This document shows, in pieces, positions 1 to 64,000 of a DNA stretch of 64,000 bases. Each line of letters begins with the position of its first letter. The stretch's first letter is position 1. The notes below the pieces were generated by a model. It had not been told where the DNA came from. It did not search any database and was given only the letters and a program-made list of their open reading frames with translations. The stretch spans positions 1,364,001 to 1,428,000 of the forward strand of contig NZ_CP018091.1 of assembly GCF_001885215.1 (NCBI RefSeq), read 5' to 3'. This DNA comes from Synechococcus sp. SynAce01 (GTDB taxonomy: Bacteria; Cyanobacteriota; Cyanobacteriia; PCC-6307; Cyanobiaceae). Both the position numbers and the translations under genes were made by a program.

Positions 1-67
1 TCTTGGCGGCCATCAGGGTGGCGGTGAGGCTGGGGCCTGGCGAAGCTGAGGCAAACGAGTGGGCCAT
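1..67 (-). CDS. cynS: probable cyanate hydratase (cyanase), N-terminal fragment
   Basis: Only the first 22 codons are in the window; the gene runs off the left edge. The visible peptide contains SLTATLMAAK, which matches the N-terminal pattern of cyanases (the helix-turn-helix-like domain that begins T-A-T-L-L-A-A-K). Cyanase breaks cyanate down with bicarbonate to ammonia and CO2, which fits a neighbourhood devoted to urea and formamide use. It lies downstream of ureC in the same direction. The call rests on about ten residues plus context, so it is moderate at best. Confidence 0.5.
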   Translation of the reverse strand, partial: MAHSFASASPGPSLTATLMAAK

Positions 68-74
68 AAAATGA

Positions 75-88
75 GTAGAGCGGCGTAC
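75..88 (-). promoter_or_regulatory. perfect GTA-N8-TAC palindrome (NtcA-like box) just upstream of cynS
   Basis: The site matches the NtcA consensus GTA-N8-TAC exactly. NtcA is the cyanobacterial global nitrogen regulator. However, the site ends only 7 bases before the cynS ATG, too close for normal class II activation, where the box is centred about 41 bases before transcription starts. It may be a repressor-type site, may serve a different start, or may be chance. Confidence 0.3.
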
Positions 89-215
89 AGAAGGGATGGA
101 AACAAGCAGGTTTTTATGCTGCTGAGCAACCGCCATTATGCGGCCTTTCAATCATCTCTTCCTAACGCGCAATAGCCCGTGCCGGTTGCTACGAATAGCC
201 CCACCCTGCCTGGAC

Positions 216-1940
<1,725 letters not shown>

Positions 1941-2003
1941 GGGTCTGTTGGGGAAAGGTGTGGTGCGGAGAGGTTCGGTGCTGAAAGGGTTGGGCGAGCA
2001 GAT

Positions 2004-2321
2004 TCAGTCGAGCGGACCGTTCACCAGGCCGTTGAAGCCGTAGACATGGCGCCGGCCGGCCAGGGGCACCAGATGCACCTCCCGTTCGTCCCCCGGTTCA
2101 AACCGGATCGCTGTGCCGGCGGGGATGTCCAGCCGCTGGCCGCGGGCGGCCTCCCGATCGAACTGCAGGGCGCTGTTGGCCTCATGGAAGTGGAAGTGGG
2201 AGCCCACCTGCACCGGCCGGTCACCGCGGTTGGCCACCGCCAGGGTGGTGACCGGCCGGCCTGCGTTGAGGGTGTGGCTGCCGGGCTCGCTGAACAGCTC
2301 GCCGGGAATCAGGGGGGTCAT
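2004..2321 (-). CDS. ureB: urease subunit beta
   Basis: Small structural subunit of urease, 105 residues. It begins [10 protein letters not shown] and carries the family pattern [10 protein letters not shown], followed by the segment with [12 protein letters not shown]. It packs with UreA and UreC in the (ABC)3 assembly. It lies 16 bases after the ureA stop, so the two are certainly co-transcribed. Confidence 0.97.
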
Positions 2322-2337
2322 GGGGGGCGGGGGGTGT

Positions 2338-2640
2338 TCAACGGATCGGGTCGTGCAGGGTGACCAGCTTGGTGCCGTCAGGGAAGGTGGCTTCCATCTG
2401 CACCTCGCTGATCAGCTCAGGGATCCCCTCCATCACCTGGTCGCGGCGCAGCCAGGTGGTGCCCTCACTCATCAGCTCAGCCACGGATTTGCCATCCCGC
2501 GCCCCCTCCAGCACCTGGAAGCTCAGCCAGGCCACCGCTTCTGGGTAGTTGAGGCGCAGGCCCCGCAGCAAGCGGCGCTCCGCCAGCAGGGCAGCCGTGA
2601 CGATCAGGAGCTTGTCTTTCTCCTGGGGAGTGAGATGCAT
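2338..2640 (-). CDS. ureA: urease subunit gamma
   Basis: Smallest structural subunit of urease, 100 residues, starting [12 protein letters not shown], the typical UreA start. The motif [11 protein letters not shown] is conserved in the family. It is the first gene of ureABC. In related picocyanobacteria ureD normally sits directly upstream of ureA; here ureD is displaced by about 4 kb of unrelated genes, so ureABC must have its own promoter. I saw no convincing NtcA box in the 232 bases upstream. Confidence 0.97.
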
Positions 2641-2872
2641 GGGTGGAAACGACCAGCGACACTCTGGCAGTGGCCAGGCGTCCGGGCAGGTTCAGCAGGA
2701 ACGTTCAGACGGTGCTGGTTGAGAGGCCCAATTGGCTACGAAAGAGACGGTGGGGAGTTCGCACTCCACATCAATGGGGTCTCTCTTGGGAGTCAGGTTG
2801 GCGAACTTCAACTCGTAGACACTCTGGGAGGATCGTCTCATCCAACGGCCTGTGATCTGGAGCCAAGCGACG

Positions 2873-3280
2873 TCACCAGAGGGTCTGACAGGGAAAGGTG
2901 GAGAGCTGTGGATCGGCGGAGAGCAGCACCAAGCGATCCAGTTTGGCCTGGGCAGCGAGGACGCGATCAAAGGGATCCCTGTGAGGCTGGGGGTAGGCCC
3001 CTGCCCTCAGCCCGTGGGCCGCTGTGATCGGCAGGCCCCCGAAGCCATCGGCCTGCAGCAGGCCCTGCAGGTCAGCGATGGAGCCTTCCAGTTCGGGCAG
3101 CTTGCCGCGGTGGTGCTTGAGGCTCAGTTCCCAGACAGAGGCAGCACTCACCAGGATCTGGCTGGTGGGATCCACGAGCAGCGCCTGCACGGCTGAAGAG
3201 AGCCGTTCAGGATCGAACCACCACCAGAGCAGCACATGGCTGTCGAGCAGGTAGCCCGAGGAGTTCGTCCCAGGCTGCAA
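2873..3280 (-). CDS. PIN-domain ribonuclease toxin, VapC-like
   Basis: A 135-residue PIN-domain protein of the toxin-antitoxin type. The acidic active-site residues are all there: D13 (YLLDSHVLLWW), E51 (SVWEL), D102/D105 (RDPFDRVLAAQA) and D123 (SADPQL). The family cleaves RNA, often tRNA. The start overlaps the end of an antitoxin-like open frame by 74 bases, the usual toxin-after-antitoxin order. The toxin looks intact whereas the antitoxin does not. Codon 1 is ATG; the fold proper begins at Y10, so a slightly later start is possible. Confidence 0.8.
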   Translation of the reverse strand: MQPGTNSSGYLLDSHVLLWWWFDPERLSSAVQALLVDPTSQILVSAASVWELSLKHHRGKLPELEGSIADLQGLLQADGFGGLPITAAHGLRAGAYPQPHRDPFDRVLAAQAKLDRLVLLSADPQLSTFPCQTLW

Positions 3281-3410
3281 GCTCTTCAGCCTCCATGGGC
3301 TCCAGCAGGGCGTTGGGTTGGCTCAGTGGCCCTTGGTTGCGCAACCGGCCTGGTAGGCGCTGCGGGGGTGGGGGCGCCAGAGGCCCCAGCTGTGGGGCAG
3401 GCTGTTCCAT
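3207..3410 (-). pseudogene. remnant of a Phd/VapB-type antitoxin lacking its N-terminal half
   Basis: This 67-codon frame has the C-terminal features of Phd/YefM-style antitoxins: a short hydrophobic strand (LGPLAPPPP) like the usual ARLVPL, an R-x-P-G-R-L segment, and an acidic MEAEELAAWDE tail that normally wraps the toxin. The first 40 or so residues, the DNA-binding part, are missing: a TAA lies 14 codons before the ATG in frame, and no other frame upstream restores the domain. The C-terminus also runs on about 20 residues beyond the usual end. It could still neutralise the toxin, but autorepression is unlikely. Confidence 0.5.
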
Positions 3411-3444
3411 GCCGGCATGACTGGATGATTTTTTAGCTTAGGGC

Positions 3445-3457
3445 TGGACTTAGTCCA
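3445..3457. promoter_or_regulatory. 13-base palindrome upstream of the toxin-antitoxin remnant
   Basis: TGGACTTAGTCCA is a perfect inverted repeat (6 + 1 + 6) lying 35 bases upstream of the antitoxin-remnant ATG. It has the form and position of an operator for an autoregulated toxin-antitoxin pair. That role is inference; the DNA-binding half of the antitoxin is gone. Confidence 0.35.
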
Positions 3458-3550
3458 TCACAAGCCACCGAAATCCTGCCGCCTTGGCCCAGCCCGCTTC
3501 CGGCACCGGGGGCAGACCAACATGCTCAGAGTCTGAGCCGCTGCACCGCC

Positions 3551-4927
3551 ATGGCCGAGCCGATGGATCTGCTGGCCTTGCCGTCGGCCCTGCGTCACCG
3601 CACGGTGGTCGCCTACGGCATCGGTGATGCCGGCACCGGCATGGCTGCGGCGCTGATCGGCTTCTATTTATTTGTGTTCTATACCCAGATCGCCGGGCTG
3701 CCGCCCTGGCTGGCGGGCCTAGTGCTGATGGTGGGCCGGCTCTGGGATGCCATCAACGATCAGCTGATGGGCTGGCTCAGCGATCGCACCCGATCGCGCC
3801 TCGGCCCGCGCGTTCCCTGGATGATCTGGAGTGCGCTGCCGCTCGGGTTGAGCATGGCGCTGATGTGGTGGTTCCCGCCGGGTGGTGAACTGCTGCGTTT
3901 CGGTTGGTTCGTGCTCAGTTCGGTGGTGTTCATGGCCGCCTACACCGGCGTGAACCTGCCCTATTGCGCCCTTGCCACCGAGCTCACCGAAGACACCAAG
4001 CTGCGCACCCGCCTCAACGCGGCCCGCTTCACCGGCTCGATTCTCAGCAGCCTGGTGGGCCTGCTGCTTGGCGCCCTGCTGGTGGGCTACGGCGCCCCGG
4101 GCTACCTGGCGATGGGGGCGGCCGCCGGAGCGGTCGCGGTGGTGGGCACCCTGCTCTCGGCCTGGGGCCTGGCCCCCGCGGCCCGGGTCTGCCGCCGGCC
4201 ATCGGGGCGACCCGAGCCGATCACAGCCCAGTTGGGGCGCATCCGGCGCAATGGCCGCTTCCTGCGCGTGGTGGGGTTGTATCTGCTGCTCTGGGGAGCG
4301 CTGCAATTGATGCAGCCGGTGTCGTTGCTTTATCTCTCTGAGGTGATGCATCTGCCCCAGTCTTGGAGCACCTGGATGCTGATTCCTTTCCAATTGAGTG
4401 CCATGGCCGGCCTGGAGTTGTGGAGCCGGTTGGCGGCGCGGCGTGGACGGCTGGTGGCCCTGCGCTGGGGCGGTGGACTCTGGATCGCCATGGGTGTGCT
4501 GGCCATGCTGCTGGTGCCGCTCGATGCCACCGCGGCACCGTTGGCTCCTGGTGGCAACAGCCTCAGGTTCGCGTTGCTGGTGCTGGTGGTGCTGCTGCTC
4601 GGCCTGGGGGCCGCCACCGCCTACCTGCTGCCCTGGTCGTTGCTGCCCGATGCGATCGATGCCGATCCGGAGCGCCCCGCCGGGCTGTTCACCGCCTGGA
4701 TGGTGATGACCCAGAAGCTGGGCAGTGCCCTCTCGGTGTTTCTGCTAGGCAACCTGCTGAGCTGGAGCGGTTATGTGGCCGGGCTCGCCGAGGATCAGCC
4801 CGCCACGGCCGTGGCGATGATCCGCCTCTGCATCGGCTTGATCCCAGCGGTGCTGGTGACGCTGGGGCTTGTGGTGATGCGGCGCTGGCCTCAGCAGCCA
4901 GTCGTTTCACAACAAGCATCAGCCTGA
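3551..4927 (+). CDS. MFS transporter of the GPH (sugar:cation symporter) family
   Basis: A 458-residue membrane protein with about twelve hydrophobic segments. The N-terminal YGIGDAGTGM helix and the loop GRLWDAINDQLMGWLSDRTRSR are typical of the glycoside-pentoside-hexuronide symporter family (MelB-like). The substrate cannot be told from the sequence; sugars and other small polar compounds are usual. Its end overlaps the convergent TetR gene by 9 bases. It belongs to the block inserted between ureA and ureD, so it is probably cargo rather than part of urea use. Confidence 0.8.
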   Translation: MAEPMDLLALPSALRHRTVVAYGIGDAGTGMAAALIGFYLFVFYTQIAGLPPWLAGLVLMVGRLWDAINDQLMGWLSDRTRSRLGPRVPWMIWSALPLGLSMALMWWFPPGGELLRFGWFVLSSVVFMAAYTGVNLPYCALATELTEDTKLRTRLNAARFTGSILSSLVGLLLGALLVGYGAPGYLAMGAAAGAVAVVGTLLSAWGLAPAARVCRRPSGRPEPITAQLGRIRRNGRFLRVVGLYLLLWGALQLMQPVSLLYLSEVMHLPQSWSTWMLIPFQLSAMAGLELWSRLAARRGRLVALRWGGGLWIAMGVLAMLLVPLDATAAPLAPGGNSLRFALLVLVVLLLGLGAATAYLLPWSLLPDAIDADPERPAGLFTAWMVMTQKLGSALSVFLLGNLLSWSGYVAGLAEDQPATAVAMIRLCIGLIPAVLVTLGLVVMRRWPQQPVVSQQASA

Positions 4928-5587
4928 GGATTCCGGCGGCGCTGCTGGGCCAAGGGAGCGCTCCAGCCCATCAAGGATGAACTCAAGTCCGAAGCTGAAG
5001 GCATGAAGCCCGTCGTAGCGGCACTCGATCACCTGGCGGCTCAGCGCGTTCAAGTGGGGAAAACGATCGACGGGAAGCTGGGGCAGGAAAGAGGAGGCCA
5101 TCGCGGCGTAGTCCTGAGCCTCGATCGGAAAATTGATCTCCTGCAGGGTGAAGCCGTAAATGTGGCTGTCGACGGCGTTCCAGCCGTGATCGGCCTGCTC
5201 CAGGGAGAAACCCGCCGCCACCAGGCATCCGAGGGTGGCATCGATGGAGCGGAGCATGGCCGGCCCGGTGTTCAGCCGCGAGAGAATCGCCAGGGCGGCC
5301 CAGGGGTGGCGTAGCAGGGCCCGATGGGCCGATAGCGCCCGTTGCCGCATCGCGGCCTTCCAGTCGCCGCCGATCTCCGGCAGGGCGATCTCGCTGACCA
5401 CGATCTCAACGAGGCCGTCGATGATCGCGTCCCGGTTGGCCACGTGGTTGTAGAGCGACATCGCCTTGACCCCCAGCGCCTCGGCGAGCTTGCGCATCGA
5501 GAGGGCCGCGAGCCCCCCCTGATCGGCGATCTCCAGCGCAGCCGCCAGCACCCGCTCCCTACTGAGGGGACGTCGGGCGATCGGCAT
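4919..5587 (-). CDS. TetR family transcriptional regulator
   Basis: A 222-residue repressor with an N-terminal TetR helix-turn-helix (SMRKLAEALGVKAMSLYNHVANRDAI) and a C-terminal ligand-binding domain of the TetR_C type. I placed the start at MPIARRPLSRE; an upstream start at 5644 would add 19 poorly conserved residues. It is divergent from the oxidoreductase at 5690, with two palindromic operators in between, so it probably represses both itself and that gene. The inducer is unknown. Confidence 0.85.
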   Translation of the reverse strand: MPIARRPLSRERVLAAALEIADQGGLAALSMRKLAEALGVKAMSLYNHVANRDAIIDGLVEIVVSEIALPEIGGDWKAAMRQRALSAHRALLRHPWAALAILSRLNTGPAMLRSIDATLGCLVAAGFSLEQADHGWNAVDSHIYGFTLQEINFPIEAQDYAAMASSFLPQLPVDRFPHLNALSRQVIECRYDGLHAFSFGLEFILDGLERSLGPAAPPESSG

Positions 5588-5646
5588 CGAAGGGTTCGCT
5601 TCAGCCAGGTTCCCCGCTGCCAATCCGATCCAGTAAAGGCACAAAC

Positions 5647-5677
5647 CTTACGGCGTATGCTTCGCTTACGGTGTAAG
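5647..5677. promoter_or_regulatory. twin TetR operator
   Basis: Two 13-base sites, CTTACGGCGTATG (5647-5659) and CTTACGGTGTAAG (5665-5677), lie 18 bases apart centre to centre. The second is a perfect CTTAC-N3-GTAAG palindrome and the first has one mismatch. They fill the short gap between the divergent TetR gene and the oxidoreductase gene, as expected for an autoregulated TetR pair. Confidence 0.7.
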
Positions 5678-5689
5678 TGAGCAGCGTTG

Positions 5690-6748
5690 ATGTCGAATCC
5701 GGGCCCGGCCACGACCACCATGCGGGCCATCACCCAAGACGTCTACGGCTCCGCAGACGTCCTCTCGCTCCAGACGGTTGAGAAGCCCGCCATCGGTGAC
5801 AAGGATCTGCTGATCAGGGTTCGCGCCACCTCCGTCCATGCCGGCGACTGGCATCTGATGCGTGGCAAGCCGTTTCTGGTGATTCGGCTGTTTTTCGGGG
5901 GCCTGCGCCGACCGAAGTTCCGAACACTCGGCTGTGATGTCGCCGGAACCGTCGAGGCCATTGGCAAGGGGGTCGGCCGATTTCAGGTCGGCGACGCGGT
6001 GTTCGGTGATCTCTCGGTGTGCGGCTTTGGCACCTTTGCCGAGTACGCCCGTGCCACCGAAGACGCCCTGACGCTCAAGCCCGCCACGATCTCTTTCGAG
6101 GCCGCCGGCACCGTGGCCTGCTCCGGTTTGGCAGCCCTGCAGGGCCTGCGCGACCAGGGCCAGCTCCAGGCGGGACAGCACGTGTTGATTCTTGGGGCCG
6201 CCGGTGGGGTGGGCTCGTTCGCCGTACAGATCGCCAAGGCCTTCGGGGCTGAGGTCACCGGCGCCTGCAGCGCCCACAAGATGGCCATGGTGCGCTCCAT
6301 CGGCGCTGACCACGTAATCGATTTGGCCGGCGCGGATTTCAGCGCCGGCAACCACCGTTATGACCTGATCCTCGATACAGCGGCCTATGGCCCCCTCGCA
6401 CAAGTTCTGCCTGCACTTACTCCTGACGGCACTTACGTGCTGGTCGGTGGCTCGACGGCACGCTTTTTCCAGGTGATGCTCTGGCAGGGTCCCTGGATCT
6501 CCCGAACCAGCCGTCGCCGGGTCGGCGTGTTGGCCTCGAACCCCAATCCGGCCGATCTGCAGACCCTGGCGGATCTGCTCGAGTCCGGCAAGATCGTGCC
6601 GTTCATCGATCGCCGCTGTGGCCTCACAGAGGTTCCCGAGGCCATCACGGCGCTTGAGCAGCGCCAGGTCCAGGGGAAGATCGCCATCGCGGTTGCACCC
6701 AAGAGCAGCGGCAAGGAGTCATCAGACCGGACTGAAAGAGCCGCCTGA
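5690..6748 (+). CDS. NAD(P)-dependent MDR oxidoreductase (quinone oxidoreductase-like)
   Basis: A 352-residue medium-chain dehydrogenase/reductase. It has the GroES-like N-terminal half (SVHAGDWHLMRG, TLGCDVAGTVEAIGKGV) and a Rossmann fold with LGAAGGVGSFAVQIAKAFGAEV. No set of zinc ligands is evident, which favours the quinone-reductase branch. Family similarity begins at the internal methionine at 5720, so the true start may be there. It is divergent from the TetR gene and probably its target. The 3' end overlaps ureD by 27 bases on the opposite strand. Confidence 0.82.
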   Translation: MSNPGPATTTMRAITQDVYGSADVLSLQTVEKPAIGDKDLLIRVRATSVHAGDWHLMRGKPFLVIRLFFGGLRRPKFRTLGCDVAGTVEAIGKGVGRFQVGDAVFGDLSVCGFGTFAEYARATEDALTLKPATISFEAAGTVACSGLAALQGLRDQGQLQAGQHVLILGAAGGVGSFAVQIAKAFGAEVTGACSAHKMAMVRSIGADHVIDLAGADFSAGNHRYDLILDTAAYGPLAQVLPALTPDGTYVLVGGSTARFFQVMLWQGPWISRTSRRRVGVLASNPNPADLQTLADLLESGKIVPFIDRRCGLTEVPEAITALEQRQVQGKIAIAVAPKSSGKESSDRTERAA

Positions 6749-7663
6749 GCCATCAAGCCATGGCGCCTCCTGGAATGGCCACACCCGGGGCAGAACCGGT
6801 GCCGGCAGGCCGCGCTCGGCCCGAATCCGGGCCCAGATCCTTGTGAACCAGAAGCGGGCCGCCTGGCTGGAAGGGCCCCGGTAGCGGGCCACCAGGCCCT
6901 GATCGAGGCGGCCGCAGACCATCTCCCCGTCGAGCCCGGCTCGGTCGGCGCGGCAGAGCTCCAGCAGCGCTTCGGGAACCGGCGCCGGCGCGGCCCAGAC
7001 CAAACTGCCGAACACCGGGTGGCCGCCGAGGCCATGGCCGCCCATCAGGCTGTCGCCGCCCAGCTCGATTCGGTCGGCCACACTCCAGCGTCCCTCACGG
7101 CGCACCTCCAGCAACGAGCGCCAGCACCCGCTGCCGAGGGTTTCGGCGTCGGCGCTGCGGCCCAGCCGCACCACTTCAGCCCCCAGCCAGCTGGCGCCCG
7201 CGGCCAGCTCCACCCGGCACGACTGCTCGAACAGTCCGCCGGCAAACATCACCAGTTCCTGGGGCAGCCACTCCAGATCCGCGCCCGGCTGCAGCGCAAA
7301 GCGCAGCTCCTGCCGCGTCCAGCGACCCTCGGGCGCCAGCCGCGAACGCCCGACCGAGCCATAGACCTTCTGGGCCGCCACGCTGGTGATCAGGGCGCGG
7401 CTGCCGGCGGCCAGCTCCGCCTGGATCGACAGCTCATCGCCCCCCACCAGTCCGCCGGCGGTGTGCAGCAGGGGCAGTTCGCAGCGGCCGTCGCTGAGGG
7501 CAAAGGCCTTCTGAATCTTCAGTGGTGCGGTGGTTCCGCCCTGATGGCTGGTACGACCGTTCGCTTCGCCGCTGGCCTCGAAGCGCAACAGCGCCGAACC
7601 GCGCCAGGGGGGCGAGGCCTTGGTGTTGGTGGTGGCCAGAGCCGGTGGGGGAAGGGCGGTCAT
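6722..7663 (-). CDS. ureD: urease accessory protein UreD
   Basis: Scaffold that binds apo-urease with UreF and UreG during nickel insertion. The 313-residue protein has family patterns such as LPLLHTAGGLVGGDEL, ITSVAAQKVYGS and LEWLPQELVMFAGG. I chose the ATG at 7663; a TTG at 7705 would add 14 residues. It is divergent from ureEFG, only about 80 bases away, so both transcripts probably start there. Its usual partner ureABC has been separated by a 4-kb block. Confidence 0.93.
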   Translation of the reverse strand: MTALPPPALATTNTKASPPWRGSALLRFEASGEANGRTSHQGGTTAPLKIQKAFALSDGRCELPLLHTAGGLVGGDELSIQAELAAGSRALITSVAAQKVYGSVGRSRLAPEGRWTRQELRFALQPGADLEWLPQELVMFAGGLFEQSCRVELAAGASWLGAEVVRLGRSADAETLGSGCWRSLLEVRREGRWSVADRIELGGDSLMGGHGLGGHPVFGSLVWAAPAPVPEALLELCRADRAGLDGEMVCGRLDQGLVARYRGPSSQAARFWFTRIWARIRAERGLPAPVLPRVWPFQEAPWLDGSGGSFSPV

Positions 7664-7741
7664 CGGGGCGATCGTCAGCGCCAGTTCGGTGCGCGCCAGT
7701 AGCAACGGGCACCATTGGCCGCCAGAGCGCTGGCTTAGGTG

Positions 7742-8296
7742 ATGCTCAGCCCGTGGAGCAGCTCCGTTGTCAGCGAACCCGGCGTGAGCGAGTCTGCAGT
7801 CAGTCCGATCGTGTTGATACGACGGCTGGGCCTTGTGAGCGGTAGCCCTGGCTCAGCCCTTTCCCCATACAGCGAGCCCCTGCGGCTGCCGCTCAGCGCT
7901 GACCAGCGCAGCAGCCTTCGCGGCCACCGCCGCAGTGCCTGCGGCCGCGACCTTCTCCTGCAGTTGCCCCGCGGCGGCGCGCTGGAGCCCGGCGAATATC
8001 TGGCCGGAGCCACGGGCTCGGCCCTGGTGATCGTGGAGGCGGCCCCGGAGCCGCTGCTGCAGGTGCGCAGCCCCGATCCGCTGGCCCTCCTGCAGGCCGC
8101 CTATCACCTGGGCAACCGTCACGTGGCGATGGAGCTGCAGGAGGGCCAGCTGCGACTGCTTCAGGACTCGGTGCTCGAAGAGCTGCTGCACCAGCGGGGC
8201 CTGGTCGTCGAGAGGATCACCGCACCGTTTCAGCCCGAATCCGGCGCCTATGCCAGCGCAACCAGCCATTCCCATTCCCATTCCCATTCCCACTGA
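7742..8296 (+). CDS. ureE: urease nickel metallochaperone UreE
   Basis: UreE delivers nickel to the urease activation complex. The core patterns are LPLSADQRSSLRGHRR, LLLQLPRGGALEPGEYL and the C-terminal domain with YHLGNRHVAMEL. It ends in a histidine-serine tail (five His alternating with Ser) expected to bind nickel. Similarity starts near 7811, where a GTG is available, so the first 23 residues may not be translated. The last 47 bases are also the first 47 of ureF in another frame. Confidence 0.93.
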   Translation: MLSPWSSSVVSEPGVSESAVSPIVLIRRLGLVSGSPGSALSPYSEPLRLPLSADQRSSLRGHRRSACGRDLLLQLPRGGALEPGEYLAGATGSALVIVEAAPEPLLQVRSPDPLALLQAAYHLGNRHVAMELQEGQLRLLQDSVLEELLHQRGLVVERITAPFQPESGAYASATSHSHSHSHSH

Positions 8297-9002
8297 GCCT
8301 GGCGCCCGGCGCCTGCAGCTGCTGCAGCTGGTCAGCCCGGCCTTGCCGGTGGGGGCGTTCAGCTATTCCGAGGGCCTGGAGGTGCTGGTGCAAGCCCAAC
8401 GGATCACCAGCGCTGGCGATCTGCGCAGCTGGTTGGAGGCCGAGCTCGACCGGGGTGCGATCGCGATCGAGGCGGCGGCCCTGGGCCCGTTGCAGGTGGC
8501 CTTGCGTCGATGGCGCGACGGGGAGCGTGAGCAAGATCGGCTGTCAGCGGCGAGCGCCCAGGCGGAGCTCATCGATCTCGATGGCTGGCTGCTGGCCCTG
8601 CGCGAAGCGCCGGAGCTGCGGGCCCAGCAGCGCCAGATGGGACGGTCGCTGCTGCAGTTGGTCGCTGAACTGGGCTGGCCGCTACCCAGCTCACCCGCCC
8701 CACGGCTCGCCTGGCCGGCGGCCTGGGCTTGGGCTGGCCTGGTGCTTGAGCTGGGCCAGCTGGAGTTGCTGGAGGCCTACCTCTACAGCTGGGTGGCCAA
8801 CCAGGTGAGCGCGGCGGTGCGCCTGATTCCACTCGGACCCACCCAGGGCCAGCGCCTTCAGCTCGCCCTGGCCGCTCCACTGGCGCGCCGGGCCGGCGAG
8901 CTGATCGGCGTTGATCCGCGCAGCCTCTGGAGCGGGGGCGTTGGATTAGGGATGGCCCAGCTCGGCCACGCGGAGCTCTACTCAAGGCTGTTCCGCAGCT
9001 GA
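8250..9002 (+). CDS. ureF: urease accessory protein UreF
   Basis: UreF works with UreD and UreG as a GTPase-regulating part of the nickel-insertion complex. At 250 residues it shows the diagnostic [17 protein letters not shown] segment and a C-terminal SPLW-like region (DPRSLWSGG). The only ATG before the conserved domain is at 8250, inside ureE, so the first 15 residues (an Ile-Pro repeat) are read from the ureE histidine-tail codons in a different frame. Translation is probably coupled to ureE. Confidence 0.93.
8267..8290 (+). repeat. CATTCC hexanucleotide repeat, four copies, read in two frames
   Basis: Four perfect copies of CATTCC encode His-Ser repeats at the end of UreE and Ile-Pro repeats at the start of UreF. 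Each gain or loss of a unit adds or removes two residues in both proteins without shifting either frame. Confidence 0.95.
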
Positions 9003-9121
9003 ACGGTCTCTGTCGGGCAAGGTTGCAGACCCCGGAATTCGCAGTTCAGAATCTGCAGCCGCTTGGACCCAGGGCCCCGCACCAACCACCTAGAACCCCG
9101 TCAACCGTTGAAGACTCCTCC

Positions 9122-9769
9122 ATGAGCAAATTGCGTGTCGGCGTGGCCGGGCCGGTGGGCTCCGGCAAAACAGCTCTGGTCGAAGCGCTCTGCCGGCGGC
9201 TGCGGCAGCGGCTGCAGCTGGCAGTGGTCACCAACGACATCTACACCCAGGAGGATGCCCAGTTCCTCACCCGCGCTGGTGCACTGGAGCCCGAGCGGAT
9301 CCGGGGGGTGGAAACCGGCGGCTGCCCCCACACCGCCATCCGGGAAGACTGCTCGATCAACCGGGCGGCGGTCGAAGAGCTCGAACAGCAATTTCCAGAT
9401 CTGGATCTGGTGCTGGTTGAAAGCGGCGGCGACAATCTGGCGGCCAGCTTCAGCCCCGAACTGGTGGATCTCTGCATCTATGTGATCGATGTAGCCGCTG
9501 GAGACAAAATCCCGCGCAAGGGCGGTCCTGGCATTACCCGCTCCGACCTGTTGGTGATCAACAAAATCGATCTTGCCTCCATGGTGGGCGCCAACCTGGA
9601 GGTGATGCAACGCGACACCGAGCGCATGCGTGGCGGTCGACCCTGGTGCTTCACCAACTTGCGCAGTGGCGAGGGGCTTGAGCAGGTCGAGGCCTTTCTG
9701 TGGCGCCAACTACCGAAATCCATCCCTGATCATGACCAACAAGTGCTGGAAGCGGGATCTCTGCCTTGA
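9122..9769 (+). CDS. ureG: urease accessory GTPase UreG
   Basis: SIMIBI-class GTPase that drives nickel insertion into urease. The 215-residue protein starts [17 protein letters not shown] (P-loop GPVGSGKT) and contains the nickel-binding [14 protein letters not shown] motif with its Cys-Pro-His, and the guanine-specificity motif NKID. The ATG at 9122 is chosen because the P-loop directly follows it; sequence further upstream is not UreG-like. It is the last gene of ureEFG, 119 bases after ureF. Confidence 0.97.
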
Positions 9770-9794
9770 GCGCGCCCTGTCGCCCTGCTGATTT

Positions 9795-9836
9795 GTGCTT
9801 TTGACTACACGCCCTAAAAGGCATGCTCCCTAGGTT
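9795..9836 (+). promoter_or_regulatory. NtcA-activated promoter of urtA
   Basis: GTG-N8-TAC at 9795-9808, one base from the NtcA consensus GTA-N8-TAC, is followed after exactly 22 bases by a -10 box TAGGTT (9831-9836, pattern TAnnnT). This is the classic layout of NtcA-activated promoters. Transcription should start near 9843, which rules out a urtA start at 9823 and supports the ATG at 9886. It implies induction of the urea transporter under nitrogen limitation. Confidence 0.82.
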
Positions 9837-9885
9837 CACTCAGCCGACAGCATTGCGGCGTTTCCATCATTTTAAACAAGCCCCA

Positions 9886-11181
9886 ATGGTTTCCATTTCC
9901 CAACGACAACTCTTCGCAGGATTTGCCGCAACTGTTCTCGGAGTTTCACTCTCTGCCTGTGGTGGCGGAACGGAAACGACCACAGACTTTGATGGTGAAA
10001 TCAAGGTTGGAATTCTCCACTCCCTGAGTGGAACGATGGCAATTTCTGAAACCACCCTCAAGGAAGTTGAGGAGATGGCCATTAAAGAAATCAATGACGC
10101 CGGTGGTGTCACGGTCGCAGATAAGAATTACAAGATCGTTCCGGTCATCGAAGATGGTGCTTCAGACTGGCCCACCTTCGCCGAGAAATCCCAGAAACTG
10201 ATCGATTCCGACGGCGTCAACGTTGTCTTTGGTGGTTGGACTTCGGCAAGCCGTAAGGCGATGTTGCCGGTGTATGAGGCCGAAAACCACATGCTCTTCT
10301 ACCCCATTCAATATGAGGGTCAGGAATGTTCGAAAAATATTTTCTACACCGGAGCCGTTCCGAACCAGCAGGCTGAGCCTGCGGTGCAGTGGCTGATGGA
10401 CACCTACGGCGAGTCCCTCGGCAAGAAGGTCTACCTGGTGGGTTCCGACTACGTCTACCCAAGAACAGCCAACACGATCATCAAAGAGCAGATGAAAGCT
10501 CTTGGTGGTGAAGTTGTTGGTGAAGATTATATTCCCCTCGGCAACACGGAGGTTGCTCCCATCATCGCCAAGATCAAGGAAGTCTTCCCTGAGGGCGGCA
10601 TCATCATCAACACCTTGAACGGTGATTCCAACGTTGCCCTCTTCAAGCAGTTCCAGGCTGCGGGCATTGATCCTGAGAAGTACAAGATCATGTCGTTCTC
10701 GATCGCTGAGGAAGAAATTCGTCAGATCGGGCCTGAATTCACAGCTGGCACCTACGCCGCCTGGAATTACTTCATGAGCCTGGACACCCCAGCCTCCAAG
10801 AAGTTCGTCGAAGATTTCCAAGCCGCCTACGGTGACGACCGCGTGGTGGGCGACCCTGCGGAGTCGGCCTACAACATGGTTTACCTCTGGAAGAATGCCG
10901 TCGAAAAAGCCGGCACCTACGACGATCTCGACAAGGTCCGCGAGACCATGATTGGCATCACCTTCGATGCTCCCCAGGGTGAAATTGAGATGTTCCCGAA
11001 CCATCACACCTCCGAACGGGTGATGATCGGCGAAGCTGAACCCAGCGGCCAGTTCAAGATCCTCCAGGACAGCGGCACGGCCATCCCGCCGCTTCCCTGG
11101 AATCAGTTTGTGCCTGAAACCAAGGGCTACACCTGTGATTGGACCCAGGATCGTCCTGATGCCGGCAAGTTCCGGATGTGA
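9886..11181 (+). CDS. urtA: urea ABC transporter substrate-binding lipoprotein UrtA
   Basis: Periplasmic urea receptor, 431 residues, of the branched-chain amino acid receptor family. An N-terminal lipoprotein signal ends in the lipobox LSAC with Cys25, followed by IKVGILHSLSGTMAISE, the typical start of the Type 1 periplasmic fold. Further conserved stretches are FGGWTSASRKAMLPVYE and FYPIQYEGQE. It is first in urtABCDE, immediately behind an NtcA-type promoter. The long gap with two hairpins behind it suggests it is made in excess over the permease genes. Confidence 0.97.
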   Translation: MVSISQRQLFAGFAATVLGVSLSACGGGTETTTDFDGEIKVGILHSLSGTMAISETTLKEVEEMAIKEINDAGGVTVADKNYKIVPVIEDGASDWPTFAEKSQKLIDSDGVNVVFGGWTSASRKAMLPVYEAENHMLFYPIQYEGQECSKNIFYTGAVPNQQAEPAVQWLMDTYGESLGKKVYLVGSDYVYPRTANTIIKEQMKALGGEVVGEDYIPLGNTEVAPIIAKIKEVFPEGGIIINTLNGDSNVALFKQFQAAGIDPEKYKIMSFSIAEEEIRQIGPEFTAGTYAAWNYFMSLDTPASKKFVEDFQAAYGDDRVVGDPAESAYNMVYLWKNAVEKAGTYDDLDKVRETMIGITFDAPQGEIEMFPNHHTSERVMIGEAEPSGQFKILQDSGTAIPPLPWNQFVPETKGYTCDWTQDRPDAGKFRM

Positions 11182-11205
11182 TAAGCCCGGTAGCTTCAAT
11201 GATTC

Positions 11206-11253
11206 AGTGGAGCCAATAGTAGAGCCAGCAGTAGAGCCATCAGTGGCGTCAAT
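11206..11253 (+). repeat. four imperfect 12-base tandem repeats after urtA
   Basis: Copies at 11206, 11218, 11230 and 11242 share the core AGTRGAGCCANY: AGTGGAGCCAAT, AGTAGAGCCAGC, AGTAGAGCCATC and AGTGGCGTCAAT. They start 25 bases after the urtA stop and are non-coding. No function is known to me. Confidence 0.8.
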
Positions 11254-11308
11254 CTGATCTCTTCCTACGTAACGGATTCAGTCAATCATTTGAACTGGAT
11301 TCGCCGCA

Positions 11309-11340
11309 GGTGGGGGAAGCTCAGCTTTCTCCACCATTTT
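11309..11340 (+). terminator. hairpin and weak U-run between urtA and urtB (attenuator or 3' stabiliser)
   Basis: Bases 11309-11320 pair with 11324-11335 in a 12-bp stem (two G-U pairs) with a TCA loop, followed by ATTTT. A second hairpin, GTCGCTT/AAGCGAC, sits at 11363-11381. The pair probably reduces read-through into urtB or protects the urtA transcript end. Confidence 0.6.
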
Positions 11341-11408
11341 CCCTACACAGGTGACCATCATCGTCGCTTGTAAGAAGCGACCCCACTTCCACTTATCAGT
11401 CTTCGTCG

Positions 11409-12566
11409 GTGGAACTTTTCTTTTCTCAAATTTTAGATGGCCTCAGCATTGCCTCAGTGCTGCTTTTGGCCGCTACTGGATTGGCCATTGTCTTTGGCTT
11501 GATGGGTGTCATCAATCTCGCCCACGGTGAGCTGATGATGTTGGGTGCCTATGTCACTTTTGTGGTTCAAAATCTGTTCAAGCCCCTGGGCCCGGCGATT
11601 TTCGAACTGTATTACCCGGTGGCGTTGATCCTTGCCTTCATTATCACGGCCATGGTTGGGGTGTTGCTGGAGCGAACCCTGATCAGAAAGCTCTACGGCA
11701 GGCCTCTTGAAACATTGCTGGCCACCTGGGGTGTCAGCTTGGTGCTGATTCAGTTGATTCGCAGCATCTCAACGTCCATGCTGATTGGCATCCTGGCGGC
11801 CGTCGCGATTGGTTTGATTGGAAGTAAGTTTATGGCCAAAAAGATTGGTGATAAGCCGTATTTCACCTATCTCAATGGTTTGATGTGGGCTTTTTCTCTG
11901 GGCATTGGCTTGATTGTTGTCAACTCCATGTCTTCGGTGCGGCAGCTCTCGTCGCCCTGGTTTGGTCCTCGAAACCTGGATGTCAGCCCACCGAAATGGC
12001 TGCAAGGCAGTTGGGGCAAGATCGGTACCGTTGAGTTGCCTGGTATTCGGGTCTTCATTATTCTTCTATCAATCTTTTTGCTCATCGGTGTTCTCTGGTT
12101 TCTCAGTAAGAGTGCATGGGGGTTGCGGATTAGGGCGGTCACCCAGAACAGGCAGATGAGCAATTGCTTGGGAATTCCAACTGATCGTGTCGACAGCATT
12201 ACCTTCGGGCTTGGTTCTGGTTTGGCCGGTGTCGCCGGTGCTGCGATTACGCTGTTGGGTTCGGTGGGTCCCAACCTCGGTACGGCTTATATCGTTTCCT
12301 GTTTCATGGTGATTGTGCTTGGGGGCGTTGGCAATCTGCTCGGCACCGTGCTGGCTTCAATCATGCTGGGCATCATTCAATCTGTTGTCGGTTCGGGCTC
12401 AATCCTGATCGTCTTCCCCAACCTGCCGCCGGCGCTTAAAGGGGTGGTTGAATTCTTTGCCACCACCAGTATGTCGTTGGTTCTGGTCTTCATCTTTATT
12501 ATCGTCTTTCTGCAGTTTAAGCCGAATGGGATGTTCCCTCAAAAGGGACGTTCAGTCGATGCTTGA
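11409..12566 (+). CDS. urtB: urea ABC transporter permease UrtB
   Basis: Inner-membrane permease of the LivH family, 385 residues with many hydrophobic segments. The motif GLMGVINLAHGELMMLGAYV near the N-terminus and the later GLGSGLAGVAGA and GGVGNLLGT segments are typical. The start is GTG at 11409, directly before the conserved MELFFSQILDGLS. It pairs with UrtC to form the urea channel energised by UrtD and UrtE. Confidence 0.96.
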   Translation: MELFFSQILDGLSIASVLLLAATGLAIVFGLMGVINLAHGELMMLGAYVTFVVQNLFKPLGPAIFELYYPVALILAFIITAMVGVLLERTLIRKLYGRPLETLLATWGVSLVLIQLIRSISTSMLIGILAAVAIGLIGSKFMAKKIGDKPYFTYLNGLMWAFSLGIGLIVVNSMSSVRQLSSPWFGPRNLDVSPPKWLQGSWGKIGTVELPGIRVFIILLSIFLLIGVLWFLSKSAWGLRIRAVTQNRQMSNCLGIPTDRVDSITFGLGSGLAGVAGAAITLLGSVGPNLGTAYIVSCFMVIVLGGVGNLLGTVLASIMLGIIQSVVGSGSILIVFPNLPPALKGVVEFFATTSMSLVLVFIFIIVFLQFKPNGMFPQKGRSVDA

Positions 12567-12629
12567 GTCCTACTTGGCCTACCCAACTGTTTTACTTTGT
12601 CATAGATCCACTTGGAGAACTAGTTAACC

Positions 12630-13772
12630 ATGAAACTCTTCAAACGCCTGGTTCCCTGGATCCTCCTTGCCATTGCCCTTTTCGTCCTTCCGGCAATTCT
12701 CAGTGATTTTCGGCTGAATCTTTTTGGACGCTATTTTGCCCTGGCCATCACGGCCTTGGCGATTGATTTGATTTGGGGCTATACAGGTCTGCTCAGCCTT
12801 GGCCAAGGAATCTTCTTCGCCTTGGGAGGTTATGCAGCGGCGATGTACCTCACGCTGAATACGCCGAGCCAACAAGGCGGTAACGGGATTCCCAAATTCT
12901 TTGAGAACTTTGGAGTTAGTGAGTTGCCATTCTTTTGGCAGCCGTTTAATTCTCCATTCCTTACCCTGGCTTGCCTGTCTCTGATCCCCGCATTGGTTGC
13001 AGGAGTAGTTGGATACTTGATTTTTAGAAATAGAATCAAGGGTGTTTATTTCTCCATCATCACCCAAGCGGCCTTGATGGTGTTTTTTCACTTCTTTAAT
13101 GGCCAGCAAAAGCTAATTAATGGTTCCAACGGGCTCACCACCAACACTACTGAATTATACGGCCTGTTGGTTGGATCTAGTGATATGAAGCTCTGGTTTT
13201 ATCGATTAACGGTATTATTGCTGCCTGTTGCTTTTCTAATCTGCAGATATTTCACGACAGGCCGTTTTGGCGATGCTTTGATTGCGATCAGGGACGATGA
13301 GCAAAGATTTAGATTTGCTGGTTTTAATCCCGTTCCCTTCAAGACCATTGTTTTTATTGTTGCTGGTGGCCTTTGCGGTGTTTCAGGAGCTCTTTATACC
13401 GTCCAAACAGGCATCGTCTCGCCTCAGTTCATGTCGATTTCATTCTCGATTGAAATGGTGATCTGGGTCGCAGTGGGCGGCAGGGGGTCCCTCGTGGGAC
13501 CGATCATTGGGGCCGTTCTCGTCAATTACCTGCAGAGCTTGGTGAGCGAAGCCTTGCCAGAGCTCTGGTTGTTCGTCCAAGGGGGTTTGTTCATCTTTGT
13601 CGTCGTCTTGATGCCTGATGGCATCTACGGATGGTTCACCGGCGGCGGTTTGCGCAGCTTCCTAGCTTCTTTCGGGATTGCCCAGAAAGCCCGAACCTAT
13701 CCCAAAATCGATGAGCAGATCGAAAGCCTGCAGGAGGTTGTCAGCACAACTCCAACCGATTCTTCTGCTTAG
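12630..13772 (+). CDS. urtC: urea ABC transporter permease UrtC
   Basis: Second permease, LivM family, 380 residues. It shows the family motif DLIWGYTGLLSLGQGIFFALGGY near residues 48-68 and VAVGGRGSLVGPIIGAV toward the C-terminus. It follows urtB by 63 bases with a GGAG-containing ribosome site (TTGGAGAACTAG) ahead of the ATG. Confidence 0.96.
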   Translation: MKLFKRLVPWILLAIALFVLPAILSDFRLNLFGRYFALAITALAIDLIWGYTGLLSLGQGIFFALGGYAAAMYLTLNTPSQQGGNGIPKFFENFGVSELPFFWQPFNSPFLTLACLSLIPALVAGVVGYLIFRNRIKGVYFSIITQAALMVFFHFFNGQQKLINGSNGLTTNTTELYGLLVGSSDMKLWFYRLTVLLLPVAFLICRYFTTGRFGDALIAIRDDEQRFRFAGFNPVPFKTIVFIVAGGLCGVSGALYTVQTGIVSPQFMSISFSIEMVIWVAVGGRGSLVGPIIGAVLVNYLQSLVSEALPELWLFVQGGLFIFVVVLMPDGIYGWFTGGGLRSFLASFGIAQKARTYPKIDEQIESLQEVVSTTPTDSSA

Positions 13773-13873
13773 GGGCCCTCATAGCCGAAGCACCTTGCCG
13801 ATCAACTAATGACCCTCCTTTTGCCAATTCAGGTTCTCTCCACCCCCTCAACGTTGTCGCAACGCTAAATGCC

Positions 13874-14620
13874 ATGGCTGAAACGCTTCTTGAATTGACT
13901 GATGTCAGTGTCAGCTTTGATGGCTTTTATGCTCTGACCGATCTTTCTCTCAAGCTGATCAAAGGAGAGGTCAAGTCGATCATTGGGCCCAATGGTGCTG
14001 GCAAGACGACGTTTCTCGATGTGATCACTGGCAAGGTCCGTCCGACTAAAGGAACAGTGACCTACAGGGGCCAATCGTTGGTTGGCATGTCGGAGCAGAA
14101 AATCTCCAGGAACGGCATTGGCCGAAAGTTCCAAACACCAAGGGTTTTTGACAATCTGACAGTGCTTCGAAACCTTGAATTGGCTGTGTCACCGCGAAAG
14201 AACGCCTTAAGCCTGATGCTTGATCCTCTGCCAATGGCGGCCAAGGATGAGGTCCATCGGCTGATGAGTTACGTGGGCCTGGCTCCCTTTGCCGGCACCC
14301 AGGCGGGTTCGCTCTCCCATGGTCAGAAACAGTGGCTTGCCATTGCCAGCCTTGTGGCCCAAGCTCCAGAAGTGCTGCTTCTCGATGAGCCAGTGGCTGG
14401 CCTCACCGATGAAGAAACCCTACGCACAGCTGAATTGATCAAATCACTGGCCGGTGATCATACTGTTGTGGTGATTGAACATGACATGGAGTTCATCAGA
14501 GATCTCGACTTTGATGTGACAGTCCTCCACCAAGGCCAACTTCTCACAGAAGGTCCCCTTGATGAAGTCAAGAAAGATCCAAGGGTGATTGAAGTCTATC
14601 TTGGCACCACAGAAGACTGA
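13874..14620 (+). CDS. urtD: urea ABC transporter ATP-binding protein UrtD
   Basis: LivG-type ATPase, 248 residues. Walker A is GPNGAGKTT, the signature is LSHGQKQWL, Walker B is VLLLDEPVAGL, and the H-loop is VVIEHDMEF. The signature LSHGQ in place of LSGGQ is usual for UrtD. It powers urea import together with UrtE. Confidence 0.96.
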   Translation: MAETLLELTDVSVSFDGFYALTDLSLKLIKGEVKSIIGPNGAGKTTFLDVITGKVRPTKGTVTYRGQSLVGMSEQKISRNGIGRKFQTPRVFDNLTVLRNLELAVSPRKNALSLMLDPLPMAAKDEVHRLMSYVGLAPFAGTQAGSLSHGQKQWLAIASLVAQAPEVLLLDEPVAGLTDEETLRTAELIKSLAGDHTVVVIEHDMEFIRDLDFDVTVLHQGQLLTEGPLDEVKKDPRVIEVYLGTTED

Positions 14621-14657
14621 ACTAGATCCACCCCTATTGACTGTCAACTCACCAGCC

Positions 14658-15374
14658 ATGACAACATCCAACATTCTTAAGGTCAATGATCTCAATGTTT
14701 ATTATGGTCAAAGCCATATTCTGCGAAATGTAGATCTTTCGATTCCAGAAGCCCAAATGGTTTGCTTGATTGGCAGAAATGGCGTTGGCAAGACAACATT
14801 TCTTAAAACAATCATCGGGCTTCTGAAGCAACGTTCCGGTTCGATCCTCTATGGTGATCAAACGCTTACAGATCAACCGCCCTATCGTCGCGCCAGATCA
14901 GGGATTGGATATGTTTCCCAGGGGCGAGATATCATTCCCCAGGTGACAGTCAAGGAAAATCTGTTGCTGGGTATGGAAGCGTTGCCTGGGGGGTTAGGTA
15001 AGAATCGCCACATCGATCCGATTGTGTTCGACCTATTCCCCATTCTCGAAAAATTTCTAGGACGTAAAGGTGGTGACCTCAGTGGCGGCCAGCAGCAGCA
15101 ATTAGCCATTGCCAGAGCCCTTCTTGGGAAGCCCAAACTGCTTTTGCTTGATGAACCAACTGAAGGTATCCAGCCTTCCATCATTCAAGACATTGAGATT
15201 GCCGTCCAACGCATCATGAAAGAAACAGGGATCAGTGTTTTGCTTGTTGAACAACATCTTCACTTCGTCAGGCAGTCAAACTATTACTACGCCATGCAAC
15301 GGGGTGGAATCGTGTCAAATGGGCCAACTGAGAATCTCTCTGATGATGTGATCCAAGAGTTCCTCACGGTGTAA
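14658..15374 (+). CDS. urtE: urea ABC transporter ATP-binding protein UrtE
   Basis: LivF-type ATPase, 238 residues. It has Walker A GRNGVGKTT, signature LSGGQQQQLAIARAL and Walker B LLLLDEPTEGIQPS, ending with LLVEQHL. I placed the start at the ATG 14658, 37 bases after urtD, because MTTSNILKVNDLNVYYG is the usual beginning. It is the last urt gene; the next gene, fmdB, faces it only 12 bases away. Confidence 0.96.
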   Translation: MTTSNILKVNDLNVYYGQSHILRNVDLSIPEAQMVCLIGRNGVGKTTFLKTIIGLLKQRSGSILYGDQTLTDQPPYRRARSGIGYVSQGRDIIPQVTVKENLLLGMEALPGGLGKNRHIDPIVFDLFPILEKFLGRKGGDLSGGQQQQLAIARALLGKPKLLLLDEPTEGIQPSIIQDIEIAVQRIMKETGISVLLVEQHLHFVRQSNYYYAMQRGGIVSNGPTENLSDDVIQEFLTV

Positions 15375-15386
15375 GGCCGAGCCAGC

Positions 15387-15659
15387 TCAGCAACCTCGGT
15401 TAAGCATCCATGGACGGCTGGTGTTTTCGCGAAGTCTGGGTGACTTGGATGGTTCCTGGCTTTGTTTGCGGACCAGCTTTGGTTCTTTTGTCTCGACCTT
15501 GAGCCTGAATGCCCCAGACAGTGTCATCGGGGGCGTAAAAAATCTGATCCCATCGTCACCACAGGATGGGCATTGCGTATTGGTCTGGCGCTCTTCAATG
15601 CTGCGCCAAACGTCATAATTCTCGCATCCTCTTGTACAGCTGAATTCGTAGACGGGCAT
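15387..15659 (-). CDS. fmdB: FmdB-family zinc-ribbon protein
   Basis: A 90-residue protein with an N-terminal zinc ribbon: MPVYEFSC..C, then QCPSCG. The FmdB family was named as a regulator next to formamidase in Methylophilus; its exact role is not settled. The second half is basic and low in structure. It lies downstream of fmdA, separated by a strong terminator-like hairpin, so its expression may be lower or independent. Confidence 0.8.
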   Translation of the reverse strand: MPVYEFSCTRGCENYDVWRSIEERQTNTQCPSCGDDGIRFFTPPMTLSGAFRLKVETKEPKLVRKQSQEPSKSPRLRENTSRPWMLNRGC

Positions 15660-15691
15660 GGAAGTAAAGCCTTGAAGAATGTTTAATCAGC

Positions 15692-15721
15692 AAAAGCTCC
15701 TTTCAACGAATTGAAAGGAGC
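15692..15721 (-). terminator. rho-independent terminator after fmdA
   Basis: A perfect 11-bp stem, GCTCCTTTCAA/TTGAAAGGAGC, with a four-base loop is followed on the minus strand by TTTT. It sits 17 bases after the fmdA stop and before fmdB, so it should end most fmdA transcripts. Confidence 0.8.
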
Positions 15722-15738
15722 AGGGATAAGCCTAAGCA

Positions 15739-16944
15739 CTAGTGTGGCAATATATCCTGGTCGAAAATGGACGTTGGCAAGGCCAGGGTGCAGCAGGCAT
15801 TGGGAATATCAACAATTCCGCTGATACGACCCTCCACCGGCGCACAACTCAACAGCAGGTAGGCTTGCTCGCCCGTGTAGCCAAACTTCTTGAGATATTC
15901 AATGGCATTGAGGCACGCCCTGCGGTAGGCAATGTGCACGTCCATGTAATACTGCTTGCCGCTGAATTCATCAACAGAAATCCCCTCAAACACCAGATAG
16001 TCAGTGAAATGGGGCTCCACTGGGCTGGTTTTGAACATGGGATTGACCATCCCATACTTTTCAACGCCGCCTTTGATGATCTCGACGTGAAGATCAAGAA
16101 AGCCAGACATTTCAATGGCTCCACAAAAGGAGATCTCACCATCCCCTTGCGAGAAGTGGATGTCACCCATCGAAAGCTTGGCGCCTTCAACATAGACAGG
16201 GAAGTAGATCTTGGTGCCGCGCGTCAGGTTTTTGATGTCACAGTTGCCGCCATGCTCCCGCGGCGGAACGGTGCGGGCGGCTTCATTGGCCACACGCTGA
16301 AACTCAGAACCTGGCAGGGTTCCAAGGATGGCGCTGTTGGGATTCGGCAAAGCTGCCAGCACCGGCTCACTGCCGGATAGTCCGGCGCCATAGGTTCGCC
16401 GGTCGGGTGCCGTGTTGACCAATTCGGTCTCGCGGCGGTTCCATTCCCGCAGCAGCTCATGCGAAGGGGCACAGCCGATCAGGCCTGGATGGGTGATCCC
16501 TGCAAAACGAACGCCTGGGATATGGCGTGAACTCGTGTAGATCCCTTCAAAATCCCAGATGGCCTTGGCTGCCTTGGGGTAGTGATCGGTCAGAAAACCG
16601 CCACCATTTTCTTTAGCAAAGATCCCGGTAAAACCCCATTCATCGCCTTGCAAGGCGCCGACATCAAGAATATCCACCACCAGGATGTCTCCTGGCTGGG
16701 CGCCATTCACCCAGATCGGACCACTGAGAACGTGAACCACTTCGAGGTTCACATCGGCAATGTCCTGGGGATCGTCATTGTCTTTGATCTGTCCATCCGT
16801 CCAGTCTTTGCATTCAATCCTGAACACTTCACCGGGATTCACTGAAACGACGGCAGGAATGTCTGGATGCCAACGGTTGTGACCGGGCATCTCCTGCTGA
16901 TCCATCGATTTGGTCAGATCAACCTTAAAAAGTGTTTTGGGCAT
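15739..16944 (-). CDS. fmdA: formamidase
   Basis: Acetamidase/formamidase family enzyme, 401 residues, which hydrolyses formamide to formate and ammonia. Recognisable parts are GHNRWHPDIPAVVSVNPGEVFR near the start, FAGITHPGLIGCAPS, and REHGGNCDIKNLTRGTKIYFPVYV. The start at 16944 (MPKTLFKVDL) fits the family; an upstream ATG would add five residues. Beside urea transport and urease genes, it adds another small amide to the nitrogen sources used. Confidence 0.92.
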   Translation of the reverse strand: MPKTLFKVDLTKSMDQQEMPGHNRWHPDIPAVVSVNPGEVFRIECKDWTDGQIKDNDDPQDIADVNLEVVHVLSGPIWVNGAQPGDILVVDILDVGALQGDEWGFTGIFAKENGGGFLTDHYPKAAKAIWDFEGIYTSSRHIPGVRFAGITHPGLIGCAPSHELLREWNRRETELVNTAPDRRTYGAGLSGSEPVLAALPNPNSAILGTLPGSEFQRVANEAARTVPPREHGGNCDIKNLTRGTKIYFPVYVEGAKLSMGDIHFSQGDGEISFCGAIEMSGFLDLHVEIIKGGVEKYGMVNPMFKTSPVEPHFTDYLVFEGISVDEFSGKQYYMDVHIAYRRACLNAIEYLKKFGYTGEQAYLLLSCAPVEGRISGIVDIPNACCTLALPTSIFDQDILPH

Positions 16945-16982
16945 GGATGCTGACAGCACTTGCTAGCGATTCATCCAAGGCG

Positions 16983-17007
16983 ATGACACCATCTACGGTG
17001 GTGTCAT
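16983..17007. other. 9-bp inverted repeat between the lipoprotein gene and fmdA
   Basis: ATGACACCA and TGGTGTCAT form a perfect stem with a seven-base loop. There is no U-run on either strand, so it may be an mRNA processing or stability element, or an operator for fmdA, rather than a terminator. Confidence 0.5.
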
Positions 17008-17010
17008 TGG

Positions 17011-17532
17011 CTACTGGATCCCGGCCTGCTTCGGCTTGGCCGTGCTGTCGTTGAAGTCACCCCGCCGGCAGAGATTGTCTTTCAGGCGTGCAGTCCAGGC
17101 TTTGTCCTTGAGATTGCTTTTGCTTTCGACACGGCCATCGTAGTGATAGAGAATCTGCCAACGGGAGGCTGTAGAGAACTCGCCAACTTTCTCGATATCG
17201 GTTAACGGATGGCCATAGAGATTGTCATACTCGGGCCATCCCGGCAGATCTTCCATGCTGCACACCGCGCTCACCTGATACAGTACCTCTGGCGACTTCT
17301 CCGCTGCATCTCTGACATTGACGGCCCCGTTGTACAGCCCGTTCAGAGTTCCCGCTGTGAATTGTTTCACCAACGACACCTGGGTGTCCTCGGTGTTAAC
17401 CAGGACATCACCCGCCTTTGCATCCTGAATCGCGACTTCTTTTTGTTGACCACAACCCAGCAAGCCGATTAAGGCAAGGCCGCAGACCAGGGAGTTGCGC
17501 CACGACTGTCTGTGGATGGCATCCCTTGGCAT
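17011..17532 (-). CDS. hypothetical lipoprotein
   Basis: I do not recognise a family. The 173-residue product starts with a signal peptide ending in the lipobox LLGC (Cys27, then GQQ), so it should be membrane-anchored outside the cytoplasm. The mature part is polar, with a few Cys and many Asp/Lys. It lies upstream of fmdA in the same direction and may be co-transcribed, but nothing in the sequence links it to amide use. Confidence 0.7.
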   Translation of the reverse strand: MPRDAIHRQSWRNSLVCGLALIGLLGCGQQKEVAIQDAKAGDVLVNTEDTQVSLVKQFTAGTLNGLYNGAVNVRDAAEKSPEVLYQVSAVCSMEDLPGWPEYDNLYGHPLTDIEKVGEFSTASRWQILYHYDGRVESKSNLKDKAWTARLKDNLCRRGDFNDSTAKPKQAGIQ

Positions 17533-17559
17533 GATGTCGAGATGGAGAGTCTGGGCACC

Positions 17560-18474
17560 CTATGGCAGGGGCCTCGGCGCGGAAAGCAGCGACCGCCACA
17601 GCGGCTCCACGTCCAGCCATTGCGGTCTGGCGAACCCGTTGAGATTCACGATCGCCCGGCAGCTGAGGCTGTTGATCAGCAGCGCAGCCCCCTCAAGCCC
17701 CTGGCTTGTTGGCAGCTCCATGCCCAGGTCGGTGGGACTGATCCAAGCTTCTTCGGCCAGCCCCAGGCCCAGGGCCCGGCCGCGCATCACCCCGGGCAGG
17801 CAGCCACTGGCAGCTGCTGGTGTCAGCCAGCGACCGCCCTGGCATACCAGCAAATTGGCGGTGCTGCCGCAGCAGAGCCCACCGGCTGTGCTGAGCAGCA
17901 GGGCGTCGTCGGCGCCGGCGGCGCGTGCCTCGCGTCGTGCCTGGATCGAAGCGCCGTAGGCGAAGGTCTTGCAGCGGCTCTGCAGGCTGTTGGCGTTGCG
18001 CTGCTCGCTGCCGCTGACGAGGACGCTGACTGGCTCGAAGCAGGGTGTTGCGGCGTTGAATTGCAGCCAGAAGCGATGCGGTGGCGCTGGTTCATCGGCG
18101 GCGGGCAGGTTGATGCCGCGGCCAGTGGCCGGGCCATGGCCGCGCCCCCAGTTCAGTCGCAGGGCGCCGTCGCGGATGTCGCTGCGCTGGATCGCTTCTG
18201 CCAGCAACAGCTCCACTTCCTGGCGCTCAGGCGGTTGTTCCATTCCCAGCAAGCCGGCGCTGCTCTGCCAGCGCTCCAGGTGCTCACTCAGCAGATGGGG
18301 CTGGCCGGCTTCGACGCAGACGGTTTCGAACAGTCCATCGGCCAGTTGCAGGGCGCGGTCGCCGAGGGGCAGGTTCAGGCTTTCTGGTGATCCCCATTCC
18401 CCCGCCCGGACCTGGCCCGGTACAGGGCAGCGAGGCGTCCGTTCGGCTGCTGCGATCCAGGCGATCGCCCTCAT
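17560..18474 (-). CDS. pabC: aminotransferase class IV, probable aminodeoxychorismate lyase
   Basis: PLP enzyme of fold type IV, 304 residues, probably converting 4-amino-4-deoxychorismate to p-aminobenzoate for folate. It shows GDRALQLADGLFETV, the SRCKTFAYG segment whose lysine should hold PLP, and SLSCRAIVNLNG near the end. It overlaps pabB by 4 bases (ATGA), and this context decides the call over branched-chain or D-amino acid transaminase. Confidence 0.8.
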   Translation of the reverse strand: MRAIAWIAAAERTPRCPVPGQVRAGEWGSPESLNLPLGDRALQLADGLFETVCVEAGQPHLLSEHLERWQSSAGLLGMEQPPERQEVELLLAEAIQRSDIRDGALRLNWGRGHGPATGRGINLPAADEPAPPHRFWLQFNAATPCFEPVSVLVSGSEQRNANSLQSRCKTFAYGASIQARREARAAGADDALLLSTAGGLCCGSTANLLVCQGGRWLTPAAASGCLPGVMRGRALGLGLAEEAWISPTDLGMELPTSQGLEGAALLINSLSCRAIVNLNGFARPQWLDVEPLWRSLLSAPRPLP

Positions 18475-19781
18475 CCCAGGGCCTCGAGCAGGGGCCTGAG
18501 TTTCCAGCCCAGTTCTTCGGCCTCGGCCGCCGGGTCGGAGTCGGCGACGATGCCGCAGCCGGCGTGGGCCCGCAGGCGCCGGCCGTGCAGCATCAGGCTG
18601 CGGATCAGGATGTTGCTGTCGAAGCTGCCATCGGCCCCCAGCCGGAACAGGGAGCCGCAGTAGGGGCCGCGGGCCACGGGCTCGATTTCGCCCAGGCGTT
18701 GGCAGGCCCGCAGTTTCGGGGCGCCGCTGATCGAGCCCCCCGGCCAGCAGGCCCGCAGCAGATCCACCAGGCCGGCGCCGGAGCGGAGCTGGCCCTCCAC
18801 CACCGAGGTGAGATGGTGCACCTGGCGGTAGCACTCCAGCCCCACCAGTTGCGGCACCTGGATGGTGCCCGGCTCGCAGACCCGTCCCAGGTCATTGCGC
18901 AGCAGATCGACGATCATCACGTTCTCGGCACGGTCTTTGGGGCTGCTCACCAGGGCGGCGGCGGCAGCGGCGTCGGCCTCGGCATCGCCATGGCGGGGGC
19001 GGGTGCCTTTGATCGGCCGGGTTTCCACCTGGCCGCTGGCGCTCACCTGCAGGAAACGTTCCGGTGAAGCCGACAGCACGGCGTCCTCGCCGTTGATCAG
19101 CAGCCCGGCGAACGGTGCCGGACAGTGCTGGCGCAGGCGTTGATAGAGCGCCAGCGGATCGGGGCGTTGCTCCAGCACAACCTCGCAGCAGGCCGAGAGA
19201 TTGGCCTGGAAGAGATCGCCGGCGGCGATCCTTTCGCGCAGCTGGCTCACCTGGGCGGCAAAGACGGCCTCGCCGGTGTGCCAGTGCCAGCGGCCGGGAT
19301 CGATCGGCTGACCAGGCGGGTCGGCGGGCACCTGCTCGGGGCTGAGCCCGGCCACCAGCTCCTCCCAGATCCCCAGCCGGAGGGGCTCCTCGCCCTCCAG
19401 CCAGAGCCGCCGGCCGCTCAGATCGAACTGCAGCAACGGGTCGTAGCGGCCGGCCACAAGGGTTGGCATGGCGGGGGACCGCCAATGATCGGCGGGCTCC
19501 ACCCAGGCGCCGGCCTCGTAGGCCAGCCAGCCCAACCAGGTCCCGCCTGCGCCCACCAGCTGGGCCAGGGCCTCGAAGGGATCCCTGGAACCGTCGCTGC
19601 CCGGCAGCCCGCGACAGACCACCAGCTCCCGGGGATCGGCGCCCAGCACGGCGGTGGCGCCGAGCGGACTGCCATCGCCATCGAGCCAGCCGAGCCCATC
19701 GATCCCGAAGCGGGCGGTCAGGGCCTTGGCAACGGCCCAGGGTTCCCGCCAGGGAAGCTCTCGCCGCTGGACTGCCGCCAT
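18471..19781 (-). CDS. pabB: aminodeoxychorismate synthase component I
   Basis: Chorismate-binding enzyme, 436 residues. Conserved blocks are FQANLSACCEVV, the ASPERFLQVSASGQVETRPIKGTRPR region, KDRAENVMIVDLLRNDLGRVCEPG and PGGSISGAPKLRA. Next to pabC it is best read as the p-aminobenzoate enzyme rather than anthranilate synthase. The start at 19781 lies 7 bases after queC. A longer upstream frame reads into queC and is not PabB-like. Confidence 0.88.
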   Translation of the reverse strand: MAAVQRRELPWREPWAVAKALTARFGIDGLGWLDGDGSPLGATAVLGADPRELVVCRGLPGSDGSRDPFEALAQLVGAGGTWLGWLAYEAGAWVEPADHWRSPAMPTLVAGRYDPLLQFDLSGRRLWLEGEEPLRLGIWEELVAGLSPEQVPADPPGQPIDPGRWHWHTGEAVFAAQVSQLRERIAAGDLFQANLSACCEVVLEQRPDPLALYQRLRQHCPAPFAGLLINGEDAVLSASPERFLQVSASGQVETRPIKGTRPRHGDAEADAAAAAALVSSPKDRAENVMIVDLLRNDLGRVCEPGTIQVPQLVGLECYRQVHHLTSVVEGQLRSGAGLVDLLRACWPGGSISGAPKLRACQRLGEIEPVARGPYCGSLFRLGADGSFDSNILIRSLMLHGRRLRAHAGCGIVADSDPAAEAEELGWKLRPLLEALG

Positions 19782-19788
19782 GCTGATT

Positions 19789-20502
19789 TCAGCTGCTGCC
19801 AGCCCTGGCCCGCCGCCAGGGGCTGGCCAGATCAGGGCGGCCGGCCTCGCTGAGGGCTGTGTCGCGGATGCGGCAACTGTCACAGCGGCCGCAGGGTTCA
19901 GCACCGCCGGCGTAGCAGCTCCAGGTGGCCTCAATCGGTACCCGCAGCCGGAGCGCCTCGCGAACGATCCGTGCCTTGTCCCACTCCACCAGGGGTGCCC
20001 AGAGCCTGGTGCCCTGGCCCTCGCGGCCGCTCTTGCTGGCCAGATCGGCCAGATGCTGAAAGGCGGCCAGGTAGTCGGGCCGGCAGTCGGGGTAACCGGA
20101 GTAATCGATGGCATTGACGCCGAGCACCAGCCGCTGGGCGCCTCGGGCTTCAGCCAGGCTCAGGCCCAGGGCGATGAACACCGTGTTGCGGCAGGGCACG
20201 TAGGTGGGTGGAATCGTGCCTTCCACCACGCCGCTCTTTGGCAAGGCGATGGCGGGATCGGTGAGGGCGGAGCCGCCCCAGGCCGCCAGATTCACCGCCA
20301 CGGTGAGGTGCTCCTGCAGGCCCAGGGTCTGGGCCAGGCTGTCTGCGGCAACCAGTTCCTGGCGATGGCGCTGGCCGTAGTCGAACGACAGACCGATCAC
20401 CCGATCGCCTGCTTCGATCGCCAGGGCCGCGGCGGTGGCTGAATCCAGGCCGCCGGAGAGCAGGGCAACAGTGGTGCGGGTTGTCACGTCTGCTGCTCTC
20501 AC
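19789..20502 (-). CDS. queC: 7-cyano-7-deazaguanine synthase
   Basis: QueC makes preQ0 from 7-carboxy-7-deazaguanine with ATP and ammonia, for queuosine in tRNA. The 237-residue protein has the PP-loop [16 protein letters not shown] near residue 14 and the C-terminal zinc site C-x7-C-x2-C-x2-C ([16 protein letters not shown]). It overlaps the end of the kinase-like gene by 4 bases, and both are in the same operon as pabB and pabC. Confidence 0.95.
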
Positions 20503-22577
20503 GGTGGTGGTGCTGGCGGAGCAATTGGTCTTGGCGGTGCCGGGGGCGGATTGGCTGGCCTGGAGGGTTGCTGCTCTGCTTCGCCGCCTGGCCGGATCGG
20601 TTGGTTCGGGGCCGTTGGCGTCCGGGGTACCAGGGGGAGGCCAGGGGCGTCAGGCTCCGTCAGAGCCGGTTCGGGCCTTGGTTCGGGCGGCGGCTCCGGA
20701 GGCGGTGCCTCAACCTGCAACGTGAGCGAGATCGAGGCTGCGGCAACGCCGTCATTGCTGACCAGCACCTGCACCTGGGAGTCTTCGACTCGTTCAACGG
20801 TGATCCTGCGCAGGGGACCTTTCGGTTCGAGCTGGGTGCCATTGCTGTCGTAGACGCTCATCTGCATCAGCGGGGACCCGTTCACCCCGAGGGAGAGTCG
20901 GTAGCCCTTGGGCACCCGGATCGGGAAGACCCGCGCGCCGCCGGCCTGAATGCGGGCCGAAACGATTCGCGCCTGTTCGGGAGCGACCTCGATCGATTCG
21001 ATTCTCAGGTTTTCCAGGGTTTGTTGAGCAGCGGCATACCAGAGCTGTCGCTGGGGCTCGGGTGGGATGTCCTTGCCGGCGCGGCCTGGCAGCAGGTTCT
21101 GGGCATTGCCGGACACCAGCTGCCGCAGCACCGGCGGGCTTAAGCCCTGGCCGGCCAACCGCTGCTGCTGGGCTTCCCAGTCGCCGGCACTGAAGCCTCC
21201 CAGCCGGCTGCGTAGCGACAGGGGCAACGTCTCCACCCGCACCAGCCAGTCTTCAGCCAGCTCATTCCACACCCGGCGCAGGGGCGCATCCTCAAGACCA
21301 TCGCCTGGCAGGCGCCCACCCCGCTCGGGGAACTGGGCCAGCAGGCTGGAATCCACCAGCTTGAGGAACCAACCCCGATTCACCTGCAGCGCCCTCAGGC
21401 GATTGAGCAGCTGCTGGCGTTGGTCCACCTCGGCGGGTGGCAGGCTGGAGGGGAGCTGCTGCAGCGGTACCTCCGCCTGGGTGTCGCTGGGGGCACTGGA
21501 GCGGCCCAGAAGCCACCAGCCCAGACTGATTCCCACCACGGCGGAGAGCGCCAAGGTCACCACCAGGGGCCAGAGGCGTCCTTCGACAGCCTCCTCCTTG
21601 TTCTGCTGGCGCGATCGCGCCAGCACCGGCGGCACCGGCTGGGGCGACGGAGTTGGCTCGGCCGCTGCTGGCTGGGTTTGGGGCAGTTGGATCTGTTGCG
21701 CCGGGCTGGCCGCTGCCGGCGGTGGCACCAGAACCACGGTGCGGTCGGCCCTGGGCACCGGCCCTGTGCTCTCGGGCATCGGCAGCTGTTGAAACGCCTC
21801 CAGGGCATTGCCGGCCGAGCTGAACCGCCGGGCGGGATCGGCGCTGATCAGGCGTTCGATGGCGGCCTGAAACGGGGGATCGAGCGCCAATCCACTCGGC
21901 CAACGCCAGGAGAGGCTGGCTGGATCCAGCAACCCTGCGGGCTCCTCGCCACTGAGCAAGACCAGGGCCACCACCCCCAGGCTGTAGAGATCCATCCAGG
22001 CCGCTGCCGGTGCGCCGCGGCCCAGCTCCGGCGGGGCATAGCCAGGCGTCGCGCCCGTGGCAGCACGACTGTCGTTGCCGAGGCCAGTCGTCAGACCGAA
22101 GTCCAGCAGGACGGGCAACCCATCGCGGTCGCGGCGCAGCAGGTTGGCGGGGCAGAGATCGCCATGGACCAGCTCCTGGCCATGCAGCACCGCCAGCACC
22201 GGCAACAACTGGCGCAGCAACAGCATCACCTCCCCGTTGCCGAAGACCAGCTGGCGTTCACGCCTCGCCTCGATCAGCTCCCGGTAGGTGCGACCCCCCT
22301 GCCACTCGCGCACCAGCCAGAGATCGCCGTCGCGGCTGATCACCTCTCCGAAGCGGGGGACCTGGGGGTGAAGCACCCCCCGCAGCTGGGCCCAGAGCTC
22401 CTGCAGCCGGGGCTGGTCCTGATCGGGCCCCAGTTGCCGCAGCACAATCGGCGCCTCAGCCGCCAGCTGGTCGCTGGCGCGCCAGAGCTTGCCCTGGGTT
22501 CCATCGCCCAGTTCCGCCTCCAGTCGGTAACGCTCGGCGATCACCACTCCAGGTGCCGCGCTGGCCATGCTTTCCAT
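20499..22577 (-). CDS. atypical serine/threonine protein kinase-like membrane protein
   Basis: A 692-residue protein with a kinase fold (about 17-270), a proline-rich linker, one transmembrane helix (about 335-358), an extracytoplasmic domain and a proline-rich C-terminus. The glycine loop is [10 protein letters not shown] and the DFG motif (159-161) is intact. The lysine of the VAIK motif is replaced by Arg47 (VLRQL), and the catalytic loop reads HGDLCPAN, with Gly for Arg and Cys142 for the catalytic-loop Lys. It is therefore probably a weak kinase or a pseudokinase. It is first in an operon with queC, pabB and pabC. Confidence 0.85.
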
Positions 22578-22593
22578 CAGGTTGCCGCGTCCA

Positions 22594-23628
22594 TCAAGGC
22601 GCTCGCCGGGGCTGGCTGAGCCCCTTGGCGGCCAGCCAATCGTGGTTGTAGAGGCGGGAGCGGTAGCGGTCGCCGCTGTCGCAGAGCACCGTCACGATCG
22701 TGTGGCCAGGCCCGAGACGGCGGGCGGTCTCGACGGCCGCGGCCACATTGATGCCCACGGATCCTCCGAGGAACAGCCCTTCGCGCCAGAGCAGGTCGTA
22801 GATCGTGGCGAGGGCGCTCTGATCGTCGATCCGAACCGCGTCATCCACCGGAGCCCCTTCCAGGTTGGCGGTGATGCGGCTGTTGCCGATCCCCTCGGTG
22901 ATCGAGCTTCCCTCGGCCTTCAGTTCGCCAGCCGTTGCCCAGCTGTGGAGGGCGCTGCCATGGGGATCGGCGAGCACGCAGCGCACGGCGGGCGAACGCT
23001 CCTTGAGATAAAGCGCCACCCCGGCATAGGTGCCGCCCGTGCCGGTTGCCGACACCCAGGCATCCACATGGCCGCCGGTCTGCTCCCAGATCTCCGGACC
23101 GGTGGTGCGGTAGTGGGCGCGCCGGTTGGCGAGATTGTCGAACTGGTTGGCCCAGATGGCTCCGGGGGTTTCGGCCGCGAGCCGGCCCGAGAGCTTCACG
23201 TAATTGTTGGGGTCGCGGTAGGGAACCGCCGGCACGGTGCGCACATCGGCCCCGAGCGAGCGCAGCAGGTCGATCTTCTCGGCTGACTGGGTGTCGGGAA
23301 TGACGATCAAGCTGCGGTAGCCGCGGGCATTGCAGAGGTGGGTGAGGCCGATGCCGGTGTTACCGGCGGTGCCTTCGACGACCGTGCCCCCTGGCTGCAG
23401 CTGGCCGCCTTCCTCCGCCTCCAGCAGGATTCCCAGGGCGGCCCGATCCTTGACGGAGCCGCCGGGGTTCATGAATTCGGCTTTGCCGAGGATCTCGCAA
23501 CCGGTGAGCGCACTGAGCTGGTGCAGGCGAATCAGCGGCGTGTTGCCCACCGCCCCCACGAATCCCTGGCAGATCGTGCCTGGACGGTTCGTGCCCTGGT
23601 TCACCGTTGGCTGGCTGCTGCCCATCAC
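22594..23628 (-). CDS. cysteine synthase A-like PLP enzyme
   Basis: Beta-replacement PLP enzyme, 344 residues. The PLP lysine lies in NPGGSVKDRAALG, the substrate loop is EGTAGNTGIGL and the phosphate-binding loop is ATGTGGTYAGV. It resembles the longer CysK-like branch (CysK2/SQR-linked) more than standard 310-residue CysK, judging by the RRAHYRTTGPEIWEQT stretch. It is divergent from egtB, so a role in supplying or handling sulfur for ergothioneine is possible. Confidence 0.85.
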   Translation of the reverse strand: MMGSSQPTVNQGTNRPGTICQGFVGAVGNTPLIRLHQLSALTGCEILGKAEFMNPGGSVKDRAALGILLEAEEGGQLQPGGTVVEGTAGNTGIGLTHLCNARGYRSLIVIPDTQSAEKIDLLRSLGADVRTVPAVPYRDPNNYVKLSGRLAAETPGAIWANQFDNLANRRAHYRTTGPEIWEQTGGHVDAWVSATGTGGTYAGVALYLKERSPAVRCVLADPHGSALHSWATAGELKAEGSSITEGIGNSRITANLEGAPVDDAVRIDDQSALATIYDLLWREGLFLGGSVGINVAAAVETARRLGPGHTIVTVLCDSGDRYRSRLYNHDWLAAKGLSQPRRAP

Positions 23629-23657
23629 GCCGGCCCTGCAGAAGTGAACGAACTTTG

Positions 23658-23704
23658 CTGATCGTACGGTCGGCGGCTGACCCGCCTGCGCCCCTTACGA
23701 TCAG
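23658..23704. promoter_or_regulatory. widely spaced inverted repeat between the cysK-like gene and egtB
   Basis: CTGATCGTA (23658-23666) and its exact complement TACGATCAG (23696-23704) lie 38 bases apart, centre to centre, in the 95-base divergent gap. The arrangement could let one regulator bind two half-sites and control both genes. No T-run follows, so it is not a terminator. Confidence 0.4.
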
Positions 23705-23723
23705 AATCAGCAACAGTTAGGCC

Positions 23724-24998
23724 ATGGCCACCGCCGCCCCGACCGAGGCCTTGTTGGAACGCCTGGGGTCCACACGGCGGCGAAGCGAAGAGATGGTGGC
23801 GGGGCTGGAGCCCGAAGACCTCGGCCTGCAGGGGATGGCTGACGCCAGCCCGCCGAAGTGGCACCTCGGCCACACCACCTGGTTTTTCGAAACCTTCCTG
23901 CTGCGGCCCCATCTGCCCGGCTACACCCCGGCCGACAGCCGCTGGGGCTACCTGTTCAATTCCTATTACGACGCCATCGGCGCCCGCCATCCCCGTCCGG
24001 AACGGGGTCTGCTCAGCCGCCCGGTGATCGCTGAGGTGATCGCCTGGCGCCGGCGGGTGGATGCCGGCCTGACGGCCCTGCTGGAGCGGCTCGGCAAGGA
24101 ATCGGGCCCCGAGGCCGAACCCCTGCTGGAGCTGTTGGAACTGGGGCTGCAGCATGAGCAGCAGCACCAGGAGCTCCTGCTCATGGACCTGCTCGACGGG
24201 TTCAGCCGCAATCCGCTCGAACCGGCGGCCTGGGCGGGGGGCGCTGGTCCCGAAGCCGGCTATGGCCCCAGCCAGGTGGCCGGCCCCTTGCGCTGGCTGG
24301 CTGGCCCCGCCGGATTGGTGGAGATCGGCCATCCAGCCAATGGCGGCGGCTTCCACTTCGACAACGAGGCTCCCCGTCATCGCGTCTGGCTGGAGCCCTA
24401 CGCCATCGCCAACCGGTTGGTGCGCAACGGCGATTACGCCACCTTCATCGCCGATGGCGGCTACCAGCGCCCGGAACTGTGGCTGAGCGAAGGCTGGGCG
24501 GCCGCGCTGGCTGAGGGCTGGCAGGCGCCCCGCTATTGGCGTGGCAGCGGGCCTGCCTCCGGTTGGGAGTGGGAATTCAGCCTGGCCGGCCGCCGCCCCC
24601 TGCATCCCGAGGCTCCCGTTCGCCATCTCAGCTGGTTCGAAGCCGACGCCTATGCCCGCTGGGCCGGTGCCCGGCTGCCCAGCGAGGCCGAGTGGGAGGC
24701 CGTTGCCTGTGCCGAAGAGCTCCAGGCAGGGGCAGATGGCTGTGGCGAGCGGATCGCAGAAGTGGATGGGCTGCTCTGGCAGTGGACGGCCAGTCCCTAC
24801 CGCCCCTACCCGGGCTTCCAGCCAGCGGCCGGTGCCGTGGGCGAATACAACGGCAAGTTCATGAGCTCCCAGATGGTGCTGCGCGGCGGCAGTTTCCTGA
24901 CGCCGGCGCAGCATGCGCGCCCCACCTACCGCAACTTCTTTCCGCCGGGCAACCGCTGGATGGCCAGCGGCCTTCGCCTGGCTAGGGACGCCTCATGA
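23724..24998 (+). CDS. egtB: hercynine oxygenase / sulfoxide synthase
   Basis: Non-haem iron enzyme of ergothioneine synthesis, which joins a thiol to hercynine with oxygen. The 424-residue protein has an N-terminal DinB-like domain with iron ligands H50 (HLGHTTWF) and H144/H148 (HEQQHQE), and a C-terminal FGE-sulfatase-like domain (GARLPSEAEWEAVA, VLRGGSFLTP). Whether cysteine or gamma-glutamylcysteine is the donor cannot be told from the sequence. It overlaps egtD by 4 bases. Confidence 0.93.
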   Translation: MATAAPTEALLERLGSTRRRSEEMVAGLEPEDLGLQGMADASPPKWHLGHTTWFFETFLLRPHLPGYTPADSRWGYLFNSYYDAIGARHPRPERGLLSRPVIAEVIAWRRRVDAGLTALLERLGKESGPEAEPLLELLELGLQHEQQHQELLLMDLLDGFSRNPLEPAAWAGGAGPEAGYGPSQVAGPLRWLAGPAGLVEIGHPANGGGFHFDNEAPRHRVWLEPYAIANRLVRNGDYATFIADGGYQRPELWLSEGWAAALAEGWQAPRYWRGSGPASGWEWEFSLAGRRPLHPEAPVRHLSWFEADAYARWAGARLPSEAEWEAVACAEELQAGADGCGERIAEVDGLLWQWTASPYRPYPGFQPAAGAVGEYNGKFMSSQMVLRGGSFLTPAQHARPTYRNFFPPGNRWMASGLRLARDAS

Positions 24999-25993
24999 GC
25001 ACCCAGTTCCTGGAGCGGCAGTCTTTCCTGGAGCGACAGGCCGTTGCCCTGATCGATCTCCACCCGGTTCCCGCCGATCTGGAGCGGCTGGCAGTGGAAG
25101 GCCTCAGCCGCGTCCCTAAACAACTGCCCGCTTGGTTCCTCTACGACGCCGAGGGCTCCAGGCTGTTCGATGCGATCTGCCGGCAACCCGAGTACCGCCT
25201 CACCGCCACCGAAACCGCCCTGCTGGAGCAAGAAGCGGTGGCGATGGCCGCGGCGATCGGCCCCGGCCTTCCTATTGAGTTCGGTGCCGGCAGTGCCCGC
25301 AAGGTGTCGCCCCTGCTGGAGGCCCTTGCCCCTGCGGCCTATGTGGCGCTGGACATCAGCTCCAGCCACCTGACGGCAGCCTGCGGCACTCTCCAGGCCC
25401 GCCATCCGGCCACCGCCGTGCTCGGCATCTGCTGTGATTACAGCCAGTTGCAGGACCTGCCGGCCCATCCCCTGCTCGAAGGCCAGCGCCGGATCGGTTT
25501 CTACCCCGGCAGCTCCCTGGGCAACTTCGAGCCCCCCCAGGCCAGGGCGTTGCTGGCCCAGTTCGCCCGGCTGCTCGGCCCCGATGGCTGTTTGCTGATC
25601 GGTATCGATCAGCCACGGGCGGTGGCCAGCCTGGAGGCGGCCTACAACGACCGAGCCGGCTATTCCGCCGCCTTTGCCAGCAACCTGCTGGTGCGGCTCA
25701 ACCGTGACCTCGGCGGCAGCTTTGACCCCGAGGCCTTCAGCTATCGGGCCCGCTGGCAGCCTGATCAGTGCCGCATCGAGATGGCCTTAGTCAGCCAGGG
25801 GCAACAGGTGGTGCGGCTCGCCTCCCAGGACTGGACCTTCGCCCCCGCTGAAGCCCTGATCACTGAGTACAGCTACAAGTACACGCCGGAGGCCTTCGCG
25901 GCCCTGGCCGGCTCTGCAGGCTGGCGGCCGCGCCAGCGCTGGAGTGATCCGGCCGGTACGTTCTCTCTGCATCTTCTGGAGCCTCAGCCATGA
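24995..25993 (+). CDS. egtD: L-histidine N-alpha-methyltransferase
   Basis: SAM-dependent enzyme that trimethylates histidine to hercynine, the first step of ergothioneine synthesis. At 332 residues it has the usual LPAWFLYDAEGSRLFDAI block, the SAM site EFGAGSARK, and FYPGSSLGNF, whose Asn belongs to the histidine pocket. EITEYSYKY-like residues near the end also fit EgtD. It sits between egtB and a 74-residue gene with 4-base overlaps on both sides, so expression is tightly coupled. Confidence 0.95.
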   Translation: MSTQFLERQSFLERQAVALIDLHPVPADLERLAVEGLSRVPKQLPAWFLYDAEGSRLFDAICRQPEYRLTATETALLEQEAVAMAAAIGPGLPIEFGAGSARKVSPLLEALAPAAYVALDISSSHLTAACGTLQARHPATAVLGICCDYSQLQDLPAHPLLEGQRRIGFYPGSSLGNFEPPQARALLAQFARLLGPDGCLLIGIDQPRAVASLEAAYNDRAGYSAAFASNLLVRLNRDLGGSFDPEAFSYRARWQPDQCRIEMALVSQGQQVVRLASQDWTFAPAEALITEYSYKYTPEAFAALAGSAGWRPRQRWSDPAGTFSLHLLEPQP

Positions 25994-26214
25994 GCCGCGA
26001 CGACCAACGCCAGGCGATGCGCCAGGTGCGGGAGGGGCTGATCGACCAGCTCGAAACGCTCTACCGCCAGGCCTTCGACAGCATCGGCGCCCAGGATCTG
26101 GGCGAAGGGGCCATCGCCCGGCTCACCCAGCTATTGCTGCGTTCGCGCGAAGCGGCGATCACGCCGCTGCAGGAAGAGATCGAGGCTCCGCTGATCACGC
26201 GGGCCCCGGAATGA
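25990..26214 (+). CDS. small conserved protein, putative hercynine metabolism small protein
   Basis: A 74-residue, mostly helical, charged protein starting with the ATGA overlap at the end of egtD. Small proteins at this place beside egtBD recur in marine Synechococcus and Prochlorococcus, and from memory are annotated there as a hercynine metabolism small protein. There are no catalytic motifs, Cys or His clusters. The biochemical role is unknown; the link to ergothioneine is by position. Confidence 0.65.
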   Translation: MSRDDQRQAMRQVREGLIDQLETLYRQAFDSIGAQDLGEGAIARLTQLLLRSREAAITPLQEEIEAPLITRAPE

Positions 26215-26252
26215 ACCACTTCTGATGGGCCGTCGCCGATGACCTCTCCCCG

Positions 26253-26783
26253 ATGAGCAGCAGCTGGTTCGATCAGCTTGAGGCCCAGCTGGATCGTCAG
26301 CTAGAGGCCTTTTTGGGCTCTCACCCGGAGCAGCAGGTGCTGCTTGAGCTGGAGGAGCGCCAGGAGCGGCAGCGGCGCCTGAACCGCCAGCGCCTGCAGA
26401 TTCAGGGCCAAGCTGAGAGCGCCCGAGCGGCGCTGCTGGAGCTGGCGGCCGAGATCACCCAGTGGCAACAGCGGGTCGAGCGGGCCCGAAAGGCCGGTGC
26501 CGAGGCGCTGGCCGATCAGGCGGAGGCCCACCTGCGCCAGCTGATGGGGCAGGGCCGCGACCGCTGGCAGGTCCTCAACGACCTGGGCCTCACGTTCAGC
26601 CAGGTGGAGACGGAGCTGGCGGAGCTTGAGGCCTCTGGCGGCCCGGCCACCCCGTCGGGTGGACGCCCCAAGGCCGCTGCTGATCGCTCCGAGCCACCTG
26701 ACCTGGAGCAGGCCTGGGCCAGCTTCGAGAAGGAGCAGGCCCTGGAGGATCTGCGCCGCCAGCGCCGCTCCCCGAGGGCCTGA
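26253..26783 (+). CDS. coiled-coil protein, putative hercynine metabolism protein
   Basis: A 176-residue acidic and basic coiled-coil protein: residues from about 10 to 130 are heptad-like and rich in Glu, Gln, Arg and Leu, followed by a Gly/Pro linker and a short C-terminal helix (EQAWASFEKEQALEDLRRQRR). It has some general resemblance to PspA-like coiled coils but I cannot place it in that family. It lies 38 bases after the small egtD-linked gene, and position suggests the egt operon continues through it. Confidence 0.65.
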   Translation: MSSSWFDQLEAQLDRQLEAFLGSHPEQQVLLELEERQERQRRLNRQRLQIQGQAESARAALLELAAEITQWQQRVERARKAGAEALADQAEAHLRQLMGQGRDRWQVLNDLGLTFSQVETELAELEASGGPATPSGGRPKAAADRSEPPDLEQAWASFEKEQALEDLRRQRRSPRA

Positions 26784-26796
26784 GCAAGCAACGGCG

Positions 26797-27594
26797 ATGG
26801 GATTTCTGCTCTCCAAGTTGCTGCCGCTGCTCGCCTATCCCCTCGGTCTCAGCCTGGTGCTGCTGCTGGCCGCCCACTGGGGCCGCAGCCGCCGCTGGTC
26901 TGGCTGGCTGGGCAGCAGTGGTCTCGCCCTGCTCTGGATCAGTGCCATGCCGCTGACGGCCCGGCAGCTGGTCTGGGGGCTGGAGGAAGCCAGCGCCGCC
27001 CTCACCCCGGTGGTGGTGCCCCGCGCCGATGCCGTCGTCGTCCTGGGCGGCGGCCTGCAGGCCCAGCTGCCGCCCCGCGCTGCCGTGGAGGTAACAGGCG
27101 CCGGTGACCGGCTGCTCACCGGGGTGCGGCTGATGCGGGCCGAGAGAGCGCCGCTGCTGTTGCTCAGCGGCGGCAAGGTCAGCTTCCGCCGTGACGACCC
27201 CGCCCCGGCTGAAGCCGTCACGGCCCGCACCCTGGCCCTGGAGCTGGGTGTTCCCACAGCCCGCATCGCCATCAGCGACACGGCGCGCACGACCGCCGAG
27301 GAGGCCGCCGCGGTGGACCAGATCGCCAGGGAACGGGGCTGGAGCTCGGTGCTGCTGGTCACCAGCGCGCTGCACATGCCCCGCGCCCTTGCCAGTTTTC
27401 AGCGCCGCACCGGCCTCACGGTGATCCCGGTGGCCTGCGATTACATCCTGCCGAGCCGTAACCAGCTCGGCACCGTCACGCCTGGATCGCTGCTGATGTC
27501 CCTGCTTCCCGATGCCAACGCGCTTCAGCTCACGACATTGGTGGTCAAAGAGCGGATCGGCCTGCTGGCCTATCGCTGGCGCGGATGGGGTTGA
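26797..27594 (+). CDS. YdcF/ElyC-family membrane protein (DUF218)
   Basis: A 265-residue protein with two N-terminal hydrophobic segments and a DUF218 domain: VVVLGGGLQ, LLLSGGK, DTARTTAEEAAAV and LLVTSALHMPRALASF. In E. coli a relative (ElyC) affects envelope biogenesis; the activity is unknown. The start at 26797 is chosen because upstream codons belong to the coiled-coil gene. It lies 13 bases after that gene. Confidence 0.8.
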   Translation: MGFLLSKLLPLLAYPLGLSLVLLLAAHWGRSRRWSGWLGSSGLALLWISAMPLTARQLVWGLEEASAALTPVVVPRADAVVVLGGGLQAQLPPRAAVEVTGAGDRLLTGVRLMRAERAPLLLLSGGKVSFRRDDPAPAEAVTARTLALELGVPTARIAISDTARTTAEEAAAVDQIARERGWSSVLLVTSALHMPRALASFQRRTGLTVIPVACDYILPSRNQLGTVTPGSLLMSLLPDANALQLTTLVVKERIGLLAYRWRGWG

Positions 27595-27629
27595 GCTGAA
27601 CCCAACGGAGCCGAACGGGCTCGGGCCAA

Positions 27630-27893
27630 TTACTTCTTGGGGGCCGGTGGTACCAGGCTCACCCCTTCCGGCGGCGGGGTGGGATCGGGATCGGCGATCA
27701 GCATGTGCTGCAACACGATCTCGGGGCGCTCACTGTCGCGCCAGCGGATGCGGTAGGCAGGCATCTTGGTGCCTCGGCTGGTGGTCTGCTCCACCGGCTC
27801 CATCACCCAACCCCGACGGGACCGGCCCTGGGGATTCCGCTTGACCACCGCATCGGCGTGTTTGAAGCGAAACCCGACGCGCTCACCACTCAT
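27630..27893 (-). CDS. conserved hypothetical protein, 87 residues
   Basis: A small basic protein with the look of a compact beta fold (VGFRFKHADAVVKRN, AYRIRWRDSERPEIVLQHMLIADP) and a proline-rich end. I recognise no family. It follows lysS in the same direction by 29 bases and converges on ydcF. Confidence 0.6.
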   Translation of the reverse strand: MSGERVGFRFKHADAVVKRNPQGRSRRGWVMEPVEQTTSRGTKMPAYRIRWRDSERPEIVLQHMLIADPDPTPPPEGVSLVPPAPKK

Positions 27894-27922
27894 GGGCTGG
27901 GATGGATGCCAACGTCTCCCAA

Positions 27923-29566
27923 TTATCCACTGTGGCCGTCTGCGCCTCCAACCGGAGCCGCCACCGCCACCGCCTCAGCAACCGCACCGGTCTCTGGCCT
28001 CATCAGCGGAAAGGCGATCACATCACGGATGCTGGGGCTGTCGGTGAGCAACATGGCCAGCCGGTCGATGCCGATACCCAGCCCGCCGGTGGGAGGCAAG
28101 CCCACCTCAAGGGCTGCGAGGAAGTCTTCGTCAACGCCCTGGGCCTCGAGGTCGCCGGCGAACCGGCGCTCCTGCTGGGCCTCCAGCCGCCGGCGCTGGT
28201 CGAGGGGATCGATCAGCTCGCTGAAGGCGTTGGCCGTTTCGCGCCCGACGATGAACAGCTCGAAGCGTTCCACCAAGCCCGGCTTGCTGCGATGGGCCCG
28301 GGCCAGTGGCGAGATCTCCACCGGGTAATCCAGCACAAAGGTGGGCTGGATCAGGTTCGCTTCCACCGTCTGCTCGAATGCTTCGTTGAGCAGACGACCG
28401 ACGCTGTCGGCCGCCGCCGGCACCTCCAGGCCCACGGCGGCCATCGCGGCCGCTGCTGTCTGCCGCTGCTCGAAGTTGTTGAAATCGAGGCCGGTGGCCT
28501 GCTCCACCAGCTCATGCATGGTGGCCCGGCGCCAGGGGGGCGTCAGGTCGATCGGCGTGCCCTGATACGCGATCTGCGTGCTGCCGCAGACCTGCTGAGC
28601 GGCCTCGGCGATCAGCGCTTCGGTGAGCGCCATCATGTCGGTGTAGTCGGCGTAGGCCTGGTACACCTCCACCGAGGTGAACTCGGGGTTGTGGCGGGTG
28701 CTGATGCCCTCGTTGCGGAAGATGCGGCCGAGTTCGTAGACCCGCTCGAAGCCGCCAACCACTAGTCGCTTGAGGTGGAGCTCGGTGGCGATCCGCAGGA
28801 ACAGCGGCAGATCGAGGGTGTTGTGGTGGGTGGTGAACGGCCGGGCGTCGGCGCCGCCGGCCTCGGCATTGAGCACGGGGGTTTCGATCTCCAGAAATTC
28901 GCGCTCATCGAGCCAGCGGCGGATGCAGCTGACGAGCTTGGCGCGGCGGCGGAAGGTCTCCCGGGTCTGGGGAGAGACGATCAGATCGAGATGGCGCTGC
29001 CGGTAGCGCTTCTCCACATCGGCCAGGCCATGCCATTTGTCGGGTAGCGGTTGCAGCGCCTTGGAGAGCATCTCCCAGCGCTTCACCTTCACCGACAGTT
29101 CGCCCTTGTCGGTGCGGCGCAGACTGCCATGCACCCCGATCAGGTCACCGGCATCCACCAGGGAGGTGAGCTGGGCGAAGCTTTCGGGCTGGTCCGGCAG
29201 CGCGGCGGCGAGGGTGGCCTTCTCAATGAACAGCTGGATGGGGCCGCTTTCATCCACCAGGGTGAAGAAGGCGAGCTTGCCCATCACCCGCCGGGTCATC
29301 ACCCGCCCGGCCACTGCCACGGCGAAGTCGCGGTCCTGGCCATTGGCCAGATCGGCATGGGCCTGCTGCAGCTCGGCGTTGCGGTGCGTTGGATCGAAGC
29401 GCAGGGCATAGGGGCCCTGGCCGATGGCCGCCAAGGCCTCAGCCTTCTCCAGGCGGGCCTTCTCCAGGCGGTTCAAACGCGGCTCAGGCAAGGGAAGAAG
29501 GAGCGGTTGCAGCCCTCCATCCTGCAGGAACGGGCCTGCACGGGGTTGGCCCCAGGCCGTTTTCAC
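27923..29566 (-). CDS. lysS: lysyl-tRNA synthetase, class II
   Basis: Charges tRNA-Lys with lysine. It has an N-terminal anticodon-binding OB fold ([19 protein letters not shown]) and the class II core with motif 2 ([18 protein letters not shown]) and motif 3 ([24 protein letters not shown]). The ATG at 29566 gives 547 residues, about 30 more than usual; a TTG at 29477 just before [14 protein letters not shown] fits the family better. It lies 5 bases after the response-regulator gene. Confidence 0.96.
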
Positions 29567-29571
29567 CGGAT

Positions 29572-30378
29572 CTAGGTGGTGGCGGTGCCCACCGGTTCAC
29601 CCGTCCGCTGGGAGGAATAGCCGGTGCCGCGCACGGTGAGGATCAGCTCGGGGTTGCGGGGATCCGGTTCGAGCTTGCCGCGCAGGCGGGCCACATAGAC
29701 ATCAACAACGCGCAGGTCGGCGGCGCGACGTGGTGGGTAGCCCCAGAGCTGCTCGAGGATCTCAGCGCGGGGCACCACACGGCCGGGCTCGCGGAACAGC
29801 ATCTCCAGCAGGCTGAATTCGGTGTAGGTGAGCCCGATGCGCTCGCCGGCCCGGGTCACCTGGCGGCGGTTGGTGTCCACCATCAGATCGCCCACCCGCA
29901 GGATGCCCTGACCAACCGGAACGTCGCGGGGCTCGATCGTGGCCGAGCCCCGCCCGACCCGGCGCAGGATCGTTGAAATCCGTGCTTCGAGCTCCTTGGG
30001 GCTGAACGGTTTGGGGAGGTAGTCGTCGGCTCCGAGATCGAGGCCAGACACCCGCTCGGTGATCGCATCGAGCGCCGATAGAAAGATGATCGGAACGCAG
30101 GATTCAGCCCGCAGACGCCGGCAGACCGCGAAGCCATCAAGCTTCGGCAGCATCACATCGAGAACCACCAGATCCGGCTGCTCCCGGTGGAAGAGGGTCA
30201 GGGCCTCTTCGCCATCGACGGCGCAGAGCACCCGATAGCCAGCGAGTTCCAGGCGCATCTGCAGCACCCGCCGCACCGTGGCTTCGTCATCCACCACCAG
30301 CACCGTGGCAAGCGGTGCACCGACTGGTTCTCTGGAGGCTTCACCCTGAGCAGGTCTGGGTTGTGCTTCCAGGGACAT
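29572..30378 (-). CDS. OmpR/PhoB-type response regulator, RpaB/Ycf27-like
   Basis: A 268-residue regulator with an N-terminal receiver (phospho-acceptor D74 in VVLDVMLPK, acidic pair VVDDE) and a C-terminal winged helix ([32 protein letters not shown]). It resembles RpaB but differs in the receiver ([12 protein letters not shown]) and the recognition region, so I call it a paralogue rather than RpaB itself. The start is placed at MSLEAQPRP. No kinase gene is nearby. Confidence 0.9.
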
Positions 30379-30460
30379 GGCACCAGAGGCATTAAGAAAC
30401 GCAACCCTACAACTCAGCAAGTCGTCGCTGAGAGCTGGCAGCCACTGGGGAGTGGCCCCA

Positions 30461-31756
30461 TCAGGGCCAGCGGCCCACCGCATAGCTGTTCCACTCCCGC
30501 TCGGCGGCAGCCAGCGCTTCATCGCTGCTCGACTGGCCCAACATCGCCCGTTGCAGCTGCCTGTAGAGGATGGCTTGCAGCCGTTTCACCCCCGGGCTGG
30601 CGGGCACCAGCACCTCGGCCATCTCGAGCGTCTCGAGGGATTGCAGCCGGGCCCGACGCACCAGCTCTTCCTGCGCGTCGCCCAGGGCTGGCTGACGCAG
30701 GCCCTGCTCGATCTTGGCGAGGGCGCCGCTGGCGGAAGGCAACACCCGGGCTTCCTCGGCGAAGCGGGCCTGGTTGGTGGCATTGGTGAGGAAGAGGGCA
30801 AAACTCAGCGCTTCCTCTGGAAAGGCGCTCTGGCGTGGCACCGCCAGGTTCATCATCGCCACATTGGCTCTGTCCTTTGGTCCGGTCAGCGGGGGGTGCG
30901 GTTCGGTCTCCGCGGCGATCTGGGGGGCGTTGGTCTGGATGCTGCGCAGGAACTCGGCGCCGCTGGCCAGGGTGGCCAGCTCTCCGCTCTGGTACAGCTC
31001 AACGGCGCGGCGGTAGCCCTGGCTGACCACCTCCCTGGGGAGCAGGCCGCGGCGGTAGAGATCGGTCCAGAAGGCAAAGGCACGGCGGCCGGCAGGGCTG
31101 TTGAAGGCGGCACGGCGCCGCTGGTCCTGGAGGGTCACCCCCATCTGTACCAACGACTCCAGCAACTCGGCGGAGTCGTCGGGAACTGCGGTGACGAACA
31201 GGGCGTAGCGCCCGGTGCGGCGTTTGACCGCTTCAGCGAAGGCGGGAACCTCCTGCCAACGGCGGGGCGGAGCGCTGTAACCGGCGCGTCGCAGCAGGTC
31301 GTTGTTGGCCAGCGTGATGCGGGCGGTGAGATACCAGGGGATGCCGATCTGCTCGCCTTCGATTCGGCCGGCCTGCCAGATCCGTGGCAGAAAGGTGTCG
31401 CCAGCGCCAGGTGGCAGCAGTGGATCCAGTGCCAGCAGTCCCCCTTTGCTGGCCAGGTTGGCGGCGAACAGGGGGTTGAGGTTGACCACATCCGGTGCCG
31501 TTCGGGCGAACACCGCCGCCAGCAGCTTGCGCTCCACCGATCCCCAGGGCAGGTCGGTCCAGCGCACCTTGATCCCGGGATGGAGCGCTTCCCAGGCGGC
31601 GATCACCGAGGTGATGTAGGTGTCGAACTTCGGTGAGAGTTCGAGGCTCCAGAACTCCAGCTCCCGGCCCGGGCGGCGGCGCGGCGCGCAGCCCGCCGCC
31701 AGCAGCAAGGCCGACCCCAGCACGGCGCGCCGGCTCCAGCGAATCCCGCCGCTCAT
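30461..31756 (-). CDS. sugar ABC transporter substrate-binding lipoprotein (orphan)
   Basis: A 431-residue extracytoplasmic solute-binding protein of family 1. The signal peptide follows two arginines (SRRAVLGSALLLAAGC) and Cys23 should be lipidated. Then come LEFWSLELSPKF and WEALHPGIKVRWTDLPW, typical of sugar receptors. No permease or ATPase gene lies beside it; instead it sits between mreD and a response regulator, an arrangement I recall from other picocyanobacteria. Substrate unknown. Confidence 0.85.
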   Translation of the reverse strand: MSGGIRWSRRAVLGSALLLAAGCAPRRRPGRELEFWSLELSPKFDTYITSVIAAWEALHPGIKVRWTDLPWGSVERKLLAAVFARTAPDVVNLNPLFAANLASKGGLLALDPLLPPGAGDTFLPRIWQAGRIEGEQIGIPWYLTARITLANNDLLRRAGYSAPPRRWQEVPAFAEAVKRRTGRYALFVTAVPDDSAELLESLVQMGVTLQDQRRRAAFNSPAGRRAFAFWTDLYRRGLLPREVVSQGYRRAVELYQSGELATLASGAEFLRSIQTNAPQIAAETEPHPPLTGPKDRANVAMMNLAVPRQSAFPEEALSFALFLTNATNQARFAEEARVLPSASGALAKIEQGLRQPALGDAQEELVRRARLQSLETLEMAEVLVPASPGVKRLQAILYRQLQRAMLGQSSSDEALAAAEREWNSYAVGRWP

Positions 31757-31825
31757 CGCTGCCGCCCGCTTGCAATCGGCCGCCGGCCGGCCTGGCATCG
31801 GTTCAAGTTCATCAGATCGGCTCTT

Positions 31826-32329
31826 CTAGATCGCGCCCTGCCGTCGCCAGAGCAGCAGCAGTAATGAACAGATCATCGGTGCCAGCAGCGCGGTGACCAG
31901 GGTCTGGGCCAGCAGGGTGTGCAGGCCAGCCTGCCGGAGGAGCGGTTCCGACAAGCTGATGCCATGGCGCTGCAGCAGCAGGCTCAGGCCAAGAAAGAGG
32001 GTTCCGAGGAGGGCCAGCAGCCCCAGGCTCAAGCTGCGCTCGATCGGGGCCCCCTTGCGGGCCAGGCGCCCCCACCACCAACCCAGCAGGGCCAGGGCGG
32101 GGATCTGGGTTTCCGGGCCCACCTGCAGGGAATCAACGAGCAGCCCCAGGCCCACCCCGGCCAGGGCGCCGGAGAGCGGGCCATCGGCCAGGGACCAGGG
32201 CAACAGCCAGAGCACGGCCCAGCTGGGCGACACCCCAGCCACTTTCAGAAAGGACGGGGAGGCCAGGGTGAGCAGGGGCACAACGCCAGCGCTGGCCACG
32301 GCCCACCGAAGGCGATGCAGGACCCCCAT
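31826..32329 (-). CDS. mreD: rod-shape determining protein MreD
   Basis: A 167-residue membrane protein with about five hydrophobic segments. Sequence conservation in MreD is low, but the position directly after mreC and the pattern (WLLPWSLADGPLSGALAGVGLGLLVD) make the call good. It works with MreB and MreC in the cell-wall elongation machinery. Confidence 0.85.
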   Translation of the reverse strand: MGVLHRLRWAVASAGVVPLLTLASPSFLKVAGVSPSWAVLWLLPWSLADGPLSGALAGVGLGLLVDSLQVGPETQIPALALLGWWWGRLARKGAPIERSLSLGLLALLGTLFLGLSLLLQRHGISLSEPLLRQAGLHTLLAQTLVTALLAPMICSLLLLLWRRQGAI

Positions 32330-32332
32330 CGC

Positions 32333-33097
32333 TCAGGGTGCCTGCCTGCTGGCGGGCGACGTCACCAGCACCTGCACCCAGTCGATCGCACCAACCGGTG
32401 CGCTCAGCTGCACCACCGCCGTGGGGGCCGGCACCGCCTTGTCATCCACCGCCTGGAGGACCCCCACGCTCAGCCCCGGCGGCACCAGGGTGCTGGCCGG
32501 AGAGGTGACCACCAGATCCCCCGGTCGCACTTGTGGGTCTTTCTCCAGGAAGACGAGCTGCGGCCGGCTGGTCCCCAGGCCAGTGAGCAATCCATGGCGC
32601 TGGGTGCGTCCCACCCAGACCCCCACCCGGCTGGTGCGATCGGTGAGCAGGGTCACCCGGGCCGTGGTTGGGGTCACGCTGGCCACCCGGCCGATCAATC
32701 CGCCCGGACCCACAACCGCGTCGCCTGGGCCGATTCCCTGAGCCTGACCGGAGCCGAGCACCAGCTGCTGCCACCAACCCTCAGGCTCCCGCGAGATCAC
32801 GGCGGCGGTGAGTTTGTCGGGATTGGCCCGTTGCAGGTCAAGCAGCATGCGCAGCCGGCGGTTGTCCTGCTCCAGATGGGCCTGACGGGTCAGCAGCTCC
32901 AGACCCGTGCCCGACTGCAGCCACTCGCGCTGGGCCGTACCGGGCCAGAACGGCCTGCTCAGTAGGGCATAGGCGTCGCTGAGCACAGCCCCCTTGCTCA
33001 GCCTCACCGCAACCAAGGCCAGTACCAGCAGCCCCCAGGGCCAGGAGCGGAGCACCAGCCGCAGGGGCTGGAGGCGTGGCAGACGCCCTATGGGCAT
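32333..33097 (-). CDS. mreC: rod-shape determining protein MreC
   Basis: Bitopic membrane protein, 254 residues: one N-terminal transmembrane helix, a coiled coil (LELLTRQAHLEQDNRRLRMLL), and a periplasmic beta domain (GPGDAVVGPGGLIGRV, LTDRTSRVGVWV). It links MreB to the penicillin-binding proteins. It ends 3 bases before mreD. Confidence 0.93.
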   Translation of the reverse strand: MPIGRLPRLQPLRLVLRSWPWGLLVLALVAVRLSKGAVLSDAYALLSRPFWPGTAQREWLQSGTGLELLTRQAHLEQDNRRLRMLLDLQRANPDKLTAAVISREPEGWWQQLVLGSGQAQGIGPGDAVVGPGGLIGRVASVTPTTARVTLLTDRTSRVGVWVGRTQRHGLLTGLGTSRPQLVFLEKDPQVRPGDLVVTSPASTLVPPGLSVGVLQAVDDKAVPAPTAVVQLSAPVGAIDWVQVLVTSPASRQAP

Positions 33098-33102
33098 GGC
33101 GA

Positions 33103-34149
33103 TCAGCTGGAGAGGCGGCTGAAGCTAGGGGTGTCGAGAACCCGCTCCAGTCGCTTGTAATCCTCAAGCACCTGACCGCAGCCGTTGACCACGCAGAGCA
33201 GGGGGTCCTGGGCCACGTGGGTGAGGATGCCGGTTTCGTGGCTGATCAGATCACCGATGCCGCGCACCAGAGCGCCGCCGCCGGCGAGCATGATTCCTCG
33301 ATCGACGATGTCGGCGGCGAGCTCGGGCGGGGTGCGCTCCAGGGTGCGCTTCACCGCCTCCACGATCACGTTGAGCGGATCGGCCATCGCCTCGCGGATG
33401 TCGCCGGCGCGGATATTGATCGTGCGGGGCAGGCCCGAGAGCAGGTGCAGGCCGCGCACGTCCATCGAGCCGTTGTCGTGGGCGTCGTCGGGGAAGGCCG
33501 AGCCGATCCGGATCTTGATCTCCTCGGCGGTGCGTTCGCCCACCACCAGGTTGTGCACCTTCTTGAGATAGACGCTGATGGCGTCACTGATTTCATCGCC
33601 CGCCACCCGCACCGACTCGCTGACCACCGTGCCGCCGAGGCTCAACACGGCCACTTCGGTGGTGCCGCCGCCGATGTCCACGATCAAAGTGCCGACCGGT
33701 TCGGTCACCGGCAGGCCGGCGCCGATCGCGGCTGCCACCGGTTCGTCGATCAAATGCACCTCCCTGGCCCCGGCCAAACCGGCCTCGCGCACGGCCCGCC
33801 GCTCGACGCCGGTGACGCCGCTGGGGATGCCGATCACCAGCCGGGGCGCCACGATGCCGCGACCCTCGTTGCCCTTGCGGATGAAGGTCTTGATCATCAT
33901 CTCGGCGGCGTCGAAGTCGGCGATCACGCCATCGCGCAGCGGCCGCACCGCCCGGATGTTGCCGGGGGTGCGGCCGAGCATCAACTTGGCCTCATCGCCC
34001 ACCGCCAGGGGGATGCCGCGCTCGAGATCCAGGGCCACCACCGAGGGCTCCTGCAGCACGATCCCCTTGCCGGACACATACATCAGTGTGTTGGCCGTTC
34101 CCAGATCGATGCCGATGTCACGGGAGAGCTGGAACCGTCTGAAAAACAC
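33103..34149 (-). CDS. mreB: actin-like rod-shape protein MreB
   Basis: ATP-binding cytoskeletal protein, 348 residues, guiding side-wall growth. Actin-family motifs are IGIDLGTANTLMYV (phosphate 1), VDIGGGTTEVAVLSLGG (phosphate 2) and MLAGGGALVRGIGDLI (adenosine). It is first of mreBCD and divergent from ssb, with 243 bases between that should hold both promoters. Confidence 0.98.
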   Translation of the reverse strand: MFFRRFQLSRDIGIDLGTANTLMYVSGKGIVLQEPSVVALDLERGIPLAVGDEAKLMLGRTPGNIRAVRPLRDGVIADFDAAEMMIKTFIRKGNEGRGIVAPRLVIGIPSGVTGVERRAVREAGLAGAREVHLIDEPVAAAIGAGLPVTEPVGTLIVDIGGGTTEVAVLSLGGTVVSESVRVAGDEISDAISVYLKKVHNLVVGERTAEEIKIRIGSAFPDDAHDNGSMDVRGLHLLSGLPRTINIRAGDIREAMADPLNVIVEAVKRTLERTPPELAADIVDRGIMLAGGGALVRGIGDLISHETGILTHVAQDPLLCVVNGCGQVLEDYKRLERVLDTPSFSRLSS

Positions 34150-34392
34150 GGATGTGCCGCACTGCGGCGCGAATCATAGGAGTGAAGGATCGAGTGCTTG
34201 GCCTACGTCAGCGCCAGCTGTTCAGGCCCGCCGTGCGCTGGCGATGGAGCCCGAACCCTTCGCTGAAAACCTGGCTGAAACCCGTTTCTGATACATCCGG
34301 GTCAAAGGGTGGAACCTGCGGAGTGAAGCGCCTTGAACCAATGGCGCATCATTGATCCAATCAACCTCTAGCCCCCGTCCAAGGAGAACCCC

Positions 34393-34797
34393 ATGGGTGT
34401 CAATTCCATAACCCTCGTCGGCCGTGCCGGCCGTGATCCCGAAGTGCGCTACTTCGAATCCGGCACAGTGGTGGCCAACCTCACCCTGGCGGTGAACCGC
34501 CGCAGCCGCGACGACGAACCCGACTGGTTCAACCTCGAGATCTGGGGTAAGCAGGCACAGGTGGCCGCCGACTATGTGCGTAAAGGCTCCCTGCTCGGCA
34601 TCATCGGCAGCTTCAAGCTCGACCGCTGGACCGATCGCAGCAGCGGCGAGGAACGCTCCAAGCCGGTGGTGCGGGTTGACCGGCTCGAACTGCTGGGCTC
34701 CAAGCGCGATTCCGACCAGGGCGCCTATGGCGATGGCGGCCCCAGTGGAGGATCGAGCTACCAGGGTGAGCCGAGCGACCAGGAAGTTCCGTTCTGA
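34393..34797 (+). CDS. ssb: single-stranded DNA-binding protein
   Basis: A 134-residue OB-fold protein (NSITLVGRAGRDPEVRYFESG, WFNLEIWGKQAQVAADYVRKG), followed by a short Gly/Ser-rich linker and the acidic tip DQEVPF that binds partner proteins. The ribosome site AAGGAG is 7 bases before the ATG. Its role is protection of single strands in replication and repair. Confidence 0.95.
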   Translation: MGVNSITLVGRAGRDPEVRYFESGTVVANLTLAVNRRSRDDEPDWFNLEIWGKQAQVAADYVRKGSLLGIIGSFKLDRWTDRSSGEERSKPVVRVDRLELLGSKRDSDQGAYGDGGPSGGSSYQGEPSDQEVPF

Positions 34798-34830
34798 AGC
34801 AGCGGGGTTGCAGGTGGGAGAAGCAAAGGG

Positions 34831-35495
34831 TTAGTGGTTGTGGATGTTCTGGCGTTGGCGCCAGACCCGCAGCCCGAGCCACACAACGAGGGCGAGCCCG
34901 CCGATCACCACCGCCACCTTGATCACCTGGGCCACCGGCTCGATCCACACCTCCACGTTGGTGTAGCCCTCACCCAGCAGGATGCCGGCCACGGTGAGCA
35001 GCACGGTCCAGATCAGGCTGCCAGCAGTCGTCCAGATCAGGAACGGCACCATCGGCATCATTTCGATGCCCGCTGGCACGGAAATCAGGGTGCGAATGCC
35101 GGGTACCAGCCGGCCCCAGAACACCAGGGCGGTGCCGTGGCGGCTGAACCAGGCGCGGCTGCGGCGCAATTCCTCGGAGCGCACACCGATCCAGCGGCCG
35201 TGGCGATCGAGCCAGTGCTCGATGCGCTCCTCATTGACCAGCCGGCCGATGCCGTACCAGGGCAGGGCCCCGAGCACGGTGCCGAGCAGGCCGGCCAACA
35301 CCACCGGCACCAGGGCCAGCTGGCCTTGGTGCACGTAGAAGCCCCCGAGGGGCATGATCAGTTCCGAGGGAATGGGCGGGAAGAGATTCTCGAGAAACAT
35401 GGCGAGAAAAATCGCGCCATAACCCGCCCATGGATTGGCTTCCACCGCTGCACCGATCAGTTCGGGCAGTTTCTGGACCAGTTCAGCAAGGCCCA

Positions 35496-35499
<4 letters not shown>
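34831..35499 (-). CDS. DedA-family membrane protein
   Basis: A 222-residue integral membrane protein with the family stretches [19 protein letters not shown] and [16 protein letters not shown]. DedA proteins act in lipid carrier recycling and envelope homeostasis. It starts with an ATGA overlap at the end of ahcY. Confidence 0.9.
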
Positions 35500-36980
<1,481 letters not shown>

Positions 36981-37079
36981 GGTGGGATAGCTCCCATTCG
37001 GGAGGAAGAAGTGGACGGGGAATATCTGCAGAGACGCCGAGGCTTCGGGCTCGCTTCTGGCGAATCTACAGGGACCTCG

Positions 37080-37565
37080 GTGAGCCTGGAGACAGGCACA
37101 CGGTTTCGGGCCGACCTGGTTCTGGCCGACCTTGCGGCCACGCGCGCCTTGGGCAGTGAGCTGGCGGTGTGGCTGTTGGAGCTGGAGCCACCGCGGCCGC
37201 TGCTGCTGCTCAAGGGCGAGCTGGGGGCCGGCAAGACCAGCCTGGTTCAGGGGCTGGCAGCCGCCCTGGGCATCGAGGAGCCTGTCACCAGCCCGAGCTT
37301 CGCCCTCGCCCAGCACTACAGCGGCCGCCGCGAGGGCCGTATCAGCCATCTCGTCCATCTTGACCTCTACCGCCTGGAGCAGGCCGCTTCCGCCGATGAG
37401 TTGTTCGCCCAGGAAGAGGAAGAAGCCCAGTCGCTTGGTGCCCTGCTGGCGGTGGAATGGCCCGAGCGCCTGAGCCAGCCGCCCGCGCTGGCCTGGACGG
37501 TGGAACTGTTCCATGGAGGCGAAGGCCGCCATGCCCTGATCACGCCGGCGGATTCTCTGGGTTAG
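37080..37565 (+). CDS. tsaE: tRNA threonylcarbamoyladenosine biosynthesis ATPase TsaE
   Basis: P-loop ATPase needed for t6A at position 37 of ANN-decoding tRNAs, working with TsaB, TsaC and TsaD. It has [16 protein letters not shown] (P-loop), [12 protein letters not shown] and [11 protein letters not shown] chose the GTG at 37080, preceded by AGGGA; a GTG at 37011 would add 23 residues. The end overlaps the convergent kinase gene by 26 bases. Confidence 0.92.
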
Positions 37566-38589
37566 CCCCGCTGCTGTCTGCAGAGAACTGCTGCAAAAAG
37601 GTTTCTACCTCTGCCGCGCTGGGCTGGGGCTCGATCGCGCCGGACCCCGCGCAGACCAGGGCCCCGCAGGCACTCCCGAAGCGCATGGCCTGCCGCACCC
37701 CATCGGGATTGGCGGTGGTGTTTTCGGCAGCAGTGAGCAGGCTTGGATCCAGGCAGAGGCGATGCAGCAGGCCGGCCAGGAAGGCGTCGCCGGCGCCGGT
37801 GGTGTCGACCACCTCCAGCTTGAAGGCCGCCATCGAGCCGGCCTGGCCGCCCAGCCACCAGGCCAGGCCGTTGGCGCCGTCGGTGACGATCACCGCAGGC
37901 TTCTGGGGTAGGCCGGCGCTGATCGCGGCCGGATCCCGGCTGCCGGCGATCCAGTCGGCCTCTTCGGCGGAGAACTTGAGCAGGGCGGCGTGGCTGAGCA
38001 GGGGCCGGATCGATTCGAGGGCCTCAGCGGCCCCACAGCTCCAGAAGGTGGGTCGCCAGTTCAGATCGATGGCCAGGGCCACGCCGCGGGCGGAGGCCCG
38101 ATCAATCGCCAGCTGCAGCGCAGCGGCGGAGGCTGGGCTGGCCAGGGGGATCGTGCCGATCAGCAACCACCTGGCCCCTTCCAGCAGTGGCTCCAGGGGC
38201 GACGCCAGGGCCGCGGCCTCGATCGCCTGGTCGGCGAAGCCAGCGCCTTGATCGCCGCTGAAGCCACCGAAGCTGCGCTCGCCATCGGCATCACGGCGTA
38301 CCAGCACGATGCGGCTGGGCCGGAGCGGATCGCTCTGCAGGGCGGTGGTGTCGACGCCGCGTTCGGCGAAAAGCTGGTTGAAGGCTGCAGCGATGCCGTC
38401 GTTGCCGAGCCGGCCGATCAGGGCGGCGCCGCTGCCGAGCCGGGCCAGGGCGCAGGCCACGTTGGCCGGGGCCCCGCCGAGGCAATCCTGCAGCGGGCGA
38501 TCGCTGGCCGGATCACCCCCCAGCGGCCCGAGCCGGTCGATCAGGGCCTCACCGAAACAGAGCACCTGGGGGGGCGAACACCGGTTCAT
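37540..38589 (-). CDS. PfkB-family carbohydrate kinase, fructokinase-like
   Basis: A 349-residue ribokinase-fold sugar kinase. The N-terminal signature is [15 protein letters not shown], and the C-terminal one [19 protein letters not shown] carries the catalytic Asp. It resembles bacterial fructokinases ([10 protein letters not shown] near the start), but substrate specificity within PfkB is hard to read. Confidence 0.85.
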
Positions 38590-38646
38590 CAGCAGGCAAG
38601 GTGTGAGCGCCCAGCATGGCTGGATTCACTGCTTCATTTACTGCCT

Positions 38647-39792
38647 TTAAGTAGCGCTGCTTCGGCCCAGCTGCTCTAACAGGGCCGCCATGATCCGGCT
38701 GTTGGCGGCGGGGAAGGGAAAGTCGGCCAGCTGCTCCGGCTCCACCCAGCGCACCTGTTGGCTGGCCAACGGGCGGGGATCACCGGAGCACCAGCGGCAG
38801 AGATGGACGATGAAACGCAGCCGCTTGTGGCTGTAGATGTGCTCCAGGGTGATCAGCTCTTCGCCGACCTCCACCGTGATCCCCAGCTCCTCGGCCAGCT
38901 CCCGCCCGATCGTGGCGGTGATCGCTTCGCCGGCTTCCTGCTTGCCGCCGGGGAACTCCCACAGCCCGCCCAGCAGCCCCACATCTAGGCGTTGATCGAT
39001 CAGCACCCTGCCGCCGGCATCCAGCACCACGCCCACGCCAATCACCTGAAACGGCAAGGGTCTCGTGGCGTCTTTCACGGGGTAAGCAGCGGGATCGCCG
39101 GCAGCGTAGGCAGCGCAGTGCCCCTGCCAGGGGCAGCGGTCGCAGGCGGGTTGGCGGGGCGTGCAGACCGTGGCGCCCAGGTCCATCAGGGCCTGGTTGA
39201 ACGCCCGGGGCCGCTGCGGGTCGAGCAGTGAATCACTGAGTTGCCAGAACCCGGCCAGCTGCCGCTGCGGAGGCCGGGGGCTGGCGGTCAGTCGCGCCAG
39301 CACCCGTTGCACGTTGCCATCGAGGATCGAAAACGGCAGGTTGTAGGCGGAGCTGAGGATGCTGCCGGCGGTGCTGAGGCCGATTCCCGGCAACGCCAGC
39401 CAACCCTCCAGCTGCCGCGGCCAGGGATCGACCGCCGAGGCCTGATCGCCGTCCAGCCCCGCTGCCAGCAGCTGGCTTGCCCCCTGCTGCAGTCGCCGGG
39501 CCCGGGCGTAATAGCCCAGGCCCTGCCAGAGCATCAGCACGTCGTGCTCGCCTGAGCCAGCCAGCGCCGCGAGGGTGGGGAAGGCGGCCATCCAGCGCCG
39601 CCAGAAGGGCAGCACCACCGCCAGCTGGGTCTGCTGCAGCATCACCTCAGCCACCCAGAGCGGGTAGGCGGGCAGGGGCTCCCCATCGCCAGGCCGCTGG
39701 CCGTCGGGCCTCAGTTTCCAGGGGATGTCGTGGCGACCGTTCGCCTCCCACCAGGCCAGCAACAAAGCGCGCAGTGACGGGGCCTGCTCCAA
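38647..39792 (-). CDS. mutY: adenine DNA glycosylase MutY fused to a Nudix domain
   Basis: Removes A mispaired with 8-oxoguanine. The 381-residue protein has catalytic E49 (VAEVMLQQTQ), a helix-hairpin-helix (LPGIGLSTAGSIL), D158 (LDGNVQRVL), and the 4Fe-4S cluster cysteines C210, C217, C220 and C226. The C-terminal domain has a complete Nudix box (about 283-305, G-x5-E-x7-REL-x-EE-x-G), so unlike many MutY C-terminal domains it might still hydrolyse oxidised nucleotides. Confidence 0.95.
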   Translation of the reverse strand: MEQAPSLRALLLAWWEANGRHDIPWKLRPDGQRPGDGEPLPAYPLWVAEVMLQQTQLAVVLPFWRRWMAAFPTLAALAGSGEHDVLMLWQGLGYYARARRLQQGASQLLAAGLDGDQASAVDPWPRQLEGWLALPGIGLSTAGSILSSAYNLPFSILDGNVQRVLARLTASPRPPQRQLAGFWQLSDSLLDPQRPRAFNQALMDLGATVCTPRQPACDRCPWQGHCAAYAAGDPAAYPVKDATRPLPFQVIGVGVVLDAGGRVLIDQRLDVGLLGGLWEFPGGKQEAGEAITATIGRELAEELGITVEVGEELITLEHIYSHKRLRFIVHLCRWCSGDPRPLASQQVRWVEPEQLADFPFPAANSRIMAALLEQLGRSSAT

Positions 39793-39869
39793 GACCCCTT
39801 CCCAGCCGCCATCACAAGCCCAACGTAGGGGCCAACTGAAAAGGTGTTCGTAGGGTTGGTCTCTTTGGC

Positions 39870-41552
39870 TTGGAGGCCTTGGTGCCAGCGCTCATTGCCG
39901 GAATCTGGCCTGACTCCCGCAGCCATGGGCTGCGTTCCATTCGACGACCAACGACATCCCGCTCGCTAGGCAGGGCCTTGCCGCCCTTGTGTGGCGCCAC
40001 CCTGGCTCTGGCTACCGCCTTGGCCACAGCTTTTGCCACGGCCTTCGCCTCCTTCTTCATCCCTGTCCGTGCCGCCGAGGGTCTGCCGGGCTTTGCCCCA
40101 GGCAAGGGCGTGGATGCCGCAGCGGCAAGGCGAATCAGCCGCTGGGCGCTCAACACCTACGCGGTGCCCGGGATGGCGATCGCCCTGGTGCAGGACGGCC
40201 GGCTGGTGATGGTCGAGGGCTTCGGGGTTCGCGATCTCGCCACCGGCGCGCCCACCAGCGCCGACACCGTGTTTCAACTGGCCAGCGTGTCCAAGACCTT
40301 CACCGCCGCCACGGTGGCGGCTTTGGTGGATCGCAAGCAGCTGGCCTGGGAGCAGCCGATGGTGGAACTGTTACCGAACGTCCGCCTCCAGGACGCCTAC
40401 GCCGGCCAGTGGGTGAACGTCCGCGACCTGCTGAGCCACCGCGCCGGCTTTCCGGCCTTCTTCGGCGACCTCTTCGACCATCTCGGCTACGAGCCCCGCG
40501 ATGTGCTGCGCCGCATCCGCTACGTGAAGCCAGCCACCAGCTTCCGCGACCGTCCTGCCTATTCCAACATCGGCTTTTTCCTTGCCGGCGAACTGGCGGC
40601 AGCGGCCGGCGGCCAGCCCTTCACCGATCTCAGCCGCAACTTGATCTTCCAGCCGCTGGCCATGACCCGCACGGGCATCGCCTCGGCCCTGATCGGTGAG
40701 CGGCCGGGCCAGAGCGGCGCGCTGACGGATGTGAGCCGTTCCCACGCATTGGTGGGGGATCGCCTGCAGGTGGTGCCCCCGAACCTGAGCGGTGTGTTCA
40801 TCCCCGCCGGCGGCTTCGCCAGCAGCGCCAACGACCTCGGTCGCTTCGTGGCGATGCTGGCCCGGGGCGGCGAGCTGGGCGGCCAGCGGGTGCTCTCGGA
40901 GCAGGCCGTGAAGGATCTGTTCGAGCCGGTGATCGCCGAAGAGCCCGGCTTCGCCGAGTTTCCCCCGATCGATGAACACTCCGGCTTCGACTACTCCCCC
41001 GGCTGGGGCGTGTATCAATACAACGGCCTGAAGGTGCTGGAGAAGGGCGGCGCCCTCGATGGCGTGCGCACCCTGCTGCTGGTGGTGCCCCAGAAGCGCT
41101 TCGCCGTGGCGATCGTGGCCAACCGCAACCTCACGGCCTTGCCGGAAGCGGTGCGCGCCGCCCTGCTGCAGCAGGCCTTCGGCCGACCGGGCGAACCCGA
41201 CATGCAGCCGGAGATCAGGGCCAAGGCCAACGAGCTCGAAAGCCTCCTTCTGGCTGTCGAAGTGAAGCCCACCAACTCAAAGCCCCCCTCGTTGCCCCTG
41301 CCGGCCTACACCGGCACCTATGTCAACGATCTGTTCGGCTCCTGGACCGTGGCCCAGCGCGATGGGGCCCTGCAAGTGCTGGCGGGGCCAGCCGACTACC
41401 GCGGTTCGTTGACGCCCTGGAACGGCGATACCTTCCAGTTGCTCTGGCCCGGAGTGATCTCCTCATCGGTGGATGTGCCGTTCCAAACCGATGCCAACGG
41501 GCAGGTGAGTGGCTTCCTCTACGAGGGGTATCAGTTCACCCGCCGCCCGTAG
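39870..41552 (+). CDS. serine beta-lactamase-like hydrolase, secreted
   Basis: Penicillin-binding/class C beta-lactamase-like fold. The serine-lysine pair is in SVSKTF and the tyrosine in YSN; the N-terminal hydrophobic, Ala-rich stretch ending IPVRAAEG looks like a signal peptide. A C-terminal domain of about 120 residues follows the catalytic one. Such proteins may be peptidases or esterases; drug resistance cannot be inferred. The start is uncertain (TTG at 39870 or GTG at 39882). Confidence 0.82.
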   Translation: MEALVPALIAGIWPDSRSHGLRSIRRPTTSRSLGRALPPLCGATLALATALATAFATAFASFFIPVRAAEGLPGFAPGKGVDAAAARRISRWALNTYAVPGMAIALVQDGRLVMVEGFGVRDLATGAPTSADTVFQLASVSKTFTAATVAALVDRKQLAWEQPMVELLPNVRLQDAYAGQWVNVRDLLSHRAGFPAFFGDLFDHLGYEPRDVLRRIRYVKPATSFRDRPAYSNIGFFLAGELAAAAGGQPFTDLSRNLIFQPLAMTRTGIASALIGERPGQSGALTDVSRSHALVGDRLQVVPPNLSGVFIPAGGFASSANDLGRFVAMLARGGELGGQRVLSEQAVKDLFEPVIAEEPGFAEFPPIDEHSGFDYSPGWGVYQYNGLKVLEKGGALDGVRTLLLVVPQKRFAVAIVANRNLTALPEAVRAALLQQAFGRPGEPDMQPEIRAKANELESLLLAVEVKPTNSKPPSLPLPAYTGTYVNDLFGSWTVAQRDGALQVLAGPADYRGSLTPWNGDTFQLLWPGVISSSVDVPFQTDANGQVSGFLYEGYQFTRRP

Positions 41553-41583
41553 AGCGCTGCCGCACGGCTGACGCGATGAACCC

Positions 41584-42300
41584 TCAGGCAAACCCCCCGG
41601 GCCGTTGCCGCGAGCTGGAGAGGGAGATATTGGTAGCAGCGGCCGGTGCCGGCCCAGCAGGCTGCGCCGGCGTTGGCACGGCCACCACGTTGAAGGCCAG
41701 AGACCAGCGCTCGCCGTCGCCACGGAAGGGCGGCACCGAATGGGGTTGCCAGGCGGGGAACACATACAGCTCGCCGGCCACCGGCAGCATGTATTGGGCC
41801 ATGCCGGTGCGAAAGCTCTGGATGTGCCACTCCTCGGGGCCGTGAAAACAGAGCTGGCCGTCGAAGCTGTCGTTGTGGATCTGGGGCGGCACCTTAAGGA
41901 AGATCACACCGGAGAAGGAGCCACCGTGGGTGTGCATCGGGTTGTAATCCCCCGCCACCTGGGAATTGAGCCAGACATCGATCATCTGCAGCCGGTAGCG
42001 GCCAGGCGTCCACGGCCCCCGACCCTGGGGCGGCTGGCGGTCGATCACATGGCGGATCCAGTGCTCACAGGCCGGCAGAATCACTTCGGCGCAGAGGGCC
42101 TGAATACAGGGGTGCTGGGGGCCCAGCTCCCGCTGCTGGGCCAGCTGACCGGCCAGCTTGGTGGAAGCATCGGGGCTCTGCTCGGGGCGCTCCAGCACCT
42201 GAACTCCCAGTTGCAGCAGCTCAGCGAGCAGGGGCACGGACAGCCGGCTCTTGAGCACGTAGCGCGGGAAGAGGGCGAGAACTTCGGTGCTGCTGTCCAT
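41584..42300 (-). CDS. putative 2OG-Fe(II) oxygenase
   Basis: A 238-residue protein of the group described as TIGR02466/2OG-Fe(II) oxygenases, recognised by MIDVWLNSQVAGDYNPMHTHGGSFSG (iron-binding HxH region) and a later His in FPAWQPHSV, with Arg in the SLAFNV strand context. Target unknown; phage and cyanobacterial relatives are common. It ends 14 bases before the next gene's region and runs in the same direction as the sigma-factor gene. Confidence 0.75.
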   Translation of the reverse strand: MDSSTEVLALFPRYVLKSRLSVPLLAELLQLGVQVLERPEQSPDASTKLAGQLAQQRELGPQHPCIQALCAEVILPACEHWIRHVIDRQPPQGRGPWTPGRYRLQMIDVWLNSQVAGDYNPMHTHGGSFSGVIFLKVPPQIHNDSFDGQLCFHGPEEWHIQSFRTGMAQYMLPVAGELYVFPAWQPHSVPPFRGDGERWSLAFNVVAVPTPAQPAGPAPAAATNISLSSSRQRPGGFA

Positions 42301-42313
42301 GGCAGGGGAACGA

Positions 42314-43399
42314 TCAGCTGGCCGCGTAATCCTCCACGCAGGCGCTCAGGCGCCGCAAGCCCACGAGGCCATCCCGCTCCAGGTTGCGCACCCGATCACG
42401 GCTCATGCCCAGGATGCGGCCGATGCCGGTGAGGCTCATCGGCTCCTCCACGTCCATGCCGTAGCGCATCTTCAGCACATCGCGCTGCAGCTCCGGCAGT
42501 TGCTCCAGCAGCGCCCGCATGTCACCGCGTAGGCACTCGTTATCGACGTTTTCCTCGGGCAGGGTGCCATCGCCCTGCAGCAGATCGAGCAGCTCGGTGT
42601 CTTCGCCGTCGCCCACCTTTGTTTCCAGGCTCACCGGTTGCCGCGCCCGGCAGAGCAGTTCCTTCACTTCCTCCTCCGGCAGCTCCACCGACACCGCCAG
42701 CTCGCTCAGGCTCGGGGTGCGGCCCAGTTCCTGGCTCAGCTCACGCTGACCTTTCTTGAGCTTGTTGAGCGTTTCGGTGATGTGGATCGGCAGCCGGATC
42801 GTGCGGCTCTTCTCGGCAATCGCCCGGGTGATCCCCTGGCGAATCCACCAGTAGGCGTAGGTGGAGAACTTGTAGCCGCGGGTGGGGTCGAACTTCTCAA
42901 CGCCGCGCACCAGACCGATCGTGCCCTCCTGGATCAGGTCGAGCAGCTCCATGTTCCGCTTGGTGTATTTCTTCGCCACGCTCACCACCAGGCGCAGGTT
43001 GGCCGCCACCATCCGCTCCTTGGCGCGGCGCCCGCAGGCCAGCTTGCGCTTGAGCACGGGCTGACTCAGGCCCAGGGCCTGGGCCCACTCCAACGAACTC
43101 GGCTTGGCGCCGCTGCGGATTTCCAGTTCCTGCTCCATTTCCTCGAGCCGCATCAGGTCTTGAACCTGGCGGCCGAGGGTGATCTCCTGCTCATGGCTGA
43201 GCAGGGGCACCCTGCCGATGTCGCGCAGGTAGGAGCGCACTAAGTCGCCATCCACCGGAGGCATGGAGCGGCCGGCCGTGGCGGGCTTGGCGTCAGCAGC
43301 TGCCTTGGGCTGCGAACCAGCCTTCGTTTCCGAACCAGGCTTCGCTTCTGAGAAAGCCTTGGACTTGGACGGGCGATCCAACGAGAGTGCGACAACCAC
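42314..43399 (-). CDS. group 2 RNA polymerase sigma factor (RpoD/SigA-like)
   Basis: A 361-residue sigma-70 protein with regions 1.2 ([21 protein letters not shown]), 2 ([41 protein letters not shown]), 3 and 4 ([15 protein letters not shown]). It lacks region 1.1, as group 2 factors do, and has a Lys/Ala-rich low-complexity start with repeated A-K-P and S-x-x-K. Group 2 factors serve stress, nutrient and circadian responses in cyanobacteria. The start codon is GTG. Confidence 0.93.
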
Positions 43400-43478
43400 A
43401 GCGAAATCCAGAACGTGTGTAAAGCCTAACCTGAAGAAGTGTGAAGCAACTCTCAGGAAGCCTGCGGATTTCCACCGT

Positions 43479-44897
43479 TCAGGGGGTCAGGCCCACGTGG
43501 TTCAGCAGCCAGGAGGCGGTCTGCAGGTAGATGAACACCCCGGCCACGTCGGTGGCGGTGGTGATGAATGGAGCCGACATCAGGGCTGGATCCAGGCCCA
43601 GCCGGTGAAACAGCAGGGGCAGGGACGCCCCGGCCGTGGCCGCCAGGGTGGTGATGCAGACCAGGCTGATGCCGGCGGCGGTGGCCACCAGCATGCCGCC
43701 GCCCACCTGCCAGGCCCAGGGCACCACCACGATCACCAGCAGCAGGCCCAACAGCAATCCTGAGAACGCTTCGCGGCCCACCGTGCGCCACAGGCCCAGG
43801 GCCTGGATCCGCTGGGTGCTCAGGCCGCGGATCACCACCGTGGAGCTCTGGGCGCCCACGTTGCCGCCGGTGCCGATCAGCAGCGGGATGAAGGCGGCCA
43901 GTCGCACCACCTCCTGCAGCACCCCCTCCTTCGAGGCGATCACCGCCGAGGTGCCGGTGTTGGCCACCAGCAGCACCAGCAGCCACACCACCCGGCGCCG
44001 GGCCACGGTGAACAGGTTGCTCTGGAAGTAGTCGTCCTCGTCGCCGGCCTGCACGGCACCGGCGGCGTAGAGGTCGCGGGTGGCCTCCTGCTGGATCACG
44101 TCGATCACGTCGTCGACCGTGACGATCCCGACCAGCCGCTCCTCCCGATCGACCACCGGCACGGCCAGGAAGTCGTAGCGCTGGATGATCCGGGCCACCT
44201 CTTCCTGGTCGGTGGTGGTGGTCACGTTGACCAACTCCCGGGTCATCACATCGCCAATGCGGTCGTCGGGCTCGGCGGTGACCAGATCCCGCAGCGAGAG
44301 GATGCCGGTGAGATGGCGGGAGCCATCGGTGACATAAAGGCTGTAGACGGTCTCGGTTTCGCGGGCCCGGCGGCGGACAATGGCGAGGGCCTGGGCGGCG
44401 CTGTGGAATTCCTTGAGGTCGATGAACTCGGTGGTCATCAGCCGGCCTGCCGTCTCGGCCTCATAGCCCAGAAGTTGGGCGGTGACGCGCCGCTCGGCCG
44501 GGCTGAGCTGCATCAACAGCCGGCGCACCACCTTCGCCGGCAGCTCGTCGAACAGCCGCACCCGGTCGTCTGGTGACATCTCCTCCACCAGCTCCAGCAC
44601 TTCGCCGGAGCGCAGCCGCTCCAGCAGGCTCTGCTGCACACCGGGATCGAGATATTCGTAGACCTCAATCGCCTCGTTTTTGACCAGCAGCCGAAAGGCC
44701 AGGGCCTGCAGGGTGCGGGGCAGGCGGCCGATCGCCTCGGCGCAGTCCACCGGCTGCACCGGCTCCAGCAGCAGCTTGACCCCGTCATAATTGCCGGCCG
44801 TGAGCAGGCCCTGCAATTGGCGGGCCACCACATCGGCCACCTGCAGGCTGTTGTTTCCCGCCGCAGTGGGACTGCTGGCGCTGGTTGCCTCGCTCAT
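43479..44897 (-). CDS. mgtE: magnesium transporter MgtE
   Basis: A 472-residue magnesium channel/transporter: N-terminal superhelical domain, two CBS domains (VMTRELVNVTTTTDQEEVARII, VGIVTVDDVIDVIQ) and a membrane domain with the signature GTGGNVGAQSSTVVIRGL. The cytoplasmic domains sense magnesium and gate the pore. The start at 44897 (MSEATS) is preferred over 44969. Confidence 0.95.
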   Translation of the reverse strand: MSEATSASSPTAAGNNSLQVADVVARQLQGLLTAGNYDGVKLLLEPVQPVDCAEAIGRLPRTLQALAFRLLVKNEAIEVYEYLDPGVQQSLLERLRSGEVLELVEEMSPDDRVRLFDELPAKVVRRLLMQLSPAERRVTAQLLGYEAETAGRLMTTEFIDLKEFHSAAQALAIVRRRARETETVYSLYVTDGSRHLTGILSLRDLVTAEPDDRIGDVMTRELVNVTTTTDQEEVARIIQRYDFLAVPVVDREERLVGIVTVDDVIDVIQQEATRDLYAAGAVQAGDEDDYFQSNLFTVARRRVVWLLVLLVANTGTSAVIASKEGVLQEVVRLAAFIPLLIGTGGNVGAQSSTVVIRGLSTQRIQALGLWRTVGREAFSGLLLGLLLVIVVVPWAWQVGGGMLVATAAGISLVCITTLAATAGASLPLLFHRLGLDPALMSAPFITTATDVAGVFIYLQTASWLLNHVGLTP

Positions 44898-44977
44898 CGC
44901 CCCAGAGGATCGCAGCCTTCCGAAGTGTATGGGGAGAGCCCGAACGCCTAGGGTCCGCTTCGACTGCACTTGGTCCC

Positions 44978-45457
44978 ATGACTGTGAATGTATCGGACGT
45001 GGTGGTGAAAAACGCCATCGGCAGCGAGCAGCGGCTCGGTGATCTCGGCGGTGAGGTGCTGCTGATTGTCAATGTGGCCAGCCGTTGTGGCTTCACCCGC
45101 CAATACGCCGGCCTGCAGGCGCTTCAGGACAGCTACGGCCCGCGCGGCCTGAAGGTGCTCGGCTTCCCCTGCAACGACTTCGGCGCCCAGGAGCCCGGCA
45201 GCCTCAGCGAGATCCAGCAGTTCTGCGCCACCACCTACGGCGCCAACTTCACCCTGTTCGACAAGGTTCACGCCAAAGGGAACAAGACCGCCCCCTACGA
45301 CCTGCTCACCCAGGTAGAGCCGGCCGGAGACGTGGAGTGGAATTTCGAGAAGTTCTTGGTGGGCCGTGACGGCACGGTGCTGGGGCGCTTCAAGAGCGCC
45401 GTTGAACCCGACAGCGCCGAGCTCAGCGCTGCGATCGAGGCGGCCCTGGCGGCCTGA
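44978..45457 (+). CDS. glutathione peroxidase (Cys type)
   Basis: A 159-residue thiol peroxidase. The active-site Cys is in NVASRCGFT, with the GFPCNDFGAQEPG motif (resolving Cys and Gln) and VEWNFEKFLV (Trp and Asn). Cys replaces the selenocysteine of animal enzymes, and reduction is probably by thioredoxin in practice. Divergent from mgtE; its end overlaps the facing crcB gene by 35 bases. Confidence 0.93.
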   Translation: MTVNVSDVVVKNAIGSEQRLGDLGGEVLLIVNVASRCGFTRQYAGLQALQDSYGPRGLKVLGFPCNDFGAQEPGSLSEIQQFCATTYGANFTLFDKVHAKGNKTAPYDLLTQVEPAGDVEWNFEKFLVGRDGTVLGRFKSAVEPDSAELSAAIEAALAA

Positions 45458-45854
45458 TCCACAACCAGCGGCTGGTCGCCAGGCCGGCGGCGGCGGCGGC
45501 CAGGCCCAGCACCAGGCTGAGGATCAGCAGGGCCTGGGCCTCTTGGGGTTGACCCTGGCCGTTGAGGCGCACCAGATCCAGCATCCAGGAGCTGAAGGTG
45601 GTGAGCGATCCACAGAAGCCGATGCCGCCGAGCAGCAGCAGGGGAGTTCGCCGGGGGATCGGTCCGGCCAGCACGCCGAGCAGGAACGATCCCAGCAGAT
45701 TGGAGAGCAGGTTGGCTGCGGCTACCCCGGTGGCGCCGTCGGCGAGGAGGGGCCCGATCTGCACCCCCAGGCGCCAGCGCAGCATCGCGCCGGGCACAGC
45801 ACCGGCGGCCACCAGCCCCAGTTCCCATAGGGCGAAGCGCAGGCGGCGTTTCAT
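45423..45854 (-). CDS. crcB: fluoride channel CrcB/Fluc, second copy
   Basis: A 143-residue four-helix membrane protein with GAVPGAMLRWRLG, TGVAAANLLSNLLGSFLLGVL and GFCGSLTTFSSWM, the Fluc pore motifs. It follows the other crcB gene by one base. Tandem crcB genes often encode two halves of a heterodimeric channel inserted in opposite orientation. Confidence 0.9.
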   Translation of the reverse strand: MKRRLRFALWELGLVAAGAVPGAMLRWRLGVQIGPLLADGATGVAAANLLSNLLGSFLLGVLAGPIPRRTPLLLLGGIGFCGSLTTFSSWMLDLVRLNGQGQPQEAQALLILSLVLGLAAAAAGLATSRWLWIRPPGPPRSQR

Positions 45855-45855
45855 C

Positions 45856-46230
45856 TCAGCCTGCTCCCAGAAGCAAGCCCAGCTGCACGGCCAGGACGCC
45901 GGCGAGCACCGAGGCGGCTGCCAGCAGCGCCGCATCGCCGGGTTGGCCCTGGCGCAGGTTCTGCAGAACTTCCACCATCAAGGTGGAGAAGGTGCTCAAG
46001 CTGCCCAGGAAACCGGTGGCGATCAGCAGCAGCAGCTCTTGGCCGTCCGGGCCGCCACGCTGCACCAGGGCGACCAGCAAGCCGAGGGCGAAGGCGGCGC
46101 CCACGTTCACTCCGAAGGTGGCCCAGTGCCGACGGGGCAGCATCGGCTCGAAATGGTTGACCAGGCGCAACCGCAGCCAGGCGCCCGGCACCGCTCCGAG
46201 TGCCACCAGAAGGGTGCTATGCCAGGTCAA
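45856..46230 (-). CDS. crcB: fluoride channel CrcB/Fluc, first copy
   Basis: A 124-residue partner of the neighbouring CrcB. It has GAVPGAWLRLRLV, TFGVNVGAAFALGLLVALV and GFLGSLSTFSTLMVE. Together they should export fluoride passively. No fluoride riboswitch is evident in the 15 bases between it and the upstream gene, so control must come from farther up the operon. Confidence 0.9.
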   Translation of the reverse strand: MTWHSTLLVALGAVPGAWLRLRLVNHFEPMLPRRHWATFGVNVGAAFALGLLVALVQRGGPDGQELLLLIATGFLGSLSTFSTLMVEVLQNLRQGQPGDAALLAAASVLAGVLAVQLGLLLGAG

Positions 46231-46245
46231 GAATCAGGCATGTGA

Positions 46246-46553
46246 TCATCCGGGCAGCCAGCCGCGGCGGGGTTGGCCGACCGTGGGGCTGGAAGCTTGA
46301 ACCTGCAGCCAGCGGTTGCCACCGGGTTCCCGCCAGGTGCGCAGCAGCCGCACGGGCTCGCTGCGCTGCAGTTGGGTCAGGACAGGGGCGGAGTGCTGGG
46401 GCGCGCAACGCAGCGACAGCGGCCCGGCGGCCAAGAGGGGATCTTTGCTCTGGCGCCGACGCAGCTCCGGCGAGCGGCGCTCACCGCCCCCGGCCGGCAA
46501 CGCTGCTGGAGCGATCAAGGCCAGCCCCAGCACCCATGGCAGACGCCAATCCA

Positions 46554-46554
<1 letters not shown>
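46246..46554 (-). CDS. small secreted SH3-like domain protein
   Basis: A 102-residue protein with an N-terminal signal peptide (LPWVLGLALIAPAALPAGGG) and a C-terminal SH3b-like region (VLTQLQRSEPVRLLRTWREPGGNRWLQVQ, GWLPG). SH3b domains bind cell-wall or extracellular ligands. Its ATG overlaps the gyrB stop by one base (TGATG), so translation is probably coupled. Confidence 0.65.
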
Positions 46555-48814
<2,260 letters not shown>

Positions 48815-49714
48815 ATGGCTCCCCAACCCCTGCCCGTGATCGTTCTGCTCGGCCCCACGGCCGCCGGCAAGACCGACCTGGCGATCGAGATCGCCGGCGC
48901 CCTCGACCTGGCTGTTCTGTCGGTGGATTCCCGCCAGCTCTATGCCGGCATGGACATCGGCACCGCCAAGCCCACAGCGCTGCAGCGGGCCCGGGTACGC
49001 CATGAGCTGCTCGAACTGCGCTCACCGGATCGGCCGATCAACCTCCACGACTTCCGCCAGGCCGCAGACGCCAGCATCGCCGCCGAGGGGGAGCGTCGGG
49101 GTATGGCCTTCCTGGTGGGCGGAAGCGGCCTCTACCTCCAGGCCCTGATCCAGGGACTCGAGCCCCCGGCCGTGCCACCCCAGCCGGCCCTGCGTGACCA
49201 GCTGGGGCGCCTGGGTCAGGCCAGCTGCCACCAACTGCTTGCCCAGGCCGACCCGATCGCCGCCGCCCGGATTGCCGCTGCCGATTCGGTGCGCACCGTG
49301 CGCGCCCTGGAGGTGCTCTATGCCACCGGCCGCCCCCTCACGGGCCAGCGCAAACGCAATCCGCCTCCCTGGCGCGTGCTCGAACTCGGCCTCGATCCAC
49401 CTGACCTGCCAAGCCGCATCGCCGCGCGCAGCCGCCAGTTGTTCAGCGGCGGCCTGCTCGAGGAAACCGCCGCACTGATTGGTCGCTACGGCGAGGCTTT
49501 GCCGCTGCTCGACACGATCGGCTATCGGGAAGCCAGGCAGACCCTGGCCGGCGAGCTCAGCGAAGCCGAGGCCATCGCTCTTACCGAGCGGCGCACCCGC
49601 CAGTACGCCAAACGCCAGCGCACCTGGTTCCGCCGCCAGCACCAGCCCCTCTGGCTCGAAGGCCAGGATCTGCTGGGACAGGCCTTAAGGGCGGTCAAGA
49701 GCGGCCTAGAGTGA
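48815..49714 (+). CDS. miaA: tRNA dimethylallyltransferase
   Basis: Adds a prenyl group to A37 of UNN-decoding tRNAs. The 299-residue protein has the P-loop [50 protein letters not shown] and the [18 protein letters not shown]-terminal block. The start at 48815 directly precedes the P-loop strand; an upstream ATG at 48755 would add 20 unrelated residues. Confidence 0.96.
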
Positions 49715-49832
49715 AGGTCTGGGTGTTTCCAGGGATTGATCTGTCGATCAGGCTCTCGGAAAGTTCAAGCTCTTGCCTCCCGCCCAGACGTCCTAAGAGC
49801 GGCACCTCCGCTCCGTCCCCTCGCTTCTTTGA

Positions 49833-50489
49833 ATGCCACCTCGTCCCCGTTTTGATCGCCGCGCTCCTGTGCGGGAGCTCCCCAACATCAACGACCGCAT
49901 CAGTTACCCCCAGTTGCGGGTGGTCGATGCCGACGGCAGCCAGCTCGGGGTGATCACCAGGGAAGCGGCCCTGGAGGTGGCCAAGGATCGGGATCTGGAT
50001 CTGGTGCTGGTCAGCGAGAAGGCCGATCCGCCGGTCTGCCGGATCATGGACTACGGCAAGTTCAAATTCGAGCAGGAGAAAAAGGCCAAGGAAGCCAAGA
50101 AAAAATCTCACCAGACGGAAGTCAAGGAGGTGAAGATGCGCTACAAGATCGACTCCCACGACTACCAGGTGCGCATCAGCCAGGCCGTCCGCTTCCTCAA
50201 GGACGGTGACAAGGTCAAGTGCACGGTGATCTTCCGTGGTCGGGAAATCCAGCACACAGCCTTGGCTGAAGTGCTGTTGTATCGCATGGCCAAAGACCTC
50301 GAAGAGAGCGCTGAGATCCAGCAGGATCCGAAGCGGGAAGGCCGCAACATGAGCATGTTCCTCACCCCGCGCAAAACTCCACTCACCAAGGAGAAGGATG
50401 CTGCTGCCCTGGCAGCCAAGGCGGTGCGCACCATTCCCTCACCGGTGCGTCAGATCACCACGGCCGACCACGCCCCTGCCGAGGCCTGA
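49833..50489 (+). CDS. infC: translation initiation factor IF-3
   Basis: IF-3 keeps the 30S subunit free and checks start-codon pairing. The 218-residue protein shows [47 protein letters not shown], the Lys-rich linker, and the C-terminal domain ([15 protein letters not shown]). It has about 35 extra residues at the C-terminus compared with the E. coli protein. The start is ATG rather than the AUU used for autoregulation in E. coli. Confidence 0.97.
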
Positions 50490-50523
50490 GCAGCGCTCCT
50501 GGCCCCAACCGGCACAGCCCCGT

Positions 50524-51624
50524 ATGCCAAAGGGGGAATTGTCACCGGGACAGAAGCTCCGTAGGGTGGCGGCAAAGCTGCAGGTTCCCACCGGCGTGCG
50601 ATTCCACATCCAGCAGGAAAGCGACATCCCGGCGTCGACCCAGCTGTACAACCAGATCTGTTTCGCCATCGCGGCGCGCCACTACCCGCCCGGCCACCGG
50701 CTGCCCAGCACCCGCCAGCTGGCGATGCAGACCGGCCTGCACCGCAACACAATCAGCAAGGTCTACCGCCAACTCGAAAATGACGGCGTTGTAGAGGCCA
50801 TGGCTGGTTCCGGCATTTATGTGCGCGACCAGCAGAAGCCCCGCGAGCTCAAGGTGCCGCCGGGGCTGCGCAATCGCCTCCGCCCCGACATTGACCGGGA
50901 AGTGCGGCAGTCGGTCGACGGGCTGCTTAATGCCGGTTGCACCCTGCAGCAAGCCCGCGAGCTGATCACCCGCGAGATCGACTGGCGCCTGCGCTGCGGC
51001 GCCCGGGTGCTGGTCTCCACACCCCGGGAGGACATCGGCGCCTCCCTGCTGATCGCTGAGGAGCTGGAGCCTGTTCTGGAGGTGCCGGTGGAAGTGGTGC
51101 CGCTCGAGGAGCTCGAAGCGGTGCTCGAAACCTCCAGCAACGGCACCGTGGTGACCAGCCGCTACTTCCTGCAGACCGTCGAAGAGCTGGCCCATCGCTA
51201 TGGGGTGCGGGCGGTGGCCGTCGACCTCAATGATTTCCGCCACGAGCTCGACCTGCTCAAGGAACTGCGCACCGGCAGCTGCGTGGGGCTGGTGAGCATC
51301 AGCCCCGGCATCCTGCGGGCGGCCGAGGTGATTCTGCACAGCATGCGCGGCAACGATCTGCTGGTGATGACCGCCAACCCGGATGTCGGCAGCCGCCTGC
51401 TGGCGCTGCTGCGTGCCGCCAGCCATGTGCTCTGCGACAGGCCCAGTTTGCCGCTGGTTGAGCAGACCCTGCGCCAGAATCGGTCCCAGCTGATGCGCCT
51501 GCCCCAGGTGCACTGTGCCCAGAGCTACCTGGGGGCTGCCACCATCGACCTGCTGCGTAAGGAGATCGGCCTGACCTCCCCGCCCGACGGCCTCCTGGAT
51601 CGGGAGTCAGCCCAGGCCGGCTGA
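50524..51624 (+). CDS. GntR-family transcriptional regulator
   Basis: A 366-residue protein with an N-terminal winged helix-turn-helix (LPSTRQLAMQTGLHRNTISKVYRQLENDGVVEAMAGSGIYV) and a long C-terminal domain of about 260 residues with no aminotransferase motifs I can see. It could be a ligand-binding fold with alternating strands and helices. Proteins of this kind are common next to infC and cysE in picocyanobacteria, but I know no target. Confidence 0.85.
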   Translation: MPKGELSPGQKLRRVAAKLQVPTGVRFHIQQESDIPASTQLYNQICFAIAARHYPPGHRLPSTRQLAMQTGLHRNTISKVYRQLENDGVVEAMAGSGIYVRDQQKPRELKVPPGLRNRLRPDIDREVRQSVDGLLNAGCTLQQARELITREIDWRLRCGARVLVSTPREDIGASLLIAEELEPVLEVPVEVVPLEELEAVLETSSNGTVVTSRYFLQTVEELAHRYGVRAVAVDLNDFRHELDLLKELRTGSCVGLVSISPGILRAAEVILHSMRGNDLLVMTANPDVGSRLLALLRAASHVLCDRPSLPLVEQTLRQNRSQLMRLPQVHCAQSYLGAATIDLLRKEIGLTSPPDGLLDRESAQAG

Positions 51625-51689
51625 GCTGCCTCGCCCCCCTCCCAGCAGGCCTTCCCCGTTCTTCTCCCGTCCACCTTTCCCCGTCTGCC

Positions 51690-52481
51690 TTGGGTTCCTC
51701 GTTCCGGCAACTCCTGAGCACCGTGGCCGCCGATCTCCGGATCATCCGCGAGCGCGACCCTGCCGCCCGTGGCAACCTGGAGATCCTGCTCTGCTATCCG
51801 GGATTCCACGCCCTGGTGCTGCATCGGTTCAGCCACCGGCTCTGGCGCTGCCAGATTCCTCTGCTGCCGCGGCTGCTCTCCCAGCTGGCCCGCAGCCTCA
51901 CCGGCGTGGAGATCCACCCCGGCGCCAGGATCGGCTCCGGGGTGTTCATCGACCACGGCATGGGCGTGGTGATCGGCGAAACCTCCGAGATCGGCAACCG
52001 CTGCCTCCTCTACCAGGGCGTGACCCTGGGCGGCACCGGCAAGGTGCACGGCAAGCGTCACCCCACCCTGGGGGAGAACGTGGTGGTGGGCGCCGGCGCC
52101 AACGTGCTCGGGGCGATCAGCGTTGGATCGAACACCCGCATCGGCGCTGGATCGGTGGTGCTGCATGACGTTCAACCCGACAGCACCGTGGTGGGCATCC
52201 CTGGCCGGGTGGTGCATCAATCGGGGGTGCGCATCGACCCCCTGGCCCACTCCCAGCTGCCGGATGCGGAAGCCAGGGTGATTCGCAATCTGATGGAGCG
52301 CATCGACGCGCTCGAAGGCGACCTCAGCCGTCTGCAGCACTGTCTGCGCGAGGTGGCCGCCGGGCGTCCGCTGCAGGAAGCCTGCGGCGGCACCTCCCAG
52401 AACCTCAAGGATCGCGAAATCATCCAGTTCCTCGGCGAGGATGCTGCCAGTGATTCCGCCGCCACCAGCACCAGCAACTGA
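51690..52481 (+). CDS. cysE: serine O-acetyltransferase
   Basis: Makes O-acetylserine, the carbon acceptor for cysteine. The protein has the N-terminal helical part (DLRIIRERDPAARGNLEILLCYPGFHALVLHR), then a left-handed hexapeptide helix (GARIGSGVFIDHGMGVVIGETSEIG, GKRHPTLGENVVVGAGANVLG) with the catalytic His in IDHGMG. The start is uncertain: TTG at 51690 (263 residues) or GTG at 51723. A Ser/Ala-rich tail of about 30 residues is unusual. Confidence 0.95.
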   Translation: MGSSFRQLLSTVAADLRIIRERDPAARGNLEILLCYPGFHALVLHRFSHRLWRCQIPLLPRLLSQLARSLTGVEIHPGARIGSGVFIDHGMGVVIGETSEIGNRCLLYQGVTLGGTGKVHGKRHPTLGENVVVGAGANVLGAISVGSNTRIGAGSVVLHDVQPDSTVVGIPGRVVHQSGVRIDPLAHSQLPDAEARVIRNLMERIDALEGDLSRLQHCLREVAAGRPLQEACGGTSQNLKDREIIQFLGEDAASDSAATSTSN

Positions 52482-52511
52482 GCGGGGCGGGGGCCGCTGG
52501 GCGGCTCGGCT

Positions 52512-55352
52512 TCAGCCGGTGGCCACGGCCGGGCTGTTTTCCATGCGGGGCTGGAACATGAACATTGAATAGATCACATTGCGGCGCATCGAAGTCATCA
52601 TGTCGAGGAACATGTCGTAGCCCTCGTTCTTGTATTCGATCAGGGGATCTTTCTGGCCGTAGCCGCGCAGCCCCACCGATTCACGCAGGGCGTCCATGGC
52701 CTGGAGATGCTCGCGCCAGAGGGTGTCGATCTGCTGGAGGATAAAGAAACGCTCGGCCTCGCGCATCAAGTTGGGACGGGATTGATCCACCTGGCTTTCC
52801 TTGAGGTCATAGGCATTGCGCAACTGCTCGCGCAGGAAGGCCTTGAGCTCCTCCATCGACAGGCCCTGCAACTGCTCAGGCGTGAGATCGGCCAGCAGAT
52901 AAACGAATTCCTGCACCTTCGAGACCAGCCGGGCCAGATCCCACTCCTCCGAGGGCAGGTCGGGGTTGACGTAGGCCTCGACGACGTCGTCCATGGTGCG
53001 CTCCCCGTAGCCGATCACCTGCAGCTTCAGCTCCCGGCCCTCCAGAACACGGCGGCGTTCGGCATACACGGCACGCCGCTGGTTGTTCATCACTTCGTCG
53101 TACTCGAACACCTGCTTGCGGATGTCGTAGTAGTAGGTTTCGACCTTTTTCTGTGCTCCCTCGAGCGAGCGGGTGAGCATGCCCGATTCGATCGGCATGT
53201 CCTCTTCCACCCGGAAGGCATTCATCAGACCGGCCACCCGATCCCCACCGAAGATGCGCAGGAGGTTGTCTTCCAGCGAGAGGAAGAAGCGGGTGCTGCC
53301 CGGGTCCCCCTGGCGGCCGGCGCGGCCACGCAGCTGGTTGTCCACCCGTCGCGATTCATGGCGTTCGGTGCCGATCACGTGCAGGCCGCCGGCCTGCCGC
53401 ACCCGTTCCTCCTCCTCTTGGACCACGCCATCGTATTCGGCCCGCACCCGGGTGATCAGCTGGCGCAGGCTCTGGATCTGGGCGTCGTCGGTGGGGGCCT
53501 TCTCGGCCGCCTGGGCGATGCGGTCTTCGAGTTCAAGCACCGAGAGGGCCCGATCGCCCCAGGCCTTGACCAGTTCCCTTGCCAGCTCCACCAGGGATTG
53601 TTCGGTGGCGTCGGTGAGGGCGCAGGGGTAGAGGGCGCCGATGGCGCGGGCCTCGCTGGGGGCATGGGCCAGGCCGGAGGGGCTGCTGCCGAAGCCACCG
53701 CCGGCAGCCTCCCGCGGCAGTGGAACGGGGGGACGGTGGCCCTCCTCCGGACGCACCAGGCGGGGCAGCAGCACCTCGCGCAGTTTGAGGCGGGCCATGT
53801 AATCGCTGTTGCCACCGAGGATGATGTCGGTGCCGCGTCCAGCCATGTTGGTGGCGATCGTGACGGCCCCGGCCCGGCCGGCCTGGGCGATGATCTCAGC
53901 CTCCCGCTCCACGTTCTCCGGCTTGGCGTTCAACAGGTTGTGGGGGATGCCCTGTTCGGCAAGAAGGGCACTGAGCAATTCTGATTTCTCCACGCTGGTG
54001 GTTCCCACCAGCGCCGGCCGATCGGCCCGGTGGATGCCAGCGGTTTCGGCGGCCACGGCGCGCCATTTGGCGGCCTCGTTCTTGTACACCTGATCCACCA
54101 GATCCAGGCGTGAACGGGTGCGGTTGGTGGGTACAACGGTCACTTCGAGCTTGTAAGTTTTCTCGAATTCCACTTCTTCGGTCTTGGCGGTGCCGGTCAT
54201 GCCAGCCAGACGCGGATAGAGCAGGAAGAAATTCTGATAGGTGATGCTGGCAAGAGTCTGCGTTTCCGGTTGAATCGCCAGGTTTTCCTTGGCTTCAATC
54301 GCCTGGTGTTGGCCGTCGCTCCAACGGCGACCAGGCATTACCCGACCAGTGAACTCATCGACGATCACGGCATCCTCGCCGCGCACGATGTAGTTCACAT
54401 CCTTGATGAACAGGGATTTGGCCTTGAGGGCGTTGGTGATGTAGTGGGCCCAGGGATCTGCAGGATCGAACAGATCCTGAACATTTAGCAGCTCTTCTGC
54501 CTTCGCGTAGCCCTCGTCGGTGAGCGTCACGTTGCGCTGTTTTTCATCTACCTCGTAATCACCTTCGGGGTCGATCCCGTCTTTGGAGGTTCCTTCGGCC
54601 CGCAGTAGCTGATCGGCGATCTCGGCAGCCCGTCGATACTTTTCCTGGGGCCTCTCGATCTGGCCTGAAATGATCAAGGGTGTGCGCGCTTCATCCACCA
54701 GAATGGAGTCGACCTCATCGATGATGCAGTAATTGAAGCTTCGTTGTACTACCTCTTCGATGTCGTTGGACATGTTGTCGCGCAGATAGTCGAAGCCCAG
54801 CTCACTGTTGGTGGCATAGGTGATGTCACAGCCGTAGTTGCGCCGTCGCTCGGACGGGGGCATGTCCTGTTGGATCAGCCCCACCGAGAGGCCAAGGAAG
54901 CGATGCACCTGGCCCATCCACTCGGCATCGCGGCGGGCCAGGTAGTCGTTCACGGTCACCACGTGCACCCCGGCGCCGGTGAGGGCGTTGAGGTAGGCCG
55001 GCAGGGTGGCCACCAGGGTTTTGCCTTCGCCGGTCTTCATTTCGGCGATCTGGCCTTCGTGCAGCACCATGCCGCCGATCAGCTGCACGTCGAAGTGGCG
55101 CATGCCCAGCACCCGCTTGCCGGCTTCGCGCACCACCGCAAAGGCTTCCGGCAGCAACTCATCAAGCAGCTGGCGCTGCCTGGCCGGGGATTCCGCCTTC
55201 GCCAGCATCTCCTTGAAGCTGGCAGTCTTGCCACGCAGCTGGTCGTCGCTGTATGGGGCGATCTCCTCCTCCAGCAGGTTGATGTCCGACACCAGGGGCT
55301 GAAAGCGCTTCAGCTTGCGGGCATTGGGATCACCCAGCAGGAATTTGAGCAT
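52512..55352 (-). CDS. secA: preprotein translocase ATPase SecA
   Basis: Motor that drives proteins through SecYEG. The 946-residue protein has Walker [18 protein letters not shown] box [58 protein letters not shown] and the helical scaffold/wing. The C-terminus lacks the zinc-binding CxCxSGxxxxxCH tail found in E. coli, as in other cyanobacteria. An insertion of about 70 residues follows [13 protein letters not shown]-like sequence, also usual in this group. The start is at MLKFLLGD. Confidence 0.98.
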
Positions 55353-55539
55353 TGCAGCGGCCACCTTATTGGCTTCAGCTTATCACCGCTGAACCTCTGA
55401 ACGTTTGCAAGAAGCAAGGCAGGGCAAGGGGTTTGGCCTCACCAGCGTCCGCTAATGACGGCTCAAGGCAGGGTCTGCCGGCAGATTGGAAAGGGGCTGG
55501 CCGGTGAAGCTTGAGGATGGCAGCCGGCCCTGGAACGCC

Positions 55540-56019
55540 ATGCCTGCCCGCCCACCCTCTGCTGAAGCTGTGTCTGGCCCTGCGGCCATCAGGCTGATCG
55601 CCCACGGACCGCTGAAGCTGCGGCTGCTTTGGCGTCTTGGCGCCCTGCAGCAGTTTCTCGATGCCCACAGCTTCTGGGCCTGCGGCCGCAGCCGCCACGA
55701 CCTGCGCCGCATGCTGGGGGGCAGCAGCGCCGTGGTGAGTGCCTGGCGGGAGGGCGAATTGCTCGGCTTTGGCAGAGCCACCAGCGATGGGGTGTTCCGA
55801 GCTGTGCTCTGGGACGTGGTGGTGGCCGAGGCAAGCCAGGGTCAGGGGCTGGGCCGCAGCATCGTCGAGGAGTTGCTGCACGCACCGGCGATCAAGCGGG
55901 CCGAGCGGATCTACCTGATGACGACCCAGGGAGCTGGCTTCTACGAGCGACTCGGTTTCAGCTACGGCCACGCCCAAACCTTGCTGGTGCGCGACCGATT
56001 GGCTGATTCAAGCGGATGA
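55540..56019 (+). CDS. GNAT-family N-acetyltransferase
   Basis: A 159-residue acetyltransferase with the acetyl-CoA loop VVVAEASQGQGLGRSIVEELL and the later QGAGFYERLGFSY. Target unknown. The ATG at 55540 is preferred; a TTG at 55486 would add 18 residues. Its last 9 bases overlap the antisense tRNA-Gly gene. Confidence 0.85.
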   Translation: MPARPPSAEAVSGPAAIRLIAHGPLKLRLLWRLGALQQFLDAHSFWACGRSRHDLRRMLGGSSAVVSAWREGELLGFGRATSDGVFRAVLWDVVVAEASQGQGLGRSIVEELLHAPAIKRAERIYLMTTQGAGFYERLGFSYGHAQTLLVRDRLADSSG

Positions 56020-56082
56020 AGAGATTCGAACTCTCGACTTTCTCCTTGGCAAGGAGATGCTCTACCACTGAGCTACATCCGC
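56011..56082 (-). tRNA. tRNA-Gly (anticodon GCC)
   Basis: A 72-base cloverleaf on the minus strand: 7-bp acceptor stem GCGGATG/CATCCGC, D arm with AGCTCAGTGGTAGAGC, anticodon arm CTCCTTGCCAAGGAG (anticodon GCC), T arm with GAGAGTTCGAATCTCTT, and discriminator T. CCA is not encoded. It lies at the boundary between core genes and the polysaccharide island. Confidence 0.97.
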
Positions 56083-56183
56083 GATTCGACGCTTCCGCCG
56101 AATCAAGAGCATGCCCTAAAGGGTGCCCCCCAGTCAAATCAGAGGAGCTGGTGCCGTCGCTGGGGTCGTCTAAGTTCAAGTCC

Positions 56184-56315
56184 ATGACACCGCGTTTCGT
56201 CCAGAGCCTCTGGAACAATCGGGAACTCTGGTGGACCCTGGCAACAGGGCGGATTCAGAGTCTCAGCAACGATTGGCTTCTGGCTGTTTCCGTACCATTG
56301 CCAGCAGTTAATTGA
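56184..56315 (+). pseudogene. 5' remnant of a polysaccharide ABC-transporter permease (Wzm-like)
   Basis: The 43-codon frame begins MTPRFVQSLWNNRELWWTL and continues GRIQSLSNDWLLAVS before a stop. Polysaccharide export permeases typically start with SLWxNREL-x-W-QL-x-x-R-x-IQSRYRGSWLG. The pattern matches the first 35 residues, and the membrane domain is gone. It is a decayed or truncated copy; the rest is not found downstream. The family call is by eye over a short stretch. Confidence 0.5.
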
Positions 56316-56765
56316 TGTCGTGGGACACGAACTGCAAGCCGGCCTGGATCTGTTGAAAGCCGGCCAGCCTCAGCAGGTTGAGCGCTGCTGTTCAAAAAAT
56401 CGCCAAGGCACCCGCCTTAGTGGTGCACATCAGAATTAGGGACGAACTAGCTCATCACTTCGAAAGACCTCCTTGCGTCTTCGCTTCCACTTCTATTGCC
56501 CCATATTCAGGAACCAGGGCTCGAAAGCAATTGCTCTAAATGGCTAAGCAATTAAATAGCACCAGTCAGATGCTGGCTCCTGCTACTCTGGACCTGGAAA
56601 ACACCACTCTGAAACCATATGATACCACTCAGGGACTAGAAAACGCTAATCTGAAACTACAAAATGCCAGTCATGAGCTGAATCAAAGTAATTCCAGCAA
56701 AAGCTGCAGATTTATTCATTAAGTTGGGGAAACCACTCTATTCCTCGAATTCTAATACATAACAA
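56316..56765 (+). other. non-coding stretch with possible gene remnants
   Basis: About 450 bases with no convincing gene. Near 56,330 the frame GHELQAGLDLLKAGQPQQVE looks like the start of a TPR repeat before it breaks down. At 56540-56722 a 60-codon ATG frame encodes an Asn/Ser/Thr-rich peptide with the repeat LEN-TT-LK / LEN-AN-LK, perhaps a coiled-coil remnant; I would not call it a gene. The GC content is clearly lower than on the left. Confidence 0.45.
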
Positions 56766-57722
56766 ATGAGCAACACAGCACTCATCGCCGGCATCACCGG
56801 CCAAGACGGGGCATATTTGGCTCGCCATCTACTTGAGTCGGGTTACCGGGTAGTGGGCAGTAGTCGCGATGCCCAAAGTAGTGATACCAGTCGTCTGCGC
56901 AGGCTCGGCGCCGATCAAGACATTGAGCTCATCTCCTTGGCCCCCAACGATTTCCGAAGCGTGCTTAAGGCACTGTCATCTATCGAGCCAACTGAGGTAT
57001 ATAACCTTGCCGGGCAAACGAGTGTGGGGCTCTCGTTTGAGCAGCCTGTTGAATGCATGGAGTCAATCGCCAGTGGTACGTTAAATTTTTTAGAGGTGCT
57101 GCGCTACCTTGACGCACCAACACGTCTCTTCAGTGCTGGCAGCTCGGAGTGCTTCGGTGATACCCAGCAGAAACCGGCAAATGAGACAACTGCCTTCCAT
57201 CCCAGAAGCCCCTATGCCGTCGCCAAAAGCACAGCCTTCTGGCAGGTGGCAAACTATCGTGAGGCCTATGGTATTTTCTGCTGCACGGGTATTCTTGCCA
57301 ACCACGAATCACCGCTCAGGCCTTCACGCTTTGTGACCCAGAAGATCATTGAAGGAGTACGAAGCATCAAGCGGGGAGATAGCCATGAGTTAAGACTCGG
57401 CAATCTCGACATTTGGCGCGACTGGGGTTGGGCGCCTGAGTATGTGCTGGCCATGCACCAGATGCTCCAGGCCCCAGAGCCCAAGGACTACTTAATTGCA
57501 TCGGGTGTTACCACATCACTGCGTGAGTTTGTACGCCTGGCCTTTGTTGCTGCTGGGCTGGACGTAGAAACCTACCTGATCAGCGACGCCACCTTCCTGC
57601 GGCCAAGTGATCTTAGATACTCTGCCATGGATCCTAGCCTCATCGCCGCCGATCTCGGCTGGAAGGCTCAGGTGTCACCGGCTGAGATCGTCCAACGAAT
57701 GTACGAAGAGAGACTCATCTAA
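56766..57722 (+). CDS. GDP-mannose 4,6-dehydratase-family protein
   Basis: A 318-residue short-chain dehydrogenase of the extended type. It has the NADP site ALIAGITGQDGAYLA, the catalytic set S-S-E in AGSSECFG and Y-x3-K in SPYAVAK, and ILANHESPLRPSRFVTQKI, diagnostic of the Gmd group. At 318 residues it is 30-50 shorter than usual Gmd, so it may be a related dehydratase or reductase acting on GDP-hexoses. It provides sugar precursors for the surface polysaccharide. Confidence 0.85.
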   Translation: MSNTALIAGITGQDGAYLARHLLESGYRVVGSSRDAQSSDTSRLRRLGADQDIELISLAPNDFRSVLKALSSIEPTEVYNLAGQTSVGLSFEQPVECMESIASGTLNFLEVLRYLDAPTRLFSAGSSECFGDTQQKPANETTAFHPRSPYAVAKSTAFWQVANYREAYGIFCCTGILANHESPLRPSRFVTQKIIEGVRSIKRGDSHELRLGNLDIWRDWGWAPEYVLAMHQMLQAPEPKDYLIASGVTTSLREFVRLAFVAAGLDVETYLISDATFLRPSDLRYSAMDPSLIAADLGWKAQVSPAEIVQRMYEERLI

Positions 57723-57791
57723 CACAGAAAACTACGTTCTGGATCCCTGCGTTTTGGTGACCTTCACTTCTCCAATCAACCTTTAACTTCT

Positions 57792-58940
57792 ATGGCCAAA
57801 ACGCATTGATCACTGGAATTACCGGTCAAGAGGGTTCCTGTCTTGCGGAACTACTGCACTAGAAGAGTTGTGAGGTACAGGGGCATCCAGCGACGCGCCA
57901 GCAGCTTCAACACCAACCGCCTCGACCACCTCTATCAGGACCCTCATGAACGCAATCCACATCTGAACCTGCACTATGGCGATCTCACGGATAGTACCAA
58001 CTTGATCCGCATCATCCAAAAGGTGCAGCCCGCATAAATCTATACTCAAGGTGCTCAAAGTCACGTGGCTGTGAACTATGAAACTACTGAATACACAGCC
58101 AATTCCGACGCTCTGTGAACCCTTCGCCTCCTCGAAGCCGTGGCGGATCCCCTTGGGCTCACCAGCAAGGCTCGCATTTATCGGTCCTCTACAAGTGTGT
58201 TGTATGGCTTGCTGTAGAAAATATACAAGAAGGAGAGAGCTATCTTCTTTCCCTGCAGCCACTATGGTGTTGCCATCCTTTATGCCTGCTGGATCGGGGT
58301 CGATTACTGTAAAGCCTATTAAATGCATGCTTACACTGGCACTCTGTTCAGCCATGAATCACCACAGTGGGGCGAAATCTTCGTAGCCCGCAAGATCACA
58401 CGAGGCCTTGCCCGCATTGATGGCGGGCTTGACGATTGCATCTTCATGGACAACCTCGACTCGCTTCGCGATTGGGGCCATCCACGTGATTATGTGGAGA
58501 TGCAGTGGCTGATGTTGCAGCAGGAGGGGCTACCGGAGAATTTCGTGATCGCCACAGGCCGTCAGGAAAGTGTAACGCGGTTCATTGAACTCACCGCCAA
58601 GCACCTGGGATGGAATGGTATCACTTGGAGCGGTGAAGGCCTCAGCGAGATCGGCTCTCCAGTTGACAATGGAACACCCATCGTAAGGATTGATCCCCGC
58701 TACTTCCGTCCAGCGGAAGTGGAAACGCTCCTGGGTGATCCCACCCGAGCCAAGGAAAGACTGGGCTGGACGCCCACCACCACACTGGAAGAGCTGGTGG
58801 CAGAAATGGTCGCCTGCGACAAGGAAGAAGCTGCGAAGGAATCCATTCTAAGGCGGGAGGGATTTGACGTTGTGGGATCAATGGAAAACCCCACGACGAA
58901 ACCCTTGTCATTAACAACAAAGCAAACAGCTGAGTCCTGA
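57792..58940 (+). pseudogene. gmd: decayed GDP-mannose 4,6-dehydratase
   Basis: The whole gene is recognisable in pieces. A 1-base deletion near 57803 shifts [15 protein letters not shown] at 57858 and a 1-base insertion near 57883 follow. After that one frame runs to the end but contains stops at 58035, 58116, 58215 and 58320, each where intact Gmd has a sense codon (for example QPA-stop-IY in place of QPAEIYNL). The last 205 codons, from ATG 58323, are intact and Gmd-like (HESPQWGEIFVARKITRG). A functional enzyme cannot be made without the N-terminal NADP site. Confidence 0.88.
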
Positions 58941-58981
58941 AACCGTGTCTTCTGTGGCCTGCCTTCTGCCAAGAAGGCACA

Positions 58982-60022
58982 TCAGAGATGTGAGCCAAAA
59001 CGGGCGTAGGCCTCAAGATGTTGCCGCACTAAACGATCCATTTCGTAATGGCGGCGAAGACGCGTGTAGTCCTCAGACCCGAGGCGATGGCTGGGGCGCT
59101 GCTGATCCACAGCTTCACCACTCCCGAGCCAGTCCGCCCATGCCTGAGCATTGAGAGGCGACAAAAAGGTCACGAAACCCTGACCAACCTCCCGATGCAC
59201 TTCAAGATCGGAAGCTACAACCGGCGTGTCACAAGCCAAGGCCTCAATCAGGGGTAGGGAGAAGCCCTCGGCAAGCGAGGGAACCAGCACCGCCTCAGCA
59301 TGGCGATAGAGCCAGGCGAGCATCGGGTCAGTCACCGAAAGCTGGAGAACGGCATGCTGGAGAGCGTGGTTGGCGATGCACTGATGCTCTTGAGGGGTCC
59401 AAGAACCGCCACCTGCGAAGACAAGGAGCGGAAGATCACAGCCTGCCGAGCAACCACGATGCAATATCGCCAGTGCTCGCATCAAGGTCTGACCATTCTT
59501 GTAGGCGTGGCGTTTACCCACCATCAGCCAGAAGCGCCGATCCACAAGCCCATCCACCTGCTGGGGGGGGATCTGATCCATGGCCGTAGCCAGATGAATC
59601 ACATGGACAGGGGTACGAATACGCGGGTAAAAGAAATTGAGGTCATCAACAGATGCTGCACTGATGCTGATGATCAAATCAGAGGCAGCAAGCCAGCCTG
59701 GCTTGTTTGCATGGGGGGAGCGCAGAGCTGGAAGAAAGAAGTGTTCAGGATGTCGCTCTGGGGTCATGTCAAACAGGGAGCTCACAAGACGCTGCTCGCT
59801 GTGTAGCCGGTAGGGGCGGCCGCCATAGAAGGTGGCATGAACCACATCAGCCCGACGCCATGATGACGGGTTCAGCCAACATCTGGGTGGCCTTGAGGCA
59901 CGGCTCACGCATACACCAGCCTGCAGAAGCTCAGCGGCAAGAGAATCGAAATAACGGCTGATACCACCTCGGCTCTGACGCCGAAAGATCTGAGCGTCAA
60001 AACCAATGTGCAGAGAATCCAC
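58982..60022 (-). CDS. glycosyltransferase family 4
   Basis: A 346-residue GT-B glycosyltransferase. N-terminal DSLHIGFDAQIFRRQSRGGISRYF is the acceptor-side start, and the donor domain has FWLMVGKRHAYKNGQTLM and the EX7E motif SLAEGFSLPLIEALACDTPVVASD. I set the start at the GTG 60022, directly before the conserved strand; longer frames read antisense through the next gene. It transfers a sugar in polysaccharide assembly; donor and acceptor are unknown. Confidence 0.85.
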   Translation of the reverse strand: MDSLHIGFDAQIFRRQSRGGISRYFDSLAAELLQAGVCVSRASRPPRCWLNPSSWRRADVVHATFYGGRPYRLHSEQRLVSSLFDMTPERHPEHFFLPALRSPHANKPGWLAASDLIISISAASVDDLNFFYPRIRTPVHVIHLATAMDQIPPQQVDGLVDRRFWLMVGKRHAYKNGQTLMRALAILHRGCSAGCDLPLLVFAGGGSWTPQEHQCIANHALQHAVLQLSVTDPMLAWLYRHAEAVLVPSLAEGFSLPLIEALACDTPVVASDLEVHREVGQGFVTFLSPLNAQAWADWLGSGEAVDQQRPSHRLGSEDYTRLRRHYEMDRLVRQHLEAYARFGSHL

Positions 60023-60106
60023 AGATTGAACGCCGGTTGGAAAGGATAAGGAATAAAACGCTTGGGATGAAACAAGCGCGGATTGCCTAACAATCGACCT
60101 GGAACC

Positions 60107-61051
60107 ATGATCGCTATGGCAGGCTGTGATCAGCTTACAAGCTCCCAGCCTATGGCCAAAGCCCCTGAAGGCATGGACTGTGAGGTATCTGATCAGACTG
60201 ACACAGAGGCCGCTGGCCATCCACAACCGTTGATCACGGTCATTACACCCTGCCTGAATGCGATTGCCACCATTGCCGAAAACCTCCTGAGCGTCCTGGC
60301 GGCCCGTGAAGCTCTGAAACGAGATGGATGGCTTCTGGAACATCTCATCATTGATGGTGGCTCTGACGACGGCACGACCGAACTGGTGGCTGAGTATGCG
60401 GACAGATATTCATTCTGCCGGTGGATCGCCAACATCCGAGGCGGCCCCTATGCGGCCATGAATGCAGGGCTGGAGCAGGCCAGCGGCCACTACACCCACG
60501 TGCTTAATTCCGACGATCTGCTGCTGGATTCAGCTGGCTATGCCGCGTTCTTACAGGAGGGGCACAGGAAGGGGGCCAAGGTACTGATCACTTCCATCGG
60601 CTACTTCCGGAGACCCGATCGTCAGCTCAAAAGCCTATGGCTCGTGAATCCTGTGCCGATGAACACAAGCGAATGGAAACAGCAGCTCTTACGAGGGCTG
60701 CATTACCCACATCCGGGCTTTATTGCAGAGACAGAACTATACAGAGATGAAGCCTTTGACGAAAAGTACAGCCTATCGGCAGACTACAAACTGATGCAGA
60801 AACTTCTGCTGGGGCCCGCACGACCAGAAACAACGCTGCTTTACACCCAACCGCTCGTGGCGATGGCGGAGGGAGGAGCAACAGGCAGCTGGAGAGCCAT
60901 CCTCAAGGGCTGGAAGCAACTGACGGCCATCAATCAAGAACTGGGGATCCAGGCATCGAGCGCGAAGCGCTATTGGAAAAAAGCACGACGTAGGTTACTG
61001 CCCCTGGCTGAAAAGATCATGATCGAAAAGCTGGAAGGCTGTGAGCGATGA
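60107..61051 (+). CDS. glycosyltransferase family 2 (WcaA-like)
   Basis: GT-A enzyme of about 314 residues: LITVITPCLNAIATI, LIIDGGSDDGTTELV and the metal-binding DDLLLDS. It resembles the short GT2 proteins of colanic-acid type clusters. The start is uncertain; the ATG at 60107 gives about 40 residues before the first strand, and later ATGs are possible. It overlaps the next gene by 4 bases (ATGA). Confidence 0.85.
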   Translation: MIAMAGCDQLTSSQPMAKAPEGMDCEVSDQTDTEAAGHPQPLITVITPCLNAIATIAENLLSVLAAREALKRDGWLLEHLIIDGGSDDGTTELVAEYADRYSFCRWIANIRGGPYAAMNAGLEQASGHYTHVLNSDDLLLDSAGYAAFLQEGHRKGAKVLITSIGYFRRPDRQLKSLWLVNPVPMNTSEWKQQLLRGLHYPHPGFIAETELYRDEAFDEKYSLSADYKLMQKLLLGPARPETTLLYTQPLVAMAEGGATGSWRAILKGWKQLTAINQELGIQASSAKRYWKKARRRLLPLAEKIMIEKLEGCER

Positions 61052-62199
61052 GTGGATTAAAGGTCGCCTTTGATGTGAGTCAAACGGGTGGGCGCAAGGC
61101 TGGATGCGGATACTATGCGGCCTCTCTGATTGAGGGTCTGCTGACCTCAGACGTGACCAATGAGTTCACATTGCTGACCAGCTTCGGTGACTTCTTCCAT
61201 GACCCCACACTGGCTTTTGCCCTGCCCCATCTCGGCCAGGGTATTCGCTATGGGCCACGTCTTCTGCGCCGAAAAGATGCAGAAATCTTTTGGCGCGACC
61301 ATGACAGGGGTGGTCACTTTCTGGAGCAATTTGACGTCGTTCATGCCAACAACTTCTGGTGCCCTCCCTGGCCGATGCCAGGAGCACTCATCTACACGCT
61401 CTATGACATGAGCTTTCTCGACCACCCCGAATGGACAACCGAAAAGAACCGACGGGGCTGCCTTGAGGGCGTTGAACGGGCCGTCACGCTGGCCGACAAA
61501 TTCGTGGCCATTTCCGAAGCAACCAAGCAGTCCTTTCTCAAGCACTTCCCACAGATCACACCAGAGAAAGTGCATGTGATTTATCCAGCCTCTCGCTTTG
61601 GTCAACCTGGCTTCAATGCAGCACCAAAAAGACCAAGACAGGAGATCTTCAACATCGGAAACCCTTTCTTCCTATCAATAGGAACCATTGAGCCAAGGAA
61701 GAATCAGACCTTCCTCCTGGACGTTTACCATCAATATCGGCACCGAGGTGGAGAAGCGACTCCTCTTGTACTGGCTGGCAAGAAAGGATGGCTAATGGAT
61801 GACTTTGAAGAAAAGATTGTGGCATCACCCTGGGCTAGCGACATTTTCATATTGGGCTACGTGAGCGATGGTGAGTTGGCTTGGCTTTACCAGCACTGTC
61901 TTGTCAATCTCTACCCCAGTCACTATGAAGGGTTTGGTTTGCCCGTTCTGGAGGGAATGGCCTTTGGAGCTTGCACGCTCTGTTCTAACAGTACGTCCAT
62001 GCCAGAAATAGTAGGAGATGCAGGGATCCTGCTCCCGCCAGATGATTTGGAGAGGTGGGTTCACGCTCTGGAATCGGTGGTGTCTGAAACCGAAAAGCGC
62101 ATCAGCCTTAAGGAAGAAGCTCTAAAACGCTCAACCAGCTTCCAATGGGAACAAAGTATTATGCAGACTTTGAGTCTATACGAAAAAGCAACAAGGTGA
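61048..62199 (+). CDS. glycosyltransferase family 4
   Basis: A 383-residue GT-B enzyme: LKVAFDVSQTGGRKAGCGYYAASL, YTLYDMSFLDHPEW, FLSIGTIEPRKNQTFLL and YPSHYEGFGLPVLEGMAFGACTL (EX7E). Similar to mannosyltransferases of O-antigen clusters. It is co-directional and overlapping with the GT2 gene, so the two likely act in succession on the same glycan. Confidence 0.9.
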   Translation: MSGLKVAFDVSQTGGRKAGCGYYAASLIEGLLTSDVTNEFTLLTSFGDFFHDPTLAFALPHLGQGIRYGPRLLRRKDAEIFWRDHDRGGHFLEQFDVVHANNFWCPPWPMPGALIYTLYDMSFLDHPEWTTEKNRRGCLEGVERAVTLADKFVAISEATKQSFLKHFPQITPEKVHVIYPASRFGQPGFNAAPKRPRQEIFNIGNPFFLSIGTIEPRKNQTFLLDVYHQYRHRGGEATPLVLAGKKGWLMDDFEEKIVASPWASDIFILGYVSDGELAWLYQHCLVNLYPSHYEGFGLPVLEGMAFGACTLCSNSTSMPEIVGDAGILLPPDDLERWVHALESVVSETEKRISLKEEALKRSTSFQWEQSIMQTLSLYEKATR

Positions 62200-62312
62200 T
62201 ATCCTCCTCAAGCCCAAGTGTAGATGACCAAGACTCAACGGATGGCCAAGAATATCTAGGGACTCCTAAAAAAGGAGCGTCTACCTACCTACCATGTAAC
62301 CTTCCAGAAAGG

Positions 62313-64000
62313 TTAGCTAGAAAATGGGACAGGCTTTGTTGATGTCCGAAAGGGAAAAGACTCCTCGCATTGAAGGAGCATAGTAAGAAGCCGCTTTGAG
62401 CAGGAAGACAAGTCCAACTCCACGGCTACAGAGGTGTCGTCAGATGCAAGATCAATATATTCGATCATAAGCGTATGAGACTGGATACTTTTTCTGCCCT
62501 TAATCCAGTCAAGCAGCCCATCCGCTACTTTTCTAGAAATGCATATCGCGCCATAGTCTTTAACAACTACCTCAAGCCAATTCGCGAAGCTATCGGCCAA
62601 AGGAGGAGGGCAGTGATAATAATGCTCAACCAAGAGCAGATCATGGATAAAAAACTTCACCTTCAAGCCCCGGCAGCGAAGATACTGATAATAATCCGCA
62701 TAATTAGACTGAAATTCAGGGCGTAGATCCATAGCAAAGAAAATATCGCCTGATGCGAAGTCTATAGGATCATCATTCAACCCCTCATTCTGCACATCAA
62801 GGAAAGTAGTAGTGAATTTACGAGCATATCTGTATGACTGATCCAATGTGGCGTAAACAGGTTCAATGCGCCAGCCGACAGGAGGATTTAACAACCACTC
62901 TCTCAATATGTACCTAACGTCTTGCGCAATCCCGGTAACTACTTGGTTGTTGATCAGGCCTGAGACATCTACGAGTAACTGCATTTGCGCCTGCGGTGGC
63001 GGGAATGTCAAGGCAATCGCTTGAGCAATCGACAATAAATCATCATCAGATGGCTCTTCGGAAGAAAGTGCCGCAATAGAGGGAATCAAGGTTTTAGGCA
63101 TGAATCGTCTAGTAGAATAAAAATGCTCAACTGCATTCATATAGCGCTCAGCACATCGTAAAGGATCATGCGTTGTACGTATTTCGTTCAAGGCATTAGT
63201 ACCAAGTTGTTGGCGCTTTTCGCAATCACGCCAAAGAGCCTCCAAAGCTTCAATAAGATCTTGGTCTGTAAAATCATCTGGCAACATCAAAACATTATCG
63301 TTGGCCAAGTCGGCCATGCTGCCATTGGCATTAACGATCGTGGGGTGGCCATAGTTCATGCAGTCAAGAACGGCTGCCGAAGTTTCACCACGCGTGAGTG
63401 ATCGCAACTGAATCGTCAAGTCTGCAGCAGCCAGATATAGACGATAAACCTCCTGCTCTAACCAGCCAGTGATGCAGACTCTTGAACCGCCGGGGTGGCG
63501 AGTGATGGATGAGAGAAGTTGTGATCCGTAGTCACCAGGTAAGCATTCACCGACAAACATTAAGCGACAACTACTTGCCTCCGCCAGATCAGAACTTTGC
63601 CATGCTTGCAACAAGCGGTGGTTGAGCTTTGTGGGTGCAATGATCCCGAAGGAGCAAACCACAAAATCAGTAGGAGACAATCCGAGCGCAATACGCGCTT
63701 CAGGCTTATCAAATTGCAATACGGGCGCACGCAGAAGTGGAATCACCGTCAAACTATGCTCGTCAAGCCCATACCACTTCTCGGCGAGTTTGAGCGCATG
63801 ATCTGAGTGAACAACTGTGCCCAAGCCATCTTCAATCACCTCCCTACTACAAGGATACTTCAATACTACTTCTGTAGCATCCTTGCATTGGGCTTTGTCA
63901 ACAAGGCCAAGGTATCCGTGAGAACGATAAATGCTTCGATTAAAGTAGCCAAAAGCATATCCATGCATATCTATATGATGAAGTATGCCAGAAAGAAAAA
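62313..64000 (-). CDS. large glycosyltransferase, truncated C-terminal domain, 5' end outside the window
   Basis: Open to the right edge. The visible part has a GT4 donor domain (FVVCSFGIIAPTKLNHRLLQAW, LRSLTRGETSAAVLDCMNYGHPTIV) and then the N-terminal half of a second GT domain (QMQLLVDVSGLINNQVVTGIAQDVRYIL up to CISRKVADGLLDW). That second domain stops at about residue 230, just where the donor half (usually FLMVGTIEPRKGH) should begin; the last 25 residues are unrelated. A frameshift or deletion near 62,400 is likely. AT-rich compared with the left side. Confidence 0.8.
   Translation of the reverse strand, partial: FLSGILHHIDMHGYAFGYFNRSIYRSHGYLGLVDKAQCKDATEVVLKYPCSREVIEDGLGTVVHSDHALKLAEKWYGLDEHSLTVIPLLRAPVLQFDKPEARIALGLSPTDFVVCSFGIIAPTKLNHRLLQAWQSSDLAEASSCRLMFVGECLPGDYGSQLLSSITRHPGGSRVCITGWLEQEVYRLYLAAADLTIQLRSLTRGETSAAVLDCMNYGHPTIVNANGSMADLANDNVLMLPDDFTDQDLIEALEALWRDCEKRQQLGTNALNEIRTTHDPLRCAERYMNAVEHFYSTRRFMPKTLIPSIAALSSEEPSDDDLLSIAQAIALTFPPPQAQMQLLVDVSGLINNQVVTGIAQDVRYILREWLLNPPVGWRIEPVYATLDQSYRYARKFTTTFLDVQNEGLNDDPIDFASGDIFFAMDLRPEFQSNYADYYQYLRCRGLKVKFFIHDLLLVEHYYHCPPPLADSFANWLEVVVKDYGAICISRKVADGLLDWIKGRKSIQSHTLMIEYIDLASDDTSVAVELDLSSCSKRLLTMLLQCEESFPFRTSTKPVPFSS

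Follow-up and report, generated by a model that had tools for sequence, protein, structure and literature searches.

In the window, i.e., the whole 64-kb stretch of DNA analyzed here, a CATTCC repeat encodes part of the C-terminal tail of UreE, and we consider it probable (roughly 0.7) that the spread of this repeat erased the usual start of ureF and that UreF translation falls back to an upstream ATG at position 8250. An earlier note on this DNA had read the repeat as a device tuning both proteins in frame; the repeat-overwritten ureF start looks instead like an evolutionary accident.

The urease accessory locus and its repeat

The host genome is a single contig of 2.75 Mb, and in the window ureE, ureF, and ureG are encoded on the plus strand, with ureD diverging from them on the minus strand (Table 1). 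According to the ORF list and Pfam, ureD, ureE, and ureG are intact ORFs. UreF, read in the +1 frame relative to ureE, belongs to its family with a domain score of 117.5 bits against the Pfam cutoff of 23.3, and its core is intact, with every alignment-invariant residue retained. Downstream of ureG there are two ORFs (9823 to 11181 and 11409 to 12566), which we take to resemble the substrate-binding protein and the permease of a urea ABC transporter (urtA and urtB).

Table 1. Features of the ureE-ureF junction and of the neighboring genes (positions in the window)
Feature	Position	Strand	Basis and remarks
ureD, divergent neighbor	6722..7705	-	Pfam UreD, E 1.2e-49
ureE, nickel metallochaperone	7739..8296	+	ORF list; Pfam UreE_C, E 3.6e-27; putative GTG 5' end, mechanically listed
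ureF, urease accessory protein	8250..9002	+	ORF list; Pfam UreF, E 8.3e-34; from the only canonical start
Candidate fall-back UreF start, ATG	8250..8252	+	Only canonical start before the core; arises from the Tyr-Ala codons TAT GCC of the UreE GAYA motif
Perfect hexanucleotide array, 4.5 copies of CATTCC, 27 bp	8266..8292	+	Tandem Repeats Finder
ATT at the erased ureF start (ATG in the sister L002 and relatives, 11-nt overlap)	8286..8288	+	Alignment, codon comparison, overlap census
UreE stop codon, TGA	8294..8296	+	
ureG, GTPase	9122..9769	+	Pfam cobW/HypB/UreG, E 4.8e-39

Within the array, four full CATTCC copies begin at 8267, 8273, 8279, and 8285, and they read His-Ser in the UreE frame and, if UreF begins at ATG 8250, Ile-Pro in the UreF frame; on this double coding, and on its exact coordinates, the earlier note was right. 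Apart from the array, no perfect period-6 run in the window reaches 18 bp, and the longest such run found in 100 first-order Markov sequences measured 17 bp. Moreover, with codon frequencies taken from 49 long ORFs in the window, the probability of four identical hexamers given the peptide HSHSHSHS is about 0.005, and that of four CAT-TCC pairs specifically is about 2e-5. An origin of the array by chance was rejected on the basis of the Markov sequences and of these two probabilities.

There is nothing remarkable about the array being open in two frames, since the bare CATTCC unit is free of stops in all six frames. Among the 105 UreE tails of the stricter set described below, the array ranks second in perfect period-6 length, and long runs also occur in tails where ureF is untouched, namely, in L096, which has the longest run (34 bp), and in L023 (25 bp). 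Furthermore, the 18-base CATTCC trimer was found in 5 of 400 family genomes, in two of which it reads His-Ser in other long frames, and the idea that the array is peculiar to the ure locus was accordingly rejected. Given these long runs and trimers elsewhere, the array can be regarded as ordinary, slippage-prone His-Ser coding, and its only unusual feature is its collision with the ureF start. At a non-ure site, L151 (G322:C13 near 5441 to 5470, minus strand), five perfect CATTCC copies are followed by CTATTC-like copies, in short frames only.

The ureF start in the window

With a canonical start, ureF would begin at ATG 8250 and share 47 nt with ureE, up to and including the UreE stop codon. 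Between the in-frame stop at 8028 and the conserved core of UreF, no other ATG, GTG, or TTG is present; the first canonical starts beyond 8250, TTG 8343 and GTG 8349, both lie within the conserved SPALPVG, and a start of any of these three kinds 3' of the repeat was therefore rejected. With 8250 as the only canonical start remaining, UreF is expected to be 12 residues longer. Since this start precedes the repeat, changes by whole units would alter both proteins in frame, as the earlier note had proposed. At 8250 no Shine-Dalgarno-like pairing was detected (best duplex, -1.7 kcal/mol), and no Shine-Dalgarno sequence was found at 8286; the predicted RNA accessibility is 0.38 at 8250, versus 0.62 to 0.66 at the ATT codons between 8274 and 8286.

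Junctions across the family

For comparison, 400 family genomes were sampled, 296 of which gave a UreF match, and 148 loci were examined (30, plus 38 named ones, plus 80 from further higher-scoring matches, with weaker matches left out). The junction could be read in 147 of the 148 (L085, at a contig end, was dropped), which yielded 111 distinct junctions with a relaxed UreF motif. An earlier set of 105 junctions relied on a stricter motif, by which 8 loci were dropped, in addition to one without a UreE tail; the statistics on start ATGs and on the conservation of 8250 were computed on this smaller set.

The 111 junctions fall into three frame classes, with 81 in class 2, 4 in class 0, and 26 in class 1, to which the window belongs. 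In class 1, counting from the nearest in-frame start to the last base of the UreE stop, 14 junctions have an overlap of 11 nt, 7 of 8 nt, and 4 of 17 nt; in the window it is 47 nt. Thus, 25 of the 26 class-1 junctions (24 of 25 in the smaller set) have an in-frame ATG inside the UreE tail at one of these three short distances, the window being the sole exception. Of the class-2 junctions, 71 have their nearest start at 4 nt and 9 at 1 nt, and L003 has none. A 14-nt overlap is absent among the 26 class-1 junctions.

In the 105-junction set, an ATG at 8 to 17 nt in the class-1 frame occurs in 24 of 25 class-1 junctions versus 10 of 80 others (Fisher p of about 1e-14, with kinship ignored), which suggests that the class-1 ATGs are real starts. 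In particular, 22 of these 24 starts have the form CAT-G (His-Gly, His-Asp, or His-Ala) and 2 have the form GAT-G; a CAT-Gnn start embedded in a His-rich UreE tail can be seen, for instance, in L002, L005, L045, L050, L077, L104, and L117. Since the class-1 ATG and the end of the stop are only 8 to 17 nt apart, most of the UreE tail would be free to vary without affecting UreF, and where ureF is untouched the tails are indeed highly variable in both sequence and length. The tails of L049, L053, and L029 are very long, reaching up to about 90 residues past PEAGAY, with His-Ser-Ser-Gly-like and Gly-Pro-Ser-Leu-like repeats. L132 departs from the rest of the sample in that UreE and UreF share one frame and about 273 nt separate the UreE stop from the UreF core downstream. 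In a tree built from the 48 UreF rows with distinct junctions that were long enough, the frame class switches at least five times.

An ATG of the 8250 type results wherever TAT precedes a G-codon, as is the case in 17 of 25 class-1 versus 29 of 59 class-2 junctions (p 0.15); selection maintaining the ATG at 8250 was rejected on this comparison. The sister L002 has a counterpart of this ATG, but another start lies nearer its UreE stop.

Nearest relatives and direction of change

The nearest relative of the window is L002, which is identical to, and the same stretch as, contig JABMPN010000061.1 (L031). Its UreE ends in CAC TCC CAT TCC CAT GGC CAC TGA, with the ATG at the 11-nt place, and the UreE of the window ends in CAT TCC CAT TCC CAT TCC CAT TCC CAC TGA. 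The window therefore has one whole unit more than L002; in addition, TCC replaces GGC in the last pair, so that the ATG becomes ATT at 8286. An invariant repeat is thus rejected. On the variation between close strains that would mark a slippage-driven contingency (phase-variable) locus, and that the earlier note had proposed to look for, the comparison, with one strain per species, gives a difference of one unit from one sister (UreF 92% identical).

In the UreF tree, L001 and L002 are sisters (SH-aLRT 96), adjoining L003 plus L004 (92). The congener L003 also carries CATGGCCACTGA, which is present too in L084 and L117, both of other genera. Since L002 and L003 share CATGGCCACTGA, the CAT TCC of the window is most simply derived, and the ATG would have been lost in the lineage of the window, a polarity based on few close relatives (four genomes in the genus). 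L003 itself keeps CATGGCCACTGA with the downstream frame shifted, and its ureF apparently starts from a GTG 2 nt past the stop, which represents a change of junction frame within one genus.

From TAT 8249 to the stop, and leaving the extra unit aside, four UreE codons differ between the window and L002, two of them silently. Over the same stretch five UreF-frame codons differ, none of them silently; since all five changes alter the residue, the Ile-Pro frame appears to be without visible constraint, although the numbers are very small.

Proposed route and alternative explanations

We propose that the ancestral ureF start was a CAT followed by a G-codon in the His-rich UreE tail, 8 to 17 nt before the end of the stop, so that ribosomes ending UreE would find the ATG of ureF only a few codons behind them, which is presumably the situation in most class-1 relatives. 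The CAT-TCC unit, spreading by slippage or gene conversion, would then have overwritten the last His-Gly pair, converting CAT GGC to CAT TCC and removing the ATG. UreF translation would most likely move to the next in-frame ATG upstream, 8250, itself a by-product of Tyr-Ala codons, with the overlap growing from 11 to 47 nt and UreF acquiring a Pro-rich N-terminal extension of 12 residues, which is probably unstructured and tolerated. In the AlphaFold model of UreF there is no secondary structure before residue 17, and the mean pLDDT is 62 for residues 1 to 10 and 83 for residues 11 to 20; the latter value suggests that the junction is not wholly disordered. An N terminus of such length has a precedent in H. 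pylori UreF (2wgl), where 33 residues precede the position equal to residue 23 of the window UreF.

Several points count against the use of 8250: its weak ribosome-binding features and lower predicted accessibility, the lack of clear conservation of its ATG, and its distance of 47 nt from the stop, at which tight coupling with UreE termination would be lost. In one E. coli reporter (PMC2268962), placing the stop 40 nt upstream of the start reduced coupling to background; since that reporter has the opposite geometry, a loss of coupling in the window can only be extrapolated from it.

The main rival to a start at 8250 is initiation at the old place, on the AUU at 8286 or on another AUU of the repeat (one every 6 nt), by reinitiation, at a lower level and without extension of UreF. 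A start on the ATT at 8286, 8 nt ahead of the UreE stop codon, would give an overlap of 11 nt, the most frequent length in the class (14 of 26), and the repeat region is predicted to be more open than 8250; AUU is, moreover, the known start of the gene for IF3. On the other hand, AUU is a weak start, the Shine-Dalgarno sequence is absent at 8286, and a canonical ATG is on offer 36 nt upstream. IF3 has also been reported to inhibit both initiation at noncanonical starts and reinitiation without a Shine-Dalgarno sequence. On balance, we hold AUU initiation to be unlikely. It would be, to our knowledge, a rare natural case outside infC. An elaboration of it, by which the repeat is a ladder of near-cognate starts, with each CATTCC unit adding one ureF-frame AUU as a weak reinitiation site just before the UreE stop and the number of units setting the dose of UreF relative to UreE through initiation, seems very unlikely.

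The loss of the usual ureF start could also mean that UreF synthesis is impaired, as a step toward loss, or that a UreE-UreF fusion is produced by frameshifting near the UreE stop. An engineered UreE-UreF fusion of K. aerogenes is reportedly functional. However, the UreF core has kept its invariant residues, ureD, ureE, and ureG are intact, and no known slippery site was identified, by eye, at CAC TGA, and we regard this explanation as highly improbable.

The least probable explanation, in our judgment, is selection on the repeat number as a switch or rheostat that changes the UreE metal tail and the UreF N terminus together. The array is perfect, it differs by one unit from that of the sister, and both frames stay open under whole-unit changes, but this last property also means that on/off switching by frame is not expected, since hexamer units preserve both frames. 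Moreover, 25 of the 26 junctions of the same class, including that of the nearest relative, start ureF within 8 to 17 nt of the stop end, which speaks against a tuning device; the Ile-Pro N terminus, taken by the earlier note as part of it, occurs in only one of the 111 junctions, that of the window's genome, and is a consequence of the erased ATG. In addition, the UreF-frame codons bear no sign of constraint, UreE tails vary widely where ureF is untouched, and the comparison covers one strain per species. The device would be, at most, a private by-product.

Comparison with known systems

The junction offers a natural, polarized example of a simple repeat in the C terminus of one gene that erases the start of its neighbor and lengthens the overlap. 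More generally, the picocyanobacterial ureF start is often written into the His-rich UreE tail, by virtue of which tail evolution and ureF initiation would constrain each other, and annotators will need to check UreF N termini in this clade. In the open literature we found no work on a ureE-ureF junction like that of the window or on repeats erasing start codons, and the word "overlap" is absent from a review of cyanobacterial urease genes (PMC6737895).

Like other His-rich UreE C-terminal tails, the tail of the window occupies the same place, in a family where length and composition vary; unlike them, it has its codons homogenized to one hexamer over 27 bp. Short coupled overlaps are described in PMC12548453 as enriched at spacings of -4, -1, and -8 nt, and short NTGA overlaps as instances of termination-reinitiation coupling (PMC12548453 and PMC10666635). 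Most junctions of the family resemble these (of the 81 class-2 junctions, 71 have their nearest start at 4 nt and 9 at 1 nt, and 7 of the 26 class-1 junctions have it at 8 nt), whereas the window has an overlap of 47 nt and lacks a canonical start near the UreE stop.

The closest parallel is the origin of long phase-1 same-strand overlaps as outlined in PMC2542354 and PMC3887535, where a start codon is lost and the gene is extended to an upstream start. As in those overlaps, the downstream start is disrupted (relatives keep an ATG at 8, 11, or 17 nt where the window has none), the next in-frame canonical ATG, 8250, lies within the upstream gene ureE, and the +1 overlap grows. Different from the cases outlined there, the start in the window appears to have been removed when a coding tandem repeat spread, and sisters still show the older state. 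The route to a longer overlap is already known, and the window is a well-polarized new example of it.
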